DNA of 64,000 bases from a virus: positions 1-64,000 of the IMG/VR virus record IMGVR_UViG_3300020176_000010, one strand, 5' to 3'. This document shows, in pieces, positions 1 through 64,000 of the stretch (the stretch's first letter is position 1; every line of letters starts with the position of its first letter). The notes under the pieces are model-generated. The model had not been told where the DNA came from, ran no database searches, and worked only from the letters and a program-made list of their open reading frames with translations. Both the position numbers and the translations under genes were made by a program.

Positions 1-375
1 GGCACCATTGATGATAGCGCACGGCAGTGGAGCTACTGGCCACCACATCACCCGCGCAGCAAGTGGCACCGCTGGCTGTGGCTTGGCACTCGCAACATGG
101 CATCGCGCCTTGCCTCCGATGCCGGCCCAGAGATCACACCAGAGATGCGCTCGCGCCTTCGTCACTTCGGCGACGCAGAAACCAGCAAGAGCCATCCTGG
201 AGTTGCCGTGTACGAGCTCGATGGTCACTGGCAGATCTACGCCATCGAGAAGGCCCCATTCGGCCTTGTTGTCAGGCGCAATGTCGGCGTGAAGCTGTCG
301 ATGGCTGTTGGAGCGCTGCGCCGCCGCGCGCCGCTGGTTATGATCAAGTGGAGCCTCTTGCGGGGCATGCAATAA
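1..375 (+). CDS. Phage late protein, 3' part (5' end outside window)
   Basis: The frame is open from base 1 to the TAA at 373-375, so the window shows the last 124 residues of a gene that starts upstream. An internal ATG at 97 would give 92 residues, but the reading before it (Trp-rich, WSYWPPHHP) looks like protein, so I treat it as partial. It lies 19 bases before the tail/nozzle-like gene on the same strand, so it is probably a head-tail or connector-region protein. I do not recognise the family. Confidence 0.6.
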   Translation, partial: GTIDDSARQWSYWPPHHPRSKWHRWLWLGTRNMASRLASDAGPEITPEMRSRLRHFGDAETSKSHPGVAVYELDGHWQIYAIEKAPFGLVVRRNVGVKLSMAVGALRRRAPLVMIKWSLLRGMQ

Positions 376-394
376 AACGATAGCAGGATCATTC

Positions 395-2308
395 ATGGCA
401 GCAATTGCATTCAAGACATTTAAGGGCGAAATCCCAAGGGAAGAGCCTCACCTGCTGCCAGACCTGTACGCCCAGCTGGCTGAGAACTGCGACTTCTCGC
501 GAGGAGCGCTCTCTCCGCTCAAGGATGGGCTGCTGCTGCGCAACATGTCCACCAACCCAACGCGCGGCATCTACACCGAGGACGGCATCTCGTTCTTCAC
601 CTGGACTGTTGAGGCGCAGGCGTTTGGTAGCCCGATCATTGACGACAAGTACAACCGGGTGTTCTACCTGATCCCGGGTGAGGGGGTCTTTCGGGTGGCT
701 TCGAAGCTACAGATGTCGTTCACCGGCGGCCCGCCAACGCAATCCTTCATCGCAGGAGTTCCAAGACCCACAGCGGCCCCAATCCTTTCGCTGATTGAGA
801 GGTCGACGTTCCCAGACTACCCAAATGTGCTCGTAAAGTGCGATGCCTGGTGGGAGTTCAACGGGAAGGCGTACGGGAAGACAGCTGTTTCGCTTACAGC
901 AGAGTCCGCGCTTAGGCAATACCGGTTCAACACCCCGCCAATGCCAGAAGGGACCCCGGAGGAGGCTGTGCTGTGCGCGAACTTCAAATTCGTGAACCAG
1001 GACGATGCATCGGATATTGCATCCCTTCAGCTGCGCTCTGGAGTGTCGACTCGCACATCATCAATCCCGGGGACCGCGGAGGCGACACTCTCTTCGACAC
1101 CTTCCGGCGCTGTGGTATCCATCACCTATGGAACAAGCGAGACCAGGGCTTACACCTACGTGCTCGAAAACACCTGGGATGAGGAGAGCGCGCCTTCGCC
1201 ACCAGCAGCCATTTCCGTCACCTACGTGCAGGACGTGAAGATTGAGGTTGCGAGCGTCGATTTCACGGGATACCAGGCATTCAAGCGCGTGAACGTCTAC
1301 CGCACCTATGGTGGTGGGGATGCGTACGTGCGCGTGAAGACGGTTGTTTCTGGCGGTACATACATCGACAACACGGTGGCCCCAACCGATGTTGGTGTTG
1401 CGCTCGAGAGCATCGACTTCTACCCGCCGCCAACAGGCCTGCAGGGCCTCACAGTCCTGCCCAATGGGTGGTTCGCTGCATTCAAAGGGAACACCCTTTA
1501 CATGTCCGAGCCGTACCGTCCGCATGCCTGGCCGTACAGCATGACCTTCCCCACTGTGATCCGCGGGCTGTGCCCTGGCCAGCAGTCGCTGGTGGTCACT
1601 GCAGCTGACGGCGTTTATGTGGTGGCCGGCTCGTTCCCAAAGTCTGCGCAGCAGGTGAAGCTGTCGCTGCCGCAGGCTGGGATCGCGCAGCGCAGCATGG
1701 CGAACATTGACGGCGCAGTGGCCTATGCATCGAATGACAACGTCATCCTGGTGTCTGGCACATCCGCCACAGCCGAGGCTGGCCAGAAGCTATTCACGCG
1801 CGACAAATGGCGTGAGCGCTATCGCCAGTCACTACAGGATGCCAGCATGCGCTTCGGCTACCACGATGGCGCATTGGTGATGACATCGAAGACCCAGAAC
1901 CAGGGCTTCGTGATTCGACTGGATGAGGGTGTGGGCTTGTTTTCGCGAACGACCATCGGGTTCGACTCGATGTTCCTTCTGCCCGTCAACGACGCCCTGT
2001 ACTACTCGCTTGGGAATGCGGTCTACCAGTACAACGCCGGTGACGCAAAAACGTTCGACTGGTGGAGCAAGGACTTCGTCTTTCCGGAGCACGCCACATT
2101 CGGCGCAGGGTACATCCGCTGCGACGGCCCGGTGATAATGAAGCTGTACGCGGAGGGCGTCCTGGTCTATGAGCGGCAGCTGACCACGGGGCACTTCCGA
2201 ATCAAGGATCTGAAGAAGCAGCTCCGCTGGTCGGTGCGCCTCACTGGGACCAACACCGTTCGCGAGCTTCACTTAGCTCGCTCCATGGGGGAATTTAAGC
2301 AAGCATGA
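395..2308 (+). CDS. Virion structural protein, tail/nozzle-like
   Basis: 637 residues. The N-terminus has the phrase LPDLYAQLAENCDFSRGALSP. This pattern (a list of 'what is placed where, with R/G near a Pro') is common at the start of large podoviral tail/nozzle proteins of the T7 gp12 type, and the beta-rich remainder fits. The stop overlaps the next ATG (ATGA), so it is translationally coupled to the tail fibre gene. Its role in the virion is inferred from this resemblance and its position before the fibre and internal-protein genes. It could be another large beta-structured virion protein. Confidence 0.55.
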   Translation: MAAIAFKTFKGEIPREEPHLLPDLYAQLAENCDFSRGALSPLKDGLLLRNMSTNPTRGIYTEDGISFFTWTVEAQAFGSPIIDDKYNRVFYLIPGEGVFRVASKLQMSFTGGPPTQSFIAGVPRPTAAPILSLIERSTFPDYPNVLVKCDAWWEFNGKAYGKTAVSLTAESALRQYRFNTPPMPEGTPEEAVLCANFKFVNQDDASDIASLQLRSGVSTRTSSIPGTAEATLSSTPSGAVVSITYGTSETRAYTYVLENTWDEESAPSPPAAISVTYVQDVKIEVASVDFTGYQAFKRVNVYRTYGGGDAYVRVKTVVSGGTYIDNTVAPTDVGVALESIDFYPPPTGLQGLTVLPNGWFAAFKGNTLYMSEPYRPHAWPYSMTFPTVIRGLCPGQQSLVVTAADGVYVVAGSFPKSAQQVKLSLPQAGIAQRSMANIDGAVAYASNDNVILVSGTSATAEAGQKLFTRDKWRERYRQSLQDASMRFGYHDGALVMTSKTQNQGFVIRLDEGVGLFSRTTIGFDSMFLLPVNDALYYSLGNAVYQYNAGDAKTFDWWSKDFVFPEHATFGAGYIRCDGPVIMKLYAEGVLVYERQLTTGHFRIKDLKKQLRWSVRLTGTNTVRELHLARSMGEFKQA

Positions 2309-4053
2309 CTCCATTCAAACGCACAACGCAGGTAACAACGCTGCCGCCAACCATCGGGATCAAGGATCCAGAGGTTCGCGCGTTCCTTGACGCCATGGTG
2401 AACGCCTGGGACCTGCGTAGCGGCGTCACAAATGCGGATGACAGGGAGCGATTCGTCACCCTTGGGGAGATAAAGAAGCTGACGAACAAGGCTATTGTGC
2501 AGGCGTTTTCGCGCGGCTCCGGCGTGGCCGGTGGTGGCGGCGGCATTCCAAACCCTGGTGAAGACGATGTCTCCGGGATGATCGATGGGATGGTTGACTC
2601 CATTCGCCAAAGCATTCTGTACCAGCTGCTTGGCACATCAGTTGCACCAATCGATATCACAAACCTGAGGTCGAGAATCGATGCTGCCATCGGCGAGGTT
2701 GGTGCCACCATCCTGCGCGAACAAACGATTCGCTCGAGCGCGGATGAGGCTTTCGTATCACAGATCGAAGGCATCATTGCTCGCGTTGAAGAATCGGAGG
2801 CTGCAATCTTCGAAGAGCAGGAGATTCGCCTAACCAAGGACACCGCCCTCGCAAGAGCCATCAATACGATGTGGGCAGCCATTGGCGGAGATCAGGCAGT
2901 CATCCAGGACGGGCAGCTTGCAGCCGTGACGCCGTCCGCGGTGCAGGCCTCCAGATGGACGCAAGTCGTTGCATCCGTCACCGACCCAAACACGGGTCAG
3001 ATCAACTCCACGTCGATCAAGCAGGATCTCAACTCATACGCCAGCAAGGTGGATGGCAAGTTCAACTCCATCTACTCGGTTCGAGCCCAGGTGGATGTTG
3101 GCGGCCGAACCGTCGTTGGTGGCTTTGGGCTTTCCGCAACAGCTGGAGCTGGTAGCGCCGAAGGCCCGACCATCGATTTTGGCGTGCGAGCCGACAGGTT
3201 CTGGATTGCGGCCACATCTGGCTCTGGAGATGTGGCGTCGCAGATGAGTCCAGCGAAGAACGAAATGCCGTTCATCGTTGTGACCAGCACGCAAACCTAC
3301 AACGGAATCACCTATCAGCCCGGCGTCTACATGAAGTCGGCGTTCATTGTTGATGCATCGATCACCAACGCAAAGATTGGCAGCCTGATCTACTCCAACA
3401 ACTTCGATGGAGCAATAAGCCCCGACGGGAAACTGATCATCACCAACGGGACGCAGGGGTGGGCCATCGACAAGTCTGGCAACGCTGTGTTCAACAACCT
3501 CGTCGCGAGAGGCACGCTGCTGTCTGACAACTACAGCCCAGGCTTCAGTGGGTGGCGCATAGACAGGAGCGGATCGGCAGAGTTCAATGGCATTATCCTT
3601 TCCAGGCCGAACATCATCCGATCAGGCGTTTATGATGCAAGCGGAATCACTGTCAGCGCATATATCCAGGATGGCTTTGACGGCAGAGACAATCCTATCA
3701 GCAGGCCAATCACAAAAAGTGACGTCGTTGCATCCATCCTGATTGACACCGGCTACAACACGCTAACAGACGTCGGTTTGACGAATGGCCCTGGTTTTTG
3801 CGCTCGAGTGCTAGCTATTGCTGGTGGTTGGCACATGTGGTGGGCCGGTGGAACGCCGGCAAGCCCGACGTACAATGTGTACCCAGATGTTTCTGTCGGA
3901 TTCTACAATTCGTTCGGAATCAGTGGGGTGATATTCACCGGTGAGTACGGCCGCGTGTACATTCGACTCAATGTGGCGATCGATCTGTTGCAGCCCAACA
4001 TCACGCAGATTCGCCTTGGAAACTTTCGCTGGGAGCTGGCGCGACTGACATGA
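2305..4053 (+). CDS. Tail fibre/tip protein with DUF1983-like region
   Basis: 582 residues. Residues 1-90 are a head-proximal segment ending in a Gly run (AGGGGG). Residues about 120-200 are helical, with the repeated pattern 'EQxIRxxxDxAxxxxI'. Residues about 220-440 resemble the DUF1983/J-protein C-terminal region (FGVRADRFWI, ITNAKIGSLIYSNNF, GWAIDKSGNAVFNN). The last 150 residues are beta-rich and probably the receptor-binding tip. It is coupled by ATGA to the genes on both sides. Host recognition is inferred, not shown. Confidence 0.7.
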   Translation: MTPFKRTTQVTTLPPTIGIKDPEVRAFLDAMVNAWDLRSGVTNADDRERFVTLGEIKKLTNKAIVQAFSRGSGVAGGGGGIPNPGEDDVSGMIDGMVDSIRQSILYQLLGTSVAPIDITNLRSRIDAAIGEVGATILREQTIRSSADEAFVSQIEGIIARVEESEAAIFEEQEIRLTKDTALARAINTMWAAIGGDQAVIQDGQLAAVTPSAVQASRWTQVVASVTDPNTGQINSTSIKQDLNSYASKVDGKFNSIYSVRAQVDVGGRTVVGGFGLSATAGAGSAEGPTIDFGVRADRFWIAATSGSGDVASQMSPAKNEMPFIVVTSTQTYNGITYQPGVYMKSAFIVDASITNAKIGSLIYSNNFDGAISPDGKLIITNGTQGWAIDKSGNAVFNNLVARGTLLSDNYSPGFSGWRIDRSGSAEFNGIILSRPNIIRSGVYDASGITVSAYIQDGFDGRDNPISRPITKSDVVASILIDTGYNTLTDVGLTNGPGFCARVLAIAGGWHMWWAGGTPASPTYNVYPDVSVGFYNSFGISGVIFTGEYGRVYIRLNVAIDLLQPNITQIRLGNFRWELARLT

Positions 4054-4406
4054 TCTACATCCTCAACAACGACGGCACGCTGAAGGCGGAGGCCTTTGAC
4101 AGCGACGATACCATCGGAGACCAGAAGACAACAACCATCGCGCCGCCGCCATGGCGCGATGGATTTGTGCGGGTCTTTAATGGGTCCAAGTGGGTGGAGC
4201 TCGAGCGCAAGCTCAGCAACGAGCACCCAGCTCAACCAGTGCGCCGAATGTACCCACCAATCACGGAGCAGCTGGACATGCTGTGGCACGCCATGGATCG
4301 AGGCGATATACCAAAGGCTGGCGAGTTCTACGAGACGATCAAGGCCGTCAAGGAATCAACCCCTGCGACGCCAAAGATTTTCGAAGTTGGAAGGATGCCG
4401 GAATGA
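4050..4406 (+). CDS. Small protein downstream of the tail fibre, possible fibre chaperone
   Basis: 118 residues, starting inside the fibre gene's stop (ATGA) and itself ending in ATGA with the next gene. The N-terminal half is beta-like (WRDGFVRVFNGSKWVELE) and the C-terminal half helical. Size and position directly after a fibre match tail-fibre-assembly proteins, but I see no diagnostic motif. Confidence 0.6.
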   Translation: MIYILNNDGTLKAEAFDSDDTIGDQKTTTIAPPPWRDGFVRVFNGSKWVELERKLSNEHPAQPVRRMYPPITEQLDMLWHAMDRGDIPKAGEFYETIKAVKESTPATPKIFEVGRMPE

Positions 4407-4909
4407 CGTGGTACAGGTTCAGATCAATCCCAGTGCCAGGCTTCAACCTTGTCGAGTCAACGCCATCAGTTGGCGATGAGCATGCCAAGCGATTCGGCTT
4501 CGGCGTGACGCCAAAGAATCAAGCCACTCTGAACATCTACATCTCCGGCGAGTTCACGGTCGAGATCATCGACGCGTCCTTCTCGCAGACCATGCGCCCT
4601 GGGGATACGAGCCTCGACATGTCAATTTCCGAGTTCCCAAGTGGATCCCTGTGCACGGAGCGCGCCACTGCGGGGCCGGCGAAGAGGCTTTGCCTGTCGC
4701 CATCAACCTCAAGCGGAAGGTGGAGGCGCAGGATTGAGATGCTCCCGCCAGGGGGGTCGATTGCCATAGAGACTGGCGCAATCGTGATCGTGGCGTCAGG
4801 GTCTGCGGTTGCGTCTGGCCGCAAGATGCAGCCAGGAGACGCGGCCGTCGACTGTAGGATTGTGGAGTCTCCAGCCGGCGCAAAGCTGGTGGTGGCGAGT
4901 TTGATGTAG
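4403..4909 (+). CDS. Unrecognised beta-rich protein of the tail module
   Basis: 168 residues. The start is ATG 4403, overlapping the previous stop. The frame stays open upstream to 4190, but that part reads as a shadow of the preceding gene. The sequence alternates short hydrophobic strands with Gly/Pro turns (LNIYISGEFTVEII, GGSIAIETGAIVIVASG), suggesting a beta sandwich. Possibly a virion decoration or fibre accessory protein. Confidence 0.6.
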   Translation: MTWYRFRSIPVPGFNLVESTPSVGDEHAKRFGFGVTPKNQATLNIYISGEFTVEIIDASFSQTMRPGDTSLDMSISEFPSGSLCTERATAGPAKRLCLSPSTSSGRWRRRIEMLPPGGSIAIETGAIVIVASGSAVASGRKMQPGDAAVDCRIVESPAGAKLVVASLM

Positions 4910-4980
4910 CCAAAAGCCCAACATCTTGTTGTTTCAGGGTACAATCCGCGCGCGCGTTTGTTGCGCATGGAGGTGCGCCC

Positions 4981-5433
4981 GTGATCAGAAAAGCCGAGTT
5001 CTCCGATGTGCCAGCCATGTTGGAGATCGGCCGCCGATTTCACTCGGCAACGCTGTATGCAACGTACGGCGCAACCTTCAGCCCCGAAAAGCTCGGGGAA
5101 TCCCTCTCGAACTATCTGAGCTCCAGCGACGCATGCGTCCTGGTTGCTGAAAAGAACGACGTCCTGGTTGGCGTCGCATGCGCCGTCAAGACGCAGCTCT
5201 ACATGTCCGACGACGACGTCGCCGTGGAGCTCTTCTGGTGGGTTGAGCCAGAGGCTCGCGGCGGTACGTTGGCCATCCGGCTGATGAACCAGCTCGAGCA
5301 GTGGGCCGCCCAGGCTGGATGCAAGTGCATGGCCATGTCGTCCATGGCCACCATCGAGGGGAGTCCAGCTGACGAGATCTACTCTCGGCGCGGCTACCGC
5401 AACATCGAAAAATCGTGGATCAAGGGTTTGTAA
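4981..5433 (+). CDS. GNAT-family N-acetyltransferase-like protein
   Basis: 150 residues with the GNAT layout: N-terminal IRKAEFSDVPAMLEIGRRF, central strand VLVGVACAV, then the acetyl-CoA loop region VEPEARGGTLAIRLMNQLEQWA and a C-terminal YSRRGYRNIEKSWIK. GNAT enzymes move an acyl group from acyl-CoA to an amine. The start is GTG 4981, chosen because GGAGG lies at 4969-4973, seven bases upstream. It sits within the late virion operon, followed by a one-base gap to the internal virion protein. Its substrate is unknown. Confidence 0.75.
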   Translation: MIRKAEFSDVPAMLEIGRRFHSATLYATYGATFSPEKLGESLSNYLSSSDACVLVAEKNDVLVGVACAVKTQLYMSDDDVAVELFWWVEPEARGGTLAIRLMNQLEQWAAQAGCKCMAMSSMATIEGSPADEIYSRRGYRNIEKSWIKGL

Positions 5434-5434
5434 C

Positions 5435-6199
5435 ATGGCAGCAATCACAGCAGCCGTCGTTGGGGCAACTGCAGCGGTAGCCGGTGTGGCGAACGCTTCT
5501 AAGGCCCGCAAGGACGCAAAGAACGCCCAGGCGCAGCAGAAGGAGGCGGCCGACCGCCAGGCGGACATTGCCGAGCGCCAACAGGAGATGGCGGAAGAGC
5601 AGTACCAACGGTACAAGACCACCTTCCAGCCGCTCGAGGACCAGTATGTCGCAGAGTCTGCGAACTACGGCTCCATCGCCAACCAGAACAAGAAGGCCAA
5701 GGAGGCTGCATCTCTGGTTCGCGGCAACTTCGCCACGGCGCGTGAACAGCTGTCGCGCACACCAGGCATCAACACCAACAGCCAGGCCTACCTACAGGAG
5801 GCCAACCGGCTGAACCTTGCTGAGGCAGCAGCCAGCGCATCCACGCAGAACAAGGCGCGCGAAGACACTGTAGCCAAGGGTCGCGCCTACGCCACAGACG
5901 CACTGAGCCTTGGCAAGGGCCTGTCGGCAAATGCCGCATCCTCGCTAGGCGCTGCAGGCTCCGCTTACAGCAGCATCGGGTCCACATACGGGAACCTGGC
6001 ATCAGGCGCGCGAGCGAGCGCAGCAGACTCTATCAACGGCATCGGCACGATTGGACGGGCTGTTGGAGGCCTGCACCAGAGCGGGGCTCTGGACAGGATC
6101 GGCAGCACGGTTGGCGGCTGGCTTGGGTCCACCAACAGCAACACGCCAGCAATGATCGACACCAACACGACCGTAATCCCTGACACGATGTTCGCATAA
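5435..6199 (+). CDS. Internal virion protein, gp14-like
   Basis: 254 residues. Residues 1-22 form a small hydrophobic Ala/Val segment (AAVVGATAAVAGVA). Then come a Gln/Ala/Lys-rich coiled coil (residues 25-65), a helical middle and a Gly/Ser/Ala-rich C-terminus. This plan and its place before two long helical proteins match the first of the three T7-like internal core proteins (gp14, gp15, gp16), which leave the virion to form a trans-envelope channel. Homology is inferred from architecture rather than from a motif. Confidence 0.65.
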   Translation: MAAITAAVVGATAAVAGVANASKARKDAKNAQAQQKEAADRQADIAERQQEMAEEQYQRYKTTFQPLEDQYVAESANYGSIANQNKKAKEAASLVRGNFATAREQLSRTPGINTNSQAYLQEANRLNLAEAAASASTQNKAREDTVAKGRAYATDALSLGKGLSANAASSLGAAGSAYSSIGSTYGNLASGARASAADSINGIGTIGRAVGGLHQSGALDRIGSTVGGWLGSTNSNTPAMIDTNTTVIPDTMFA

Positions 6200-6208
6200 G
6201 GAAGCAGC

Positions 6209-7927
6209 ATGGCACTCTTTGAACTAGCCCGAGGCCTTGCCGCCGGATACAACGGATTCAACGAAGGTGTTGACGCCGAGAAGAACCGCCAGCAGGCCGA
6301 TGCTGACCGCAAGTACCAAGCCGAGCAGCGCGCCTACCAACAGAGTCAGCAGAAGCGCACGATCGACGACCAGCGCCGCGCAGACGAGGCGCGCACCGCA
6401 CTGCAGGGTGTCGACATCATGCGGCCACAACCGCAAGTGCTGCGCGACGTCGCCAGCATCCAGGCCAAGGCTGGCAACATCGTTGAAGCACTGAAGACCC
6501 AAGAGGCGGCAACCGCGTCTGCTTACAAGCAGTCCGCCGAGCGCTTTGCGCAGATCCGCGCCGCGGCGCCAAGCATGACCGCTGAGCAGCTAGCCAAGGC
6601 GGCCGCTGACGCATTCAACTCCGACTACCTTCCGTCCAAGCTGAATGGCTACCAAGTCAACCCCGATGGCTCCATCGACATCGACGTAGCATCGCCAGAT
6701 GGCCGCTCACTGAAGCACCGCTTCAAGGACAAGAACGAGCTCCTGACTGGCATGGAGGCGCAGTACAGCCCTGACACCTACAACGCCTTCATCAAGGCCC
6801 AGCGCGACGCTGCGATCAAGGCGCAAGAGAAGATCGCCGAGCCTCGCGTGGTCTCCCCTGGGGCAACGCTCACAATCGGCGGCAAGCCCGTCTACGAAAA
6901 CCCGAATGGTCGCAATGTGATTGGCCAGGCCGAGGATGGAAGCCTCGTCTACGGGCAGCCAACTGGCGGCGGATCTCGCGCAAGCTCCGGCGGGTCTGGC
7001 GGAAAGGCTGCGAAGCCGGCTGACCCGCTGGCTCCGTACGTAGACGCATTTGAGTTCTCTTCCACAAAGGGTGAGAACAAGCTGCAAGAGGACGCTCTGG
7101 CGCGCGGTCAGAGCTACCTGCCAGCCCTTGCTCAGCAGGGCGTCAACCCGCAGGTTGCCGCGCTCATTGCTCGCGACGCAGCTGTTGATCCTACCAAGAC
7201 GGAGCTGCAGATTGATCACAGAACTGGCCGCGTTGATCGCATCTACCGCAACAAGGATGTCAATGGCGGGGAGCCTGTTCGCATTGCTGAAAACGCCGGG
7301 ACCGTAGAAGACCTCGTCAAGCAGGCCGGCGGCAAGCCAGAAGTGATCAAGAAGGATGTGGAGACGATGCTCTCCAGGATGGTCTCTGAAGCGCCATCCG
7401 AAAAGCGCCAATCGATCATGGATAGCTACATCAAGCTGGCATCCGATCCTGCGAAGCGTCAGGAATTCTTGCAATCGCAGCTCAACGCCGGCAAGTCACC
7501 GGAGGCTATCAAGAACCTCGAGAGGCAGCTGTCCTTGATTGGCGCCTATGTCAAGCCTCAGCAGGAGGTCGCCAAGAGCGGCAATGCAAACAAAGGCGAG
7601 TCACTGCTTAGTCGCCTTCGCAGCACAGGAGGGTTGTTTGGTCAGCAGCAAGCCATGCCGCAAACAGATCCAAACTCACCAGCCGGAAGGGCTCAGGCTC
7701 GACAGCAAGAGCTGCGCACACAGAAGGCAGAGAGCGAGCGGCAGTCTGCTGCACAGAAGGCGGAGCGCGAAAAGCTCACAGCCGCAGAGTACAGCGCAGA
7801 TCGCCAGGCTGTTGCCGATGGCAAAATGACAGCCCTCGAGCTTGCGCAAAAGTGGGACTCACGTCGCCGCGAGCTCTCCGTAAAGGATGCCGCCGATCTG
7901 CAAAATGCAGAGCGCCAAATTCGCTGA
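6209..7927 (+). CDS. Internal virion protein, gp15-like
   Basis: 572 residues, almost entirely charged helix. The first 80 residues are a Gln/Arg/Ala coiled coil and the last 100 a second one (QARQQELRTQKAESERQ). A Gly/Ser linker (GGGSRASSGGSGGK) lies at about residues 250-265. Position between the gp14-like gene and the giant glucosaminidase-containing ORF matches the second internal (ejected) protein of podoviruses. No enzymatic motif was seen. Confidence 0.6.
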   Translation: MALFELARGLAAGYNGFNEGVDAEKNRQQADADRKYQAEQRAYQQSQQKRTIDDQRRADEARTALQGVDIMRPQPQVLRDVASIQAKAGNIVEALKTQEAATASAYKQSAERFAQIRAAAPSMTAEQLAKAAADAFNSDYLPSKLNGYQVNPDGSIDIDVASPDGRSLKHRFKDKNELLTGMEAQYSPDTYNAFIKAQRDAAIKAQEKIAEPRVVSPGATLTIGGKPVYENPNGRNVIGQAEDGSLVYGQPTGGGSRASSGGSGGKAAKPADPLAPYVDAFEFSSTKGENKLQEDALARGQSYLPALAQQGVNPQVAALIARDAAVDPTKTELQIDHRTGRVDRIYRNKDVNGGEPVRIAENAGTVEDLVKQAGGKPEVIKKDVETMLSRMVSEAPSEKRQSIMDSYIKLASDPAKRQEFLQSQLNAGKSPEAIKNLERQLSLIGAYVKPQQEVAKSGNANKGESLLSRLRSTGGLFGQQQAMPQTDPNSPAGRAQARQQELRTQKAESERQSAAQKAEREKLTAAEYSADRQAVADGKMTALELAQKWDSRRRELSVKDAADLQNAERQIR

Positions 7928-7943
7928 TCAACAAAAGTAATAC

Positions 7944-10900
7944 ATGGCACAGCAAGACTTCTCCGACATCGCATCACTCATTCCCGATGCGCAGCCGAGC
8001 GCCGCAACGAAGCCCGCAGCACAACAGCAGGCATCCGAGTTTTCGGACATCTCCGCTCTGTTGCCAGATGCGGCCCCTGCGCAGTCCGGTGTTGATGGCT
8101 TCGTTGCCCAGTACCGACCACTTGCGGAGCGCGTTGCAAAGCAGGCCGGCGTGGCGCCCGAGGCGATTCTCGGCCAATGGGGTCTTGAGACTGGCTGGGG
8201 CAAGAGCGTAATCCCTGGCACAAACAACCTTGGGAACATCAAGGACTTCAGCGGCGGCGGCGTTCTGGCAACCGACAACATGACCGGCAGCCGAGATGCG
8301 TATCGCAAATACGGCTCTGCAGAGGACTTTGGAGATGATTTTGCAGGCCTGCTTGCTCGCCGCTACAAGTCCGCCATTGGGTCTGGCCAGAATGCGGAGC
8401 GCTACTTCACTGCGCTGAAGACGTCCGGCTATGCGGAGGATCCAGACTATGTGAAGAAGGGCGTCGCGGCGACACAGATGGCTGCCCGCGCCATGGGGTC
8501 AGCAGCGCCTGCGTCTTTACAGGCGAAGAGCGAGTACGGCTCCATCCAGCCGCAGCCCCCGCGGTCAACCTTCGATGCCATCAAGGACATGGGAAGCGCC
8601 TTGTGGCAAGGCGCCAAGTCGACCGCCAGATCTGTTGGCGCAACTGGCAGCGCATACATCGGCAATCTGTCGGATGTTGAGCTGGCAGCAGAGGCGCAGA
8701 AGTCGGATGTTGCGAACAATCCAGCGGCGCTTCAGTCGCTCCAGGGAGAGATCGCTCGCAGGAAGGCCGCAAACCCAAATGCAGGCATTCTAGATGCCGC
8801 CGCCGACGTCATTGGCGCCGCGCTGCAGAACAAAGAGGGCATGGCGCAGATGGTTGCAAACCAGGCGCCAAACTCTGCTGTGGCGCTCGGAGGAGCCTGG
8901 GCTGGCGGCAAGGCCGGCGCTGCCGTTGGATCTGCGTTTGGCCCAGCTGGCACGGTGGTTGGCGGCGTGCTCGGCGGGCTCGCCGGCATGTTCCTCGGCA
9001 ACGCGGCAATGGAGACCGGCGGCAAAGCCATTGAGAAGGCTGAAGGCGGGTTTACCCCACAGGAGCGAACAGAGGCCATCGAGGAGGGCGCCGTAAAGGC
9101 TGGCGTCATTACAGCCGTCGATGCCGCAACATTCAAGCTCGGCGGCGCCATTGCGAGCAGCCTGAACAAGGGGGCAATCCGCGCTGGCGCTCGAGCCGAG
9201 GCGAAGGTGCTTGCAGATGCTGGCATCAATATCGCTGACGGCGCAGAGATCGTTGCTGCGCTGGCAAAGAATCCAGCACTTCGCAAAACAGCCATCGAGG
9301 CAGGAGAGAAGGCTGCAAAGGCGGCAAGCTCCACGGCTTCAAGGATTGGCACGGCCGGCACGCTACTGACCACAGAAACGCTCGGCGAAGGTGTCGGCGA
9401 GTACGGCGGCGAGCTTGCCGCAACCGGTCAGGCTGACCCGTACGATGCAGCACTGGAGGCCATCTCCAGCTTCTCGCAAAGCGCACCGCAGGCCGCCATG
9501 TCCATGGTGCAGTCTGCAAGCAACAGGCTCGACACAAAGGCGATCGTTGCCGCGGCTCCAGAGATGGCACCAGTCATCGAGAAGGCCGCAACTCCAAACT
9601 CACCACTGTCGCGCGCCGCCATGGCTGCCAACACGCCAGAGGTGGTGGCGCAACGCCAGGCCGAGCGGTCCGCGCAAGCTGGCGCTTTGGGCGATGCGTC
9701 TGCAGCAGAAGCGGCTCCAGCGGCGGCGAAAGATGCTGGCGTTCGACTGGCAGAGCTCGAGGCTATCGCCAAGGGCACGCCGTCGCAACAGGTGACAGAC
9801 GAGTCCGGCAATCCGTTGACGATTCCAGGCGAGCCTGGCCGCTTCTTCACCCAGGAAGAAAAGGCGGAGTATGACCAGCTTGTGCAAATGCGCGACGCCA
9901 CCGAAAAGGTGCGCAACGCAGACAAGCCGCAGGTCGACGAGATCTCCACCCGCGTGGAAGAGATCTCTGCATCGATTCGCGAGAATGGCACACTGCAGGC
10001 CATGCGCGACGCAGGCGAGAACACCAACGCCCTGCTGAAAGACTTGGCCATCGCCAAGAGCAAGTCCACGGCCGCCGCGCAACGCGAGCAGGCCCTGGCG
10101 CGTGTCGAGTTTGCACTCGGCATGTCCGACCAGCTGATGCCAGCCCGCCAGCCGCGCGAGGCCGCAGACCCCATCCAGGCTCAGCTGAGCAACCCACAGA
10201 TTTCAGAGGTCGATCGCGAAGAGTTGAGCATCAACTACTTTGCGTCGAAGAATCAGGCCTTGCCAGAGAAGACGCGCCAGCGTGCACTCGAGCGCGCGCA
10301 GGAGATCGTTGGCCGCTATGCGGCGCCTTCGACGGGTCGCGCAGAGGGTGATCTATCGCCGGCCGTGCTTGCTGACATCGCTCCGCAGCCCGGCTCTCCA
10401 GAGGAGGCTCTGCGTCAGGCTGAGCGCTTCGACAGTGGCGCCTACCAGTTCAAGGCCGAAGGCTTCCCCGACGAGGCTGCAGAGCTCGAGCTGCAGGCTG
10501 ATGCTGCGCGCAAGGAGGCTGCAGTTCGCCGCGAAGCGATCGAGCTGGCAAACCGCGTTGAGCAGGTTCCAGCACCCGCCGTGGCCACGCCAGCCGGCCC
10601 GGGCCCTGCGGCGCTACGAAAGCGCAAGGCAACTCTGCGCCAGCTGGTCGACAATGGTCTCGGCCGCGTTGAGCGCCGCAACGATGGCTTCTTCCTGGTG
10701 AGCCAGAACGGACGCCAGGAGTTCAAGCTGGACGGCATGGCCGACGCGCAGCTGGCACGCACGGCGATCGCAGACTCCATCCGCGACGGCGCAGCCAAGG
10801 CCAACACCAACCCCACAGAAGGCCAAAAGCAGGCCGGCAACTACAAGGTCGGCGAGATCAAGTTCGATGGCCTGACGCTGGCCGTCGAGAACCCGCAGGG

Positions 10901-13900
10901 ATCCACCCGCAGCGGCGTCGACCCAAACGGCGAGCGCTGGGAAACCGTGATGCCAGCCAACTATGGCTACATCCGCGGATCTGCCATGGCGGCCGACGGC
11001 GACAAGGTGGACATCTACCTGCCGAACAACGCTCGCTCCGGTTCTCCAGCGTGGATCATCGACCAGTACAACGACGACGGCTCGTTCGACGAGACCAAGA
11101 CCGTGCTGGGCGTGCGCACCGCAGAAGAGGCGACGCGCATCTACGACGCAGGCTACTCGGATGGCTCTGGCCCGCGCCGCCGCGGCGCCGTGACCGAGAT
11201 GTCCATCGAAGACTTCAAGGCCTGGGCCAACTCCGCAGCCGCCAAGAAGCCAGCCGGCGCGCCGCGCGTGATGGATGAGCAGGCGGCGATCGCCGCCAGC
11301 GCCGCAGCCGACGGCCTGCGGGTCACCGGAACCATGCCCGTTCGCATCGATGGCGAGACCAGGAACATCGGCCTCGTGTCCGAGTTGCCTGATGCCGAGT
11401 CGATCGCGCGCGGCGGCCGCGCCACGCGCATCTCCAAGAAGCAGGGCGAGGTGCTGCAGGCAATCGCTCAGGCGTTTGGCAAGAGGGTTCAGTTCTTCTA
11501 CGAGCCAAAGAACGTCGGCGCCGGCGATGGGTTCATCATGAACAACGACCGGTCGACGATCTACCTGAACACCGTGTCAGGCCGCTCGCCGATCGTCGTG
11601 TTCGGCCACGAGCTGATGCACCAGCTCAAGCGCGACAACCCAGAAGCGCACGCAGCCATTGCGGCAGTCGTTGAGCGCCGCGTGAACCGCCAGGCCGCCG
11701 ACAACCTGTACGGCAAGGAGCTTGGCTACTCCGGCGACTCGGTGATGGAGGAGCTTATCTCCGACATCGGCGGTGACCTCATGTCTGACAAGACCTTCTG
11801 GTCCGACGTCATGGATGAGGTGCACGCGCAAAACGACACCAAGGCTGCGCGCAAGATCATCGTCAAGCTGGCTGATTTCCTGATGCGCTCGATCGAAGCG
11901 CTGTCGCGGAACCTGCGCAGCTACGCCGACACCGGCGCAGGCTCGAAGCTGGTCGACGACATGACCGAGATTCGAGCCGCCTTCCGAGGCGCCCTGGCTG
12001 ACTACATCAAGCAGCAAGGCATCAGCAAGCCAGCCATGCAGGCTGAGATCCTGAAGGCCGGACAGGATGCAAAACGGTCTGCCGGCCGCACCACAAAGAG
12101 CGACGTTCAGGGCGACATGTTCCAAGGCGACATGATTGGCCCGGACGAGAAGGTTGCAACAGGACGCGTCATTGACAGCAAGGGAGGCACCGAGGAAGGC
12201 GGGAATGTCGACAGCGCTGGGCGCCAGATTGCCCCAACACGCCAGGCTCTCGAGAACTTCTGGAAGTGGTTTGGCGATAGCGATGCGGTTGACGACAACG
12301 GCCGCCCATCCTTGTACCACCACACCACGCGCAACGACTTCGATAAGTTCGAGGCGAATCGCGTTACAAAGAACAGCGGCACATTCGACGAATGGGAGAC
12401 ATCACGCGCCGCGATCTTCTTCACGGAATCGCTGGAAGATAGCCAGGCCTACGGTAAGGCCGGAAAGGGCTTCGAGCCTGGCGCCAACGTCATGCCGGTG
12501 TACCTGAAGGCTGAGAACATTCTTGACATGACGAGCGGCTATCTGCCCAGCTACGGAAGAGATGCAGCCCGCATCGAAGAGGCCGGACTGAACCCGCGCT
12601 ACATGGATCGGTTCGACTGGTCCAAGTTCGACGACGAAGATGGCAAGGAGATGGTCGATGCACTCAAGCGCGCCGGCTATGACGCGGTCAAATTCTGGGA
12701 TCAGAATCCAGACACGCAAGAAGACTTCCAGGCGCTCGCCGTCTTCTCGCCGGAGCAGATCAAATCAGCTCTCGGCAACCGCGGAACATTTGACAGCGCG
12801 GATGCCAACATCACACGCAGCGCAAGCCGCGATGACGCCCTGACCGTCGAGGCCTACCACTTCAGCCGCCAGCCGCGCAACGTACTCAGCACCGGCGCGT
12901 ACGGCTCGGGCCTGCAGGGCAGCGACCGTGACGCCATCATGGACCACCCAGACAAGCGCCTGCGCAAGCGCCTCTACTTCTATGTGAACAAGGGTACTGG
13001 CGTGCGCCCAGAGTCTGGCGTTGGCGGCATTGCCCATAAGGCCATCCTGTCGAACATCTACGACAGCGACGCTGACGCAAAGCGCCTCAAGCAGGGCCGC
13101 GACAAGCGCGCCTTCGAGAGCGCCGTGCTGGATGCTGGCTATGACGGCTACCTGGCCCGCCTGGACGGCACCCAGCCCGGGCAGGTCATCCTGCTTGGTC
13201 AGAAGACCGTGGAGCCAGAGGTGCTGGGCCAGCGCACGCAGATCCCAGAAGCCAAGGCTGTGCCGCAGCCAGCGCAGCGGAGCATGGATGCTGGCGATCG
13301 GATCATGGCCAACAGCAGCCTGCCGGCTGGCCGCATGGACCTCGGCATGTGGTCTCGCGTGCTGCGCGGGATGATGCCTGACGTGCATGCGCAGCTGGAC
13401 GCGGCAGGCGTGTTTGATGGCGACGGCTCGTTCTACAAGGATGAGTTGGTTGCCCGTGCGCGCAAGTCGCAACCCATCGCCGCCCAGAGTAAGGGGCGCG
13501 AGGCCAAGATCGAGAAGCTGGCGCCCGTGGCGCAGCGCGGCCAGCGCGTGGTTGGCCAGCGCGTCACACTGTCTGCCGATGAGAAGCAGGCCATCGAGTT
13601 CTCCGCAGAAACGACCGGCGTCTCCGCCAAGGAAATCACGCGCGTCGTTCGAGAGCACAAGCTGGCGCATCCAACATCGCAAGGCTGGGCCCCGCTCAAT
13701 TTCGCCAAGACAAAGATCGAGAAGGGAAAGATCGCCTACGAATATGACAAGGTGCCATACAGCTTCAATGCTGACGCGGATGGCCGCGCGCTGAAGCCTG
13801 GCACTACGGAGTACGACCGCCGTGTTGGCGCCGTTGCGCGTCGCATGACCGACGAGGTGCGTCGTGTGCACCAGCGCGCAGCAGATGGCGACAAGAATGC

Positions 13901-16900
13901 AGAGAACATCCTGGCCCAGGCCGGGTGGTACAAGTCGATGCGCGCCCGCCTTCGCCATGAGTTCGGCGGCCTGGGCGACCTGTTCGCAGACCTGCTTGGC
14001 GCTACCAGCCCCAACACTCCAGTGCGCGACAACTGGACCAACGCCGTGGACTCTCTGCGCCGCGCCACGCGTGGCGACTTCGACCAGCTGATCCCTGCAT
14101 GGGAGGCGTGGGCGGATGACATCGATGCGCGCGAGACCGAGCTGCGAGCCTGGTTCAATGGCCAAATGGCAGACGGCAAGAGCAAGAAGGCCATCAAGGA
14201 ATCCGCTGAGTACAAGGAAAAGCTGGACAGCCTGATCGCTGCGCGCGAGCTGCCTGACGCCCTGCTGCCTACCAAGGAGACCGGCAAGAAGTACGGCTTC
14301 AACGGCCGCAATGTGGCGCGCGCCATGGTCGATCTGTGGCGTGTCGTGCGCGATGCGGACCCCGACGTCAAGCGCGGCGGCACGGCGCCAAAGGCAGTGA
14401 ACTTCAGCGGGAACCTGATCGGCTTCCGTGAGCGCGCAACCATCGACGTGTGGGCGGCCCGCATGCTGCAACGCCTGTCTGGCGGATTGCGCGTGCCGAG
14501 CATGGCTGAGGTCGGCGTGAGTGGCGAGATGCGCGCAGATGGCGCCACCACACTGCAGTTCGGGTTTGGCCAGGACGTCTTCTCGGATGCGGTGAAGCGC
14601 ATCCGCAAGGATCCAGAACTCAAGACCAACGACACGCTGGCCAAGATCAACGATGACGACCTGCAGGCTGTGGTCTGGTTCGTTGAGAAGGAGATCTGGA
14701 CAGCCAACAACTGGACCAGCGCAGCTGGCGAGGGCGGGTCGTTCGAGCTCGAGGCCAGCCTGTCTGGCTCCGCGGAACAGGAGCGCATCAAAGAGCTGCG
14801 CCGCATCATCGACTCCAGCAAGTCCAAGCCGGACGCAAAGGCCAAGGCCCGCGCGGAGCTGGCCAAGCTGGAGCGCACCGTGGACCGCTTTGTGGGCGGC
14901 CTGTCTACGCAGATGTCGATGGACACCCAGGGCATCGACTTTGTGCCACAGGACTCCGACATGGCTCGCCTGTCCAACGAGGTGACCACCGCGATCTACG
15001 AAGACGATAGCGCCACCGCCGTGCTGGCATCGAAGGCCCTGGCCACCGAGGGCCGGTACGGAGGCATCGAGCGCTCACTCGACCTCGAGGTTGTTGCGCG
15101 TGAAGGCTACAAGCCGGCGGCGCTGTGGAAGAAGATGCTCGAGATCGCCGATCGCGCCAAACAGGACAGCACGTTCCTGTCCCGCGTGCTGCGCGACGAC
15201 GAGGAGGTTGATATGCTGCGCCACCGCCCTGGCGTGGAGATCTATTTCCGTGAGGCCGCATCGCGCGAAAAGCTCGAGCGGGTGCTTGGAGAGTTGGCCA
15301 ACGAGGGGGTCGAGTTCCTGACTGTCATCGTTGATGGTCGCCGCATGTCTGACGCCGTCAAGGGCCAGATGCCACCGGCCGTCGGTGTGCGCATGCAGTA
15401 CGTTCCAGAGTTCGATCAGCGGTATGGTTTCGACGACCTTAGCTCCTTGGATGATGCTGCTCTTGCAGCTAAAATCCAGGACAAGGCCGCGGAAATGACC
15501 GCACTTGCAGACCGCGTCGCAAAGGCGGTCGGGAATGTCTCATTTGCCAGCCAGTTCTGGTACGAGACTGATGTGGCGTTTGGCCACGAATACCAGGAGA
15601 AAATTGATGCCATCACAACTGGAAGTGCTGAAGGATCAGCTGCGCAGGCTGGAGGCCGAGAATGGGCCGGACGGACCGCTCGCGCGGGGCTTGAAAGCGC
15701 GAATCGCCAAGCTCGAGAAACCGCACGCACCCAACCCGGTGGAGATGTACTCGATCGGAACCAGGCCGGCACCAATGACGCAGGACGGCCAGGCGCTACC
15801 GGAAGCGCCAACTCGGGATCAGTTCAAGACGCAGGCGGAGTTCGAAGAAGCGCTCGGCGGATGGCGCTCGATGGTGGGCAGGATCAGAGGATTGAAGGCC
15901 GGGAAGAAGACGGAAGCCTGACCGGCCTGCCGCGCGACTTCAACATCGCCGGCCAGCAGATCCGCGCAAGCCACTGGGCGCCCGCCGAGGCTGTCGCGCG
16001 CAAGTACATGGCTGATGCTGGGCTGGAGTACACACCACCAGCCCGCTACGCCAAGGTCGATCCAGAGCGCGCAAAGCGCATCGCGGCCGAGTACGACAAG
16101 CTCAAGCACGACCCACAAAATCCGCAGGTCAAGGCGGCCTATGAAGCCCTAGCCCGCGAGACGATCGCACAGTACAGCGCCGTCATCGATAGCGGCCTGC
16201 AGGTCGAGTTCATCGACTTCGCCAAGCAGGGTGACCCATACGCAGCAAGCCCGCGCCTCATGACGGAGGATGTGCGCAACAACAACCACATGTGGCTGTT
16301 CAGCACACGCGACGGGTTTGGCTCTGACGCCGAGTTTGACCCGATCGACAACCCGCTGCTCGCCGAGACGGAGTTCACCATCAGTGGCCAGAAGGCCTTG
16401 GTGAATGACTTGTTCCGCGTGGTGCACGACTACTTTGGCCACGTCAAGGAGGGCGTCGGCTTCCGCGCAGACGGCGAAGAGAACACCTGGCGCGCGCACA
16501 GCTCGATGTTCTCACCACTGGCGCAGCGCGCACTCACCACCGAGACGCGGGGGCAGAATTCCGCAGTGAACTTTTCCTCGAAACCTCTGTTCCAAGTGAT
16601 TGGTGAACACAGGGCGAGGATGCTTTATGACGAAGGATATGCGCGGAGGGTTGCGCGAGACGAAGCCGGTGACGTACGCCGGCGTGACGTACAGGACGTC
16701 AAGGGATTGTCCGGTGTATCCGGTCTGGAACGGGATGATGTATCGGTGCTTCAACCCCAAGGCTCCGAGCTTCAAGCACTACGGCGCCCGGGGAATAACG
16801 GTGGATCCACTGCTGCAGACTCTGCAGGGGTTCCTGGACGTGATGGGGCTTCCGCCGACACCGGCACACCAGATCGACAGGATCAACAACGACGGCAACT

Positions 16901-17303
16901 ACGAGCCGGGCAATCTGCGCTGGGCAACGCCAACGGAGAACCTTCGCAACAAGCGAACCTCTCGGATGTTGACGCACAACGGCAGGACGCAGGCGATGTC
17001 GGCATGGGCCGAGGAGCTAGGGCTGTCGACGCAGGCACTCAAGGCTCGGCTCGACAGGTACAACTGGACAGTCGATCAGGCACTCGAGACGCCTCTGGGG
17101 ACGGGCGGGAGCCGCTTTGGAAAACGATCACCGTAGGTGAGCACAACAGAACCGCCAGCTCCGGCGACACGCACTACGCCGACCAGAAGGTTGGCCTGCT
17201 GCCACAGTGGGTCAGCGAAGAAGGTCGTCGCGATTCAACGCCGGCCGAATACAATCAGCGCATCGAGGCGATGAAAGATCTGATCGCCTGCCTCCGCAAC
17301 TAA
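7944..17303 (+). CDS. Giant polyvalent ejected protein (glucosaminidase, InPase-like, zincin, ART domains)
   Basis: 3119 codons. Domains seen, with rough residues: 50-185 glucosaminidase/FlgJ-like hydrolase (GQWGLETGWGKS, NNLGNIK) for crossing peptidoglycan; 310-357 Gly/Ala membrane-like segment; 965-1097 pyrophosphatase-like polyvalent domain (NYGYIRGSAMAADGDKVDIY); 1110-1300 zincin with HELMH at 1222-1226; 1435-1630 ADP-ribosyltransferase-like domain ending SALGNRGTFDSAD; 1635-1765 a second ART-like unit (FYVNKGTGVRPESG); 1875-2180 a large polyvalent-associated domain; and 2666-2876 with 3065-3119, a domain with HDYFGHVKEG. It corresponds by place to gp16/DarB-type proteins injected with the DNA. 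Residues about 2555-2659 and 2880-3064 are atypical Gly/Ala/Arg/Gln sequence, because other genes occupy that DNA in another frame. Confidence 0.85.
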   Translation: MAQQDFSDIASLIPDAQPSAATKPAAQQQASEFSDISALLPDAAPAQSGVDGFVAQYRPLAERVAKQAGVAPEAILGQWGLETGWGKSVIPGTNNLGNIKDFSGGGVLATDNMTGSRDAYRKYGSAEDFGDDFAGLLARRYKSAIGSGQNAERYFTALKTSGYAEDPDYVKKGVAATQMAARAMGSAAPASLQAKSEYGSIQPQPPRSTFDAIKDMGSALWQGAKSTARSVGATGSAYIGNLSDVELAAEAQKSDVANNPAALQSLQGEIARRKAANPNAGILDAAADVIGAALQNKEGMAQMVANQAPNSAVALGGAWAGGKAGAAVGSAFGPAGTVVGGVLGGLAGMFLGNAAMETGGKAIEKAEGGFTPQERTEAIEEGAVKAGVITAVDAATFKLGGAIASSLNKGAIRAGARAEAKVLADAGINIADGAEIVAALAKNPALRKTAIEAGEKAAKAASSTASRIGTAGTLLTTETLGEGVGEYGGELAATGQADPYDAALEAISSFSQSAPQAAMSMVQSASNRLDTKAIVAAAPEMAPVIEKAATPNSPLSRAAMAANTPEVVAQRQAERSAQAGALGDASAAEAAPAAAKDAGVRLAELEAIAKGTPSQQVTDESGNPLTIPGEPGRFFTQEEKAEYDQLVQMRDATEKVRNADKPQVDEISTRVEEISASIRENGTLQAMRDAGENTNALLKDLAIAKSKSTAAAQREQALARVEFALGMSDQLMPARQPREAADPIQAQLSNPQISEVDREELSINYFASKNQALPEKTRQRALERAQEIVGRYAAPSTGRAEGDLSPAVLADIAPQPGSPEEALRQAERFDSGAYQFKAEGFPDEAAELELQADAARKEAAVRREAIELANRVEQVPAPAVATPAGPGPAALRKRKATLRQLVDNGLGRVERRNDGFFLVSQNGRQEFKLDGMADAQLARTAIADSIRDGAAKANTNPTEGQKQAGNYKVGEIKFDGLTLAVENPQGSTRSGVDPNGERWETVMPANYGYIRGSAMAADGDKVDIYLPNNARSGSPAWIIDQYNDDGSFDETKTVLGVRTAEEATRIYDAGYSDGSGPRRRGAVTEMSIEDFKAWANSAAAKKPAGAPRVMDEQAAIAASAAADGLRVTGTMPVRIDGETRNIGLVSELPDAESIARGGRATRISKKQGEVLQAIAQAFGKRVQFFYEPKNVGAGDGFIMNNDRSTIYLNTVSGRSPIVVFGHELMHQLKRDNPEAHAAIAAVVERRVNRQAADNLYGKELGYSGDSVMEELISDIGGDLMSDKTFWSDVMDEVHAQNDTKAARKIIVKLADFLMRSIEALSRNLRSYADTGAGSKLVDDMTEIRAAFRGALADYIKQQGISKPAMQAEILKAGQDAKRSAGRTTKSDVQGDMFQGDMIGPDEKVATGRVIDSKGGTEEGGNVDSAGRQIAPTRQALENFWKWFGDSDAVDDNGRPSLYHHTTRNDFDKFEANRVTKNSGTFDEWETSRAAIFFTESLEDSQAYGKAGKGFEPGANVMPVYLKAENILDMTSGYLPSYGRDAARIEEAGLNPRYMDRFDWSKFDDEDGKEMVDALKRAGYDAVKFWDQNPDTQEDFQALAVFSPEQIKSALGNRGTFDSADANITRSASRDDALTVEAYHFSRQPRNVLSTGAYGSGLQGSDRDAIMDHPDKRLRKRLYFYVNKGTGVRPESGVGGIAHKAILSNIYDSDADAKRLKQGRDKRAFESAVLDAGYDGYLARLDGTQPGQVILLGQKTVEPEVLGQRTQIPEAKAVPQPAQRSMDAGDRIMANSSLPAGRMDLGMWSRVLRGMMPDVHAQLDAAGVFDGDGSFYKDELVARARKSQPIAAQSKGREAKIEKLAPVAQRGQRVVGQRVTLSADEKQAIEFSAETTGVSAKEITRVVREHKLAHPTSQGWAPLNFAKTKIEKGKIAYEYDKVPYSFNADADGRALKPGTTEYDRRVGAVARRMTDEVRRVHQRAADGDKNAENILAQAGWYKSMRARLRHEFGGLGDLFADLLGATSPNTPVRDNWTNAVDSLRRATRGDFDQLIPAWEAWADDIDARETELRAWFNGQMADGKSKKAIKESAEYKEKLDSLIAARELPDALLPTKETGKKYGFNGRNVARAMVDLWRVVRDADPDVKRGGTAPKAVNFSGNLIGFRERATIDVWAARMLQRLSGGLRVPSMAEVGVSGEMRADGATTLQFGFGQDVFSDAVKRIRKDPELKTNDTLAKINDDDLQAVVWFVEKEIWTANNWTSAAGEGGSFELEASLSGSAEQERIKELRRIIDSSKSKPDAKAKARAELAKLERTVDRFVGGLSTQMSMDTQGIDFVPQDSDMARLSNEVTTAIYEDDSATAVLASKALATEGRYGGIERSLDLEVVAREGYKPAALWKKMLEIADRAKQDSTFLSRVLRDDEEVDMLRHRPGVEIYFREAASREKLERVLGELANEGVEFLTVIVDGRRMSDAVKGQMPPAVGVRMQYVPEFDQRYGFDDLSSLDDAALAAKIQDKAAEMTALADRVAKAVGNVSFASQFWYETDVAFGHEYQEKIDAITTGSAEGSAAQAGGREWAGRTARAGLESANRQARETARTQPGGDVLDRNQAGTNDAGRPGATGSANSGSVQDAGGVRRSARRMALDGGQDQRIEGREEDGSLTGLPRDFNIAGQQIRASHWAPAEAVARKYMADAGLEYTPPARYAKVDPERAKRIAAEYDKLKHDPQNPQVKAAYEALARETIAQYSAVIDSGLQVEFIDFAKQGDPYAASPRLMTEDVRNNNHMWLFSTRDGFGSDAEFDPIDNPLLAETEFTISGQKALVNDLFRVVHDYFGHVKEGVGFRADGEENTWRAHSSMFSPLAQRALTTETRGQNSAVNFSSKPLFQVIGEHRARMLYDEGYARRVARDEAGDVRRRDVQDVKGLSGVSGLERDDVSVLQPQGSELQALRRPGNNGGSTAADSAGVPGRDGASADTGTPDRQDQQRRQLRAGQSALGNANGEPSQQANLSDVDAQRQDAGDVGMGRGARAVDAGTQGSARQVQLDSRSGTRDASGDGREPLWKTITVGEHNRTASSGDTHYADQKVGLLPQWVSEEGRRDSTPAEYNQRIEAMKDLIACLRN
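15607..15921 (+). CDS. Nested gene in +1 frame inside the giant ORF
   Basis: 104 residues, read in a different frame from the 3119-codon gene around it. AGGAGA at 15595-15600 lies six bases before ATG 15607, a strong ribosome binding site in the middle of a long gene. The product reads like a normal helical protein (SQLEVLKDQLRRLEAENGPD, then FKTQAEFEEALGGWRSM), while the enclosing frame is low-complexity here. Function unknown. It could be an inserted gene or an overprinted one. Confidence 0.6.
   Translation: MPSQLEVLKDQLRRLEAENGPDGPLARGLKARIAKLEKPHAPNPVEMYSIGTRPAPMTQDGQALPEAPTRDQFKTQAEFEEALGGWRSMVGRIRGLKAGKKTEA
16627..17136 (+). CDS. HNH homing-type endonuclease nested in the giant ORF
   Basis: 169 residues in the +1 frame relative to the surrounding gene. 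The HNH core is clear: VWNGMMYRCFNPKAPSFKHYGARGI, then HQIDRINNDGNYEPGNLRWA, then TENLRNKR. A helical, HTH-like C-terminus (WAEELGLSTQALKARLDRY) would bind DNA. ATG 16627 has GCGAGGA about ten bases upstream; TTG 16600 is the earliest alternative. The enclosing frame breaks its own conserved text here: NSAVNFS before and GEHNRTASS after would join directly in relatives. The gene therefore looks inserted at that point without closing the host frame. Confidence 0.8.
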   Translation: MTKDMRGGLRETKPVTYAGVTYRTSRDCPVYPVWNGMMYRCFNPKAPSFKHYGARGITVDPLLQTLQGFLDVMGLPPTPAHQIDRINNDGNYEPGNLRWATPTENLRNKRTSRMLTHNGRTQAMSAWAEELGLSTQALKARLDRYNWTVDQALETPLGTGGSRFGKRSP

Positions 17304-17315
17304 GGACCGAAGTAC

Positions 17316-20300
17316 ATGGCCCAGATTACGAACTGCCTGAAGCTCATCTCCCGCATGCCTGAGAGCGACCAGGACGCACTGGTTTCTCGACTTGACGAGC
17401 TGCAGGCTCTCGGCGTTCCTGCGCAGCGCGCACAGGTGCAGGCGGCCATCGACCTGATGTCGCGCCTGGAGCGCGAGGCAAACCCGCAGGGTATTCAACG
17501 CAGCGCAGCGCGCGACGTCACCGAGACGCCGGAGTTCCGCAGCTGGTTTGGCGATAGCAAGGTGGTGGATGCCGATGGCAAGCCGCTTGTCGTGTACCAC
17601 GCAACCACATCGAACATTAAAAAGTTCTCGACGAAGAAGTCAGCAGGCGGCTTCTACTTCACGCCAAACGCCGAAGATGCATACCCAAGCAAGCGCGGCG
17701 AAATGACGTCCGAGCGCGGTCTCAATGTGATGCCAGCCTACCTGGCCATCAACAGCCCACTGCGGACCAGCGACCCAGCCGATTGGCACAGGCTTGACGC
17801 AGACCGACGCTCCAGCATCGAGGATCGCGGATTTGACGGCGTCATTGTTGAAAACGAAGACGGGTCTGTGCGCGAGTACATCGCCTTCGAGCCCAGCCAG
17901 ATCAAGTCCGCCATCGGAAACCGGGGCACCTTCGACCCGGCCGACCCCGACATCACCCGCAGCGCATCCCGCCTGCCCGCCGGTGTTGAAATCATCGAGG
18001 TCGATGATGGCTTCGACGCCATGCAAGACGGCAAGCGCATCGGCCGCCTGCGCGACAACCTGCCACGCGGCGCCGCTGAGCGGCTGGACGAAAACGCCAG
18101 CGTCGACATCGTCAAGGTCGAGAACGAGTTCAAGGGCCAAGGTGTTGGCGCGGCCCTGTACGACGCCTTCTACGAGAAGCACGGCGGCCGCATCGCGCCA
18201 TCCGGCAAGACCTCGCCAGAGGCCTGGGCCCTGTGGAAGCGCAAGTTCCCTCAGAAGGTGCAGGAGTTCGTGCAGGCCGAAGCTCAGCGCATCCGCGACG
18301 GCGCAGACCCATTCATGGTCATGCGCAACATCACCGACAAGGACGTAGCGCGCGACGTGGCCATTGCGGCGGGCGACAACGTTATCCGCAGCGTGGCGCG
18401 GAATGTGGTCGATAGCGCCGAGTTCAAGCGCTGGTTCGGCGACAGTAAGGTGGCGGATGCCGAGGGTAAGCCGCTGGTGGTGTATCACGGCAGCCGATAC
18501 AACGCCGACATCAAGAGGTTCAGCGCAGCAAAGTCCGAGCAATCGGCGGCGGAGCGCGGAATCTACTTTACCGACAGCGCAGATCATGCAGATCAATACG
18601 CGAGCCAGTGGGGAGACGCCAGCCCAGAAGACGGCGGCTCAATTTACCCCGTCTATCTGAAGATTGAAAACCCCTACGTTTCCAATGCGTGGGAGTGGAA
18701 CATGGGCACAGACATCACGCCAGCCCAAGCTCGCAAACGAGGGCATGATGGCTACGTGATTCAAAACCACGAGGGCGGCACAACCTACATCGCCTTCCGC
18801 CCCGAGCAGATCAAGAGCGCCATCGGCAACCGCGGCACGTTCGACCCATCCGACACCGACATCACGCGCAGCGCCGCGCGCCCCGAATTCTTCAGCCAGC
18901 TGCAGCGCTCCATCGAACAAGTGCCAGACCGCCTGGCCACCATGTCTGCGCCACAGTGGAAGCTCTGGCTTGACGCCAATGCAGCCAAGCTGGGCGTAAA
19001 GAAGGACGAGATTGAGTGGTCAACAATCAAGGATTACTTGACACTTCGTGGCAAGGACAAGGTCACGCGCGACGAGTTGGCGGCATACCTGTCTGACAGC
19101 GGTGTGCGGGTGCGGGAGGTTGTTCTTGGTGGCGGCGGCACTGAAAAGGTAACCTTGGTTCGAGACTCAACCAGGCAGGACGCATGGGGAGAAGTCGTCG
19201 TCTATCGAAGCTCCGACGGGGCTTTCGTTGTCGAGAATGGAATTGGTGGGCAGAGCTGGTCGGTTCAGGATGCCGATTCATACGACAGCGACTACTCAGA
19301 AGACGATGGAAGCTACGCAGGAAGCTTCAGCTCACGCGAAGCTGTAGAGTCTTTCATCAATGGCCAGACGCAGGCCGCCGACCCATATTACTCCGGCGTT
19401 GGATCGAACCCAGCAACCAAGTATGGCGCCTATACCGTGCCCGGCGGCCCGCTCTCGCGCGATACTGAGATCCTGACCCGTGATGGCTGGATGCGGATGG
19501 ATGAGGTTCAGATCGGCGACGAGGTCATGACGCGACGAGATGAAGACGGCGGCCTGGAGTGGCAGCCAGTTGAAGCGCTGCCGACCGTTTACGCAGAAAA
19601 GCTATACCACTTCAAGAATCAATCGATCAACATGCGCGTCACGCCATGCCACAAGATGGTAGTCAAGCGTCGGCGCAGATCAACGGGCGAGATCGTTCGC
19701 GTCACGGCAGAGCAGCTTTGGGGCATGTCGGAGATGGTAGCCCCACTCACGGGGTCATGGGGCGGCGGTGAATTCTCTGACCTGTTTGATCAAGATCCTG
19801 GAGATGTCGCTGAGCTGCTTGGGTGGTTTATTGCAGAAGGCCACTACAAGACGGAGGCGGATGGCAAGAAGTCAACCATCGGTATTGCTCAGTGCCGATC
19901 AGCAAACAGCGACAAGTGCGCCCGTATCGAGTCCCTATTGGGGAGGATGGGTATCGCCTGGAATTACTCTGGCGGTCAGTATTGGCTGGGTGTCAAGAAG
20001 ATGTCTGCCGATCTGGTGCAGCTTCTGCATGCACAAGGGAAATCTGCTGAAAAGTATGTGCCTGGCTTCATGTTCAATGCGCCAGCCAGCGTCATTCAGC
20101 GCATGCTTGATGGCCTCTTGCTTGGCGATGGCTGCCTTGTAAAGCAGAATGGCCGAAAGCCTCGGTGGACATACCACACGAAATCCAAGCAGCTGGCAGA
20201 TGATGTCCAGGTGCTTGCTCTTCTCGTTGGTAAACGTGGATCCGTGTCTCGGCGCAAGACGGGTCTTTACACGGTCACCATCAATGATAAGCAGTGGGCG

Positions 20301-20879
20301 AGCATCGATGATGCGAAGCACGCGGTCGTCGATTACAACGACATCGCGTACTGCGTCACTGTGAAGAATCACTCGATCTACGTTCGTACCAATGGCGTCG
20401 CAGCGTTCACTGGAAACTCCAACTACCGCGAGGTGCTGATCACGTTGCCTCCGATTGGCCGGGTGAGATACACCGAGGAAAATGTCGTCGCCATCGATGA
20501 CGCGGACGACCCAAATCGTTCCCGCTACTTCTGGCGCTTCAAGGTTCCAGGCAATGAGCTACAGATCTCCAAGCAGGTTTACCGCACCCAGGAGGAGGCG
20601 AAGGCCTACATCCTGAGCGAGAAGCAGCCAGAGCCTCCGGCCGACAAGAACTACCGCTCCAGCCACTGGGATGCGCTGAATGTTATCGCGCATATCAGGG
20701 TGGATGATAGGGTGGACTCCGATGGAAAAAAAGTGCTCTTTGTGAATGAGCTGCAAAGTGATTTTGGCCAGGACTATCGCAAGGCAAAAGAAGCAATCGA
20801 GAGCGCTGTTGACACCGATTTTATGGGCATCGTCGAGCGCATGAAAAAAGCAGGCGTACTGGAGGTTGTTTGTGATTAA
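17316..20879 (+). CDS. Polyvalent protein, 5' portion, intein-containing (ART-GNAT-ART-LPD)
   Basis: 1187 codons. Residues 71-219 are an ADP-ribosyltransferase-like domain (FRSWFGDSKVVDADGKPLVVYHAT to SAIGNRGTFDPADPDITRS, quoted in part). Residues 220-320 are GNAT-like (VENEFKGQGVGAALYDAFYE). Residues 365-522 are a second ART (RWFGDSKVADAEGKPLVVYHG). A further polyvalent domain begins at about 530 and is split by an intein at 712-1034 in the motif PGG|SNYRE. The protein stops at LEVVCD, where a GIY-YIG gene interrupts it; the rest continues in the ORF starting at 21507. Probably ejected into the host and acting on host proteins. Confidence 0.8.
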   Translation: MAQITNCLKLISRMPESDQDALVSRLDELQALGVPAQRAQVQAAIDLMSRLEREANPQGIQRSAARDVTETPEFRSWFGDSKVVDADGKPLVVYHATTSNIKKFSTKKSAGGFYFTPNAEDAYPSKRGEMTSERGLNVMPAYLAINSPLRTSDPADWHRLDADRRSSIEDRGFDGVIVENEDGSVREYIAFEPSQIKSAIGNRGTFDPADPDITRSASRLPAGVEIIEVDDGFDAMQDGKRIGRLRDNLPRGAAERLDENASVDIVKVENEFKGQGVGAALYDAFYEKHGGRIAPSGKTSPEAWALWKRKFPQKVQEFVQAEAQRIRDGADPFMVMRNITDKDVARDVAIAAGDNVIRSVARNVVDSAEFKRWFGDSKVADAEGKPLVVYHGSRYNADIKRFSAAKSEQSAAERGIYFTDSADHADQYASQWGDASPEDGGSIYPVYLKIENPYVSNAWEWNMGTDITPAQARKRGHDGYVIQNHEGGTTYIAFRPEQIKSAIGNRGTFDPSDTDITRSAARPEFFSQLQRSIEQVPDRLATMSAPQWKLWLDANAAKLGVKKDEIEWSTIKDYLTLRGKDKVTRDELAAYLSDSGVRVREVVLGGGGTEKVTLVRDSTRQDAWGEVVVYRSSDGAFVVENGIGGQSWSVQDADSYDSDYSEDDGSYAGSFSSREAVESFINGQTQAADPYYSGVGSNPATKYGAYTVPGGPLSRDTEILTRDGWMRMDEVQIGDEVMTRRDEDGGLEWQPVEALPTVYAEKLYHFKNQSINMRVTPCHKMVVKRRRRSTGEIVRVTAEQLWGMSEMVAPLTGSWGGGEFSDLFDQDPGDVAELLGWFIAEGHYKTEADGKKSTIGIAQCRSANSDKCARIESLLGRMGIAWNYSGGQYWLGVKKMSADLVQLLHAQGKSAEKYVPGFMFNAPASVIQRMLDGLLLGDGCLVKQNGRKPRWTYHTKSKQLADDVQVLALLVGKRGSVSRRKTGLYTVTINDKQWASIDDAKHAVVDYNDIAYCVTVKNHSIYVRTNGVAAFTGNSNYREVLITLPPIGRVRYTEENVVAIDDADDPNRSRYFWRFKVPGNELQISKQVYRTQEEAKAYILSEKQPEPPADKNYRSSHWDALNVIAHIRVDDRVDSDGKKVLFVNELQSDFGQDYRKAKEAIESAVDTDFMGIVERMKKAGVLEVVCD
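19449..20417 (+). mobile_element. Intein with LAGLIDADG endonuclease (323 residues)
   Basis: Within the 1187-codon ORF. Block A is PLSRDTEILTRDGWMRMDEV, block B RVTPCHKMVV, endonuclease motifs LLGWFIAEG and MLDGLLLGDG (dodecapeptides), block F IAYCVTVKNHSIYV and block G AAFTGN followed by +1 Ser. Excision would rejoin PGG to SNYREVLITLP, and PGG-x-NYRE is a motif I know from uninterrupted polyvalent proteins, which fixes the ends. Residue 1 is Pro, not Cys/Ser, while Cys at block F position 4 and Thr just before Gly-Asn are present, as in class 3 inteins. Confidence 0.85.
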
Positions 20880-21507
20880 GACCTTCTATGTTTACAGGCA
20901 CTACCACACCGACAGCGGACTCCCATTTTATGTTGGCAAGGGGACCAGACTATCCAAGAGTGACGGCTATCGCAGGGCTTTTGATGTGCATCGAAGGAAG
21001 GCCTCATGGAAAAGCGCGTCCGCAAAGCACGGCCTAGTGGTAGAGGTTGTGGCCGAGTTCTTTGCTGAGGCGGATGCTCTTGCGTTTGAGGCCGATTTGA
21101 TAGCTATGCATGGTCGCCGGGATCTTTGTGCTGGCACGCTCATAAATCACACCGATGGGGGTGAGGGGTGCTCTGGGTTTAAGCACAAGCCGGAGTCAAT
21201 CGAGCGCATTCGGATGGCAAGCCAAGGGCGCCGCCTTGGCGATGCGTCACGCCGCAGAATCTCCGATGCGCTAACCGGTAGTCGGCACCCTGGCTACGGC
21301 CGCCGGCAGTCGGCAGAAACGTCCGAGCGAAAAAGGGTGGCGATGCTAGGTAAAAACTTAAATGGTCGCTCTGTGCTGGATCGCTCAACAGGCGCTGTGT
21401 ACAAATCAGTTCTTGCGGCATCAAGAGCAACAGGAATACCGGCACGAACACTCGCCAACTATCTGCATGGCGAGAGGAAGAATAGAACAGAAATGGAGTT
21501 CGCATAA
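20872..21507 (+). CDS. GIY-YIG homing endonuclease splitting a polyvalent gene
   Basis: 211 residues. The GIY-YIG module is at the N-terminus (FYVYRHYHTDSGLPFYVGKG), followed by NUMOD3-like repeats (FKHKPESIERIRMASQGR, SRRRISDALTG) and a NUMOD1-like C-terminus (VYKSVLAASRATGIPARTL). GTG 20872 is preferred because GGAGG lies at 20861-20865; TTG 20866 is possible. It overlaps the truncated upstream ORF by eight bases and its TAA shares a base with the ATG of the downstream half. Almost the whole insert is coding, which argues against a self-splicing intron around it. Confidence 0.85.
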   Translation: MIKTFYVYRHYHTDSGLPFYVGKGTRLSKSDGYRRAFDVHRRKASWKSASAKHGLVVEVVAEFFAEADALAFEADLIAMHGRRDLCAGTLINHTDGGEGCSGFKHKPESIERIRMASQGRRLGDASRRRISDALTGSRHPGYGRRQSAETSERKRVAMLGKNLNGRSVLDRSTGAVYKSVLAASRATGIPARTLANYLHGERKNRTEMEFA

Positions 21508-24500
21508 TGGCCTGCCGATACACCTACCAGGGCAAGACCTACGAGGCCCACGAATTCGACGACGTGCTGCGCGCTATGGCGCCAATGGATGCGGAGAAGT
21601 TCATGCCTACCGTGAAGAGCATTCCATCAGCGCCACTGATCTCCGACACCAAGGCCTGGGCCGGCCTCGCCCTGAAGCGCGCCATCATGATGGCCGTGGA
21701 GGAGGGGCACGACAAGATCGCTTTGATCACCGGGCAGCAGGCCGCGGATCTCTATGACCTGAGCAAGCAGATCAGCAGGGTCGAGTTCTCGGACGCCAGC
21801 AGCGGAGGCGTCAGTGATGCCAACCTTGGCGCGCCAGATGGATCTGGGAATCTGTCGGCATTCGACCTTGACGGCAAGCGTGTCATCGACACCTATGTCA
21901 GCGCCGACAAGATCGAGGACTATGTTGGCAAGGAGGTTGCGCGCAAACTACTCGAATCCGAGCCAAGGGCCGTCCGCGCCGCCGGAGTTGGCCTGCGTCG
22001 CCGCTCCCTTGATGGCCTAGACCTCAAGGTCGGTGGCGAAGGCATGCGCGCCTTCTACGACCAGATCATCCCCCAGGTGGCGCGCGACGTGCTGAAGAGG
22101 CTGGGCGGCGGGCAACTGGCCACAGCGAAAATCACAACCGACAAGAATGGCTGGCACATCACGCCACCCAGCCAGACGGCCAGCGGAAAGTGGATGGTCA
22201 AGAGCAGCGACTACAACTCCGTCGGCCTCAAGTTCGACACAGAGGCCGAGGCGCGCGCCGCCCTGGCCGAGAAGCAGGAAACGAGCGAGCAGGTTTCGCT
22301 CGACATCACGGACTCCATGCGCGAGAAGGTGGCCTCCGGCGTGCCGCTGTTCAGCCGCCGCCGTGGCTGGGATGCATTCCCTGACGCGATCATCGCGACA
22401 CCGCCGTCCACACAATCAAGCGACCCATCGTACGCAGCAGCCAAGGGCGGCGACATGAAGGCCGCGCTCGAGCTCGTGGACCGCGTGATGCCCGATGACA
22501 TCGAGCAGCGCGTGCGCGCAACCATTGGTGATGCCAAGCCTATCGTTGCCGCCGTGCACGCCGAAGAGGCCGCCGGCCGCAACAAGATCCCCTTGGCCAC
22601 CGCCTTCGTGCTCGGAGAGCGCATGGGTCTGCAGGTCGACGAGAAGCTGGTTCAGGCATCACGCGCCAAGCGCACCGGCTCCGACGGCATGGCCCGCCTC
22701 GGCGTGCAGCCAGAGTTTGCCGGCGAAGTGGAGCGCGACGCAGACTACCTGCTGGTCGATGACACCCTGGCCCAGGGCGGCACGCTGGCGCAGCTCAAGA
22801 CCCACATCGAGGACAACGGCGGCCGCGTCGTGGGGGTATTCGCGCTGAGCGGCAAGCAATACTCTGCTAAGATTTCCCTTGATAATGCAACACTTAATGA
22901 TGTCAGGGCGAAGTATGGATCGATCGAAGACTGGTGGAAAGGCGAGCTCGGCTACGGCTTCGAAGGCCTCACACAGTCCGAGGCCCGCTACATGCTCAAC
23001 TCCGGGCTTTCGCCTGAAGCCCTGCGAGATCGAGTCGCTGCAGCACGACAAGCGGCTGGCGCTGGAGATGGCGCGCAGCGTTCGGAAAGCGTTGGCGATC
23101 AAGAAGTAGTACGCAGCATGCCGCGCGTTCCTGGTTTGAACGCCGGGCCTGTCGAGAGCACGACAGGAGACTATGGCCGCGAGTACACGCCGCAGCAGTT
23201 GGCCATGTTCAAGAACACCGGCCGCACCACGCAGAAGCCGTCCCTCGTTGAGCGCCTAAAAGAGGCTCGCAAAGACTTGGGCAAGAAGATGGCCCAAGGC
23301 ATCGTCGATCAATTCCGCCCGCTGCGCGATCTCGGCGGCAACGCCTACACGCTGGCCCGCTTGTCAAAGGGCGCGGCCGGCGCGTTCGAGGCGCTGCTTG
23401 GCCACGGCAAACTGAAGATCGTCGATGGAGCCTACGACGCAGACACCAGCGGCGGCTTCATTGACACCGTCGGCAAACCCCTTGGCCGCGAGATCGAAGA
23501 CTTCATGTGGTGGGTAGCCGCCAACCGCGCGGACAGCCTTTCTCTGCAGGACCGCGAGAACCTCTTCACTGACGACGACATTGCCGCGGGCAAATCGCTG
23601 GCAGACGGAGACCTCGAGTTCGACTACCTCCTGCAGAGCGGCGCAACAACGCGCGACCGCAAGGCCGCCTACGAGGACTCGCTGAAGAAGTTCAACGCGT
23701 TTGGCAAGAATGTGCTGGACATCGCCGAGGAGAGCGGACTGATCGATGGAGAGAGCCGCAAGCTGTGGGAGAGTGAGTTCTACGTGCCGTTCTACCGCGT
23801 GAGCGAAGAGGATGGCTCATTCATTGGCGCAAAGATCAAGGGCGGCCTGGCTCGCCAGCGCGCGTTCCACGAGCTCAAAGGCGGAAGCCAGAAGCTGAAC
23901 AGCGACCTGCTGGCGAACACCATGCGCAACTGGGCGCACCTGATCGACGCGTCTGCGAAGAACCGCGCAGCCAAGGCGACGCTTGAGTCTGCGCAGAATG
24001 TCGGCATCGCGCTTGAGGCTGACGCTGAGACCGTACGCCAGCTCGGAAAGTCGATGGGCGGCAAGGGTGGCACCGTTTGGTTCATGGACGGCGGCCAGCA
24101 GCGCCACTTCCTGGTTGGCGACCCATACGTGCTCGAGGCAATCAATAGCCTGGAGTACGCCGGCCTGCGCGGCCCACTGATGGACGCCCTTTCCACAATG
24201 AAGCACTGGCTGACCGTCGGCGTCACGGCGTCGCCAGCGTTCAAGATCCGCAACTTGATCCGCGACTCGATTCAGGCCATCAGCTTGAGCGGCCTGAGCT
24301 ACAACCCGGTGACCAACCTGGTTGAGGGCTACAAGGCCACAGATCGAGCAAGCCAGGACTACGTCTCTACGCTGGCATCTGGCGGCCTGATTCGCTTTGG
24401 CTCCATGCTGGAAGACAGCGCATCAGAGCGCGTACGGAGGCTTGTGAAGAAGGGCGTCGATGGCAACACCATCCTGGACAGCGAGAGCAAGGTGCAGGCC

Positions 24501-25712
24501 TTCTATGGGAAGTACCTTGAGCCAGCGATTGAGGCCTACCAAGAGATCGGCAACCGCGGGGAGGAGATCAACCGCGCCTCGCTGTACAAGCAGCTGCGCG
24601 CAAAGGGCGTAAGTCATGCGGAGGCATCCCTGATGGCGCGCGACCTTATGGACTTCAGCATGCAGGGAACGTGGACCAGCATTCGGTTCCTGACCCAGGT
24701 TGTGCCGTTCATGAACGCCCGCCTGCAGGGTATGTACAAGCTGGGCCGTGGAGCCATGGAGGATCCTCGTCGATTCGCCCTGGTTACCGGCGCCGTGGCA
24801 CTCATGTCTATCTCGCTGCTGGCGGCCTACGGCGATGACGACGACTGGAAAAAGCGCGAGGACTGGGATCGCGATGGATTCTGGTGGTTCAAGTTCGGCG
24901 GCACAGCATTCCGCATTCCGAAGCCATTCGAAATTGGCGCCATCGGCAGCCTTGCCGAGCGTGGAGTTGAGCTCTTCACCAACGACGAGTTCACCGCAAA
25001 GCGCTTCGGCAGCCGGGTGCTCCACCTGCTTGGCGACAACCTGGCCATGAACCCAATTCCGCAAGCTGTGAAGCCAATGCTGGACATCTACGCCAACAAG
25101 GACAGCTTCTCCGGCAGGCCGATCGAGTCGATGGGCATGGAGCGCCTGCAGTCCGAGTACCGCTACAACGTGCACACAAGCATGATCGCCAGGGGCGCCA
25201 GCTCCGCGCTGAATGCGGCAACGCGCACCGTTGGCGCGGAGGCCCTCAGCCCGGTGCAGATCGACTCACTGATCCGCGGATACTTTGGATGGCTTGGAAC
25301 CTTTGTGGTTGCAGGAGCGGATATGGCAGTGCGCCCACTCACTGACGAGCCAGCACGCCCACAGGCCGATTACCTGAAGGTGGTGTCACAGGGTTTCTTG
25401 AAGACCTTGCCAGAGCCTGGCTCAAAGTACGTGAGCGCCATGTACGACCAGGCAAAGGTAATCGAGCAGGCCTACGCCACGCACCGGCAGATGGTCAAAG
25501 AGGGCAAGGTCGACGAGGCGCGCGAGTTCGCGGCCGAGAACAAAGATCTGCTGGAGCGCCACCGCAGGATCGAGGGCGTCAAAGAGGCCCAGTCCAAGAT
25601 CAACAAGCGCGTGCGCGAGATCGAGCTCAGCGACATGGACCCAGCTCGCAAGGCCGAGGAGATCCAAAAGCTGCGCGATCAGTCGGGCAAGATCGCTCGG
25701 AAGGTTTACTGA
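21507..25712 (+). CDS. Polyvalent protein, 3' portion (PRTase-like and LPD38-like)
   Basis: 1401 codons. The N-terminus (CRYTYQGKTYEAHEFDDV, then SAPLISDTKAWAGLALKRAI) continues the domain cut off in the ORF ending at 20879. Residues about 324-495 are phosphoribosyltransferase-like, with a PRPP-loop motif DYLLVDDTLAQGGT at about 414-427. Residues about 560-1330 are a large helical region with FLTQVVPFMNARLQGMYKLGR and a membrane-like SLLAAYG segment, resembling the C-terminal LPD38 domain of polyvalent proteins. The last 100 residues are a charged coiled coil. It ends the rightward late block of this window. Confidence 0.75.
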   Translation: MACRYTYQGKTYEAHEFDDVLRAMAPMDAEKFMPTVKSIPSAPLISDTKAWAGLALKRAIMMAVEEGHDKIALITGQQAADLYDLSKQISRVEFSDASSGGVSDANLGAPDGSGNLSAFDLDGKRVIDTYVSADKIEDYVGKEVARKLLESEPRAVRAAGVGLRRRSLDGLDLKVGGEGMRAFYDQIIPQVARDVLKRLGGGQLATAKITTDKNGWHITPPSQTASGKWMVKSSDYNSVGLKFDTEAEARAALAEKQETSEQVSLDITDSMREKVASGVPLFSRRRGWDAFPDAIIATPPSTQSSDPSYAAAKGGDMKAALELVDRVMPDDIEQRVRATIGDAKPIVAAVHAEEAAGRNKIPLATAFVLGERMGLQVDEKLVQASRAKRTGSDGMARLGVQPEFAGEVERDADYLLVDDTLAQGGTLAQLKTHIEDNGGRVVGVFALSGKQYSAKISLDNATLNDVRAKYGSIEDWWKGELGYGFEGLTQSEARYMLNSGLSPEALRDRVAAARQAAGAGDGAQRSESVGDQEVVRSMPRVPGLNAGPVESTTGDYGREYTPQQLAMFKNTGRTTQKPSLVERLKEARKDLGKKMAQGIVDQFRPLRDLGGNAYTLARLSKGAAGAFEALLGHGKLKIVDGAYDADTSGGFIDTVGKPLGREIEDFMWWVAANRADSLSLQDRENLFTDDDIAAGKSLADGDLEFDYLLQSGATTRDRKAAYEDSLKKFNAFGKNVLDIAEESGLIDGESRKLWESEFYVPFYRVSEEDGSFIGAKIKGGLARQRAFHELKGGSQKLNSDLLANTMRNWAHLIDASAKNRAAKATLESAQNVGIALEADAETVRQLGKSMGGKGGTVWFMDGGQQRHFLVGDPYVLEAINSLEYAGLRGPLMDALSTMKHWLTVGVTASPAFKIRNLIRDSIQAISLSGLSYNPVTNLVEGYKATDRASQDYVSTLASGGLIRFGSMLEDSASERVRRLVKKGVDGNTILDSESKVQAFYGKYLEPAIEAYQEIGNRGEEINRASLYKQLRAKGVSHAEASLMARDLMDFSMQGTWTSIRFLTQVVPFMNARLQGMYKLGRGAMEDPRRFALVTGAVALMSISLLAAYGDDDDWKKREDWDRDGFWWFKFGGTAFRIPKPFEIGAIGSLAERGVELFTNDEFTAKRFGSRVLHLLGDNLAMNPIPQAVKPMLDIYANKDSFSGRPIESMGMERLQSEYRYNVHTSMIARGASSALNAATRTVGAEALSPVQIDSLIRGYFGWLGTFVVAGADMAVRPLTDEPARPQADYLKVVSQGFLKTLPEPGSKYVSAMYDQAKVIEQAYATHRQMVKEGKVDEAREFAAENKDLLERHRRIEGVKEAQSKINKRVREIELSDMDPARKAEEIQKLRDQSGKIARKVY

Positions 25713-25891
25713 CAGCACGGGGCTGTGATGGCCCCGTATCTGATTGCCTGGAGGATGGATCCAACGATCCATCCGGCAGCCCCGAGGCAAACCATCCAGA
25801 CGACAGCCGTGCCAAACAAGTCCTTGATGCGAGCCTTTGTGGCACCGCCAAGGATTGCAAAAAGACCAAAGAAAGCGAGTAGTGCGAGCAT
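25706..25891 (-). CDS. Possible small two-helix membrane protein
   Basis: 61 residues from ATG 25891 (a TTG at 25915 would add eight). Two hydrophobic segments are seen: LALLAFFGLFAILGG and VVWMVCLGAAGWIVGSIL, joined by a basic loop (TKARIKDLF). It overlaps the 3' end of the polyvalent ORF by seven bases on the opposite strand. No Shine-Dalgarno sequence is visible, so this rests on composition only. Confidence 0.35.
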   Translation of the reverse strand: MLALLAFFGLFAILGGATKARIKDLFGTAVVWMVCLGAAGWIVGSILQAIRYGAITAPCCQ

Positions 25892-25918
25892 TGCCGATTT
25901 TATAGAGGTCGGCAATGC
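25888..25918. terminator. Stem-loop after the polyvalent operon
   Basis: Ten-base perfect arms GCATTGCCGA (25888-25897) and TCGGCAATGC (25909-25918) with an 11-base loop, then TTGAGTCTCTTTT. The U-run is imperfect. It may end the rightward late transcript, or be the leader of the small leftward membrane ORF. The 220 bases between 25712 and 25937 hold nothing else I can name. Confidence 0.45.
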
Positions 25919-25936
25919 TTGAGTCTCTTTTCTGCG

Positions 25937-26155
25937 CTAAATCGTGCAGAACTCGTGCAGCTGTCGCTTTTTTAAGACGTATGCCTCATGAGCCTTTTCT
26001 GGTGCCTCGTAGAAGCCTGCGTGGTGCTGCTTGCCATTCAGGTTCACCTTTGCTCCCCATGCGTTTCGCTGCGCAGACCAGTAGACGCCAAGCAGGCCCG
26101 ATGCCTTGTTGTGCGACCACGCCTTCCGCGTGTTCTGCGCATTCTGGGACTTTTG
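25937..26155 (-). pseudogene. AP2-domain C-terminal remnant of an HNH-AP2 endonuclease
   Basis: The leftward frame ending at 25937 reads SQNAQNTRKAWSHNKASGLLGVYW, then a complete AP2 domain (WGAKVNLNGKQHHAGFYEAP) and the stereotyped end KRQLHEFCTI (quoted in parts). This is the DNA-binding tail of HNH-AP2 homing endonucleases. The HNH part that should precede it is absent: the frame runs into the end of the IS605-family element at about 26155. The far side of the element holds another gene, so the front was lost, not merely displaced. Confidence 0.75.
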
Positions 26156-26162
26156 ACATCCT

Positions 26163-26182
26163 CTCCGGCCTAAACGCCGGAG
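26163..26182 (-). ncRNA. Right-end hairpin, probable part of the TnpB guide (omega) RNA
   Basis: Seven-base perfect stem with loop CTAAAC (plus-strand reading), overlapping the tnpB stop codon. In IS605 elements the guide RNA scaffold comes from this right end and the guide is the flanking DNA. The guide here would then be the AP2-remnant sequence just below 26155. This is inferred from the family. Confidence 0.5.
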
Positions 26183-27243
26183 ATTCCTTCTGCAAGACGG
26201 CGATGTCCCGCCGCGAGAATGTTTTTTGCTGCATTCACGTCCCGGTCGTGTACCGCGCCGCAGTCGCTGCAAACCCATTCTCTTATTCGCAAACCTGCTC
26301 TACCTTTCGGACTGCTGGCGGGTATGGCCCCGCAGCACGAACAAGTCTGGGTGGTGTAGCTTTCGTTGACTACCTCGAAGACGATACCGGCCTGCTGGCT
26401 CTTGTATTCCAACATCGTCTTCAAACTGGCCCAGCCCGCATCCAGCGTGCTCTTGGCCATCTTGGTTTTGACCAGCTTGGCGCTGGCCACGTCGCCCACG
26501 AAGATGGCGGCGTTGTTTTTCACAAGGTTCGTGGTGAACTTATGGATTGCATCCTTGCGGCGATTCGCAATCTTGGCGTGTATCGCCTTGACGCGCTTTT
26601 TCTTCCGCGCCCGTTGCGCGACCGCCAGATGCGGCTCAAGCTCACGGAACCACCGTCCTTGCAGCTTGTCGCCGTCGCTTGTGGTGGCGCACTCTTTCAG
26701 ACCCAAATCGATGCCAACAGCCGATGCCCCCTGGCTGGGAAGAGCCTCGACCTCGACGGCAACATTGAAATACCAGCGCCCACGGCTGTCTTCGTTGAAC
26801 GATCCGGCTCGCAGCTCAAAGCGGCTCAGGCCATAGCTGTCCCACAGGCTGAATTTGTGCCCACCAAACTGGACTTGGCCCGACTTGTACTTGGCGTGCC
26901 CGCCCTTGAATGGAATCCAGCCAAGCGAATACTTGGGCGACTTCGGGTTGCTGACGCGCCAGTTGAGGCGGGTCTTCTTGAACTGCTTGCGGCGTGTGGC
27001 GTACTCCACGCACACCAGTTGCACTGTGCCGCTGCCGACCGTAACGCCATCGCACCTGCTGTAGCCGGCGGTGAGCTTCTGTAGGTCGTAGGCGCTCAGC
27101 CACTTGCCACGCTCACGGATGGCGCGGCTGCTGGTTTCGTTGGCGAAGTTGAACACCTGATTCACGTCGCGCGCCATGCGCCGAAGCACACTGGCGTGCT
27201 TGTCCTTGATGCGAATCTTGAGTGTCTTCACTGCCGTCTGCAT
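26170..27243 (-). CDS. tnpB: TnpB RNA-guided endonuclease
   Basis: 357 residues from ATG 27243; the frame is open further upstream but reads as a shadow of the divergent ORF. RuvC-I is AVGIDLGLKE. The C-terminal zinc finger is TCSCCG...WVCSDCG. RuvC-III is HDRDVNAAKNI. Where the usual RuvC-II Glu is expected the text is FVGDVASAKL, with no Glu; a Glu occurs about 60 residues later in VVNESYTT, as in a known subgroup with a rearranged site. TnpB cuts DNA matched by a guide RNA made from the element's right end, which overlaps this gene's 3' end. It favours element retention. Confidence 0.9.
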   Translation of the reverse strand: MQTAVKTLKIRIKDKHASVLRRMARDVNQVFNFANETSSRAIRERGKWLSAYDLQKLTAGYSRCDGVTVGSGTVQLVCVEYATRRKQFKKTRLNWRVSNPKSPKYSLGWIPFKGGHAKYKSGQVQFGGHKFSLWDSYGLSRFELRAGSFNEDSRGRWYFNVAVEVEALPSQGASAVGIDLGLKECATTSDGDKLQGRWFRELEPHLAVAQRARKKKRVKAIHAKIANRRKDAIHKFTTNLVKNNAAIFVGDVASAKLVKTKMAKSTLDAGWASLKTMLEYKSQQAGIVFEVVNESYTTQTCSCCGAIPASSPKGRAGLRIREWVCSDCGAVHDRDVNAAKNILAAGHRRLAEGISGV

Positions 27244-27252
27244 GGCGTTATT

Positions 27253-27301
27253 GTGGCACGAAAATACGACGCTTGCAATCTGTTCTCGTGCCACGGATAA
27301 T
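27253..27301. promoter_or_regulatory. Divergent promoter with palindromic operator in the IS element
   Basis: Rightward: TTGCAA 27273-27278, 17-base spacer, GATAAT 27296-27301. A nine-base inverted repeat GTGGCACGA (27253-27261) / TCGTGCCAC (27286-27294) frames the region between tnpB (leftward) and the small ORF (rightward). A weaker leftward promoter (TTGCAA, ACAATA) can be read from the opposite strand. Confidence 0.55.
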
Positions 27302-27307
27302 TCGGGC

Positions 27308-27469
27308 ATGGAAGAACGAAAAAAGACCGGGCGCCCGCCTGTCGCGCCGGATAAGGAATTGGTGCATGGCACGCTGCGGCTCACGCGCTCGCAGTGGGAA
27401 AAGGTTCGCATAGCTGGTGTTCCTGCACTACGGCTGCTGATTGATCGATGGCGCCCGAAGAAGCCCTGA
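27308..27469 (+). CDS. Small basic passenger protein of the IS element
   Basis: 53 residues from ATG 27308, divergent from tnpB. The sequence has a basic start (ERKKTGRPPVAP), a strand/helix middle (HGTLRLTRSQWEKV) and ends RWRPKKP, a layout like small RHH- or Arc-type DNA-binding proteins. A good promoter (TTGCAA-17-GATAAT) ends seven bases upstream and overlaps a palindrome, so it may regulate itself and tnpB. Function is unproven. Confidence 0.6.
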   Translation: MEERKKTGRPPVAPDKELVHGTLRLTRSQWEKVRIAGVPALRLLIDRWRPKKP

Positions 27470-27526
27470 CGGGCTTCGCGCTTTCCTTCCCCGGCCTGAA
27501 GGCCGAGGCTTGACGCGCATTCTTGG

Positions 27527-28093
27527 TCACGGATGCGGGTCATACACAAAGTCCTGCTTGCTCTTTGGCTCTTCTGATTTCAGGTGGCGCTCGATCTTCG
27601 CGGTGGCTGTGATGTGCATTCCAGACATGTAGCCATTAATGCTCACGGGGTGTACTGTGATCAGCTTTTGCGAGTCGATGAAGTAGGCCTGTACGCCTCC
27701 TTGCGTGATGATATTCAGCCGACCAAACAGGTCGCCAGGCCCCCACCCCGCGGTGCCGAGATACTGGGTGATAGTGTCGCGAAGCGCTTCGTCAATCTGG
27801 CGCGCGATGCGCATGCCGAGCTGACTTGATATCTCATTGCTGACGTCGACAATACCCCGCGAATTTGGGACGCTCTCGACGCGGAATACTTCAATACCAA
27901 GACCCGCCGCGTACCCCAGAACCCCCTCAACAGCGCGCTGTTCCATGCCCTGCTGAAAAAGAAGAAGCGTCGCGCCGCGGCAGCCGGCCATATCGGATGG
28001 CACTCGCACCATTCGGTATTTCTGTATAAACATCTTCTGCGCAAACATTTCTGCAGTAATCGTGTTCCGCGCGCAAATCAAAAGCTGACTCAT
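27527..28093 (-). CDS. Unrecognised protein, last gene of the leftward early operon
   Basis: 188 residues, mixed alpha/beta (MSQLLICARNTITAEMFAQK, later EVFRVESVPNSRGIVDVSN). It ends 17 bases before the IS element and starts inside the stop of the upstream gene (ATGA). No motif was recognised; phage-only origin is likely from its operon. Confidence 0.65.
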   Translation of the reverse strand: MSQLLICARNTITAEMFAQKMFIQKYRMVRVPSDMAGCRGATLLLFQQGMEQRAVEGVLGYAAGLGIEVFRVESVPNSRGIVDVSNEISSQLGMRIARQIDEALRDTITQYLGTAGWGPGDLFGRLNIITQGGVQAYFIDSQKLITVHPVSINGYMSGMHITATAKIERHLKSEEPKSKQDFVYDPHP

Positions 28094-28386
28094 AAAACCA
28101 CTCCTTCACTCCATGCGGCCACGTATTCAGCGCCGCGAATGCTGTCCGTCCTGCGCACCATGCGCCACGCTGCGCGCCACGCCTTGCGTCTTGTCGGGTA
28201 CATCTGCATCCAGCCCCAATGGCTGGTGATGCGATGGTCGTGCCCGTCGAAATAGTGCACAGCGCACCAGGTCTCCTTTGTCACGATGCACTCGTACACG
28301 TAGACCAGGTCCGCGTGCCCGCCATGGCCGCGGATCACATCGAGCCGCCACCTTGTGTGGCCCTGCTTAATCCGGCGCCTTGTCAT
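28090..28386 (-). CDS. Unrecognised small basic Trp-rich protein
   Basis: 98 residues with many Trp, Arg and His (TRWRLDVIRGHGGHAD, TRRKAWRAAWRMVRR). ATGA overlaps on both sides place it firmly in the leftward operon. It may bind nucleic acid through its basic helix; no family was recognised. Confidence 0.65.
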   Translation of the reverse strand: MTRRRIKQGHTRWRLDVIRGHGGHADLVYVYECIVTKETWCAVHYFDGHDHRITSHWGWMQMYPTRRKAWRAAWRMVRRTDSIRGAEYVAAWSEGVVL

Positions 28387-28979
28387 TTCGGCTGTATGCG
28401 AATACGCCGGTCATCGCCAAGCAGCCTGCGAATTTCATTGAATGCCACCATACGCTCCGATTCGACGTGCCTCGCAACCTTCAGTGCGACGTACCTGTTT
28501 GGCTTTGTTCTCAGCCGCTCCAGATCCTCCATGACGCCAATGAGCTCAATGATCCTGTCTATCTTCTGGTAGTCGCTCTCGTTTCTGCCATCGAGCAGGG
28601 TTGACCTTTCGTTGCCAATCTTCTGCATGCGAGCTTCGAGCATCCTTGCCGCCTCCGCGTCAGCCTTCGCCTTATTCTTCGCGAGAAGCTCTTCGTTGCG
28701 CACGGCGGCTGGCGTCTTTGGCTTGGACTCCTGTGCAGAGGTCTCCTCTGGCGGGTTAAGAACCAGGGACCACACAATGCGTCCGCTGGCACTCTTTGAA
28801 GCCTCTACAACTCCGGCATCAAGTGCTACCTTCATTGCATCAACCAGGTCTTGAGGCCGGTCGATGCAGAGAGCCTCCGCGAGATCCGGGCTTCGCATAG
28901 CGCAGTCGCACTCCCGCAGGTATGCAACCGCGCGGTGCGCGATGGTCCCTGGTTGCAGAATGTTTTCTCCAGTCGCCAT
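28383..28979 (-). CDS. Winged-helix plus coiled-coil protein
   Basis: 198 residues. Residues 10-70 look like a winged helix (RAVAYLRECDCAMRSPDLAE then VDAMKVALDAGVVEAS). Residues 85-160 are Lys/Glu/Ala coiled coil, and the C-terminus is basic. Probably DNA-binding. It lies 11 bases after rdgC on the leftward strand. Confidence 0.6.
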   Translation of the reverse strand: MATGENILQPGTIAHRAVAYLRECDCAMRSPDLAEALCIDRPQDLVDAMKVALDAGVVEASKSASGRIVWSLVLNPPEETSAQESKPKTPAAVRNEELLAKNKAKADAEAARMLEARMQKIGNERSTLLDGRNESDYQKIDRIIELIGVMEDLERLRTKPNRYVALKVARHVESERMVAFNEIRRLLGDDRRIRIQPK

Positions 28980-28990
28980 TGCCTTAGCCC

Positions 28991-29938
28991 TTACGCTTGA
29001 GTGGATGCCGCAGCTTCAGCAGCGCTGGCTACGCCGCTTTCCGCCTCGCCCCCAAGAGCTTCGATCAGGTCTGGGATGAGCTTTACCAGCTCGCCTGTTG
29101 CAATCGCCACGTCAGTGTCAAAACCGCCGTCATCGACTTTAGCGCCCTCAAACACGGCGTCCAGGAACTGCAGCCTCTTCAGCTGACAGCCCTCGGTCAG
29201 CATGAACGAGACGCGGTCGCCCCAGGTCAGTGCCAGCTTGGTTGGCAGCTTGCCATGCTGGATGTGCTGCTGCACTTCGGCAATGTCCAGCGGGTGGCGG
29301 CCGTAGCGCACCACGGCCTTGCTTTCATCGCAGGCCTTCAGCTCACACTCGCGGTCAATGGTGAAGCTGTGCATCTCGTAGAGGTCGTCATCTCCGCCAG
29401 ACAGCCAGTGCGCCATGGCGGCCTGCGGGCTTGTTTGCGTGCTGAGCAGCGACAGAGATAGACCGGGGATCGCATCAACCAATAGCGTCACGATCTCGTC
29501 GGCGCGGCTTTGGCTGGATGCATCAACCAGCAGTGTGCGCGCAGCAGGGTCGATCCACACCCAGGTGCTTGCCTGCTTCGTGAATGCGTACGGCAGCAGG
29601 TCGAGCAGAGCCTCTTCCTTGAGCTCCTTGGTCTCTTTGCGGCCAGGCTTGCGGCCAGTTTCTTTCTCGATGAGTGCGACCTTCTCCGCAACCTTGCGAG
29701 CCAGCACAGAGCCTGGCACAACCTTGGCCTCCGACATGAAGCGCAGGATCCACTGGCCAGCAACACTCTCAATGAGTGCTCCGTTCTTGTCGCCGCGCGG
29801 CGGAATCCACCCGTAGGACTTCTGCTGGGTTGCGCCGCACTCCAGGAACGGAGCCTTGGCCAGAGAGCTCTCGATGGCGCTTAGGTCATCGCCCACAAGA
29901 CTGTTGGCGATGCGATAAATGATTGCTTGTTTGAACAC
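28991..29938 (-). CDS. rdgC: Recombination-associated protein RdgC
   Basis: 315 residues, close to the roughly 303 of E. coli RdgC. Family features are FKQAIIYRI at the start, PLECG-like APFLECGATQQKSYGWIPPR, LARKVAEKVALIEKETGRK and KLALTWGDRVSFMLTEG. RdgC forms a ring dimer on duplex DNA and limits RecA-driven exchange. A phage copy near RecT/YqaJ would steer host recombination at phage ends. It is in the leftward early operon below promoter 30522-30550. Confidence 0.9.
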   Translation of the reverse strand: MFKQAIIYRIANSLVGDDLSAIESSLAKAPFLECGATQQKSYGWIPPRGDKNGALIESVAGQWILRFMSEAKVVPGSVLARKVAEKVALIEKETGRKPGRKETKELKEEALLDLLPYAFTKQASTWVWIDPAARTLLVDASSQSRADEIVTLLVDAIPGLSLSLLSTQTSPQAAMAHWLSGGDDDLYEMHSFTIDRECELKACDESKAVVRYGRHPLDIAEVQQHIQHGKLPTKLALTWGDRVSFMLTEGCQLKRLQFLDAVFEGAKVDDGGFDTDVAIATGELVKLIPDLIEALGGEAESGVASAAEAAASTQA

Positions 29939-29942
29939 TTGA

Positions 29943-30140
29943 TTACTCCTTGTTGCTTACTTCTGGAACCTGTGTTGCCGCCTCTTTTTGGTGTGCGCTC
30001 AGCTTGAGCTGCTCGCGCAGCCTGTAGATCATCGCCTCACGCTCGAGCAGCATTTTTTCTTGCACGCTGATGTGCCGCGTTGCCATTGCCAGCGAATTCT
30101 TCAGGGCCCGAAGGCGCTTCGTCGTGATGACGGTGATCAC
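29943..30140 (-). CDS. Small coiled-coil protein
   Basis: 65 residues: basic N-terminus (VITTKRLRALKNSL), then a heptad-like helix (EKMLLEREAMIYRLREQLK). It sits four bases upstream of rdgC's start and one base below the next gene, so co-translation is likely. Function unknown. Confidence 0.55.
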   Translation of the reverse strand: MITVITTKRLRALKNSLAMATRHISVQEKMLLEREAMIYRLREQLKLSAHQKEAATQVPEVSNKE

Positions 30141-30141
30141 G

Positions 30142-30498
30142 TCAGCCTCCGTTCATCTTCTTGATGAATTCCGCGTACAGGTCGCCGAGCGTTTTTGCGA
30201 TCGACCCAACCTCTTCTGCCTGCTTCTCCTCAAATCCAGAACCAAGAAGTGCAGCCGATGAGGAAGCGCTTTCGGCAAGGATGATGATGCCTGGAATCTC
30301 TGGTAGATCATCCAAGACACACCTGCCCTCATTCTCGAGCTTCGAAGTCATTGATGCCAAAGCGAACATCATCTGATGCATGTTGAAGATGATCGAAACA
30401 GCTGTCACAAACTGCTCGCCCTTGATCTTCCGTGTGTTGCTTACGATTTCGTTCACAGATTCATGGAAGTCGTGCTTGATCTTTTCCGGGTTGCTCAT
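30142..30498 (-). CDS. Unrecognised helical protein
   Basis: 118 residues from ATG 30498 (AAGGAG seven to eight bases upstream). The helical text contains a Met-rich stretch (FNMHQMMFALASMTSKLE). It is the first gene after promoter 30522-30550 and heads the rdgC transcript. No motif was recognised. Confidence 0.65.
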   Translation of the reverse strand: MSNPEKIKHDFHESVNEIVSNTRKIKGEQFVTAVSIIFNMHQMMFALASMTSKLENEGRCVLDDLPEIPGIIILAESASSSAALLGSGFEEKQAEEVGSIAKTLGDLYAEFIKKMNGG

Positions 30499-30521
30499 TG
30501 AATCTCCTTTTGATGGCGCCA

Positions 30522-30550
30522 ATTATCACACGAAAAGTTGGCGCCACAAC
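30522..30550 (-). promoter_or_regulatory. Leftward early promoter with GTTG-N6-CAAC dyad
   Basis: On the minus strand: -35 TTGTGG, 16-base spacer, -10 GATAAT (plus coordinates 30522-30527). The dyad GTTGGCGCCACAAC occupies 30537-30550 and overlaps the -35; its inner edge is nine bases from the -10. A second GGCGCC palindrome flanks the other side of the -10 (about 30515-30520). Confidence 0.7.
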
Positions 30551-30584
30551 AAAAACTTGCGTTCGTGGCGCAAAAAAGCAACGG

Positions 30585-31226
30585 CTATTTCGGCAGCTGC
30601 TCCTTGAACCAGCTGTCGTATGCGATATGCACGCCTGCCAGGTAGTTGATCGCACCAAGGATCTCCGCCTGGGCCCGGCCATCCTGCAGGCGGCGCGACT
30701 CGCCAGCCTTCTTGGAGGCCTGGTACAGCATGCCATCAACGCTGCCGAGTGTGCGGCTGATGGAGCTCATCGGCTGATCCTCGAACTGCACGCCAGCGCT
30801 TGCGTGGCGGTCCTTGCCCTTGCCATTGGCGGCCTGATCCAGTGCTGCCACCAGAACGTTCAGCAGCTTCTCGTAGCCCTTTGGCACCTCGATCGTCAGC
30901 ATGCTGCGGTCAGGCTTGCTGGCAATGTCGACGCCAAAGGCGACTGGCTTGACTTCTTCGCCCTCTTGCTCTGCGGGTGTCTCGACACTCTTCGCCGGCT
31001 CATCTGGCAGCAGGTGGGTAAGGTCGTCTGAACTGTCCCCGGCATCACCGAGGTCGCCCCACGCCTTGCCGTTTTTTCCGCAGCTGCCAACATCCTCGCC
31101 AGTGCGGTCGCTCAAAAGATTTACCGGGAAGTCATGATGACCATCGATCGAACCAATCCGAACAACATCACCACAGCGCGTGCGCCACCGCTGCCCAACA
31201 GCGATCTCAATTCCGTTTACTGCCAT
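30585..31226 (-). CDS. Unrecognised acidic phage protein
   Basis: 213 residues from ATG 31226, with GAGGAAG upstream; the longer frame is a shadow. The N-terminus is beta-like (GIEIAVGQRWRTRCGDVVRIG, quoted in part: QRWRTRCGDVVRI), which is typical of small SH3-like barrels. An acidic Asp/Glu linker and a helical C-terminus follow. It is two bases below the zinc-ribbon gene. Function unknown. Confidence 0.6.
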   Translation of the reverse strand: MAVNGIEIAVGQRWRTRCGDVVRIGSIDGHHDFPVNLLSDRTGEDVGSCGKNGKAWGDLGDAGDSSDDLTHLLPDEPAKSVETPAEQEGEEVKPVAFGVDIASKPDRSMLTIEVPKGYEKLLNVLVAALDQAANGKGKDRHASAGVQFEDQPMSSISRTLGSVDGMLYQASKKAGESRRLQDGRAQAEILGAINYLAGVHIAYDSWFKEQLPK

Positions 31227-31228
31227 AG

Positions 31229-31399
31229 CTACTTCCTCTTCGAATTGAATAGGCGCCAGCATGCTGCGCAGCGCCACTTGCCAGGCGTCAGCTCGACGCC
31301 GCTTGCCTGCTCCTTTTTCTCGCCACACTGCACGCATTCGCGAAGTGGGCGAGCATCACGGAGCGACCCATCAAGAGCGTGATACTGGTGATGGGCCAT
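31229..31399 (-). CDS. Zinc-ribbon microprotein (56 residues)
   Basis: Starts at ATG 31399, four bases after the MazG-like gene. It has two CxxC knuckles: CVQCGEKK and WRCAACWR. It is one of several such small zinc proteins in this operon; many phage proteins of this size bind and redirect host enzymes, but no target can be read here. Confidence 0.6.
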   Translation of the reverse strand: MAHHQYHALDGSLRDARPLRECVQCGEKKEQASGVELTPGKWRCAACWRLFNSKRK

Positions 31400-31403
31400 G
31401 GCG

Positions 31404-32096
31404 TTAGAACGACTTGCCGCCCTCTGTTGTGCGGTTCTCGATCTTGTGATCTGGCCGGTGAGCGTTGTAGCGAATCTTTTCTGCAATTGCGCCGCCGAGA
31501 TCCATTTCCAATCCGCCCGCCAGATCGCAAATGCGAATGACAGCATCTGCCAGCTCAACCTCCAGCATTGGGCGGTGCGGCAGCTTGTCGTCCATCAGGC
31601 CCTTGCGGTGGCCCTCCAGACCTTCGGAGACCTCGCTGTGCACCAGGGCCAGCTTGGTGCCAATCCACAGGCTGAGGAACTTCGTAGGCCACAGGCGCAC
31701 ATCCTCGCCGGTCTCTGTGTCTTTCCACCAGCCGGAGCTTGCTGCAGCGCCGTGGCACACGGCCACCAGCAGGTTGCCTGAGTTGGCCACATCGTCTGAC
31801 GATACATCGGCAGAGCCTTTGTTCTCTGTCACGGAGCCGAGCAACGAGAGCAGCATGTTGTAGGCGTACTGCATGTCCGTGGCGCGCTCGTCGTCATCGA
31901 ACTTGATGTCGCTCAACAGGTCCGCGGCGATGCCCAGGCGGTCGGCTGCAGGCGATTGATCCTTCACTGCGGTGACGTACGCCTTGACCAGCTCCTCTGC
32001 ATCGGTGATGTCGATGCTGGACTTGCGTGGGCTGAGAACGATGGAGGCAGCAACTGCGTGCTGCAAGGCGGTCTGGCTGATTGGTGCGTGGTTCAT
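31404..32096 (-). CDS. MazG-like NTP pyrophosphohydrolase
   Basis: 230 residues. The C-terminal half carries the all-alpha NTP-PPase signature: LALVHSEVSEGLEGHRKG, then LEVELADAVIRICDLAGG and KIRYNAHRPDHK. The Glu/Asp residues of the ExxE...ExxD pattern would hold Mg2+. The family cleaves NTPs to NMP and PPi, lowering (p)ppGpp or removing unwanted dNTPs. The N-terminal 90 residues are extra helical sequence. It is coupled to the neighbouring gene by a four-base overlap. Confidence 0.85.
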   Translation of the reverse strand: MNHAPISQTALQHAVAASIVLSPRKSSIDITDAEELVKAYVTAVKDQSPAADRLGIAADLLSDIKFDDDERATDMQYAYNMLLSLLGSVTENKGSADVSSDDVANSGNLLVAVCHGAAASSGWWKDTETGEDVRLWPTKFLSLWIGTKLALVHSEVSEGLEGHRKGLMDDKLPHRPMLEVELADAVIRICDLAGGLEMDLGGAIAEKIRYNAHRPDHKIENRTTEGGKSF

Positions 32097-32287
32097 TGTG
32101 TGTCCTTGTCGTCCGTTCTGGACGTGAGATTGAAATTGGGGCCGAACTCAAGGCCATCGCGCGGACTGGCTGTGATTCGGTTGCGGTGGGTGCAGTCCAC
32201 GTGGCTGCACTCCCATGTTGCATTGCTTCCAAGAGGCTTCCCTGCGGAGGCCTTCTTGCTGCAAATGGCGCACTGCTGCTGTTGCAT
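32093..32287 (-). CDS. Zinc-binding microprotein (64 residues)
   Basis: Cys/His pairs QCAICSKK and ECSHVDCTHRN suggest one zinc site. ATGA overlap with the MazG-like gene and a one-base overlap with the gene before it support coding. Function unknown. Confidence 0.6.
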   Translation of the reverse strand: MQQQQCAICSKKASAGKPLGSNATWECSHVDCTHRNRITASPRDGLEFGPNFNLTSRTDDKDTQ

Positions 32288-32523
32288 CAGCGCAGCGTGG
32301 CGAGGCCCAGGCGATGCTTCTCTGCCTTACGCGTCAGCTTGCTGCCTGCTGGGCGCTTAGGGCCCTTGGTGCGCGAGCGGAAGACGTACCCGCCACGTGA
32401 GTTGACGGGCGCAGGGCCAAATGGCGTGAAGCCGAGTGGGTTGAGAGATGTCGGCGCACCGACGCCAAACATGGCCGCAATGGATGCAAGGATGGTTGCT
32501 GCTTTCATGGGTACTGCTTTCAA
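32287..32523 (-). CDS. Small basic protein with hydrophobic N-terminus
   Basis: 78 residues (ATG 32508 is an alternative). The N-terminus MKAATILASIAAMFGVGAP could be a signal or membrane helix. The C-terminal third is very basic (RSRTKGPKRPAGSKLTRKAEK). It may be membrane-anchored or a secreted basic peptide; no family is known. Confidence 0.5.
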   Translation of the reverse strand: MKAVPMKAATILASIAAMFGVGAPTSLNPLGFTPFGPAPVNSRGGYVFRSRTKGPKRPAGSKLTRKAEKHRLGLATLR

Positions 32524-32552
32524 AAGTTGATGGGCCGAAGCCCATATTCTAA

Positions 32553-32567
32553 CGCAAGTTTTTGTTG
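32553..32567. repeat. 15-bp motif, copy 1 of 3
   Basis: CGCAAGTTTTTGTTG here is the reverse complement of CAACAAAAACTTGCG, which also occurs exactly at 30547-30561 and 60934-60948, always between genes. It lies between the SSB stop and the next gene. Confidence 0.5.
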
Positions 32568-32580
32568 CTACTGCAGAAAA

Positions 32581-33150
32581 TCAGAAGGGGACATCTTGGT
32601 CAAAATCATCAAACCCACTTCCACCACCGCCGCCTCCGCCGTAGTTCTGCTGCTGGCCCTGCTGTTGGCGCTGCTGCCCGCCCTGCTGTCGCTGATGCGG
32701 CACGCCGTACCCGCCGCCACTCCCTTGGGGTGCCTGGCGCTGCTGCTGCCGCTGCTGGCCGCCGCCGTAGCCGTCATCATAGCCACCGCCATCGCCACCG
32801 CGGCCGCCGCCGTCTTGGCGCGGGCCCAGCATCTGCATCTGGCCGGCGCGGATCTCGGTGCTGTACTTTTCAACGCCGGACTGGTCCGTCCACTTGCGGG
32901 TGCGCAGGCTGCCTTCCACGTACACCTGCGAGCCCTTGCGCAGGTACTGGTTTGCGATTTCGGCCAGCTTGCCGTTGAATACGATGCGCACCCACTCGGT
33001 GTGCTCCTTATGCTCGCCGGTTTGTTTATCCTTCCATTTCTCCGTGGTGGCCACGGTGATGTTGCAAACCATGTCACCCGAAGGGAACGTCCTTGCTTCT
33101 GGGTCGCGGCCAAGGTTGCCGATGATTTGAACCTTATTCAGACTTGCCAT
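32581..33150 (-). CDS. ssb: Single-stranded DNA-binding protein
   Basis: 189 residues. The OB fold spans residues 1-110 ([49 protein letters not shown]). A Gln/Gly-rich linker follows and the acidic tip is DQDVPF, equivalent to the DDDIPF tail that binds partner enzymes. It coats ssDNA at the phage fork and in RecT recombination. Its start lies inside the 3' end of an HNH gene, whose last codons hold its ribosome binding site (GGAGTGAAGAGAAATG). Confidence 0.95.
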
Positions 33151-33607
33151 TTCTCTTCACTCCGTTTTTTATTGCGATCCGTCCAGCGTACTGCCGACTG
33201 ATTCCAAACTGCCTTCCAATATCTGCGTACGGGACCCCATTCCTTGCCAGCTCAACGATCGCTAACTCGTCTTCAGCGCCGATGACTGTGTGCGGCAACA
33301 TGAATCCCTTTGCTTGGCGCCCTTTCTTCACGGCGTCCTGCATGTTCTCCTTTCTCGTTCCGGCGAATAGATGGAGCGGGTTGATGCACTTTCTGTTGTC
33401 GCACAGATGGCACACATCAAGCCCATCAGGTATTTCCCCGTTGACAAGCCTGTATATGTGCCGATGTGCCCCATCAGCCTTTCGGTTGACTGTCGCCCTG
33501 GCGTAGCCGTTGCCTTGGACGCACCCCGTGTACTCCATACACCCGGCTTCTGTTGTTACTGTTTTCCTCAGCAGCGTCGCCGCGCTGCCGCAAACATCAA
33601 GCAGCAC
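33134..33607 (-). CDS. HNH endonuclease upstream of ssb
   Basis: 157 residues from GTG 33607. The HNH_3-like core is [20 protein letters not shown] then [15 protein letters not shown] (quoted in part). The C-terminus is a resolvase-type HTH ([23 protein letters not shown]). It lies between hup and ssb and overlaps ssb by 17 bases, as expected of a free-standing homing gene wedged into an operon. Confidence 0.85.
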
Positions 33608-33617
33608 AACCGAATCG

Positions 33618-33887
33618 CTACAGCGTTTCGTTCAGGTTCTTGCTGGGGCGAAACTTCGCCACCCGCTTGGCCTTGATCTTGATTGGATCGCCAGTGCCAG
33701 GGTTGCGGCCGGTGCGCGCAGCACGCTTTGCCAGCTCGAATGTCCCGAAGTTTGTGATGCTCACACTGCCGCCGCGGCGCAGCGACTTCTTTGTGCGCTC
33801 CACAAAGGAATCGAGCATGCGCGCGGCCACTGCCTTGCTCACATCCGCGTCCGCGGCGATTGCCCCGATCAGTTCTGACTTGTTCAT
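33618..33887 (-). CDS. HU-family DNA-binding protein (leftward copy)
   Basis: 89 residues from ATG 33887. HU/IHF signature: MNKSELIGAIAADADVSKAVA, VSITNFGTFELAKRAARTGRNPGTG, IKIKAKRVAKFRPSKNL (quoted in parts). It bends DNA and could assist replication, recombination or regulation. A second, divergent copy lies at 53368-53646. Confidence 0.92.
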   Translation of the reverse strand: MNKSELIGAIAADADVSKAVAARMLDSFVERTKKSLRRGGSVSITNFGTFELAKRAARTGRNPGTGDPIKIKAKRVAKFRPSKNLNETL

Positions 33888-33915
33888 TGCTTGCTTCTTT
33901 CTGCCCTGCGGGCGG

Positions 33916-34122
33916 TTACTGCGCACCCTTGCGCATTTTCTTGTAGGCCTTCTTCAGCTGGATCTCCATGCCTCGGACGGTCAGTGGGTTGTTGATCACT
34001 CGGTCGTGCCCTTTGATGTTCGCAATGACGAGCTCTCGCTCGGGTGCTGCGTACATCTGCTGGTCCATGGCCATCTCTTCGCGCGCCAGTTTGCGCAGCC
34101 GCTTGGCCACGCGCCCGCTCAT
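33916..34122 (-). CDS. Small basic helical protein
   Basis: 68 residues, Lys/Arg-rich at both ends (RVAKRLRKLAREEM and LKKAYKKMRKGAQ). Its place between YqaJ and HU suggests DNA-related work. No motif was recognised. Confidence 0.55.
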   Translation of the reverse strand: MSGRVAKRLRKLAREEMAMDQQMYAAPERELVIANIKGHDRVINNPLTVRGMEIQLKKAYKKMRKGAQ

Positions 34123-34169
34123 TTGAGAACCTCGCTCTTTTTCATCTGCTACTTTCGACGATATTGAAA

Positions 34170-35078
34170 CTATGCCAGCAGCAGGGCCGCCAGCGGTGAA
34201 GAAAGCTGCGCAGGGGCCGCAGCTGCAGCCTGACTCACAACAGCCCGCGGCTCAAGGTCCGTGGGCGCATCGGTCGACAGGATGTTTGAGTTCAGTCCGT
34301 CGCGACGGAATGGCTTGGACCAGAACTTAATGGCCTCCTCGACGCGCGCATTGAATGCCATGAGCTCCATCTCCATCTTCTCGATGAAGTTGTCGTCTCG
34401 GTACACCCGCTTGACCAGGAGCTCGTTGCGCACGTTCTTGAGCTGCGGCATCCAGATGATGTTGTCAACCCACTCCCACCCGCGGATCCACATTCCGCCC
34501 TGCACCTGGTGCTCGTACTCAGAAAGGTCGAGGCTCTGGACCATCTCGCGCAGCTTTGCCGTGCTGGACGGCGTCTTGATCTCGATGCCGCCGTTCTGGC
34601 CGCGCACCTTGCCATCAGTGCTGTAGCCGAACAGTCGATCTTCGGTGAGCGCGATACCGCTCTCCACAATCTCGACGTCGTACAGCTCCTCGTAGCGAGC
34701 GCGGGCCCACATCTCCTCCTCATTGCCGCGGCGCATAGCCTGCGTCTGGTAGGTATCGCCGTATGGTTTGCCGCTGATGCGCTCGAACGCGAGCTCGTCG
34801 CAGTAGGCGATCGACGCACTGCTTGGGCCGACTGTTGGCTTGCCAGCCAGCGCGTCCGCCACAGACTGAGCTTTGGGGTCAGCCTTGTAGCCGGCGATTG
34901 CGCGAGCCTCAGCCTTGTCCTTGCCAGCCAGGATGGCGTCGACATAGGCGCGCTGCTTATCGTCCAGCGTGGACACCGTGGAGATGGCGGTGCTGAACAT
35001 GCTCGCGGTAATCACACCGACGCGCGCCAAATGCCACTCTGGAGTCCCTTGTTCACACTCGATGATGTGGTAGCTCAT
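34170..35078 (-). CDS. YqaJ-family recombination exonuclease
   Basis: 302 residues. PD-(D/E)xK phage exonuclease signature: GTPEWHLARVGVITASMF, GNEEEMWARARYEEL, FGYSTDGKVRGQNGGIEIKTP with the catalytic D...ExK (quoted in parts), then YEHQVQGGMWI. It resects dsDNA 5'-3' so that the neighbouring RecT can anneal ssDNA. The ATGA overlap with recT shows co-translation. Confidence 0.93.
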   Translation of the reverse strand: MSYHIIECEQGTPEWHLARVGVITASMFSTAISTVSTLDDKQRAYVDAILAGKDKAEARAIAGYKADPKAQSVADALAGKPTVGPSSASIAYCDELAFERISGKPYGDTYQTQAMRRGNEEEMWARARYEELYDVEIVESGIALTEDRLFGYSTDGKVRGQNGGIEIKTPSSTAKLREMVQSLDLSEYEHQVQGGMWIRGWEWVDNIIWMPQLKNVRNELLVKRVYRDDNFIEKMEMELMAFNARVEEAIKFWSKPFRRDGLNSNILSTDAPTDLEPRAVVSQAAAAAPAQLSSPLAALLLA

Positions 35079-36004
35079 TTCGATGACCCTTCTGCATCAA
35101 TGACAATCCCAAGCTCCTGGCGGCGCTTCAGCACCGCCGCGCGGATGCGGTCGTACGCGCCCTTGTCGCGCGCCTCGCTTGCGGCTGTAAGGCCCTCCTT
35201 GCGGATGGCGTCGATCTCCTTGCCGCTCTCTGCGCCGTCGAGTCGAGCAAGAATGTTGCCGACATTGAATGCTGGCCGATCCGGCTCGATGACCTGCTCG
35301 GACGCGAAGTCGATACCCTCTCCGCCGTCGGTGTTGAGGTGGTGCACAGCCTTGTCCAGGCGCTCGGTCTTTGGCCACATCTTTGATGCGCGCTTCACCA
35401 GCGTCTTCTTCACCATCTCGCTGTAGTCCGTCACCCATGGGCATGGACGCTTCTTTGCGATCCAGGCCTGCCACGCATCAGACCGATCGCGGATGGCATT
35501 GACCTCGTCGATGGACATGGTGTCTGTGAGGTAGTCGCCGTCAGCGGTCTTTGCCACGCAGTACACGCCAACGATGTCGCCGCGATCTTTGGCGAACGGG
35601 TCGAACTCATGGACCGGCGGCTTGTCGACGCCCTTCAGAATCAGGCGGTCCGCCTGACGAACAACCTCGCACTTCACCCAGCGGATAGACCCGCTCTCGA
35701 CAGCCAGGTCGGCAAGCCCCATGTAGGAGATCACGAGCGTGATTCCACCCTTTCGCGGCACCAGGTAGGCTTGCTTCTTTGCAGGGTTCAGCGAGATACC
35801 GATGGCAGCGACATTAATCACCGCATCGCGCACCGACTGCGGGTTCTTCAGCGCGATCTGGCGCGCATAGTCGTTGCTGTAGATGGACTGCAGCGCAAAC
35901 TCCTGCTCGCGCGCAAACTCGATTGTCTTGTCGACGCGGACCCTTTCGAATACCGGCGCGGCAGAGTCGATGATCGACTCGATCGTCATTACTTCGTTGC
36001 TCAT
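35075..36004 (-). CDS. recT: RecT-family ssDNA-annealing protein
   Basis: 309 residues with the RecT core: SVRDAVINVAAIGISLNPAKKQAYL, ITLVISYMGLADLA, GDIVGVYCVAKTADG and PWVTDYSEMVKKTLVKRASKMWP (quoted in parts). It anneals complementary ssDNA during phage recombination and works with the YqaJ exonuclease directly downstream. Confidence 0.95.
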   Translation of the reverse strand: MSNEVMTIESIIDSAAPVFERVRVDKTIEFAREQEFALQSIYSNDYARQIALKNPQSVRDAVINVAAIGISLNPAKKQAYLVPRKGGITLVISYMGLADLAVESGSIRWVKCEVVRQADRLILKGVDKPPVHEFDPFAKDRGDIVGVYCVAKTADGDYLTDTMSIDEVNAIRDRSDAWQAWIAKKRPCPWVTDYSEMVKKTLVKRASKMWPKTERLDKAVHHLNTDGGEGIDFASEQVIEPDRPAFNVGNILARLDGAESGKEIDAIRKEGLTAASEARDKGAYDRIRAAVLKRRQELGIVIDAEGSSK

Positions 36005-36020
36005 GGATTGCTCCGCTTTC

Positions 36021-37259
36021 TCAGAATGGAACTTGCATGTCGACGCTCAGCTTTCGCAGGTCCATCGACATGAGCCAATCGAGGGCAACCGCCTCCGACA
36101 CCTTGTAGGCATTAGCCATTACGCGAAGGATGTCTGCGTCGGATGGGCGGCCTGGCAACTCAGCCGCTGGATCCGAATCAACGGTCTCGCGCACAGGCTG
36201 GTCGACAGCCTGCTCAACCGCGTGCGATGGCTTTGCTGACTCCTCGGCAGCCTTTTGTGCGCGCCCAGCCTCTTCGGCCTCGGCGCGCTTGCGCTCGCGC
36301 AGCTCGACCTCCTGCTTGCGGACGGCCTCGCGCTCTGCATTCAAGCGATCCTGCTCTTCGCGCAGCACGCGCTCAGCCTCGGCGCGCTCTGCTGCGAATG
36401 CGTCCTGTTGAGCCTTCAGCTGGGCGGCCGCGTCGGCGGCATCGCGCGCAGCCTTGTCTGCTGCTTGGCGGCGCTGCTCTTCTGCCAAGATCTGCGCGTT
36501 GCGCGCCTCTTCCTCTTGCCGCTGGCGCGCCTCATCCAGTTCGCGCTGCTGGGCGGCGATGCGCTCGCGCTCTGCCGCGGCCAGCGCTTCCTGCTCTGCG
36601 CGGGCTTCTTCGATGGCCTTGCGCTCTGCATCGAGTCGGGCGGCCTCCTGCTCGCGGCCGAGCACAGAGTCGCGCACCTCCGTGAGCTTGACCTTCATCT
36701 GGTCAACCAGCGCAACAGCCTCTTCCAGAAACTCTGCGAAGCGCTCCTCGTTGATTGGCATGGCTCCGAGGTCTGCAATGACCGCAGAGATCTGGGCACT
36801 GTTCATGTTAATGACGGCGAGCGGCAGGCCTGCAATCACGGCGATGCGGTCGCGGATGGTCTTCACACGCGCAGCCTCGGCCTCTGCTTTGGCTTTTCGC
36901 TCCGCTTCGCGCCGAGCCTCGTCTGCAACGATCTGCTCATCGATCGGCTTCTCGAGTTTTTCGACTTCGTCCTTGATGAACTTAACCTTTTCGCGAGCCA
37001 GGCGCTGCTGCTCTAGCACAGGCTTGTTCCACTCGGAGTAGGCCTTATCGGCGCTTGTGCGAATGCGGACAAGTTCGGCGCGAGCTTGGCGCGCCTCTTT
37101 GTCGCCCTTGGTGGTGGTCAGGTCGAACACCGCGTTCTGGTACTTTGTGCGTGCGTCGTTGAGGATGGTCTCGATTGGATCGAGAACGGTCAGCGCGCCC
37201 TTGAAAGAAACCACTTCTTCCGCCGACTGCTCGCCGGCGGGTGCTGCTTCAGATGTCAT
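36021..37259 (-). CDS. Large coiled-coil protein preceding recT
   Basis: 412 residues from ATG 37259. Residues 25-110 form a charged helix bundle. Residues 195-340 are a long Ala/Glu/Arg/Gln coiled coil (REQEAARLDAERKAIEEARA). The C-terminus has a short folded region (DADILRVMANAYKVSEAVA). It is the first gene after promoter 37297-37325 and 16 bases before recT, so it may be a recombination accessory. The repeats make homology guesses unsafe. Confidence 0.65.
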   Translation of the reverse strand: MTSEAAPAGEQSAEEVVSFKGALTVLDPIETILNDARTKYQNAVFDLTTTKGDKEARQARAELVRIRTSADKAYSEWNKPVLEQQRLAREKVKFIKDEVEKLEKPIDEQIVADEARREAERKAKAEAEAARVKTIRDRIAVIAGLPLAVINMNSAQISAVIADLGAMPINEERFAEFLEEAVALVDQMKVKLTEVRDSVLGREQEAARLDAERKAIEEARAEQEALAAAERERIAAQQRELDEARQRQEEEARNAQILAEEQRRQAADKAARDAADAAAQLKAQQDAFAAERAEAERVLREEQDRLNAEREAVRKQEVELRERKRAEAEEAGRAQKAAEESAKPSHAVEQAVDQPVRETVDSDPAAELPGRPSDADILRVMANAYKVSEAVALDWLMSMDLRKLSVDMQVPF

Positions 37260-37296
37260 TTGATCTCCTGTTAACCGATGCGTGTCGGCAGGAGAA

Positions 37297-37325
37297 ATTA
37301 TAGCGGCAGTTGTTGGTGACACAAC
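37297..37325 (-). promoter_or_regulatory. Leftward early promoter with GTTG-N6-CAAC dyad
   Basis: Minus strand: -35 TTGTGT, 16-base spacer, -10 TATAAT (plus coordinates 37297-37302). The dyad GTTGGTGACACAAC lies at 37312-37325. It drives the coiled-coil, recT and YqaJ genes. Confidence 0.75.
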
Positions 37326-37353
37326 AAAAAGTTGCGCCACCGTCGCAAAAAAA

Positions 37354-38157
37354 TCACACAGCCACCGGCATGGGAACGAAATCCCGAGGCGTGTACCCGA
37401 CGATGCGGAAGTCGTCGATGGTGTACCCGTCGATGTCCGTGTTGTCCGTCAGGATCTCGAGCTGGGCTCTATCGCCCCACACGGGCCCGGCCTCCACAAC
37501 CTTGCGCATCTGCTCGACGTGGTTCAAGTAGATGTGCGCGTCGCCGTAGTTGAACACCAGGCGGCGCGGCTTTCGACCTGTGGCGCGAGCATAGAGATGT
37601 AGGAGTAGGGCGTACGCGCTTATGTTGAATGGAGCCCCAAGGGCGATGTCCCAGCTGCGCTGGTAGACCTGCATGTCGAGCCACTCGTCTCCGCCTGCGT
37701 AGCACTGGTGCCAGGCATGGCATGGGGGTAGGGCCATGTACGGAATCTCCGATACGTGCCACGCTGTTACGATGTGCCGCCTTCCATGCGGGTCTTTCTT
37801 GATGCCGTCGATCAGCCCGGCAACCTGATCAATCTCCTCTCCGCGCGGCCCGACAAAGCACCTCCAGACGGAGCCATAGACTGGCCCAAGGTCTCCACCC
37901 TTGTTGGCCCATGGAGTCCACAGCTTGCTTCCGCGATCCTCGAGCCACTTGACATTTGTCTGCCCAGCCAAGAAGAAAAGCATTTCAAGAAACGCTGTGC
38001 GCCACCGCGTCTCCTTTGCCGTCACCAGCGGGAAGCGATGGCGCAAATCCCACTCAATGCTGCCACCAAAGATGCTGAGCGTGCCGACGCCTGTGCGATC
38101 TTTCCGCTCCTCGCCGGTCATGAGGATATTCTGTGCGAGCTCAATGTAATTCTGCAT
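37354..38157 (-). CDS. thyA: Thymidylate synthase
   Basis: 267 residues from ATG 38157 (TTG 38166 is the earlier option). ThyA hallmarks: DRTGVGTLSIFGG, GDLGPVYGSVWR, the catalytic Cys in LPPCHAWHQCY, FNISAYALL with the dUMP-binding Asn, and GDAHIYLNH. It methylates dUMP to dTMP using methylene-THF and yields dihydrofolate, which the DfrB-like domain at 42.4 kb could recycle. Retention of that Asn argues against a dCMP-type hydroxymethylase. Confidence 0.95.
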   Translation of the reverse strand: MQNYIELAQNILMTGEERKDRTGVGTLSIFGGSIEWDLRHRFPLVTAKETRWRTAFLEMLFFLAGQTNVKWLEDRGSKLWTPWANKGGDLGPVYGSVWRCFVGPRGEEIDQVAGLIDGIKKDPHGRRHIVTAWHVSEIPYMALPPCHAWHQCYAGGDEWLDMQVYQRSWDIALGAPFNISAYALLLHLYARATGRKPRRLVFNYGDAHIYLNHVEQMRKVVEAGPVWGDRAQLEILTDNTDIDGYTIDDFRIVGYTPRDFVPMPVAV

Positions 38158-38195
38158 ATCGTCCAATCAGCTGTTGTTGCAATAAATTCTATTCG

Positions 38196-38669
38196 TTAAT
38201 TGGCCATCGGCCTGGTTGGCTTGAACCATGCTGGGTCCATCCACCCCCCGCCACCGCCGGGAACGTCGGGGTGCACCTTGATAAGCACACCCGTGTACGA
38301 TACCTGCACCTTGCGCAGCTGCCCCGGCGGCGCCTTGCCGAGCTCGAAGTCTGGCTGGCGGTGTGTGACGGTGTGCTGCGTCACGCGGCCTGAGAACCTA
38401 GTGAACACCTCATCGCCAACAGCAATGGCCCGTGCAGCATCGCGGTTGCACCCCATCCACTGAGGGCTGTCGTCCCAGGCGCCAACAGCACCAGATGGCT
38501 TGTACATGACGACTCCTGCTGCCGACTGGATCCACAAGCGCCAGTGCTTTCGCTCGCCGGCGGCGGCAAGCTCGGCGGCCCTCTCGGAGCTTGGCGCAAC
38601 GATGGTCATGATGTCCCAGCCAGCCGCGCCGCTCCATGGGTGGCCAGCGTTGCGCTCTACGGTTATCAC
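38196..38669 (-). CDS. Unrecognised phage protein
   Basis: 157 residues from GTG 38669, which overlaps the previous stop (GTGA). The frame upstream to 38759 is a shadow. The sequence is beta-rich (HWRLWIQSAAGVVMY, RKVQVSYTGVLIKVH) and ends in a Gly/Pro/Trp-rich tail. The 30 bases to thyA hold no clear promoter. Confidence 0.55.
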   Translation of the reverse strand: MITVERNAGHPWSGAAGWDIMTIVAPSSERAAELAAAGERKHWRLWIQSAAGVVMYKPSGAVGAWDDSPQWMGCNRDAARAIAVGDEVFTRFSGRVTQHTVTHRQPDFELGKAPPGQLRKVQVSYTGVLIKVHPDVPGGGGGWMDPAWFKPTRPMAN

Positions 38670-38878
38670 AGCCTGCCCTTGCTCTCTGCTGTCATGCGGC
38701 CCTTCACACTCTTTGGAATGACGGGCTTCTTCGACCAGCAGAGCGCGCCATCGTACCAAGGCATCACCGCCAGCCGGCCGCCCTCGGTGACGACCAGTAG
38801 CTCACCGCTTGGCGGCGGCTCGATGGCTGGGTCTTTCATGACCCAGTCCTTGTTCGTTGGGTGCTGTGGATCTGACAT
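38666..38878 (-). CDS. Small DUF551-like protein
   Basis: 70 residues: the segment LLVVTEGGRLAVMPWYDGALCW resembles short phage proteins with a W-Y-DG pattern (quoted in part: VMPWYDGALCW). It starts 24 bases after the DUF1289 gene. Function unknown. Confidence 0.5.
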   Translation of the reverse strand: MSDPQHPTNKDWVMKDPAIEPPPSGELLVVTEGGRLAVMPWYDGALCWSKKPVIPKSVKGRMTAESKGRL

Positions 38879-38902
38879 TGTTTTAACTCCTTTTATTTAC
38901 AC

Positions 38903-39127
38903 TTATCGCTGGTTGTTGCTATTAGTTTTGACGTCCTTGAACGATCGCCTTGGGTAACCCTGGGCCGAGATTCGGCTCCAGATTTCATCCTTCTTGGTCC
39001 GGTCCAACTGGTTCCAGTTGGCCACCTCGAGGTAGTGCCTCCCGCAGGCGCGACAGTTCTCGTCATAGAGCGTCGTGCACACACCAACGCAAGGGCTGTC
39101 AGGACGCTCCGCATTCGATGTGGTCAC
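38903..39127 (-). CDS. DUF1289 family cysteine protein
   Basis: 74 residues from GTG 39127 (GTGA with the previous stop). The family core is SPCVGVCTTLYDENCRACGR (DUF1289: four Cys, probably metal-binding), then WNQLDRTKKDEIW. Bacterial relatives are uncharacterised. A phage copy within a run of small zinc/Cys proteins is notable. Confidence 0.8.
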   Translation of the reverse strand: MTTSNAERPDSPCVGVCTTLYDENCRACGRHYLEVANWNQLDRTKKDEIWSRISAQGYPRRSFKDVKTNSNNQR

Positions 39128-39345
39128 CGGGCTTCCCTTTTGCAGTATTCGCAGGAGATTACGCCAAAGCGCAGAGGGGCTCCGCAGCCTTCGCAACACG
39201 AGAAAATTCCACCTCGACGCAATGCGCCGCTGGTGGTGTCATTCCCTCTTTCTTGCGTATAACCCGCAATCACCCTCTTCACCTCGTGCGATTTAACAGC
39301 AGACACCGCTGCCGCTGCCGCTGCCGCAGTCGAAATGGCCGCCAT
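39124..39345 (-). CDS. Zinc-ribbon microprotein with Ala-rich N-terminus
   Basis: 73 residues. It opens with an Ala run (STAAAAAAAVSAV) and ends with a zinc ribbon CEGCGAPLRFGVISCEYC. Overlapping ends tie it to the DUF1289 gene. Function unknown. Confidence 0.55.
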   Translation of the reverse strand: MAAISTAAAAAAAVSAVKSHEVKRVIAGYTQERGNDTTSGALRRGGIFSCCEGCGAPLRFGVISCEYCKREAR

Positions 39346-39347
39346 GA

Positions 39348-39611
39348 TTATTGGCCTTCGCCATCTTCCGTCTTGCGCTCACGCATCTTGCGCGCGGCGA
39401 CGGCGCCACTGAGCACATCGTTCGCATACTCCAGGATGGCCATCGGCCGGTACTCCTGAGTCTCGCCGCCGTCAGCGTCTGGGGGCATGCGCTTTATTGG
39501 CAGCGGGAAGCCTTTGCGCTCCCAGTCTGGCTCGTGGCGAACGGTGATTGTCCGTTGCTCGATCAGTGCCTCTGTCGCCTGTCGCGCGAGCGTTTGAATG
39601 TCTGCTGTCAT
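39348..39611 (-). CDS. Unrecognised small protein
   Basis: 87 residues, helical at both ends with a Pro-rich middle (GFPLPIKRMPPDADGGETQ). It is coupled upstream by ATGA. No motif was seen. Confidence 0.5.
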   Translation of the reverse strand: MTADIQTLARQATEALIEQRTITVRHEPDWERKGFPLPIKRMPPDADGGETQEYRPMAILEYANDVLSGAVAARKMRERKTEDGEGQ

Positions 39612-39820
39612 GCTGCTGGATCCTTCCCCGTTGAATGAATGATCGGCACCAGGGTGCCTTTGTCCGTCAGTTGGCTACCCCACTCGTGCGCATAACCATG
39701 CTTGATGAGCCCCTTCGCGATGCGGTCGACAGACCCTCGCCTCAGGCTCAGCCGCTCCGCCAGCTCTGCGCGCGTGGCAGGCAGTGCCGCCTGCGCCTTG
39801 CTTATGGTCTCTGGAGTCAT
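39608..39820 (-). CDS. Winged-helix DNA-binding microprotein
   Basis: 70 residues: ATRAELAERLSLRRGSVDRIAKGLIKHG is a clear HTH with a following wing (TDKGTLVPIIH), quoted here in parts. Candidate transcription factor of the early region. ATGA overlaps on both sides. Confidence 0.6.
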   Translation of the reverse strand: MTPETISKAQAALPATRAELAERLSLRRGSVDRIAKGLIKHGYAHEWGSQLTDKGTLVPIIHSTGKDPAA

Positions 39821-40044
39821 GTATTTTCTCCAAGCCTTGCTTTGGCTGCGGCAACTGCCGCCGACCGCTTGATGACAAAGGCTTCCGGCTTCCAGGCGAA
39901 GGTGGCATCTGTGTGCGGAGAGGACTGCTCAAGAGCATCCAGAAGCTGCCGAATCAGCGCATCGTCCTGCTTGCGCGCAGCCTCAAGAATTGCGATTGAC
40001 TGGTACGCAAAAGCTAATTTTCCGGTCGGTTTACCCAGCGCCAT
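39817..40044 (-). CDS. Unrecognised small helical protein
   Basis: 75 residues, two helices (AFAYQSIAILEAARKQDDAL and KRSAAVAAAKARLGE). It overlaps the previous gene by 14 bases and the next by four. Confidence 0.5.
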   Translation of the reverse strand: MALGKPTGKLAFAYQSIAILEAARKQDDALIRQLLDALEQSSPHTDATFAWKPEAFVIKRSAAVAAAKARLGENT

Positions 40045-40219
40045 GCTGGCCTCCTACCGGCCTGATGGATAAGCATTGCCCCGCATCTGTGTTCTTGTAA
40101 GCAGCCCACCATTTGTTGGCGCAGTCATTGCAGAAGGTTGCCGACTGAGGTCCCTTGCTTGTGGGCCATTTAAAATTCTGAGTTGCCAGCTTTTCGCACT
40201 GGCTGCATTTTTCATCCAT
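40031..40219 (-). CDS. Zinc-binding microprotein (62 residues)
   Basis: Two CxxC pairs: EKCSQCEKLA and TFCNDCANKWW, with aromatic residues between them. This is the fourth zinc-knuckle protein in 9 kb. Overlaps on both sides support that it is translated. Confidence 0.6.
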   Translation of the reverse strand: MDEKCSQCEKLATQNFKWPTSKGPQSATFCNDCANKWWAAYKNTDAGQCLSIRPVGGQHGAG

Positions 40220-40775
40220 GCTGACCTCCTTTGATGCCGTGTTCGGCTTCTGTTGTGCGAAGCAGCCGCAGCATGTCGTCCTTTTCTTGATCGTCTAGCG
40301 ACCACCCCATGGAGTCGATGAGCGCATATGCCTTGCAATCCGGCAGCGGCTCCCTCGCAGCTGGCTGCGTGACGCCCCGAACAAAGGCCATCGCATCCAA
40401 GATGGCGGAGTAGGCATCTGGGTGTTGCGACTCGTCAATAAAGCCGCTGCCCTCAAGGATCTTTGAGAGGTTGTGTAGACTCCAGTAGAGGTCTTCGCTT
40501 GACTCCCGTGCAACTGGCTGACTTGCCATCAACCTTGCGTTCTCATTCTCCAGCCGCGCAATCTCTGTTCGCAGCAAACAATAGCCGCTCATGTCTTCAT
40601 GGGGGTGGCTGCGGGTGCAATCTGCTGGCTGTGATGCGCCCCACTTTTCGAGGGCTGCGCGGGCGAATTCCACTTCACCCTCAAACCAAACTTCACCTGA
40701 GCTGAATTGTGCAAAGGCTTTTAAGTGTTGTTGCGCCAGCGCCAGAATCTCCGCATCGCTCGGTGTGTTGCTCAT
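40212..40775 (-). CDS. Ead-like accessory protein
   Basis: 187 residues with patchwork helical text (LENENARLMASQPV, SLHNLSKILEGSGF, AYALIDSMGWSLDDQEKDDML). Such proteins, assembled from short exchangeable segments, are typical of phage accessory loci (Ea22/ead-like). No enzymatic motif. Confidence 0.5.
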   Translation of the reverse strand: MSNTPSDAEILALAQQHLKAFAQFSSGEVWFEGEVEFARAALEKWGASQPADCTRSHPHEDMSGYCLLRTEIARLENENARLMASQPVARESSEDLYWSLHNLSKILEGSGFIDESQHPDAYSAILDAMAFVRGVTQPAAREPLPDCKAYALIDSMGWSLDDQEKDDMLRLLRTTEAEHGIKGGQHG

Positions 40776-41281
40776 GGTGTGTCTCCTGTGTGTAAAGGAG
40801 AGTATGGAGAGTATTCACCTTTTATCCTTATGGATGCCTCCCTGTAGCGCTCCCACGCGGCTTCCGGTGTTTTGAACGTTCCCAAGTGAATCACCTTTCT
40901 GCAGTGACTAATAGTGGCTTTGTATTTGCCATTAGCCAACCTAGAAACTCCGCGAAAACCACTTTGGCTTTTTGTCTTCACAATGTTTGCACTGTTCTGG
41001 CTGCAATTTGAAGGCCTCAAGTTGCAAATGCGGTTATCCAGCCTGTTTCTATTTATGTGGTCTAAAAACATGGGTGGCTTCTCCCCATAAAAAATCATCC
41101 ACGCGACACGATGTACTAAATAGGTTTTCCCATGGCATATGACCTTTCTGTATCCGTGTCGATCGAAGCTGCCAGCGACTATTCCCTTTTTGTTGTGGCC
41201 TCGCTGAATACGCCATCTAAGCTCGCCACTTTCAGGGTCGTAAACAAAGCAGGAGCGCAAGAGTTCAATCTCGTCCGTCAT
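40772..41281 (-). CDS. HNH-AP2 homing endonuclease
   Basis: 169 residues from ATG 41281. HNH core: [34 protein letters not shown], quoted in parts; AP2 DNA-binding domain: [31 protein letters not shown]. It is the intact form of the architecture found as a remnant at 25937-26155. ATGA overlaps both neighbours, so it sits in the operon without breaking it. Confidence 0.88.
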
Positions 41282-42654
41282 ATTCCTCCCTGTGCGGCTA
41301 GAGCTGCGTCGATGGCAGCATCCCATTCGCACCCGCACAAATTCACAGCAACGTACCATGCTGCGCCGTGTTTTGCGTCATTACCTTCGCGCAGCCACCG
41401 ATACCGCGCAGCATCCTTCGCGTCATCACTCAGCGGCTCAGGCGCTCGCTGGGGTGCTGCTTGTTGTTTACCGATGGCTTCAGCGGCCATAACCGCAGCT
41501 TTGATCGTTGCGTTTACACAGATCAAGTCGTGAAAACGCTGAATTGCTGCGTGTAGGTCTCCGACCCTGCTAGCAGGGCCAATGAGACCAACGCTTTCCG
41601 CAAGCTCCATCGTCTTTTTGACAACGGTAGTAGGCTCCTGCGCCTCCTGCTGGGGTGCTGCCTCAGCTTCCATCAAAGCCCTTTTGAGCAGCGCAATCTC
41701 TGCCTCGCGGGATGCCAAAACACCACGCACAGAAAGCAGCATTGCGCTCAGGGATGCCTTTTCATCGTGTGCCCAACGAGCGGCTTGAACAAACTTGCGC
41801 ACAGCCTCACCGCTGACAGTCTTGCCACTCAAAAAGTCTGCGGCAGTCTTGTGGTCAAAGCCGCTATTCCCCACCCCTGGCGCTGCCTCGGGTGCGGCTT
41901 GCTGCTCTGCTTGTGTGTGTAATGCTGCACAAAGCTGCATACCGTTCACCGCCTCAATTGCGGCAGCCCACACGGTTCGAGGATCGGGGTTCCCCTTGTA
42001 CGGGCACCAATCGTCAAACATTTGCTGTTCTTCAAGTGGCGAGATAGTCAACGGCTCCCCTGGCGCTGCCTTGGGGGCGGCTTGCTCCATGCGCAGTGCA
42101 TGGGTGCGGTCTGTGAAGTTGCGGGCTTGTTCGGTGGTGTAAAGCGTGCGCTTTGGGTGCATCGACGCATGGAATGACTGGTGCGATGGCTCCACCCGCC
42201 ACCCAACGATTGCGTCTCCGTGTTCGCATGCTTTGAGCTCCGCAATCTGGTGGGTAGTTGGCTCAGGCAGCTCCGCATAAACCGCGCCGGATTCGGATGT
42301 GATAGCTGACTTCTCTGCCTGCGCCACCTCGACAAGCTCCAGCGCTGCGGCCGGGTATATCTGAACGGAGCCGCGCTCCGTGTTGCTCTCCACTGCATAA
42401 CCTTCAGGTGCGAGGGCGGTGGAGTACGTGCCAACGACGCGCCCTGTCCACTGGCTGCCCTTGACCTTGGTGACCAGGACGCCAACTTTGAACTTGGCTG
42501 CTGGCGCTGCGCTGAGCGCATGCACACCGCTCAATGCCTTGATCACTGCCTTGCGCGCCGCCTCGGTCTTGGCGTTGTAGGTCGCGCATCCGCAGCGGTG
42601 CCGCGTCTCTGCGTATTCGTCGATCAGCTCGATCAGCGTCTTGGTGTTGCTCAT
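41278..42654 (-). CDS. Ead-like protein with R67/DfrB-type dihydrofolate reductase domain
   Basis: 458 residues. Residues about 55-109 match type II (R67, DfrB) dihydrofolate reductase: [23 protein letters not shown], then [12 protein letters not shown]. By memory of R67 about 31 of 55 positions are identical, including Lys32 (here K63), Trp38 (W69) and the active-site Val-Gln-Ile-Tyr (97-100). DfrB works as a homotetramer reducing dihydrofolate with NADPH and is not inhibited by trimethoprim. The remaining 350 residues are a patchwork helical accessory protein. With thyA 4 kb away, a folate-recycling role is likely. Confidence 0.8.
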
Positions 42655-42932
42655 TGCAAGCCGCCTTCCGTATCGTCCGCCGGAAGGCGCTTCACTGAAA
42701 TCGCGCCACCAAGCTCCTCGGCCGGTATGAACTCACCGGACTCGAGGGCGACCCCGGGGCGAAACGCAGGCGCCTTAGCGCCAACGCGCTCGAGTGATTC
42801 GATAGCCGGTCCAAGCAGGCCCTCCGCAATGCGTTTGGCGCTTGCTGTGTCGCGCACCTGTCCGCCGATCATTTGCGCATACAGGTGCCGCAGGTTTGCG
42901 ACAGCTGCGCTGCTTGTTGTGGCATTAGCCAT
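42651..42932 (-). CDS. Unrecognised small protein
   Basis: 93 residues. The N-terminal half is helical ([21 protein letters not shown], quoted in part) and the rest Pro/Gly-rich with short strands. ATGA overlap with the DfrB-domain gene. Function unknown. Confidence 0.55.
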
Positions 42933-43167
42933 TCTTCTTCTCCTTGCTTGCGCCCGTGGCGCTCAATGCGAATACATAGTTGCTGTGGCTGTCTATGCCT
43001 GACGGCCGAAGGGTTCCGTCGGTCGCCAGGCGCTTTGCCTCACTCTGGTCGACGGGTAGCTGCTCGCTGTTTTTGACCAGGAAGAAGGTCTGGCTGCGCG
43101 CCCCGAACTTGAGCACGCCGCCATCGCGCAGCGCTGGCAGGATCTTGATGCTGCCTGCCGTCATCAC
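42925..43167 (-). CDS. Unrecognised small protein
   Basis: 80 residues from GTG 43167, or 79 from ATG 43164. Beta-like (LKFGARSQTFFLVKNSEQLPVD), overlapping the preceding stop (GTGA). Confidence 0.5.
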   Translation of the reverse strand: MMTAGSIKILPALRDGGVLKFGARSQTFFLVKNSEQLPVDQSEAKRLATDGTLRPSGIDSHSNYVFALSATGASKEKKNG

Positions 43168-43565
43168 ACGCCACCCAGCGATGCGATGAGCTTTTCAACC
43201 CTCTCACCCACGTTGTCACGCATGTACGCGAACAGCGCTCGGTTTTGCTCAGCCAGCTTGCGCACCTCTCCGGTCAGCTCTTCAATGCGCTCCTCGAGAA
43301 CATCCAGGCATTGCGGAGAATGCTCCTGCTGCCGCTGTGGATTTTCGTTCTCGCGCTTCTGGAGCGCTGCACGGATTGCATTTCGCGCAGCCTCTGGCTC
43401 GTACAGCCGCATGAGACCCCGGCCATACGGAACTGAGTGCACCGGCGCAATGCCAGCCTCGTCGAGAATCTTGTTTGCCTGCGCGTTGAATATGCCGAAC
43501 TCCCTGGCGAGCTGCCCTGGGTTCATGAGGTCTGTCGTCTTTGTGCTGCTTGCCGCCTGGTTCAT
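43164..43565 (-). CDS. HTH plus coiled-coil regulator-like protein
   Basis: 133 residues. The N-terminus looks like an excisionase/anti-repressor-type HTH (NPGQLAREFGIFNAQANKIL, VPYGRGLMRLYEPEAA), and the C-terminus is a coiled coil (LEERIEELTGEVRKLAEQNR). It is the second gene of the main leftward operon and a candidate regulator. Confidence 0.6.
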   Translation of the reverse strand: MNQAASSTKTTDLMNPGQLAREFGIFNAQANKILDEAGIAPVHSVPYGRGLMRLYEPEAARNAIRAALQKRENENPQRQQEHSPQCLDVLEERIEELTGEVRKLAEQNRALFAYMRDNVGERVEKLIASLGGV

Positions 43566-43584
43566 TTAAATCTCCCGCATGCAA

Positions 43585-43863
43585 TCAGATGTCCGTAGCG
43601 TGCGAGCGGTGAAGGCGGTGACCTTCCTTGAACTCGCAGCATGCAGGGAACTGCCGGCCGGTGAATTGGTTGTGAGACACGCACCCGTGGATCGTATTGC
43701 AGGATGGGCAGCACCATGTTCCGCCAACGAGGCGCGAATCCAGGCACTCGTAGGTGTGCACTCGGTTGTGTGCCAGGGCAGTCTTGAAAGACTTGCGCTT
43801 GGCCGCGGCACGGCGCCATTTGTGCCATGCTGCCGTGATGAAAAGAATCGGGATGTCCAGCAA
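43585..43863 (-). CDS. Cys/His-rich protein with hydrophobic start, first gene of leftward operon
   Basis: 92 residues. TTG 43863 is chosen since AAGGAG lies six bases upstream; TTG 43869 touches it directly. A hydrophobic start (LDIPILFITAAWHKW) is followed by Cys/His pairs (WCCPSCNTIHGCVSH, FPACCEFKEGH) that could bind zinc. It lies just below promoter 43891-43919. Function unknown. Confidence 0.5.
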   Translation of the reverse strand: MLDIPILFITAAWHKWRRAAAKRKSFKTALAHNRVHTYECLDSRLVGGTWCCPSCNTIHGCVSHNQFTGRQFPACCEFKEGHRLHRSHATDI

Positions 43864-43890
43864 TTTCAACTCCTTGTTGTTGATGATTCA

Positions 43891-43919
43891 ATTATAGGAG
43901 GAAATGTTGGCATCGCAAC
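43891..43919 (-). promoter_or_regulatory. Main leftward early promoter with GTTG-N6-CAAC dyad
   Basis: Minus strand: -35 TTGCGA, 16-base spacer, -10 TATAAT (plus coordinates 43891-43896). The dyad GTTGGCATCGCAAC is at 43906-43919. It heads the 16-kb leftward operon. Confidence 0.75.
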
Positions 43920-43941
43920 AGAAAGTGTGTGCGGCAGGCAA

Positions 43942-43965
43942 CAAAAAGCCCGGACTTGCCGGGCT
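43942..43965 (-). terminator. Rho-independent terminator (leftward)
   Basis: Stem AGCCCGG / CCGGGCT (43947-43953, 43959-43965) with loop ACTTG and, in the leftward direction, a U5 tract (43942-43946). It insulates the early promoter at 43891 from transcripts coming from the right. Confidence 0.85.
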
Positions 43966-43996
43966 TAGTGTCTTTGACGTAGTTTGTGCTGCAGTA

Positions 43997-44088
43997 TTAA
44001 CGATTCATAGGCATTGCTCCTTGGGGTGCTGATGATGGTCGCTTCAAATAAAGAAGCTCCATTCTCTACAGCTCAAGACCCGTGTCAA
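43997..44088 (-). promoter_or_regulatory. Leftward promoter, minigene and leader RNA before the terminator
   Basis: Minus strand: TTGACA (44083-44088), 16-base spacer, GAGAAT (44061-44066). About 40 bases on, AAGGAG (44017-44022) lies eight bases before ATG 44008, which opens a three-codon ORF (Met-Asn-Arg-stop, to 43997). The terminator follows at 43965-43942, so the transcript would be about 110 bases. It may be a regulatory RNA or an attenuator. Confidence 0.5.
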
Positions 44089-44097
44089 TAGGGGTTG

Positions 44098-44870
44098 ATG
44101 GCGGCCGGCGCTGAACTCCGGCATCTCTTAGACGAACGGCCCATTTGGGCCATACCCGGGCCAGTTTCCGGGATCTCCCCATGCGGGGAATCTTTACTGG
44201 AGAAGCCCTTTTGTATCAGGGGCGCATCAGCCTGCGGATTCACCATCATTGAAGCGGGCCGGACGGCCATTCCCGGCTATGACACTGTTTGACGTGCCTC
44301 ACAAGCCATGCCTCCCGCGCTTTCGCGCCGCCTGGAGCATGAACTCCAATTCTTCCCCGGGTATCGACTACCGGCTTCTCGGCTGTTTTGCGACCCCGTT
44401 GCAGGTTTCCCGCACTTCGTCGCGTCCGCTTCAATGATGGCCCTCGTCTTTCCGAGGCGTCTCCTGCCGCGAGTGCACCAGCCGAAGCCGAGGCGTCGCT
44501 AAGTTGCAAGCATCGTGGTCAGGACACCACCAGCGTCACAGGTGCAACTCCCGCTGACCGTTATCCACTCTATGTTTCAGGTCAGAAAGCCAAACCCCTT
44601 TCGGGTTGTGGAGGCTGGATTCACCATCGTGGCGGAGCACTGCCCGACGGGTTGCAAGCAGGCCAGGCTGCAAGAACCCACAATGCTCCGACACGATGGC
44701 TCTGCTTTCGCAGAAATCGTGGCGGTGTTTTTCAATCCACCGCTGCCCCAGATGCTTGGGCCTTATCGCCGTGCTCGCCCGTTTTCTGGCACTTCGTCTT
44801 CGGTACTCGCCGAGCTTTCCCTACTGGCTTCGCCATACTTCCACGACGGTCCGCACTCTTTTGCGCTCCG
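44098..44870. other. Hairpin-rich island without a convincing gene
   Basis: Four hairpins follow each other at 44104-44188: GCCGG/CCGGC, GGCCCA/TGGGCC, CCCGG/CCGGG and CCCC/GGGG. Another (CCTCG/CGAGG) is near 44443. Several frames are open on both strands between 44246 and 45032 but none has a good start signal or recognisable protein text. It lies between the divergent early promoters, where a phage immunity region would be expected, and directly after a GIY-YIG gene. A structured RNA is one reading. Confidence 0.4.
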
Positions 44871-44877
44871 CCGCCAG

Positions 44878-45507
44878 TTAGGCGGCAATGCGATCATCAC
44901 TCATCCTTGGCATGTGAGCGTGGTAGTTGCTCAGTATTGCCAGCTCGTTTGCATAGAAGCTCCTACGCCTCTCTACAAAGATGCCCTCATCGTGGTTTGA
45001 CAAGCGGCCGGATTTTCCACTTACTCCAATAATGTCTATCAGCTTCGACTCAAGCATCAATGCTTCGAGCTCTGTGAGCCCATCCCTCATGATGACGGGC
45101 ACAACCCTGTGGCCAGAATCCTGAATTCTCTGCTTCACCTTTCTGTGGAGGCCATTTCTGTTCATGTTGAGCGCCCTATCTCCAGCCCCCTTGCCTATGT
45201 AAAATGGGTTGAACTCGGCCCCAAGCGATGCCAAGAATGTTGAAACTGGGTGCGCTCCTGCACGTATCGGCTTCGATGAATCGCAGTGTGCATACACGTA
45301 GAACTTACGCTCATCTGATAGTCGAACGGACTCGTATATCGAGCTGATGTCACAGTCCCAGATTGCGTTCGCAGCCTCAAACTTCCTCTTGTAGTCTTTA
45401 TTCTTGCTTACCGGGCGAAGACATCCGGCCGCAGATTTCAGCTGGTTAATTGCCCGCACGATTGAGTCCAGGTCATCAAGGTCTACTGAGAAATTCTTGA
45501 TCTTCAT
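44878..45507 (-). CDS. GIY-YIG endonuclease in the control region
   Basis: 209 residues from ATG 45507. Catalytic segment: KFYVYAHCDSSKPIRAG, FNPFYIGKGAGDRALN, RKVKQRIQDSGHRVVPVIM, then LTELEALMLESKLIDIIG with the metal-binding Glu (quoted in parts). The N-terminal 70 residues are helical and unlike the NUMOD type at 20872. It is leftward and probably transcribed from a TATACT -10 near 45675. Likely a free-standing homing endonuclease. Confidence 0.8.
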   Translation of the reverse strand: MKIKNFSVDLDDLDSIVRAINQLKSAAGCLRPVSKNKDYKRKFEAANAIWDCDISSIYESVRLSDERKFYVYAHCDSSKPIRAGAHPVSTFLASLGAEFNPFYIGKGAGDRALNMNRNGLHRKVKQRIQDSGHRVVPVIMRDGLTELEALMLESKLIDIIGVSGKSGRLSNHDEGIFVERRRSFYANELAILSNYHAHMPRMSDDRIAA

Positions 45508-45879
45508 GCTGCTACTTCGATCACGGAATCGGGCTCTCGCGAACCGGATTTCGTGATGCACATCTTGCGATGTGCGCCACGGCTGCCGACGCATGTAGGG
45601 ATGCAGCGCTCCCCAGGAGATCCCCACCTCTCGGTGGCCGGATGCGTCTACCGGTGTGGACTGATCAAAGTATAGCCGCAGCTGCAACAAAAAACGCGCC
45701 AGCAAAACATTTTTATGTGAACTTGTTGCAAAGACGCACTGCCGTCGCAGCCATTTGGCTCGAGCTCTCGACAAGCGGCCAGCCGTCGGTGCATGCGCCG
45801 CGGCAACAAGGATCACTCAGCGCAGCCGAATTGCCCAGCCAATCCGCACACCCGTGGCCATAATACAACACAACAAACC
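45508..45879. other. Divergent intergenic region, no gene seen
   Basis: 370 bases between the leftward GIY-YIG gene and the rightward early promoter. It contains the hairpin GCACATC-TTGC-GATGTGC near 45560, a possible leftward -10 (TATACT at about 45673-45678 on the minus strand) and several GTTGC/GCAAC half-sites. I see no protein-coding frame with a start signal. Confidence 0.4.
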
Positions 45880-45909
45880 GTTGGCGCGGCAACAATTACA
45901 AAATACAAT
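45880..45909 (+). promoter_or_regulatory. Rightward early promoter with GTTG-N6-CAAC dyad
   Basis: -35 TTGGCG (45881-45886), 17-base spacer, -10 TACAAT (45904-45909). The dyad GTTGGCGCGGCAAC occupies 45880-45893. It drives the genes from 45957. Confidence 0.75.
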
Positions 45910-45956
45910 GCCTACTGCGCTGCAGGCGTGCAGTGCATTTGCAACAAGGAGTATTC

Positions 45957-46319
45957 ATGACATTTGTAAACATCCACGGCCAGCCGATCGACATCGCAGC
46001 GCTGGTCACCAAGAAGACCTCCAAGGTGAAGATGCCAACTGTCTCCGTGCACAAGGGCTTCCAGCCCATGGGCTACAGCCAGGAGCAGATCTCCGAAGCC
46101 CGCCGCAAGCACGAGTCCGACAGCCGGCTCGAGATGCAGGCCGGTCGCCCGCCGCTGGAGCCATTCTCGCTCGATGGGTTCCTGCGCAAGGCAAGGCCGA
46201 AGAAAATCGGCAAGCCGCTCTCTTCACACGACGCAGCAAGCGTGGCCGCAAGCCTTGCCGAAAAAGGCGGATGGGTGAAGGTCCATGTTGTTGAGCTGAA
46301 GAAGGGTGGAGCAGCATGA
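45957..46319 (+). CDS. First gene of the rightward early operon, unrecognised
   Basis: 120 residues from ATG 45957 with AAGGAG at 45946-45951. Text: FVNIHGQPIDIAALVTKKTS, LEPFSLDGFLRKARPKK, then a strand-rich end (GGWVKVHVVELKK). Its position just after the early promoter suggests a regulatory or takeover role, but no motif was recognised. Confidence 0.65.
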   Translation: MTFVNIHGQPIDIAALVTKKTSKVKMPTVSVHKGFQPMGYSQEQISEARRKHESDSRLEMQAGRPPLEPFSLDGFLRKARPKKIGKPLSSHDAASVAASLAEKGGWVKVHVVELKKGGAA

Positions 46320-47437
46320 CACTCACACCAAAGGGACAGATCGACCGCGCCGGCCGCGTCAGCTTCGGTGATGCGAGCCTTGACGTGTGGGAGGACACCA
46401 TGCCACCCCTGTCGGGCCTCGATGCCCACAAAAAGCGCGACGCATGGGAGGCCGCATTCAAGCGGCAGGTCTTCGCCCGCATCATCCAGCAGCTGAACCG
46501 CATCGGCTGGACAGTCCAGAAGCCGCCAGTCAACCCGCACGACGTGAAGCACTACGGCGGACGGGTGGCTCGGTGGGCTGCAGAGCGGCATCGCAACTGC
46601 AGCAAGGGCGACCTAACAGGCGAGCTGAAGATCAGTGGCCGCTCCATCAATTTCCAGATGTGGCAGGGCGTCAACACCCCCACCCGCCCAGACCACGGTG
46701 GTCGCTACGAAAGCGACCTCGAAGGCTGCATGCCTTACGTGCTGCGCCTGGAGATGGAGCGCACGCGCCGCCGCATCCGCGACTACCTGTGCGCGGTTTT
46801 CGCTGGCTACACTTTTGATAGCAAGCGCCGCACCATCTACAGGCGCCCGCTACAGTTCACAGCCATGGACTTGATCGAGCAGAGCTACGCAAAGAGCTGC
46901 CACTTCAAGGGGGACATGGCCGACTACCTCAAGCGGAACGGATACACCGAGCTGCCCAGCTACAACTGCACCAGCCGCGACGGACATCGGATCCAGCACG
47001 GCCAGCGCGTCTGGTTTCAGGATTACAACGGCCGCATCTGCGAGGGCATCGCCTACTACAACATCAACAACATGTGGTGGGTGGTCACTGGACGCTACGA
47101 CCGGCGCAACATCGGCACGAGCGACATCTGGGTGAAGTGCCCAGAAAACCCGCGCGTCAAACGCAACGAGCGCCAGCGCCGCAAGCGCCTGGAGGGCCTG
47201 CTGGCCGACGCCGTGAAGGCCATGGACTTCGACCGCGCGAAGGTGCTCAAGCGCATCCTTTGGCCTGAGCCCGAGCCACTGTTCCACATCATGAAGGGCG
47301 ACGCCTACTTTGCGCCGAACTACTGCGGCTACCGCAGCAGCCCGATCGACGCCGGCAAGTACACCAAGGCTGAGCTGCGCCCCTACCAGGACCAGATACA
47401 GCGCGGCACCCTGCGCGCCATCCCTGCCTCAGAATAA
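46316..47437 (+). CDS. Unrecognised basic protein with UVR-like C-terminal helix pair
   Basis: 373 residues, coupled by ATGA. The central region is Trp/Tyr/Arg-rich (GGRVARWAAERHRNC, INFQMWQGVNTPTRPDHGG). The segment LLADAVKAMDFDRAKVLKRI resembles UVR/UvrB-C interaction helices. Probably binds nucleic acid; function unknown. Confidence 0.6.
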   Translation: MTLTPKGQIDRAGRVSFGDASLDVWEDTMPPLSGLDAHKKRDAWEAAFKRQVFARIIQQLNRIGWTVQKPPVNPHDVKHYGGRVARWAAERHRNCSKGDLTGELKISGRSINFQMWQGVNTPTRPDHGGRYESDLEGCMPYVLRLEMERTRRRIRDYLCAVFAGYTFDSKRRTIYRRPLQFTAMDLIEQSYAKSCHFKGDMADYLKRNGYTELPSYNCTSRDGHRIQHGQRVWFQDYNGRICEGIAYYNINNMWWVVTGRYDRRNIGTSDIWVKCPENPRVKRNERQRRKRLEGLLADAVKAMDFDRAKVLKRILWPEPEPLFHIMKGDAYFAPNYCGYRSSPIDAGKYTKAELRPYQDQIQRGTLRAIPASE

Positions 47438-47452
47438 CCAACGAGGAATCAC

Positions 47453-48484
47453 ATGAGTGCTACAGAAAAGATATCTGCCGGCGCAGATCCCGCAAGCGCT
47501 GGCGGCGAAATACACCAGGATGGCGGCCCGCCGGGCTCGGGTGGATGGAGGGCTCACGCTGAGAACATGGAGCGCGAGCGCGACCACTGGCGCGAGCGTG
47601 CCCGGACCATGGAAGATCACCAGCGCTGCACGGTCTGGTACTGGCAGGGCGATGGCAACGACCACCCTGAATCGATGGTGAACAGCTTGCCAGTGGTCAT
47701 CCGCGCAGACCAGCTGCGGGCGCTCATCGCTGGCGGGGTGCAGTCGCTTTCACAGAAAAAAGCTACGCCGGCAAGCGTGGATAAAGCGCAGGCAGCTATC
47801 AATTCAGGAGCGGCGGCGGGGCCGAGCTGGTGGAGCAAGCGCGCCGACGAGATCGAGGGTCAGGTGGCGCTCACGGGCAGCCCGGAGGCCATGCGCTGCT
47901 ACACCGACATGCGGACATTGCTGCAGGCTGCGGCTGGGGCAGCACCCCAGCAGGAGGCGCAGGAGCCGGGAGAAATTCCCGAATCAATCGAGCGCATGGC
48001 TACCGGCAGATACAAAGTGGTGCCTTCACATGAAAGCATGTTCCATCGATGGGCTGTTGTCGCAGGCTCTGGAACGCAGCAGCTCTATCTAGGGCGCGAA
48101 GTTGAATGCCAAAACATGGCGCGCAAGTTTGCTGGCGCATTTCTCGACGGCGCATTTTTTGCCATGCAGCAGCCAGCACCCCAGCAGGAGGCGCGGGAGC
48201 CTGTGGCATTCAGGTGCTTGCATGAATGGGATGGACTGATCCGAACATCCATGCCTCCAAAATATGCGTGCAAGCACTGCCACAACTTCTTCGATGCGCC
48301 GCCCTCACCCGCACTCCAGCCAGCGCCTGCGCCGCTGAGTGATGACGTTTTCCAAAAAACATGGAGGCTGCTCGACGAGCTGGAAAAGCTGCGCAGCGCA
48401 AACCGTGACGAGGAAGACTGGGGTGCGCTCAACAGGCGCGATAGCGAACTGCGCGCAGCGCTGGCAGAACGGGAGGGCGCATGA
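47453..48484 (+). CDS. Ead-like accessory protein (rightward operon)
   Basis: 343 residues in mosaic segments separated by Gln/Ala/Pro linkers ([10 protein letters not shown] occurs here and in the 458-residue protein at 41278). It contains a Cys pair CKHCHNFFDAP, and its C-terminus is coiled coil. The shared linkers suggest recombination between the accessory genes of the two operons. No DfrB-like segment is present in this one. Confidence 0.55.
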   Translation: MSATEKISAGADPASAGGEIHQDGGPPGSGGWRAHAENMERERDHWRERARTMEDHQRCTVWYWQGDGNDHPESMVNSLPVVIRADQLRALIAGGVQSLSQKKATPASVDKAQAAINSGAAAGPSWWSKRADEIEGQVALTGSPEAMRCYTDMRTLLQAAAGAAPQQEAQEPGEIPESIERMATGRYKVVPSHESMFHRWAVVAGSGTQQLYLGREVECQNMARKFAGAFLDGAFFAMQQPAPQQEAREPVAFRCLHEWDGLIRTSMPPKYACKHCHNFFDAPPSPALQPAPAPLSDDVFQKTWRLLDELEKLRSANRDEEDWGALNRRDSELRAALAEREGA

Positions 48485-48741
48485 CCACCAGAACAATTCC
48501 GGCGCATACGATCAAGACCTGCGACTGCTGCGACGTGATCATGAATAGAGAGAACTCGCGGCAGGATGGAAGCCTGACCCTCAAAGCTGACGCGCTGGAC
48601 ATGCATGGCCACGCGGTTGCAAGCGCAACCCGCAAGCTGGACCTATGCGACTCGTGCCCGCATGACATGGAGAAGGGCATCGGCGCAGTCCTGCGCAGCA
48701 AAGCTGAGCAGCGAAAGGCCAACGAAGGAGCAACGAAGTGA
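48481..48741 (+). CDS. Zinc-binding small protein
   Basis: 86 residues with CDCCDVIM and DLCDSCPHDME pairs, likely one zinc site. ATGA overlaps on both sides. Confidence 0.6.
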   Translation: MTTRTIPAHTIKTCDCCDVIMNRENSRQDGSLTLKADALDMHGHAVASATRKLDLCDSCPHDMEKGIGAVLRSKAEQRKANEGATK

Positions 48742-49052
48742 CTCACTTTTTCGACGACATCCAGGTCATCAAGAAGCGCGTGCGCGCGAGCGATCCGGTG
48801 AGCAGCGTGCAGGCCGCCGAGCGATCAACGAGGTTCTCAGAGACCCACAAGGGTCGGATCCTGGCGGCCATGGAAAGGCTGGGCGGATCAGCTACAGCGC
48901 ACGAGATCAGCATATCCACAGGACTGTCCGTGGTCCAGATCGACAGGCGACTGCCAGAACTCGAGCGCGACAATCTGGCGGGTGTGGTTGAGCTGGCCGG
49001 AGAAGATGTTATGCGGGGCGGCTTTCGCTTGTGGCGGCTGAAAAAAATTTAG
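48738..49052 (+). CDS. Winged-helix regulator-like protein
   Basis: 104 residues. Residues 40-100 form an HTH with wing: KGRILAAMERLGGSATAHEI, STGLSVVQIDRRLPELERD, then FRLWRLKK. Candidate transcription factor. A new promoter starts 18 bases after its stop. Confidence 0.6.
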   Translation: MTHFFDDIQVIKKRVRASDPVSSVQAAERSTRFSETHKGRILAAMERLGGSATAHEISISTGLSVVQIDRRLPELERDNLAGVVELAGEDVMRGGFRLWRLKKI

Positions 49053-49069
49053 CCGTAGGGCGGCAAACA

Positions 49070-49101
49070 GTTGCGCTGCCAAGCGCTTGTTGCACTACAA
49101 T
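49070..49101 (+). promoter_or_regulatory. Rightward promoter with near-perfect dyad
   Basis: -35 TTGCGC (49071-49076), 19-base spacer, -10 TACAAT (49096-49101). The dyad GTTGCGCTGCCAAG (one mismatch) covers 49070-49083. It precedes the structured leader and the replication genes. Confidence 0.65.
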
Positions 49102-49135
49102 CCAATCGCGGCGCGCAATGCGCTGCACCATAGCT

Positions 49136-49268
49136 CCCGCACGAACTTGGCCGTGAGTGCGGGGTTTCAGTAGTCGTAGAGGGCTCAGGGAGAGGGAGCT
49201 GTGCGAAAGCACGCCCCGATCTGCGACGGGGAGGCCAAGAGCTTCTCTCTCACCCTGAGCCCGGGAAG
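49136..49268 (+). ncRNA. Structured 5' leader RNA (multibranch) before the replication genes
   Basis: Hairpin 1: CCCGCAC (49136-49142) / GTGCGGG (49157-49163). A long stem then pairs GGGCTCAGGG (49181-49190) with CCCTGAGCCC (49253-49262), and continues AGCT/AGCT (49197-49200, 49240-49243). It encloses two hairpins: GTGC-GAAA-GCAC (49201-49212, a GNRA tetraloop) and CCCCG/CGGGG (49214-49231). The outer stem ends beside the ribosome binding site of the gene at 49274, so folding could control translation. The known riboswitch class, if any, was not recognised. Confidence 0.6.
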
Positions 49269-49273
49269 TAGTA

Positions 49274-49699
49274 ATGAATCACGAAAACGAAGAGCAATTT
49301 GAGGCCACCTACAGGAAGCGCCTCGCGGAATCGATAGCCGAAGAGCGCTCCCATACCGAAGCCATCGAACGCATGGCGCGCGATAACGCCGAGTCAATTC
49401 GCTACCTATGGGAGCGCGGCAACGGGTACGGCGGATGGATTCATCGCGTTCTTGCGAGCGCCGCCGGTCGCGCAACCGGGCCCGCGGGATGCGCCGACTC
49501 TGGCAGAAAGAAAAAAATTGATGGCGCACTTCGAACAAAAGTGTTTGAGCGCGATGCCTACCGATGCGTTCACTGTGGGGCGCACAAGGATCTTTCCTGC
49601 GACCACATCCTCCCAGAGTCAAAAGGCGGAGAGACAACCTTCACCAACCTGCAGACGCTATGCCGCCCGTGCAACAGCAAGAAGGGGGCGCGTCAATGA
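49274..49699 (+). CDS. HNH endonuclease (McrA-like zinc type)
   Basis: 141 residues. The first 65 are helical. The C-terminal HNH with zinc knuckles reads YRCVHCGAHKDLSCDHILPE then NLQTLCRPCNSKKG. It is translationally coupled (ATGA) to the initiator gene. Unlike the homing-type HNH genes here, it could serve replication or packaging; this is not resolved. Confidence 0.85.
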   Translation: MNHENEEQFEATYRKRLAESIAEERSHTEAIERMARDNAESIRYLWERGNGYGGWIHRVLASAAGRATGPAGCADSGRKKKIDGALRTKVFERDAYRCVHCGAHKDLSCDHILPESKGGETTFTNLQTLCRPCNSKKGARQ

Positions 49700-50619
49700 C
49701 CATCAGGCGAGGTGCCCGGCGAAATGGGTTCACGGTTCTCGATAACGCCGTCTTTAATTCCGGCCTCAGCTTTCGAGCAATTGGACTTTTGACGTACCTG
49801 CTGAGCAAGCCGGACCACTGGGAGGTCTCTGTCCAGCAGCTCGTCAACATATCCAGTGGAACGCTGCGCCCAGACGGGCGGGACAGCATCTATTCGATCA
49901 TCGATGAGCTCATGAAAAAGGGGTTCATTCGTCGCGAGAGAAAGCGCGACAACGGGCGCATGAATGGCTACGACTACGAGGTTCACGACGTTCCTCAGAG
50001 AGAGTTCCCATCACCGAAAACGCCTCTGCCGGAAACGGCGGCGCCGGAAACGCCTCTGCCGGAAACGGCGGCGCCGGAAACGCCTCTGCCGTCTACGGCA
50101 GAATCGACACAAGTAAAGACTGACTTGGAAGTAAAGACTGAATTGGAAGTAAAGACTGAATTGCCGGCAGCTTCGCAGCCGCCCGCAGTGAAGGTGGTCG
50201 CTGAGCCTGTTGATGAAAAAGAGACAGCCCTGCAGTCGGCATGCCGAGCGACATGGGCGGCCTACGGTGAGGCGTACGCAGCGCTGTATGGCGCCCCTCC
50301 GCTGCGCAACGCGTCAGTGAACGCGAAGATCAAGCAGTTCGTGCAGCGGATTGGCTACGAGGAATCTCCGGAGGTTGCCCGCTTCTACGTGGAGCGCATT
50401 CGAGAGCGAATCGTCTCCCAGAGGTTCCATGACGTTGGGTTGCTGCTGTCTGGTGCTGAGGGCTATCGGACCCAGTGGTACACCAACACCACGATGACCG
50501 GGACGCGCGCCCAGCAGATTGACAAGACGCAGAGCAACGCCGACGCGGCCGATGAGGCGCTTGCAATCCTGATGGCCCGCCGCCGCGCGCAGGCGGAAGG
50601 GGGTGATGCATGGCACTGA
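49696..50619 (+). CDS. Replication initiator, lambda O-like
   Basis: 307 residues from ATG 49696; the frame upstream to 49564 shadows the HNH gene. The N-terminal winged helix (GFTVLDNAVFNSGLSFRAIG, DSIYSIIDELMKKGFIRRE) is like phage replication initiators. A repetitive linker (residues about 108-157) is encoded by tandem DNA repeats, and a helical C-terminus follows. It overlaps the next gene by ten bases, matching an O-P pair. Origin binding is inferred from the embedded iterons. Confidence 0.75.
   Translation: MTIRRGARRNGFTVLDNAVFNSGLSFRAIGLLTYLLSKPDHWEVSVQQLVNISSGTLRPDGRDSIYSIIDELMKKGFIRRERKRDNGRMNGYDYEVHDVPQREFPSPKTPLPETAAPETPLPETAAPETPLPSTAESTQVKTDLEVKTELEVKTELPAASQPPAVKVVAEPVDEKETALQSACRATWAAYGEAYAALYGAPPLRNASVNAKIKQFVQRIGYEESPEVARFYVERIRERIVSQRFHDVGLLLSGAEGYRTQWYTNTTMTGTRAQQIDKTQSNADAADEALAILMARRRAQAEGGDAWH
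50014..50100 (+). repeat. Three 30-bp iterons inside the initiator gene
   Basis: Copies at 50014-50043, 50044-50073 and 50074-50100 (the last shortened and diverged). The unit begins CCGGAAACGCCTCTG and contains the inner palindrome GCCG-GAAA-CGGC. Tandem iterons inside an initiator gene are the layout of lambda-type origins. Confidence 0.8.
50111..50164 (+). repeat. Three 18-bp AT-richer repeats next to the iterons
   Basis: Unit AAGTAAAGACTGAATTGG at 50111-50128, 50129-50146 and 50147-50164, with one or two changes. Its lower GC than its surroundings fits a DNA-unwinding element beside the iterons. Confidence 0.75.
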
Positions 50620-51413
50620 GCGACAACGATCTTGCCTGGCTGGTGCGGCAGCTGGCGGCAACAGCCGAGCTGCTCGGGCAGGAGATGAGGCCAAACGCCG
50701 CAGCGCTGCTTGCTGACGACCTGTCAGCCTACGACAGGCCAACTCTTGCTGCAGCGCTCCAGAGGGTTCGCATGGAGCACACCGGCAAGCTTACGCTCAA
50801 GGCAGTCATTGACCGGATTGACGAGGCGGCTGGCCGACCTGCGGCAAATGAGGCGTGGGCAATGGCGATGAGCGCCCAGGATGAGCGCAACACCGTTGTT
50901 TGGACGCAGGAGGCTTCGGATGCCTGGCTGGTGGCAAAGCCCATTGCAGACAGTGGCGACATGGTTGGCGCTCGCATGGCGTTCATTGCGGCGTACGAGC
51001 GGCTTGTGCGCACCGCGCGCGAGGAGCGCAGGATGCCAGCCGTTACCGTGTCCCTTGGTTGGGATGAGCAGCTGCGCGCCTTGGCCGTCGAGAAGGCGGT
51101 AAAGGCTGGATACCTAACGAAGAATGCAGCTCTCGAGTATTCGCAGCCGGCCGGCCGGCTGACATGGGTTGACCCCGTGAAGCTGCTTGCCGGGGATGTG
51201 CAGCCAGGCCACACAGCAACCCCAGAGCAGCGTGAGAGGCTGAAGAAATTGCGCGACGAGATTGCCTCAAAGGCCGCCCGCAGAGCTGAGGAGTCTGCAG
51301 CAAAGGCGAAGGTTGAGAGAGATGCACTTACCGAGCGAAAGCGCCTCGCGCAAAAGGCTGTTGATGAGCGCTTAATGAATGGAGCTGAAGATGTACGCAC
51401 AGAACACCGCTAG
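50610..51413 (+). CDS. Helicase-loader-like (P-like) protein
   Basis: 267 residues. The N-terminal helical domain (WLVRQLAATAELLGQEMRPN, AAALQRVRMEHTGKLTLKAV) resembles phage P/DnaT-type loaders. The C-terminus is a long basic coiled coil. It follows the O-like gene with a ten-base overlap. The assignment rests mainly on position. Confidence 0.5.
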   Translation: MALSDNDLAWLVRQLAATAELLGQEMRPNAAALLADDLSAYDRPTLAAALQRVRMEHTGKLTLKAVIDRIDEAAGRPAANEAWAMAMSAQDERNTVVWTQEASDAWLVAKPIADSGDMVGARMAFIAAYERLVRTAREERRMPAVTVSLGWDEQLRALAVEKAVKAGYLTKNAALEYSQPAGRLTWVDPVKLLAGDVQPGHTATPEQRERLKKLRDEIASKAARRAEESAAKAKVERDALTERKRLAQKAVDERLMNGAEDVRTEHR

Positions 51414-51897
51414 TCATTGGGCGGAGATCCGAGAGATCTACTCTGGAATCACCGATGGAATTAGCAAGTCTCCCGCAAACCGGTACGCAGTGGATCCATA
51501 TTTTTGGTGCGGGACAACGATAGAGCTCAGCCCAATTGAGCGGATTGTCTGGGACGAGGCGCGCGCTTTTGGTCTCGTTCTCTACCCGCAGTTTCCGATA
51601 GATAGGTTCTTCGCTGACTTTGCGAGCCCGGCTGCAAAGGTGGTGATTGAGTGCGATGGTGAGGAGTTTCACAAGGACGCAGCAGCGGATCGTGCGCGCG
51701 AGCGTGTCATGGAATCTCTTGGGTGGCATGTGTATCGAATCAGTGGGGCTGCGCGCCACCGGGCAATGCGCGGAGAGGGGCACAGGATCAACGAGATGGA
51801 CTGGTTGTTCAATCGAATTTGCTCCGAGCACCCGGAGGTGGTGTCAGCTCAGATGGTCTCTCGCATTCGCTCCGGTGGCCGAGAGTTCCAGCAATGA
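51391..51897 (+). CDS. DUF559/Vsr-like PD-(D/E)xK nuclease
   Basis: 168 residues from ATG 51391 (GGAG six bases upstream; ATG 51379 is possible). Core: SPIERIVWDEARAFGLVLYPQFPIDRFFADF, VVIECDGEEFHKDAAADRARERVMESLGWHVYRISG, quoted in parts, with the E...D..ExD-type catalytic set of Vsr/DUF559 enzymes. It may resolve or nick DNA during replication. It overlaps the P-like gene by 23 bases. Confidence 0.75.
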   Translation: MYAQNTASHWAEIREIYSGITDGISKSPANRYAVDPYFWCGTTIELSPIERIVWDEARAFGLVLYPQFPIDRFFADFASPAAKVVIECDGEEFHKDAAADRARERVMESLGWHVYRISGAARHRAMRGEGHRINEMDWLFNRICSEHPEVVSAQMVSRIRSGGREFQQ

Positions 51898-52067
51898 CAA
51901 CGAAGCAACGCGCAAAGCAAGCGCTAGCCGACCTCCGGCCAAACGCCACGATCAAGTGCCTGCAATGCGACCGGCAAAAGTCGCATGCTGGCAGCGTGAA
52001 GTTTCACGCCCACCACATCTGCGAAGAGTGCGCGGCAAATCTGAAGGCAAAGGAGGTCGCAAAGTGA
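51894..52067 (+). CDS. Zinc-ribbon microprotein (57 residues)
   Basis: Starts at ATG 51894 in ATGA overlap. Basic start, then IKCLQCDRQK and HHICEECAANL knuckles. Function unknown. Confidence 0.6.
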   Translation: MTTKQRAKQALADLRPNATIKCLQCDRQKSHAGSVKFHAHHICEECAANLKAKEVAK

Positions 52068-52378
52068 CCGTCTCAAGCACGCTTCCGCAGGTTCTTGGAG
52101 CCTACAAGCCAACGCCTCGCCCGCCGCGCAAGCAGCAGTACCGCGGTTACTCCGTCGAGCCAAGGCGCACCTCCGAGACCCTGCTCTCCGACCACCAGGT
52201 GCGCGAGGCTCGATGGCTCAGCCAGTACGGCGGATGGACGCACGCCATGGTCCGTGATCACTTTGGGCTTACGGCTCAGTACACGAACCGGCTGCTGTCC
52301 TATGTGGTCAGGTCGAAGATCTACACAAAGGAGGGTGATTTCCCTCCAGGGTACAAGCCAGGAACGGCGACAAACTAA
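52064..52378 (+). CDS. Small HTH-like protein
   Basis: 104 residues from GTG 52064 (GTGA overlap, AGGAGG upstream). The C-terminal half suggests an HTH: HQVREARWLSQYGGWTHAMV, RDHFGLTAQYTNRLL. Candidate regulator in the replication operon. Confidence 0.55.
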   Translation: MTVSSTLPQVLGAYKPTPRPPRKQQYRGYSVEPRRTSETLLSDHQVREARWLSQYGGWTHAMVRDHFGLTAQYTNRLLSYVVRSKIYTKEGDFPPGYKPGTATN

Positions 52379-52392
52379 GACACAATCGCAAC

Positions 52393-52605
52393 ATGAAATT
52401 ACTTCACATCGATGAGTCCCGCTGCGCGGGCCGCGACACAAAACCAAACCCCACGATCTGCGCCGAGCGCCAGTCCTGCCTGCGTCACACCCAGATGACC
52501 AAGGACCGGGAGATGGGCCTTGAGAGCCTCAAGGTCATCAAGGTGATGACCCTGCCACGCGTCGGGGCGCACGCGTGCAACTACCGCCTGCGGCAGACGC
52601 CATGA
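52393..52605 (+). CDS. Cysteine-containing microprotein
   Basis: 70 residues with four spaced Cys (ESRCAGRD, PTICAERQSCLRH, GAHACNYR), perhaps a metal site. It is coupled by ATGA to the next gene. This type is often found before DUF1367 in phages. Confidence 0.55.
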   Translation: MKLLHIDESRCAGRDTKPNPTICAERQSCLRHTQMTKDREMGLESLKVIKVMTLPRVGAHACNYRLRQTP

Positions 52606-52817
52606 GCGCCACCGACACAACGAGCGCCGAGTGCATGCACCAGTGCCTGGTACGCCATGTGCTGAAGATGCGCGCCGCGCGTGGTGGCGCAGATCGTGCG
52701 CGCGACTTCCTGGATGGCTGGGAGAAGAAGCACCCTGGCGAGAAGACGCTACGCGCGGATGTCATGGACCAGTGGGGTCGAGGCAACCGTGGCGCTGACG
52801 GCGACTGGAGGTCGTGA
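52602..52817 (+). CDS. Unrecognised small protein
   Basis: 71 residues from ATG 52602. A helical stretch (CMHQCLVRHVLKMRAARGGA) is followed by a charged tail. Overlaps on both sides support coding. Confidence 0.5.
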   Translation: MSATDTTSAECMHQCLVRHVLKMRAARGGADRARDFLDGWEKKHPGEKTLRADVMDQWGRGNRGADGDWRS

Positions 52818-53290
52818 TGGCTGAGATCCTGATGATCAAGACAGCAGCCGGCGGCCTAGCTCCAGCAAACGACGATGAGGCCGAGAAGCTGCGGCGCATG
52901 AAGACCGGCGCCACGGTGAAGGTCGCCGTCTCCGAGATGCGCAACGGCCGCTTCTTCCGCAAGTGGTGGGTGCTGGCCAAGTTCGCGTTCGACACATGGG
53001 CGGAGACTGCGCCGCGCGCCATGTACAAGGGCGAGCCAGTGGAGCACAGCTTCGACAGGTTCCGCAAGGATCTGATTGTGCTCACAGGCCACCACCGCTG
53101 TGTGTTCAACGCCCTGGGAGAGATGCGCCTGGAGCCGGAGTCCATCAGCTGGGCAAAGATGGACGAGGACTCGTTCGAGAAGCTGTACTCCAGCACGATC
53201 AATGTGATTCTCGGGAAGATCCTGCATCGTCCCGAGCTGACAGAGGATCGCTTACGCAGCCTTATCGACCAACTGATGAGCTTCGACTGA
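52817..53290 (+). CDS. DUF1367 phage protein
   Basis: 157 residues from ATG 52817 (GGAGG five bases upstream; GTG 52814 is too close). Family text: FFRKWWVLAKFAFDTW, FDRFRKDLIVLTGHH, ISWAKMDEDSFEKLYS, VILGKIL. DUF1367 genes are common in lambdoid replication regions just before RusA/nin-type genes; their molecular role is not known to me. Confidence 0.8.
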   Translation: MAEILMIKTAAGGLAPANDDEAEKLRRMKTGATVKVAVSEMRNGRFFRKWWVLAKFAFDTWAETAPRAMYKGEPVEHSFDRFRKDLIVLTGHHRCVFNALGEMRLEPESISWAKMDEDSFEKLYSSTINVILGKILHRPELTEDRLRSLIDQLMSFD

Positions 53291-53301
53291 GTGTTGTGTT
53301 T

Positions 53302-53331
53302 TTGCACGTTGCTTTTCTGCGACGCTATTCT
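53302..53331 (+). promoter_or_regulatory. Possible promoter before the second HU gene
   Basis: TTGCAC (53302-53307), 18-base spacer, TATTCT (53326-53331). It lacks the GTTG-N6-CAAC dyad seen at the other promoters, so it may be controlled differently. Confidence 0.4.
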
Positions 53332-53367
53332 GTGTTAAAACCTGCCGTCACAACAAAATGTTTTCAC

Positions 53368-53646
53368 ATGAATAAGCAAGAACTCATCGCAGCAGTAGCC
53401 AAAGAATCTGGCCAGGCGGCCAACACGGTGCGCGCCATTCTCGACGCCACCGACAGCGTCGTGCGAAGAGCTGTCGGCGCCGGCGACGAGGTGTTCCTGT
53501 TCGGGCTTGGCAAGGTCTTCACAAAGCGCCGCGGCAAGACAGTTGCCAGCAACTTCGGCAAGTCGCAGCCGATTGTTGTGCCGGAGCGCAACCTGGTCCA
53601 GTTCCAACCATCTTCGGGCCTGAAGCAGGCCGTCAACCAGAAGTAA
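53368..53646 (+). CDS. HU-family DNA-binding protein (rightward copy)
   Basis: 92 residues: MNKQELIAAVAKESGQAANT, then VFLFGLGKVFTKRRGKTVA and a C-terminal strand. The arm is less canonical than in the leftward copy (no TGRNPxTG), so the two probably have different DNA preferences. It precedes RusA by three bases. Confidence 0.85.
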   Translation: MNKQELIAAVAKESGQAANTVRAILDATDSVVRRAVGAGDEVFLFGLGKVFTKRRGKTVASNFGKSQPIVVPERNLVQFQPSSGLKQAVNQK

Positions 53647-53649
53647 CGC

Positions 53650-54084
53650 GTGCTGGTGCGTTTCACCGTACCGGGCGACCCGGTGGCAAAGGGGCGGGCC
53701 AGGTCTGTCGCGCGCAGGGGCAAGGGCGGTGCCTCGTACATCGCCCACATCACGCCAGAGAAGACGGAGCGGTACGAGGCGCGCGTAGCCGTGTTTGCGC
53801 AGCAGGCTATGGCTGGCCGCCCGGTGATCGAGGGACCGGTGGCGCTGTCGGTGACCGCGCTTTTCCCGATCCCGACCAGCTGGACGAAGAAGCGCCAAGC
53901 CGCCGCGCGCGCAGGCACCGAGCACCACACCAAGCGACCAGACGCGGACAACTGCGCAAAGGCAGTCCTTGACGGACTCAATGGGGTGGTTTGGAAGGAC
54001 GACTCTCAGGTCGTAACGCTGTCAATCGAAAAGCGATACGCGGAAGTCCCGCGCGTCGAGGTTATTGTTGGGGCCGTTGAATGA
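53650..54084 (+). CDS. rusA: RusA-family Holliday junction resolvase
   Basis: 144 residues from GTG 53650. RusA pattern: FTVPGDPVAKGRARS, PVALSVTALFPIPTSW, KRPDADNCAKAVLDGLNGVVWKDDSQV (quoted in parts) with the metal-binding Asp set. It cleaves four-way junctions made by phage recombination or replication. Its place before a Q-like gene is classic lambdoid order. Confidence 0.92.
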   Translation: MLVRFTVPGDPVAKGRARSVARRGKGGASYIAHITPEKTERYEARVAVFAQQAMAGRPVIEGPVALSVTALFPIPTSWTKKRQAAARAGTEHHTKRPDADNCAKAVLDGLNGVVWKDDSQVVTLSIEKRYAEVPRVEVIVGAVE

Positions 54085-54596
54085 GTGGCGGGATCACAAC
54101 CCTAGAGAGGATCGCTAGGGCATACAGCTCAAGCGACCTCGGCATGGAGAGCTACGAGCGGCAGCGCATCAAGGATGTAGATGTGCTCACCGCAACAGGC
54201 ATTGCGGCAAAGCGCAACAGCCTATCGGCGGCCATCATGGCGGCCCAGGCTGGCGGTGGCGTGACAGCCCTCAAGCACGCGCGCGAGTCCATCCTTGGCC
54301 TTGCTCGCAAGCTGAGCATCCGGCGCAATTGGCAGGTATCCGAGGGTGATCTGGTTCGCATTGCGGAGCTCTCCCTGGTGCACCACATCAGCCCGGCATG
54401 CAGGCACTGCGGTGGACTCGGCTACCACGTCACACCAGGCGCTGACAGCCTATCCAGTCGCAAGTGCAGCCACTGCAAGGGCACCGGCAGACACCCAATC
54501 CAGAAGAGACACAGGGCCCACGTCGAGGTTGTTCTTGGGTCTCTTGCAAGCATCGACTCGCTGGCCGAGTACCACGTAAGAAAGCTGCTCAGATGA
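54081..54596 (+). CDS. Q-like late antiterminator candidate
   Basis: 171 residues, ATGA-coupled to rusA. The C-terminal half has a DnaJ-type zinc unit: CRHCGGLGYHV then CSHCKGTGRHP, the Cys spacing expected of lambda/82-type Q zinc fingers. The helical N-terminus includes RIARAYSSSDLGMESYERQR. Q proteins bind at the late promoter and let RNA polymerase pass the following terminator. Such a promoter-terminator pair is at 61046-61204. Confidence 0.6.
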   Translation: MSGGITTLERIARAYSSSDLGMESYERQRIKDVDVLTATGIAAKRNSLSAAIMAAQAGGGVTALKHARESILGLARKLSIRRNWQVSEGDLVRIAELSLVHHISPACRHCGGLGYHVTPGADSLSSRKCSHCKGTGRHPIQKRHRAHVEVVLGSLASIDSLAEYHVRKLLR

Positions 54597-55150
54597 CGGG
54601 GCTCATCACGATCGACGAAGCTCTGGCCGACCCCATGGCTGGCCGCGCAAAGATCCTGGGGGGAACGTTCGAGGACATAGTCAATCCGGTTGATGGTGTC
54701 GTCTACCCAGCTATCAACCGCGACCCGCACCAGGATGTCGTGCGCGAATTCCACTCCAAAATTGAGAGCGCAATTGGTCGCAGCATCAGTCCAAAGGTGA
54801 CATTTTCCAGGGCAATGTTCCTGGGCATGAGCGCGCCCAACAAGATCCACAGCGATCGGATCATGGCGTCTCATGCTGCCCATATCTACCTATCGACGGA
54901 CTGGCCGGAGGGGTCTGGAACCAGCTTCTGGGAGCACAAGGTGTACGGCCCCGTGCACGACGATCGTGTTGTTCCGGCCGACATCAGGACCAACGAGATG
55001 AGCGACTGGAACAGGCTCTATCTCGCGCAGGCGGCTTTCAATCGCATGCTGGTGCACCGCGGTGACCTGTGGCACTTAGCAGAGCCAATCGGTGGGTGGG
55101 GCGACAAGCCGGAAAACGCCCGCTTGGTCATCACCTGCTTCTTCGACTGA
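54593..55150 (+). CDS. 2OG-Fe(II) oxygenase-like protein
   Basis: 185 residues from ATG 54593. An HxD pair (KIHSDRIMASHAAHIYLS, with WPEGSGTSFWEH after) plus a distal His and Arg (VHRGDLWHLAEP, NARLVITCFF) fit the double-stranded beta-helix of 2-oxoglutarate dioxygenases: HxD...H...R. The family hydroxylates proteins, nucleic acids or small molecules. The target is unknown; it lies between the Q-like and DUF1364-like genes. Confidence 0.6.
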   Translation: MTGLITIDEALADPMAGRAKILGGTFEDIVNPVDGVVYPAINRDPHQDVVREFHSKIESAIGRSISPKVTFSRAMFLGMSAPNKIHSDRIMASHAAHIYLSTDWPEGSGTSFWEHKVYGPVHDDRVVPADIRTNEMSDWNRLYLAQAAFNRMLVHRGDLWHLAEPIGGWGDKPENARLVITCFFD

Positions 55151-55638
55151 TGCTGCGCCGCACTCCATTCAAGCGCACTATGCCAGCCTCGCAGGCGGGA
55201 TCCCGAGAGGAGCGCCTACAGTCCCGGGCGGCGGCCGCGCTGAGAAATAGGGCCACTAGGGCTGCTGTGGTTGTTGCGTCACAGGCCGCTGTGGTGTCGA
55301 CGCCAAAGCGAGAGTACGTCAGGAGCAAGGAACTGCGCGAGGCGTACCGCCTGATACCGTGCCAGCACTGCGGCAGAGACGATGGCACGGTGTGCTGCGC
55401 GCACAGTAACTGGGGGGCTCACGGCAAGGGTGGCGGAATCAAGGCTGATGACAGCCGCGGTGCCAGCCTGTGCTCTGCATGCCATGTGCCGGTGCTCGAC
55501 CAGGGGTCGAAGCTGAGCAAGGCCGAGCGGCAGGATATGTGGTGGCGGGCCCATGTAAGGTCTGTTGGCCTTCTGGTGAAGCGCGGACTGTGGCCACATG
55601 GCGTGGCCGTTCCTGACATCTCGTCACCGCCCTGGTGA
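55150..55638 (+). CDS. DUF1364/nin-region nuclease-like zinc protein
   Basis: 162 residues, starting in TGATG overlap. Basic N-terminus. Core CQHCGRDDGTVCCAHSNWG, HGKGGGIKADDSRGASLCSACHVPV with HNH-like spacing, as in DUF1364 proteins of lambdoid nin regions (quoted in parts). It is the last gene of this rightward operon and overlaps the convergent SLOG gene by 15 bases. Confidence 0.65.
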   Translation: MLRRTPFKRTMPASQAGSREERLQSRAAAALRNRATRAAVVVASQAAVVSTPKREYVRSKELREAYRLIPCQHCGRDDGTVCCAHSNWGAHGKGGGIKADDSRGASLCSACHVPVLDQGSKLSKAERQDMWWRAHVRSVGLLVKRGLWPHGVAVPDISSPPW

Positions 55639-56010
55639 CAGAGCGTATGGGTGTCTGCGAAGGTCCATGACCGGAACGCCTGCGGACGCTGCCCTTGACA
55701 CCATGTCGTCAGTCCCGTTTCCGCCGGGGAATGCCACGACGCCGTCTGGCTTTCCCTCCCGTAGCATCCTTTCGTTGCGACTGCTGCCTGCGCGTCTTCC
55801 GAGCATGCGCCACATCTCTGGAGTAACTGGAAATGCGATATGCTCTACGCCTCGATAGATCGCCCAGTCTTTTGCCAGGGTGTCTGCGCCGCGGGCGTCT
55901 CCATGGATCAGCAGTGAGATTCCAGACTTCCTGAACACTGCATCCAGCGCTGAATAGACAGCGCTGCGGTTGCTGTAGTTTCTGCCTCCTGTAACCAGCA
56001 CCCTTTTCAT
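55624..56010 (-). CDS. SLOG/DUF2493-family nucleotide-binding protein
   Basis: 128 residues from ATG 56010. Rossmann-like family text: RVLVTGGRNYSNRSAVYSAL, LLIHGDARGADTLAKDWA, GKPDGVVAFPGGNGTDDMV. SLOG proteins bind nucleotide-derived ligands and occur in stress and anti-phage signalling. In a phage it might sense or sequester such a signal; this last point is inference. Confidence 0.8.
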   Translation of the reverse strand: MKRVLVTGGRNYSNRSAVYSALDAVFRKSGISLLIHGDARGADTLAKDWAIYRGVEHIAFPVTPEMWRMLGRRAGSSRNERMLREGKPDGVVAFPGGNGTDDMVSRAASAGVPVMDLRRHPYALSPGR

Positions 56011-56291
56011 GCCGCTGTCTTGCTCGCGTTCTTCTTCAGAGCCTTCTCCCGCGCCTCCTGCGGCAACGCTGAGAACCAAGCCCTGGCCACCGACATCTTG
56101 AACTTGCGACTCTGACCGGTTCCGCTGTTGTTGTTGCGCTCGAATTCGTGGGCCATGTGGCCATAGTGCTTTCCGAGTGCCACGATCTGCTGCCTGGATA
56201 TGCCAAGCTTTTCGGAGATCTCTTCCATGGTGTAGAGCGGCTCGCGCTTTACACCGCTTCGGCGGTAATTGACCAGCGACGCGTAGTTCAT
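56007..56291 (-). CDS. HTH protein
   Basis: 94 residues. TMEEISEKLGISRQQIVALG is a clean helix-turn-helix, followed by a basic segment (GTGQSRKFKMSVARAWF). ATGA overlaps on both sides. Candidate repressor or activator of the right-hand leftward operon. Confidence 0.6.
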   Translation of the reverse strand: MNYASLVNYRRSGVKREPLYTMEEISEKLGISRQQIVALGKHYGHMAHEFERNNNSGTGQSRKFKMSVARAWFSALPQEAREKALKKNASKTAA

Positions 56292-56455
56292 TTGATGCGG
56301 ACCCCCGGAAGCGTCAGCCGACTGATGCGCGCACCAATGTCGGTGGCGTAGTGTGGCGTGTAGCGGAAGTCCTTGTTGGCCAGCCCGCCGTTGGATGGCT
56401 CAATGCGGCTGCGCACGCGTGGCGCCTCCGTCTTTTGGTTGGTTGTCTGTTGCAC
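56288..56455 (-). CDS. Small protein (55 residues)
   Basis: GTG 56455 with AGGAGAT upstream. Sequence starts QQTTNQKTEAPRVRSRIEP and ends RISRLTLPGVRIK. Its TGA overlaps the ATG of the HTH gene. Function unknown. Confidence 0.55.
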   Translation of the reverse strand: MQQTTNQKTEAPRVRSRIEPSNGGLANKDFRYTPHYATDIGARISRLTLPGVRIK

Positions 56456-56471
56456 GATGATCTCCTATTGA

Positions 56472-56693
56472 TCAGCCTGGGTAAGCGTTGAATTCAAGCT
56501 CGCGCTCGAGCGCCTTGTCTGCCGAAGATTGGCGGTATGGATCCAGCTCTTTTGCGCGAGCCCGCAGAATGTCTGCAGCTGCGAGCTCCTCCTCTGTTGG
56601 GATTTGGAGCTCGGCTGGCGCCTTGTTAGGCTGCAGCATGCTCTGGGCTGTGGATGCGGCCGGATCGATCTGGCGACACCGCGGTGTACTCAT
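56472..56693 (-). CDS. Small acidic helical protein, start uncertain
   Basis: 73 residues from ATG 56693 (GAGG nine bases upstream) or 55 from ATG 56639. The convincing part is LQIPTEEELAAADILRARAKELDPYRQSS (quoted in part: PTEEELAAADILRARAKEL). The longer start overlaps the previous gene by 68 bases. Confidence 0.45.
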   Translation of the reverse strand: MSTPRCRQIDPAASTAQSMLQPNKAPAELQIPTEEELAAADILRARAKELDPYRQSSADKALERELEFNAYPG

Positions 56694-56856
56694 TGCGAGC
56701 AACCTCGGCATCCTCGCGGGTGGCATGCTTGCTGAAGTCGATGAAAGTCAGGCCGGCGTACTTGGCCAGGACGTGGTGCCCCTGGGCGACAGCCTTGGGG
56801 ATTTCGGCCTCAACAGCCTTGGCGTTTTGGCGAGCGATAACGTTCAGATCATTCAT
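56626..56856 (-). CDS. Unrecognised small protein
   Basis: 76 residues from ATG 56856 (AAGAGG upstream): NDLNVIARQNAKAVEAEIPK, then GLTFIDFSKHATREDAEVA. No motif. Confidence 0.55.
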   Translation of the reverse strand: MNDLNVIARQNAKAVEAEIPKAVAQGHHVLAKYAGLTFIDFSKHATREDAEVARNEYTAVSPDRSGRIHSPEHAAA

Positions 56857-56932
56857 GGTGTACCTCTTAAAAGTTTGGTGGTGACGCAGGGATTTGCATC
56901 GGTGAGTGCGGCTCGCCACACTCACAGCTACA

Positions 56933-57208
56933 TCATCCTCGCTGTGCTGCGTATCGGCTCCACTGGCGCTGGTTGTGTGCCATGGCGCGTGATGCGCCGA
57001 GGTTTCGATCTTTGGCGCTCTTCAGCGCGAAGGCCTTTTCGACGGCGCTGTCGTAGGTTCCAGTCCAGATGTACTGCCCGCCTGGAGTGACAACACCGTA
57101 CTCGAGCTTGCTGCCAGACTGGCGAGCTGCAATCACGTATGGGTAGAGGCCTCCTGCGCTGTGGCGCTGAATCGAGCTTCCGTCTGAGAGATGTCCTTGA
57201 TACTGCAC
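56933..57208 (-). CDS. Unrecognised protein, first after promoter 57235
   Basis: 91 residues from GTG 57208 (AAGGAG upstream). Beta-rich (YPYVIAARQSGSKLEYGVVT, GQYIWTGTYDSAVEKAFAL), SH3- or WGR-like in feel. It heads the transcript made from the dyad promoter. Confidence 0.55.
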   Translation of the reverse strand: MQYQGHLSDGSSIQRHSAGGLYPYVIAARQSGSKLEYGVVTPGGQYIWTGTYDSAVEKAFALKSAKDRNLGASRAMAHNQRQWSRYAAQRG

Positions 57209-57234
57209 TTTGAGCTCCTTGCTGCGATGACCTC

Positions 57235-57263
57235 ATTATGCACGAAAATGTTGTGGCACCAAC
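57235..57263 (-). promoter_or_regulatory. Leftward promoter with GTTG-N6-CAAC dyad
   Basis: Minus strand: -35 TTGGTG, 16-base spacer, -10 CATAAT (plus coordinates 57235-57240). The dyad GTTGTGGCACCAAC is at 57250-57263. The stretch ACTTTCTGTTG..CAACATTT is nearly the same as at 43891-43919. Confidence 0.75.
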
Positions 57264-57276
57264 AGAAAGTTCAAAT

Positions 57277-57483
57277 TCACGCATGCGCCGTGTGGGTATT
57301 GGCCTCGTTCCATCGACCACCCTCGTAGAAGCCAATAAACGGACCGACGCAAAACACCAGCGTGCTGGTGGTTCGCAGAAAGACTCGGTCGCCTGATGCT
57401 GGTCCTCCGCTCGCACGGTACGCCCTTGCGGGCCCCAGCTTGCGCGGCACGCGGCGACGACGTGGCTTGATCTCCTTTGCCAT
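57277..57483 (-). CDS. Small basic protein
   Basis: 68 residues. Very basic start (KEIKPRRRRVPRKLG), then TSTLVFCVGPFIGFYEGGRW. It lies upstream of the dyad promoter, so it belongs to the operon coming from about 59 kb. Confidence 0.5.
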   Translation of the reverse strand: MAKEIKPRRRRVPRKLGPARAYRASGGPASGDRVFLRTTSTLVFCVGPFIGFYEGGRWNEANTHTAHA

Positions 57484-57492
57484 AGTTGGCTC

Positions 57493-57585
57493 CTATGCTG
57501 TGATGGTGATGATGACCGCAGATGCGATTGAGACGGCGGTGATGGCCGCCCACCACACCTTCGAGTATTGGCGGCCGGAACTCAT
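57493..57585 (-). CDS. Single-helix membrane peptide (30 residues)
   Basis: ATG 57585 overlaps the previous stop (ATGA). One predicted transmembrane helix: VWWAAITAVSIASAVIITIT. Too short to place in a family; the coupling to a secreted-protein gene suggests envelope action. Confidence 0.5.
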   Translation of the reverse strand: MSSGRQYSKVWWAAITAVSIASAVIITITA

Positions 57586-57974
57586 GTGGTTGGCCGCTTC
57601 TGGGCCGGCTTGGGCCTCGCCTCCCCAGCAACGCAGATCATGACAGCAAGGATGTCGTAGACGCGCGTTCCGTCTTCCGTCCACTCCTTCACCGTCCCCT
57701 GGATGACACCGCCCTGCAGGTCGACGCGGCCAATCTGGCCATAGCTTGTGCCGCATCCGGTGACACCCATTCGGACGCGGAAGTCGCCTTTGTCGGACGT
57801 CAGGTCGACCAGGGCGTCTGACTGCTTGGCCTGGTTGCTGTTGGTGTACGTGCGCACAGACGACTCCAGCACCTTAGCCTTGCCGCCATCGAAGTGCACG
57901 ACCCAGAGGTCTTTTGTCTGGGCGTGGGCTGCGCCGGATAGGATGGCGGCAGCAATGATGAGTTTCTTGATCAT
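57582..57974 (-). CDS. Secreted/periplasmic protein with signal peptide
   Basis: 130 residues from ATG 57974. Signal peptide KKLIIAAAILSGAAHA with an Ala-x-Ala cleavage site before Gln. The mature part is beta-rich (LWVVHFDGGKAKVLESSVRT, VRMGVTGCGTSYGQIGRVDL) and has a basic Pro tail. It could alter the host envelope (lysogenic conversion or exclusion); this is inference. The layout recalls small bacterial periplasmic proteins. Confidence 0.65.
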   Translation of the reverse strand: MIKKLIIAAAILSGAAHAQTKDLWVVHFDGGKAKVLESSVRTYTNSNQAKQSDALVDLTSDKGDFRVRMGVTGCGTSYGQIGRVDLQGGVIQGTVKEWTEDGTRVYDILAVMICVAGEARPKPAQKRPTT

Positions 57975-58207
57975 GATTTTTTCACTGTGTATTTGCCCTG
58001 GTACTCTCCACCAATGCGCTGCAGGTGCGGGTTGTTCTTGGGCTCGTTGAGGTCGGCTGTGGTGTAGGGTTGCAGCTCGGATGCGCCAGCCTTTTCGCGC
58101 ACCCAGCCGTTGTCGTTTCCGATGACGGAGAAGAGGATGCCGCCCTGCACGAATGCGCGCAGTCCATTCCACTTGCCGTACACGCGGCCCGGGTTAGGCT
58201 GATGCAT
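57971..58207 (-). CDS. Unrecognised small protein
   Basis: 78 residues from ATG 58207: YGKWNGLRAFVQGGILFSVIG then LQPYTTADLNEPKNNPH (first quoted in part). ATGA-coupled to the secreted protein gene. Confidence 0.55.
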   Translation of the reverse strand: MHQPNPGRVYGKWNGLRAFVQGGILFSVIGNDNGWVREKAGASELQPYTTADLNEPKNNPHLQRIGGEYQGKYTVKKS

Positions 58208-58580
58208 GCTCTGTCTCCTGTGAAGCCTGCGCCTTGAGCGCTCGAATTTCAGCGAGGCGTGCAAGCAGCTCATCCTCCTCGTCGGCCATCGATAGATTCA
58301 CGCGCTGCCGCAAGTCATCCAGCGCCTGCGCCGCAAGCTCTTCGAAGCGCCTGGCGATCACCTCCGCCAGCGCGACATCGAAGATCTTGCTCCTCCAGTA
58401 GTTTTGCGCACCGTGGCTTGCTTGGTGCCCAATTTGCGTTTCAACATTGATGGTGTGAAGTTTCCCAACAGGGCTGCCATCGAAGTGCGGCTGAGGCTTT
58501 TTGAGGAGGCTGACGTAATGCGCTGCGATGTCGTACTCGCGCTTCAGCTCGTCTGTTTTTTCGAACTTGCGCATGATCAC
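58194..58580 (-). CDS. Helical protein following the ACP gene
   Basis: 128 residues from GTG 58580 (GTGA), or 126 from ATG 58574. Charged helices: KFEKTDELKREYDIAAHYVS, FDVALAEVIARRFEELAAQ. No motif. Coupling to acpP suggests joint expression. Confidence 0.55.
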   Translation of the reverse strand: MIMRKFEKTDELKREYDIAAHYVSLLKKPQPHFDGSPVGKLHTINVETQIGHQASHGAQNYWRSKIFDVALAEVIARRFEELAAQALDDLRQRVNLSMADEEDELLARLAEIRALKAQASQETEHASA

Positions 58581-58861
58581 GCCCCTGGGATTTTCGACTG
58601 GGCCAAGCTCGTCAGCTTCTGAACTAGCGTGACGGCGTCGCCGATGGTTGCAACCGCGGAGCCCTCTTCGTCGGACACCTCGATCTCGAACTCATCCTCG
58701 AGCGCCATGACCAACTCCACCAGGTCCAGGCTGTCGCAGCCCAGGTCTTTTTCTAGTGACTGCTCGGCGGCGATCGAGGCTTGCTCAATGCCGAGCTGCT
58801 CTGAGACCAGCTTGGTGATCCGCGGCAGGATCTCTTGCGTTGAAATTTCTGCAGTGCTCAT
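58577..58861 (-). CDS. Acyl carrier protein
   Basis: 94 residues from ATG 58861. ACP fold with the phosphopantetheine site Asp-Ser-Leu in DLGCDSLDLVELVMALED, preceded by EQSLEKDLG and followed by FEIEVSDEEGSAVATIGD. It would carry acyl chains as thioesters once modified by a host transferase. No ketosynthase or acyltransferase partner is in the window except possibly the GNAT-like gene. A host-derived gene is plausible. Confidence 0.92.
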   Translation of the reverse strand: MSTAEISTQEILPRITKLVSEQLGIEQASIAAEQSLEKDLGCDSLDLVELVMALEDEFEIEVSDEEGSAVATIGDAVTLVQKLTSLAQSKIPGA

Positions 58862-58966
58862 GTAATGCTTTCCAATGCAGGGCAACATCGCCCGCAACAA
58901 CCCTGCACGCAGGGCTGGCGCGGATGTGGTCACGCCATGTTTATCTCTTTTTAAGCGAATGAGATA

Positions 58967-59027
58967 ATTATTGCAGAAGCAACATAAAACGCAAGTTCCG
59001 GCTGTTCCGGTGTTGCGTTTTTGTTGC
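58967..59027 (-). promoter_or_regulatory. Leftward promoter with long inverted repeat before the ACP operon
   Basis: Minus strand: TTGCGT (plus 58989-58994), 16-base spacer, AATAAT (58967-58972). The -35 lies in an inverted repeat, GCAACATAAAACGCAA (58979-58994) / TTGCGTTTTTGTTGC (59013-59027), with a loop holding GTTCCGG twice. It may be an operator, a terminator for the upstream gene, or both. Confidence 0.5.
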
Positions 59028-59028
59028 G

Positions 59029-59373
59029 TCAGATCCTGATAAATGAGATCTGGCAGTCGCAGATGTCTTCGCAGTCAATCCTGCTGGACGCCGTGAGCTG
59101 CTCGTAGGTGGGGCGAGCGATGCGGTAGCCGGCGCGCCTCACATCTTCCAGGCAGAACTGCTCGCGGAACCAGACATCCAGGCCATCGGTTTGCCTGGCC
59201 AGCTCCGTCGCACGCCCGAGGCTCATGCCGTCCAGCTGAATGTGCATCAACGCATAGTCGTCCTCCACTGCAACGCGGCTGACGATGTAGGTGTTGCCAT
59301 CTGGGCACTTCACGCGAACGGCGTTCCATGCTGGATTGGTGGGTTTGGTGGTCTTCGTCCAGTAGTTGGCCAT
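59029..59373 (-). CDS. Unrecognised protein
   Basis: 114 residues. It opens ANYWTKTTKPTNPAWNAVRV and contains GLDVWFREQFCLEDVRRAGY; four Cys are spread through it. It ends two bases from the inverted repeat. Function unknown. Confidence 0.55.
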   Translation of the reverse strand: MANYWTKTTKPTNPAWNAVRVKCPDGNTYIVSRVAVEDDYALMHIQLDGMSLGRATELARQTDGLDVWFREQFCLEDVRRAGYRIARPTYEQLTASSRIDCEDICDCQISFIRI

Positions 59374-59375
59374 GG

Positions 59376-59807
59376 TTAGATTTCCTCACTTTCGATGCCA
59401 TCCATCCGCTCGCGCTCGGCACGTAATGACTGGGCGGATTCCCAGCTGTCGACCCACTCCTGGAAGTGGTTGCGTTCATCGGTTTGCTCTCCGACGGTGG
59501 CCATATGGCTCTTCACCTGCTCGACCAGCGCGGCGCGCAGTGGCATGGTGGCGCGGTGGATGATGACGCCGGCGAGCTTCTGCTTCACCGGGAAGGCTGC
59601 GCACATCATCACCTCAGCTATCGCCTGACGCAGCTTCGGGTCTGCTGGGTTGAAGCCGTAGTGGCGCAGGATGCTGGCCACGCCCGGGGCATCCAGGCTC
59701 GGCGGTTTGAAGGCATCATCGATTGCGGCATCCACCGTGGGGCAAGTCTCGGGCACCAGCTCGAAAGAGCGACGCTCGGCGGCGGTGTAGTTGATCCTGG
59801 TGGCCAT
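59376..59807 (-). CDS. Unrecognised helical protein
   Basis: 143 residues from ATG 59807. Text: YTAAERRSFELVPETCPTVD, PPSLDAPGVASILRHYGF, VKQKLAGVIIHRATMPLRAA. It follows the J-like gene by two bases. No motif was recognised. Confidence 0.6.
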   Translation of the reverse strand: MATRINYTAAERRSFELVPETCPTVDAAIDDAFKPPSLDAPGVASILRHYGFNPADPKLRQAIAEVMMCAAFPVKQKLAGVIIHRATMPLRAALVEQVKSHMATVGEQTDERNHFQEWVDSWESAQSLRAERERMDGIESEEI

Positions 59808-59809
59808 GG

Positions 59810-60100
59810 TCAGCCCGCCTTCCGCAGCGCCAGCAGGCGCGCAGTGATGTCGTTGGCAGCCTTGGAGCCGCCGTGTTTGTCCGGGTGGCACAGGCGCACC
59901 AGGGTGTCGATCTCGTCGGGCGTGAATGTGCCGCGCTGCATCTGTGACTTTGGCACCAGGTCGCCGCGGTTGACCCGCCGCACCAGGTCATTCCACTTGT
60001 TCAGCAGCTCTTGGTACTCGAGCTCGGTGATGCGCTTCGCGATATCAAGCTCGGCAGCTGCGCGCAGCAAGCGGTTGTAGCTCTTCTGTGTGACGAACAT
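59810..60100 (-). CDS. J-domain-like protein
   Basis: 96 residues from ATG 60100. The helix-loop ends in IDTLVRLCHPDKHGGSKAAN: an HPD tripeptide followed by KHGG, the hallmark of J-domains, which stimulate Hsp70 (DnaK) ATPase. The first 50 residues are helical. It would recruit host DnaK, as P-lambda-type systems depend on it; target unknown. Confidence 0.65.
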   Translation of the reverse strand: MFVTQKSYNRLLRAAAELDIAKRITELEYQELLNKWNDLVRRVNRGDLVPKSQMQRGTFTPDEIDTLVRLCHPDKHGGSKAANDITARLLALRKAG

Positions 60101-60130
60101 GCGGGCCTTTCTGTACGGAGCTTTGCTCCC

Positions 60131-60177
60131 GAATTGATAGCTGCAAGCGCTTTCTGAATAAGCGCTAGACGTGAATT
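60131..60177. repeat. Comamonadaceae-type intergenic hairpin repeat, copy A
   Basis: GAATTGATAGCTGCAAGCGC then TTTCTGAATAAGCGCTAGAC: stem AGCGCTT / AAGCGCT (60146-60152, 60160-60166). It lies between two leftward genes and may act as a terminator. It pairs with copy B at 60443. Confidence 0.7.
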
Positions 60178-60179
60178 TG

Positions 60180-60431
60180 TCAGTCGAACTTGAAGACCAA
60201 GCCGCCGGCCAGCGGCTGGCAGTCAACCAACTCCTGGCGCTGCTCATCGGCTCCGCTGAAGCACACCAGATTGCCCTGGTAGTTCACCAGTCCGACTTCA
60301 GACCAGAGCTCAGGGTTCTGCCGGTAGTGATCTCCAGCGGATGCGGAGACGTAGCCCGGGAATTCGTACACCCGACACTGCGGGTGGTGGACGTCGCCGG
60401 ATGGTGGCGCGATGTAAAGAGTGGTGGTCAT
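60180..60431 (-). CDS. Unrecognised small protein
   Basis: 83 residues: TTTLYIAPPSGDVHHPQCRV, NPELWSEVGLVNYQGNLVCF. It is bracketed by the two intergenic repeats, so it may be a separately acquired cassette. Function unknown. Confidence 0.6.
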   Translation of the reverse strand: MTTTLYIAPPSGDVHHPQCRVYEFPGYVSASAGDHYRQNPELWSEVGLVNYQGNLVCFSGADEQRQELVDCQPLAGGLVFKFD

Positions 60432-60442
60432 AATTGCTCCTT

Positions 60443-60490
60443 AATTGATAGCTGCTTGCGCTTGCTAATCAAGCGCTAGAGGCAGATTTC
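60443..60490. repeat. Comamonadaceae-type intergenic hairpin repeat, copy B
   Basis: AATTGATAGCTGCTTGCGCT then TGCTAATCAAGCGCTAGAGG: stem GCGCTTG / CAAGCGC (60458-60464, 60470-60476) with a five-base loop. This is the canonical form known from Comamonadaceae chromosomes. Confidence 0.75.
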
Positions 60491-60527
60491 ACTGGGAAAC
60501 CCTGGCACGCAGGGCTTCGCGGTGGAA

Positions 60528-60914
60528 TCAGGCCGCCTGCTTCAGTTCGCCGCGACCCAGGCGGGTGCCGTCGAGCTGGAAGAAGTACACGGGGTTGAAC
60601 TCACCCCAGGCGGCGGCGCGCGGGCCGTACAGGTGACCTTCATCCTTGGATGGGATGTAGACCGCGATGCAGTCCTGGTTCAGCTTCTCTGCCAGCCAGG
60701 TGGTGCACACACGGACGTCACCGGTGTGGGATGCGCGCACCACCAAAGTGGGCTCCGTGTCGCTGGCCACGATGGCAAAGCCGATGACCTTGAAGTTCAG
60801 GCACTTCACAGATGTGAGTGCTGTTTCGAACAATGGGATCTCGCGGCCAACCGAGTAGACGTTGTCGAACTCTTGTGGGATTCCGTTCAGGCCAATATTG
60901 AGAATGACTTCCAT
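60528..60914 (-). CDS. Unrecognised protein, first gene of the right leftward operon
   Basis: 128 residues from ATG 60914. Mixed alpha/beta: VILNIGLNGIPQEFDNVYSV, FKVIGFAIVASDTEPTLVVR, WLAEKLNQDCIAVYIPS. The 15-bp motif CAACAAAAACTTGCG is just upstream. It looks like a small alpha/beta fold; function unknown. Confidence 0.6.
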   Translation of the reverse strand: MEVILNIGLNGIPQEFDNVYSVGREIPLFETALTSVKCLNFKVIGFAIVASDTEPTLVVRASHTGDVRVCTTWLAEKLNQDCIAVYIPSKDEGHLYGPRAAAWGEFNPVYFFQLDGTRLGRGELKQAA

Positions 60915-60933
60915 GATGTTTCCTTTACTACTG

Positions 60934-60948
60934 CAACAAAAACTTGCG
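60934..60948. repeat. 15-bp motif, copy 3 of 3
   Basis: CAACAAAAACTTGCG, identical to 30547-30561 and to the reverse of 32553-32567. It lies 20 bases before the first leftward gene. The rest of 60915-61045 holds no ORF. Confidence 0.5.
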
Positions 60949-61045
60949 ATAGAGTGATTATGCACGCCAAGGAAAAATCAAGGAAATAAATAACCTTGCG
61001 ACTTTGTCTGGTATTGGTGAAGATCGTTGTCTTCGCGCAACGTTT

Positions 61046-61075
61046 GTTGCGAACACGACAGGATGTGTGTAGAAT
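61046..61075 (+). promoter_or_regulatory. Late promoter (pR'-like)
   Basis: -35 TTGCGA (61047-61052), 17-base spacer, -10 TAGAAT (61070-61075). The dyad GTTGCGAACACGAC (one mismatch) starts at 61046. Transcription would begin near 61082, 70 bases before a strong terminator. Confidence 0.8.
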
Positions 61076-61081
61076 CGCGCG

Positions 61082-61204
61082 CAGTCAGAATTGACCACGG
61101 CCATCAACAGGCCCGGCGCCAGCGGAACCCGTCTTTCGCTGACGTACTGTTAACCCGGCAGCGCGCCCATCACATCTTGATGCGCGAGCTCGTCCGGGTT
61201 TTTT
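61082..61204 (+). ncRNA. Short leader RNA (6S-like) between late promoter and terminator
   Basis: About 123 bases from the predicted start to the end of the U-run. No ORF with a start signal is inside. The layout is that of the lambda pR' 6S RNA, which is extended into late mRNA only when Q acts. Confidence 0.55.
61152..61204 (+). terminator. Rho-independent terminator (tR'-like)
   Basis: Stem AACCCGG (61152-61158) / CCGGGTT (61194-61200) with a further inner stem around GCGC...GCGC, followed by a run of six T (61199-61204). Confidence 0.8.
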
Positions 61205-61291
61205 GTTTTGCGGCGCCCGCTGAAGTGATGGCGGGTTTGGGTTGGGGGTTCCTGGCCGGTGGCCGCAGCTATATCGCCAACCGGAATATCC

Positions 61292-61426
61292 ATGCGCTAC
61301 AAAGCCAAGTTCCAGAATGGCGTGTGGAAGTTGTTTGACAGCCACACGTACACCGACATCGACACCTTCGATACGCAGAAGGCTGCCGAGCTGGCGGCCG
61401 ATCGGGCCAACGCTCGCAGGCGTTGA
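61292..61426 (+). CDS. Small protein (44 residues), first late gene
   Basis: ATG 61292. Text: RYKAKFQNGVWKLFDSHTYT, then DTQKAAELAADRANARRR. A short SH3-like strand set followed by a helix. It is the first gene beyond the late terminator. No close ribosome binding site was found. Confidence 0.5.
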   Translation: MRYKAKFQNGVWKLFDSHTYTDIDTFDTQKAAELAADRANARRR

Positions 61427-61523
61427 TCGCAAACCCAGCAAGCGATTGACACCGCGCCCGCTCAGGGTGTGGTGAAGACAAAGCTGGCCCAAGCAAACGG
61501 TGGGCAAACCGCTTGCCACCGGA

Positions 61524-61566
61524 TGCGCCCGGCATCAGCTCCCACCACCACGGGACGCCGGGCGCA
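61524..61566 (+). promoter_or_regulatory. Stem-loop before the holin-like genes
   Basis: Ten-base perfect arms TGCGCCCGGC (61524-61533) / GCCGGGCGCA (61557-61566), loop 23. No U-run follows. It may set mRNA stability or the timing of lysis-gene translation. Confidence 0.45.
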
Positions 61567-61591
61567 AGCCGCAGAAGTTAAGAGGTGCCGC

Positions 61592-61903
61592 ATGCAGGAC
61601 AGCCCACGCCGCCCTGATGGGGGATCGGATAGACGTGTCGGTCAGGCGTTGACGACTGAGATCGTCAAATACATCGACCACGCTGTCGAGAGCAAGGTGC
61701 GCGAGTTTGCGAACTCAGCAATCCCAGACGGAGACGTCGCCAAACACAAGGCAGGGCACCTACAGAGGATGGAGTCCGAAAAGGACCGGCAAGCCCTGTG
61801 GAAGAGCGTGCGGGAGAAGGTACTCGCAGGCGGCATCTGGTCCGCTGTGGCGCTGCTTGCAACGGCTGCGGCCGAAGGAGCAAAGCAATGGCTTCAACGT
61901 TGA
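61592..61903 (+). CDS. Holin-like membrane protein
   Basis: 103 residues from ATG 61592 (AGAGG upstream; the open frame before it contains the stem-loop). A charged helical front (EIVKYIDHAVESKVREFANS) is followed by one transmembrane helix near the C-terminus (LAGGIWSAVALLATAAAEGA). It precedes the lysozyme gene, so a holin or antiholin role is likely, by position. Confidence 0.55.
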   Translation: MQDSPRRPDGGSDRRVGQALTTEIVKYIDHAVESKVREFANSAIPDGDVAKHKAGHLQRMESEKDRQALWKSVREKVLAGGIWSAVALLATAAAEGAKQWLQR

Positions 61904-62352
61904 GGCACAAGCTGCGGTGCATGCTTGTGAACACCATCCCGTTCGCGGTTGTTCTTGGGTTGCTTTCCACTGTGAAGATGCTCGAGCCAGTTGTGCTGCC
62001 TGTGGTCACTGGTTTCGTGGTGCACGAGATCTCCCAAGCGGGACAGCTTGTGACCATCTCCGGCACGATGATCAAGGAGCGCGAGAGTTGCAAGTTCGAG
62101 AGTGTGACTGCGTACAGCGTGTTCCCTGCCGGTATCGAGAAGCAGCGCGTGCCGATCTTGTTCCTGGACTCCCGCGGTGATGACATGTCAAACCGCACCA
62201 GTGGCGCCCAGAAGTGGGGTCCGTGGCGCATCACCATACCGGTGTCACCCAAGACGGTGGCCATCGAATTAACAAGCCTTCACACCTGCCATTGGATGTG
62301 GGGGCAAACAACGCTGCTCGCTACGGTGCCACTGGTCAGCGAGACCCACTGA
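61888..62352 (+). CDS. Membrane-anchored protein of the lysis cassette
   Basis: 154 residues from ATG 61888 (AAGGAG upstream), overlapping the holin-like gene by 16 bases. Hydrophobic residues 12-45 (LVNTIPFAVVLGLLSTVKML, VVLPVVTGFVV) are followed by a beta-rich soluble part. It could be a second holin-type or an envelope protein. Confidence 0.5.
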   Translation: MASTLRHKLRCMLVNTIPFAVVLGLLSTVKMLEPVVLPVVTGFVVHEISQAGQLVTISGTMIKERESCKFESVTAYSVFPAGIEKQRVPILFLDSRGDDMSNRTSGAQKWGPWRITIPVSPKTVAIELTSLHTCHWMWGQTTLLATVPLVSETH

Positions 62353-62364
62353 GCGAGGTAGCGC

Positions 62365-63228
62365 ATGGCACAAATCAACAAGGCTGGAGAGGATCTCGTC
62401 TTCAGCTACGAGCAGTACCGTGAGTTCGCGTACCCAGACCCAGCAAGCCCCCTGGCCAAGGCCACCCGCGGCATGCGTGTACGCTGGGGCTATCGCCCTG
62501 CTCGAGAAATCATTGCGGAGCTCGACGAAAGCGTTAAGCATCTGCACGGCAACCCATGGACCTGCGGCATCGGCCGCACGCGTGGCGTGACCATCGATAC
62601 CCGCATGTCCAAGGCTGAGGCCTGGAAGGACATGAGAGCCGAGCTCGACATGGTCGCCACCCAGGTGCGCGACGCGTGCAAGATCGAGCCCAACGAAAAC
62701 GAACTGGCCGCCATGACCAGCCTGGCCTACAACATCGGCATGGGCTGGAGTGGCTCCAAGAAACCAGCCGGCGCAAAAGACGGCTTCCGCCAGTCCAGCG
62801 TCCTGCGCGCCCACAACCGTGGCGACAAGCAGGCGGCCGCCCGGGCGTTCCGATTGTGGAACCGCGCCGGCGGGGTGGAGATGGATGGGCTGACCAAGCG
62901 CCGGGTGTCAGAAGCTGACCTGTACCTGAAAGCGCCGCGAGTGCTGATGGACCCAGCTGTAGATGATGGCGATGACCCAACGATGCCTCAGACGGTGGAT
63001 GCCGAGCGCCCCATGACGCAGAGCTCCATCAACCGCAGCGCCTTGGTGGCCGGCGGCACGGCCGCTGCAGCCACGGTTGCTGAGACGGCCCGCACGGCGG
63101 CCGAGGTGAAGTACAGCGTGGCCCAGCTGGGCGACTGGCTTCTGCCCGTTATGTTGCTGGTGATTGTGGCCCTGTGCGGCTACATCATTTACGAGCGCGT
63201 CCGCGTGCGCAAGCAAGGCTGGTACTGA
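62365..63228 (+). CDS. Phage lysozyme (GH24-like) with C-terminal membrane anchor
   Basis: 287 residues. Lysozyme features: catalytic region around VFSYEQYREFAYPDP, WTCGIGRTRGVT, MTSLAYNIGMGW, AFRLWNRAGG. The last 35 residues are a transmembrane helix and basic tail (LLPVMLLVIVALCGYIIYERVRVR, quoted in part), after an Ala/Thr linker. Most phage lysozymes lack this, and anchored ones usually have the helix first. It cuts peptidoglycan for lysis. Confidence 0.85.
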   Translation: MAQINKAGEDLVFSYEQYREFAYPDPASPLAKATRGMRVRWGYRPAREIIAELDESVKHLHGNPWTCGIGRTRGVTIDTRMSKAEAWKDMRAELDMVATQVRDACKIEPNENELAAMTSLAYNIGMGWSGSKKPAGAKDGFRQSSVLRAHNRGDKQAAARAFRLWNRAGGVEMDGLTKRRVSEADLYLKAPRVLMDPAVDDGDDPTMPQTVDAERPMTQSSINRSALVAGGTAAAATVAETARTAAEVKYSVAQLGDWLLPVMLLVIVALCGYIIYERVRVRKQGWY

Positions 63229-63683
63229 TGACGGTTATCGCCTGGGATGGAAAGATACTGGCAGCAGACAAGCGCTGCTTGAGCGCCTGGCGCGCCGGCA
63301 CGGTAACCAAGCTGCACAGCATCAACAACAAATCCGTTGCCGCCATTGCCGGTGATCTGGCCAAAGGCATGGAGATGATCCAGTGGTTGCGCGATGGTGC
63401 AATACCGGGCTCATTCCCAGCTGCGCAGCGCACCAGCGAATACGTGCTTGTTGCCGAGCTCCGGCACGGTGGACTGCTGTACCTCTACGAGGACTCGCCA
63501 GTGCCGTTTCGAGTCGAGGACAAGGTGTGGGCTGGTGGGAGTGGGCGCGACTTCGCCCTGATGGCCATGCACCTTGGGCACAGCGCTGTTGATGCGGTGA
63601 AGCTGACGTCCGTGCTCACCCAGGGGTGCGGCAACGGCGTGAACTCCGCATGGTTCGAGCGCGGCAGCCTGGAGATGAGATGA
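63228..63683 (+). CDS. Ntn-hydrolase/proteasome-like phage protein
   Basis: 151 residues, TGATG-coupled to the lysozyme. It opens TVIAWDGKILAADKRC, with the Thr after Met in the place of an Ntn nucleophile, then VAAIAGDLAKGMEMIQWL and AGGSGRDFALMAMHLGHSA, a pattern shared with HslV/proteasome-beta-like phage proteins. If the initiator Met is removed it could be an amidohydrolase. Role in lysis unknown. Confidence 0.65.
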   Translation: MTVIAWDGKILAADKRCLSAWRAGTVTKLHSINNKSVAAIAGDLAKGMEMIQWLRDGAIPGSFPAAQRTSEYVLVAELRHGGLLYLYEDSPVPFRVEDKVWAGGSGRDFALMAMHLGHSAVDAVKLTSVLTQGCGNGVNSAWFERGSLEMR

Positions 63684-64000
63684 CCAAGATATTCGACCTG
63701 ATCCCCAGCTGGGTGTACGCCGCTGCTGTCGCGCTGCTGTCGACCATGCTGCTCCTGCAATGGAGCGCCAGCAACGTCGAGATCCAGCGCCAGAAGATGG
63801 CCGTGCTGGCGGAGCAGAAGAAGCACAGCGACTGCGTCGCCGAGCAGCTGAAGATCAACACCAAGGCCAAGGACGAAGCCCGCCAGCGCGAGCAGGACCT
63901 GCAGGCCCAAGCCGACAAGGATCGCCATGAATCGCAAACTCGCATCAATCGCCTGCGCACTGAGCGCGATGCTGCTCTTGCCAAGCTGCGCGACCGCCCC
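63680..64000 (+). CDS. Inner-membrane spanin (Rz-like), 3' end outside window
   Basis: 107 residues visible, ATGA-coupled. One N-terminal transmembrane helix (WVYAAAVALLSTMLLLQW), then a long charged coiled coil (QKKHSDCVAEQLK, RHESQTRINRLRTERDAALA). Spanins fuse inner and outer membranes in the last step of lysis. An Rz1-like ORF would be expected beyond 64000. Confidence 0.8.
   Translation, partial: MTKIFDLIPSWVYAAAVALLSTMLLLQWSASNVEIQRQKMAVLAEQKKHSDCVAEQLKINTKAKDEARQREQDLQAQADKDRHESQTRINRLRTERDAALAKLRDRP

Follow-up and report, generated by a model that had tools for sequence, protein, structure and literature searches.

A DfrB-type dihydrofolate reductase domain within a phage mosaic protein, and its many relatives among viruses

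Enzymes of the DfrB family confer trimethoprim resistance, and both their original function and their source are stated as open questions in the literature (PMC9835603, PMC11662351). When a domain of this family turns up inside a phage accessory protein, two questions follow: what does it do for the phage, and are phages where the resistance genes came from? The locus considered here lies in a window of 64,000 nucleotides, the whole stretch of DNA that was analysed, which comprises positions 1 to 64,000 of the IMG/VR virus record IMGVR_UViG_3300020176_000010. The complete record has 81,140 bases, and family searches also covered the 17 kb that lie outside the window.

The domain occupies positions 42328-42492 on the minus strand and corresponds to residues 55-109 of a 458-residue protein. 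A sequence-only reading had given it about 31 of 55 ungapped identities to R67 dihydrofolate reductase, and this figure proved exact when the domain was compared with DfrB1 (L012); the runner-up among 46,490 stop-free 55-residue windows from the six reading frames has 14 identities to DfrB1. The domain is a member of Pfam family PF06442 (DHFR_2; E 1.8e-18, 66.6 bits, cut-off 25), and it matches phrog_31682 (E 2.2e-18) and the R67 chains in the PDB (E 1.4e-14). Against the NCBIfam model trim_DfrB (NF000331) it scores 74 bits, which falls short of the "exception" cut-off of 137 that NCBI sets for giving the name DfrB; nor does it qualify as a dfrB resistance gene in the sense of a free 78-residue protein scoring above 137 bits, being part of a 458-residue protein. 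An AlphaFold2 model of the domain, built from 47 sequences of the window and the compared loci, has a pLDDT of 89.8, and the only significant matches in a Foldseek search with this model are seven R67 entries (rmsd 1.0-1.2 Å, TM 0.85-0.88). For the single chain, an R67-type SH3-like barrel is predicted rather than solved.

Conservation of individual residues supports the claim that this is a DfrB-type domain within a phage accessory protein, in that ligand and interface residues are kept: Lys32, Trp38, and the Val-Gln-Ile-Tyr strand are all present, as the sequence-only reading had it. Among the domains compared, the invariant positions are Trp38, Gly40, Gly44, Tyr46, Thr48, Gly54, and Val-Gln-Ile-Tyr-Pro, and Lys32 is found in 144 of 145, with Arg in the remaining one. 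Lys32 and Trp38 lie outside both sequence patterns used in the searches, so their conservation is unbiased by the way in which the sequences were selected. Val-Gln-Ile-Tyr is inside one of the two patterns, but it is likewise present in the four loci that this pattern missed and the other recovered, as well as in tblastn seeds (identities as low as 47%) for which no pattern was used. The window domain departs from R67 by the substitutions Trp45Thr, Thr51Ala, His62Glu, and Asp28Val (R67 numbering). Threonine in place of Trp45 is shared with 73 of 80 viral loci, and Trp45 of DfrB1 can be replaced without loss (PMC9835603). Ala51 is unique to the window domain (the other 145 of 145 domains compared have Thr51) and Val at position 28 is rare; these two substitutions lower the expectation of activity without removing it. 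The literature searched yielded no role for Thr51. Between the window domain and its counterpart in L016, dN/dS is 0.11.

The protein around the domain is encoded by a 458-codon open reading frame at 41278-42654 on the minus strand, with an ATG start that overlaps the stop codon of the preceding gene (ATGA). Outside the DfrB domain it has no Pfam family match, and its similarity to other viral proteins is piecemeal, each of them sharing just one or two segments of about 40-90 residues. The N-terminal helical module (residues 1-50; 42505-42654, minus strand, as are all modules that follow) is also present in L146, where residues 7-66 have a 64% match that is not followed by DfrB. A module at residues ~192-277 (41824-42081) recurs in proteins of L150-L153, with residues 192-277 matching L150 and residues 202-262 matching L151-L153; another, at residues 256-337 (41644-41889), is 80% identical in L146; and a third, at residues ~326-407 (41434-41679), recurs in proteins of L147-L149. 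At the place of DfrB, L146 has a different module, which resembles residues 5-48 of the product of the window's next gene upstream (42651-42932, minus strand; 61% over 44 residues). The joints between modules are rich in Ala, Pro, and Gln (for example, one stretch of 20 residues), and a full-length model, in which these joints have low confidence, shows helical segments on both sides of the barrel (pLDDT 62, pTM 0.25). Because separate modules match different viral proteins, and because of the linker-like joints and the model, we conclude that this is a phage mosaic accessory protein of shuffled modules, built like beads on a string, in which DfrB is one interchangeable bead. With its DfrB domain flanked by unrelated domains in one open reading frame, it belongs among the proteins designated DfrB-H (PMC9835603). 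A second linker-rich protein of similar mosaic style (343 amino acids, no Pfam match) is encoded elsewhere in the window, at 47453-48484 on the plus strand.

Tail and virion genes of the record are on the plus strand, and the mosaic gene is part of a minus-strand block that also includes genes for a MazG-like NTP pyrophosphatase (31404-32096), a YqaJ-type exonuclease and a RecT annealase (34170-36004), thymidylate synthase (thyA; 37354-38166, PF00303, E 3.4e-88), and an HNH endonuclease. Its gene content suggests that the block is expressed early. Searches of the whole record, including those with PF01227, PF01242, and PF06508, found no tyrosine integrase, FolA, GTP cyclohydrolase, QueD, or QueC, and the 16 kb around the mosaic gene had no megablast match in 50,697 phage records.

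The presence of thyA had suggested that the domain recycles the by-product of thymidylate synthase. The gene is indeed close, 3.1 kb downstream from the mosaic open reading frame and 4.2 kb from the DfrB domain on the same strand, but the argument is weakened by the survey, in which ThyA was not enriched with DfrB: among 50 DfrB records with a length of 20 kb or more it occurred in five (two by weak matches), versus three of 41 viral contigs drawn by random 14-mer (Fisher p 0.73). The thyA gene of the window thus fits the proposed role without being general evidence for it. ThyX was found in 3/50 DfrB records and a FolA-type dihydrofolate reductase in 0/51 DfrB viral records, and co-occurrence with thyA, thyX, or FolA was accordingly rejected as proof of a role in folate metabolism, although the absence of FolA counts in favor of the explanation that we prefer below. 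In L053 and L054, DfrB has a weak ThyA-family match (~48 bits) at a distance of about 10 kb; these are possibly dNMP hydroxymethylases.

A search for DfrB among phages, as the sequence-only reading had proposed, brought many to light. Using tblastn, we recovered 26 phage records, several of them annotated as dihydrofolate reductase, and 98 plasmids; a pattern scan of IMG/VR found at least 267 stretches that encode DfrB, of which 80 were used for the viral comparisons, and a pattern scan of genomes gave 50 loci. Together with eight annotated phages, the 80 viral contigs form 32 groups at the nucleotide level. Most of the 80 copies are free genes of 60-70 amino acids with a few residues ahead of the barrel; the smaller remainder form part of longer open reading frames, either terminally or internally. 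Purifying selection is evident in both settings, with dN/dS at 0.03 for the most populous group of free copies and 0.18 for one group of embedded ones. The survey shows that the DfrB fold is widespread and mobile among phages. DfrB and a MazG-like pyrophosphatase make up a single in-frame fusion in L022 (5413-6060) and L045 (4105-4788), and in L017 and L034 a gene of this family, which is also represented in the minus-strand block of the window, lies directly downstream. In L009 and other Rhizobium Schitoviridae (N4-like), DfrB is the immediate neighbor of the gene for the giant virion RNA polymerase, and the two lie on opposite strands.

Set beside the observed sequence identity, kept ligand residues, purifying selection, and modular shuffling, and the fold as predicted, the explanation that we find reasonably probable, if far from assured, is by analogy with R67 that the domain acts as a tetrameric NADPH-dependent dihydrofolate or dihydropterin reductase module within the phage mosaic protein. 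A complete DfrB domain would have been inserted as one bead and would fold as the predicted SH3-like barrel; four copies would assemble around a pore, as R67 and its tested relatives lead one to expect; the surface formed by Lys32 and Val-Gln-Ile-Tyr would bind NADPH and a 7,8-dihydropterin; and a hydride would be passed to yield the tetrahydro form. The most likely benefit to the phage would be an added capacity to reduce dihydrofolate, or a dihydropterin related to it, during nucleotide supply for phage DNA, and it would have no connection to trimethoprim. Points in favor are the company of ThyA, the MazG-like pyrophosphatase, RecT, and the exonuclease in the block, the MazG-like fusions, and the activity of the embedded relatives DfrB-H4, DfrB-H5, and DfrB-H6 (PMC9835603). 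Counting against it are Thr51Ala and Asp28Val, the lack of resistance from DfrB-H3, the low-confidence full-length model, and the lack of ThyA enrichment. The host presumably has a FolA of its own, which weighs on the same side.

A possible, though clearly less probable, alternative is that the barrel persists because it lets the mosaic protein tetramerise or bind a partner, with catalysis incidental or lost. This would suit a domain that is one of several interchangeable modules and has another in its place in L146, and it would suit the unusual Thr51Ala and Asp28Val; further, Lemay-St-Denis et al. suggest that activity was adventitious in ancestral DfrB domains (PMC9835603). However, the ligand residues Lys32, Gln67, Ile68, and Tyr69 are as conserved as the interface residue Trp38, while Trp45, also at the interface, varies, and most phage copies, as short free genes, have nothing to scaffold.

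Gene neighborhoods bear on a further reading, in which phage DfrB serves pterin or 7-deazaguanine metabolism, for example by re-reducing oxidised 6-carboxy-7,8-dihydropterin for QueE, and not dihydrofolate for ThyA. In an unbiased scan of PHROG families (94 families among 144 neighbors on 13 representative contigs), the most frequent were QueD (five), GTP cyclohydrolase (three), and QueE (three). GTP cyclohydrolase was present in 28/51 DfrB records versus 2/41 random contigs, as was PTPS/QueD (28/51 versus 2/41), and when GTP cyclohydrolase was hand-counted by phage group the contrast was 6/19 versus 2/41 (p 0.01). Depending on the subclade, DfrB immediately follows either folE or queD, or else precedes queE, and free DfrB genes lie within folE-queD-queE clusters of freshwater phages (L019, L035, L041, L043, L047, L060, and relatives). 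Yet in the reciprocal control DfrB accompanied only one of the 80 nearest relatives of the L043 queD, and 13 of 57 relatives of the L019 queD with longer flanks. Most such clusters are without DfrB, so the comparison with random contigs overstates the link, and DfrB is an optional rather than obligatory partner, perhaps carried along as a passenger by a freshwater lineage that is abundant. Looking in the DfrB records for the rest of a 7-deazaguanine DNA pathway gave an essentially negative result, with QueC in 1/51 and TGT in 0/51 (PF01702 may miss DpdA). Given these counts, and the lack of PF01227, PF01242, and PF06508 matches in the record of the window, we consider the pterin/7-deazaguanine role quite unlikely. 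The open-access literature searched contained no paper tying DfrB to the folE-queD-queE cluster.

The second question concerns the source of the clinical genes. We built a tree of 112 DfrB domains over 52 columns, in which many of the deeper forks are weak. DfrB1 and DfrB10-like proteins share a clade (support 99/92) with chromosomal copies from Burkholderiales and no phage member, and the window domain falls outside this clade, among phage copies, with L016 nearest. With the Burkholderiales chromosomal copies of their clade, DfrB1 and DfrB10 have 92%-100% identity. Their best match among the 80 phage copies does not exceed 77%, whereas a copy from Burkholderiales or related proteobacteria reaches 94%-100%, and this affinity of the clinical genes agrees with an earlier report (PMC11662351). 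A clinical clade without phages argues against a phage having been the direct source of these genes. The most frequent Pfam families among 144 neighbors of Burkholderiales dfrB include GNAT, GFA, LysR, and TctC; because no phage family is among the 25 most frequent, it is not evident that these are prophage genes. In L117, L123, and L132, chromosomal dfrB of Burkholderiales is preceded at ~115 nt by an attC-like hairpin, with none just downstream, which may mark these genes as former integron cassettes of some age. A Polynucleobacter MAG (L097) has two DfrB genes about 1 kb apart, at 8425-8748 (minus) and 9812-10165 (plus), from different parts of the tree.

One integron tells a different story from that of the clinical clade. 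A class 1 integron DfrB (L010/L011; p1160-VIM and pTmex-577K) groups with phage copies L067 and L079 and a Burkholderiales MAG (support 95/80). This open reading frame (L010 5974-6177; WP_257792703) is 81% identical to phage copies, lies antiparallel to aadA1 in a clinical integron, and is outside the clinical clade, and the grouping may reflect a separate capture from that part of the tree in which phages predominate. The proposal that a phage pool is the natural source of DfrB genes therefore holds in part: DfrB is more diverse in phages, whose copies are joined in the tree by one integron cassette, but clinical DfrB1 and DfrB10 belong to the Burkholderiales clade. That the phage domain is itself a trimethoprim-resistance gene or the direct ancestor of one, carried because of the drug, is highly improbable, since, although the family confers resistance and this one cassette groups with phage copies, the clinical clade excludes them, and phage copies are diverse and sit in metabolic or replication blocks rather than resistance contexts.

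A broader proposal is that the native job of DfrB is NADPH-dependent dihydropterin reduction in phage nucleobase or folate metabolism, to which optional membership in folE-queD-queE clusters, fusion or adjacency to MazG-like proteins, and module shuffling would all relate, and that integrons drew from a phage-dominated pool at least once; we hold this whole to be unlikely. What matters more generally is that phages hold a large, diverse, and mostly free-standing DfrB pool, whereas clinical DfrB1 and DfrB10 represent a different, Burkholderiales branch. The lead on native function comes from the pterin neighborhood and the MazG-like fusions; the window protein by itself adds little, and the survey around it carries the weight.

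DfrB domains inside longer proteins were described by Lemay-St-Denis et al. (2023), two of them from phages (DfrB-H3 and DfrB-H4). Trimethoprim resistance was obtained with DfrB-H4 (from a Vibrio phage), DfrB-H5, and DfrB-H6, while DfrB-H3 gave none for want of soluble expression (PMC9835603). Phage-encoded DfrB has been reported elsewhere, as dfrB2-like ORFs in freshwater viromes in 2020 (PMC7265639) and as eight dfrB genes in lytic phages in 2025 (PMC12466917); in the consulted portions of these two papers the genes are presented as resistance-gene homologues, and those portions hold no analysis of modular architecture or neighborhood. The embedding of DfrB in phage proteins is thus already published, and the window protein adds one more member. 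We take DfrB-H4 to be gene 25 of Vibrio phage 1.030.O (L003) and DfrB-H3 to be gene 5 of Pseudomonas phage PS-1 (L008). Like these, the window protein has an SH3-like domain in a longer phage protein, with Lys32, Trp38, and Val-Gln-Ile-Tyr kept and Trp45 replaced; its domain is 69% identical to that of L003, with which it shares Glu62, and 63% identical to that of L008. In contrast, the domains of DfrB-H4 and DfrB-H3 are in the C-terminal half of proteins of 218 and 167 amino acids, with no flanks in common with the window protein, whose domain is near the front of a linker-rich mosaic of 458 residues. DfrB-H5 of Methylobacterium resembles it in having an internal domain (residues 219-276 of 365), and was shown to form tetramers and to reduce dihydrofolate with kinetics like those of DfrB1, but it is from a bacterial host record and its flanking domains are unrelated (PMC9835603). 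Finally, DfrB1/R67 (PF06442, PDB 1VIE) shares the predicted fold at an rmsd of 1.0 Å, 31 of 55 residues, and the ligand residues, and differs in being a free 78-residue protein of resistance integrons that has Trp45, His62, and Thr51.
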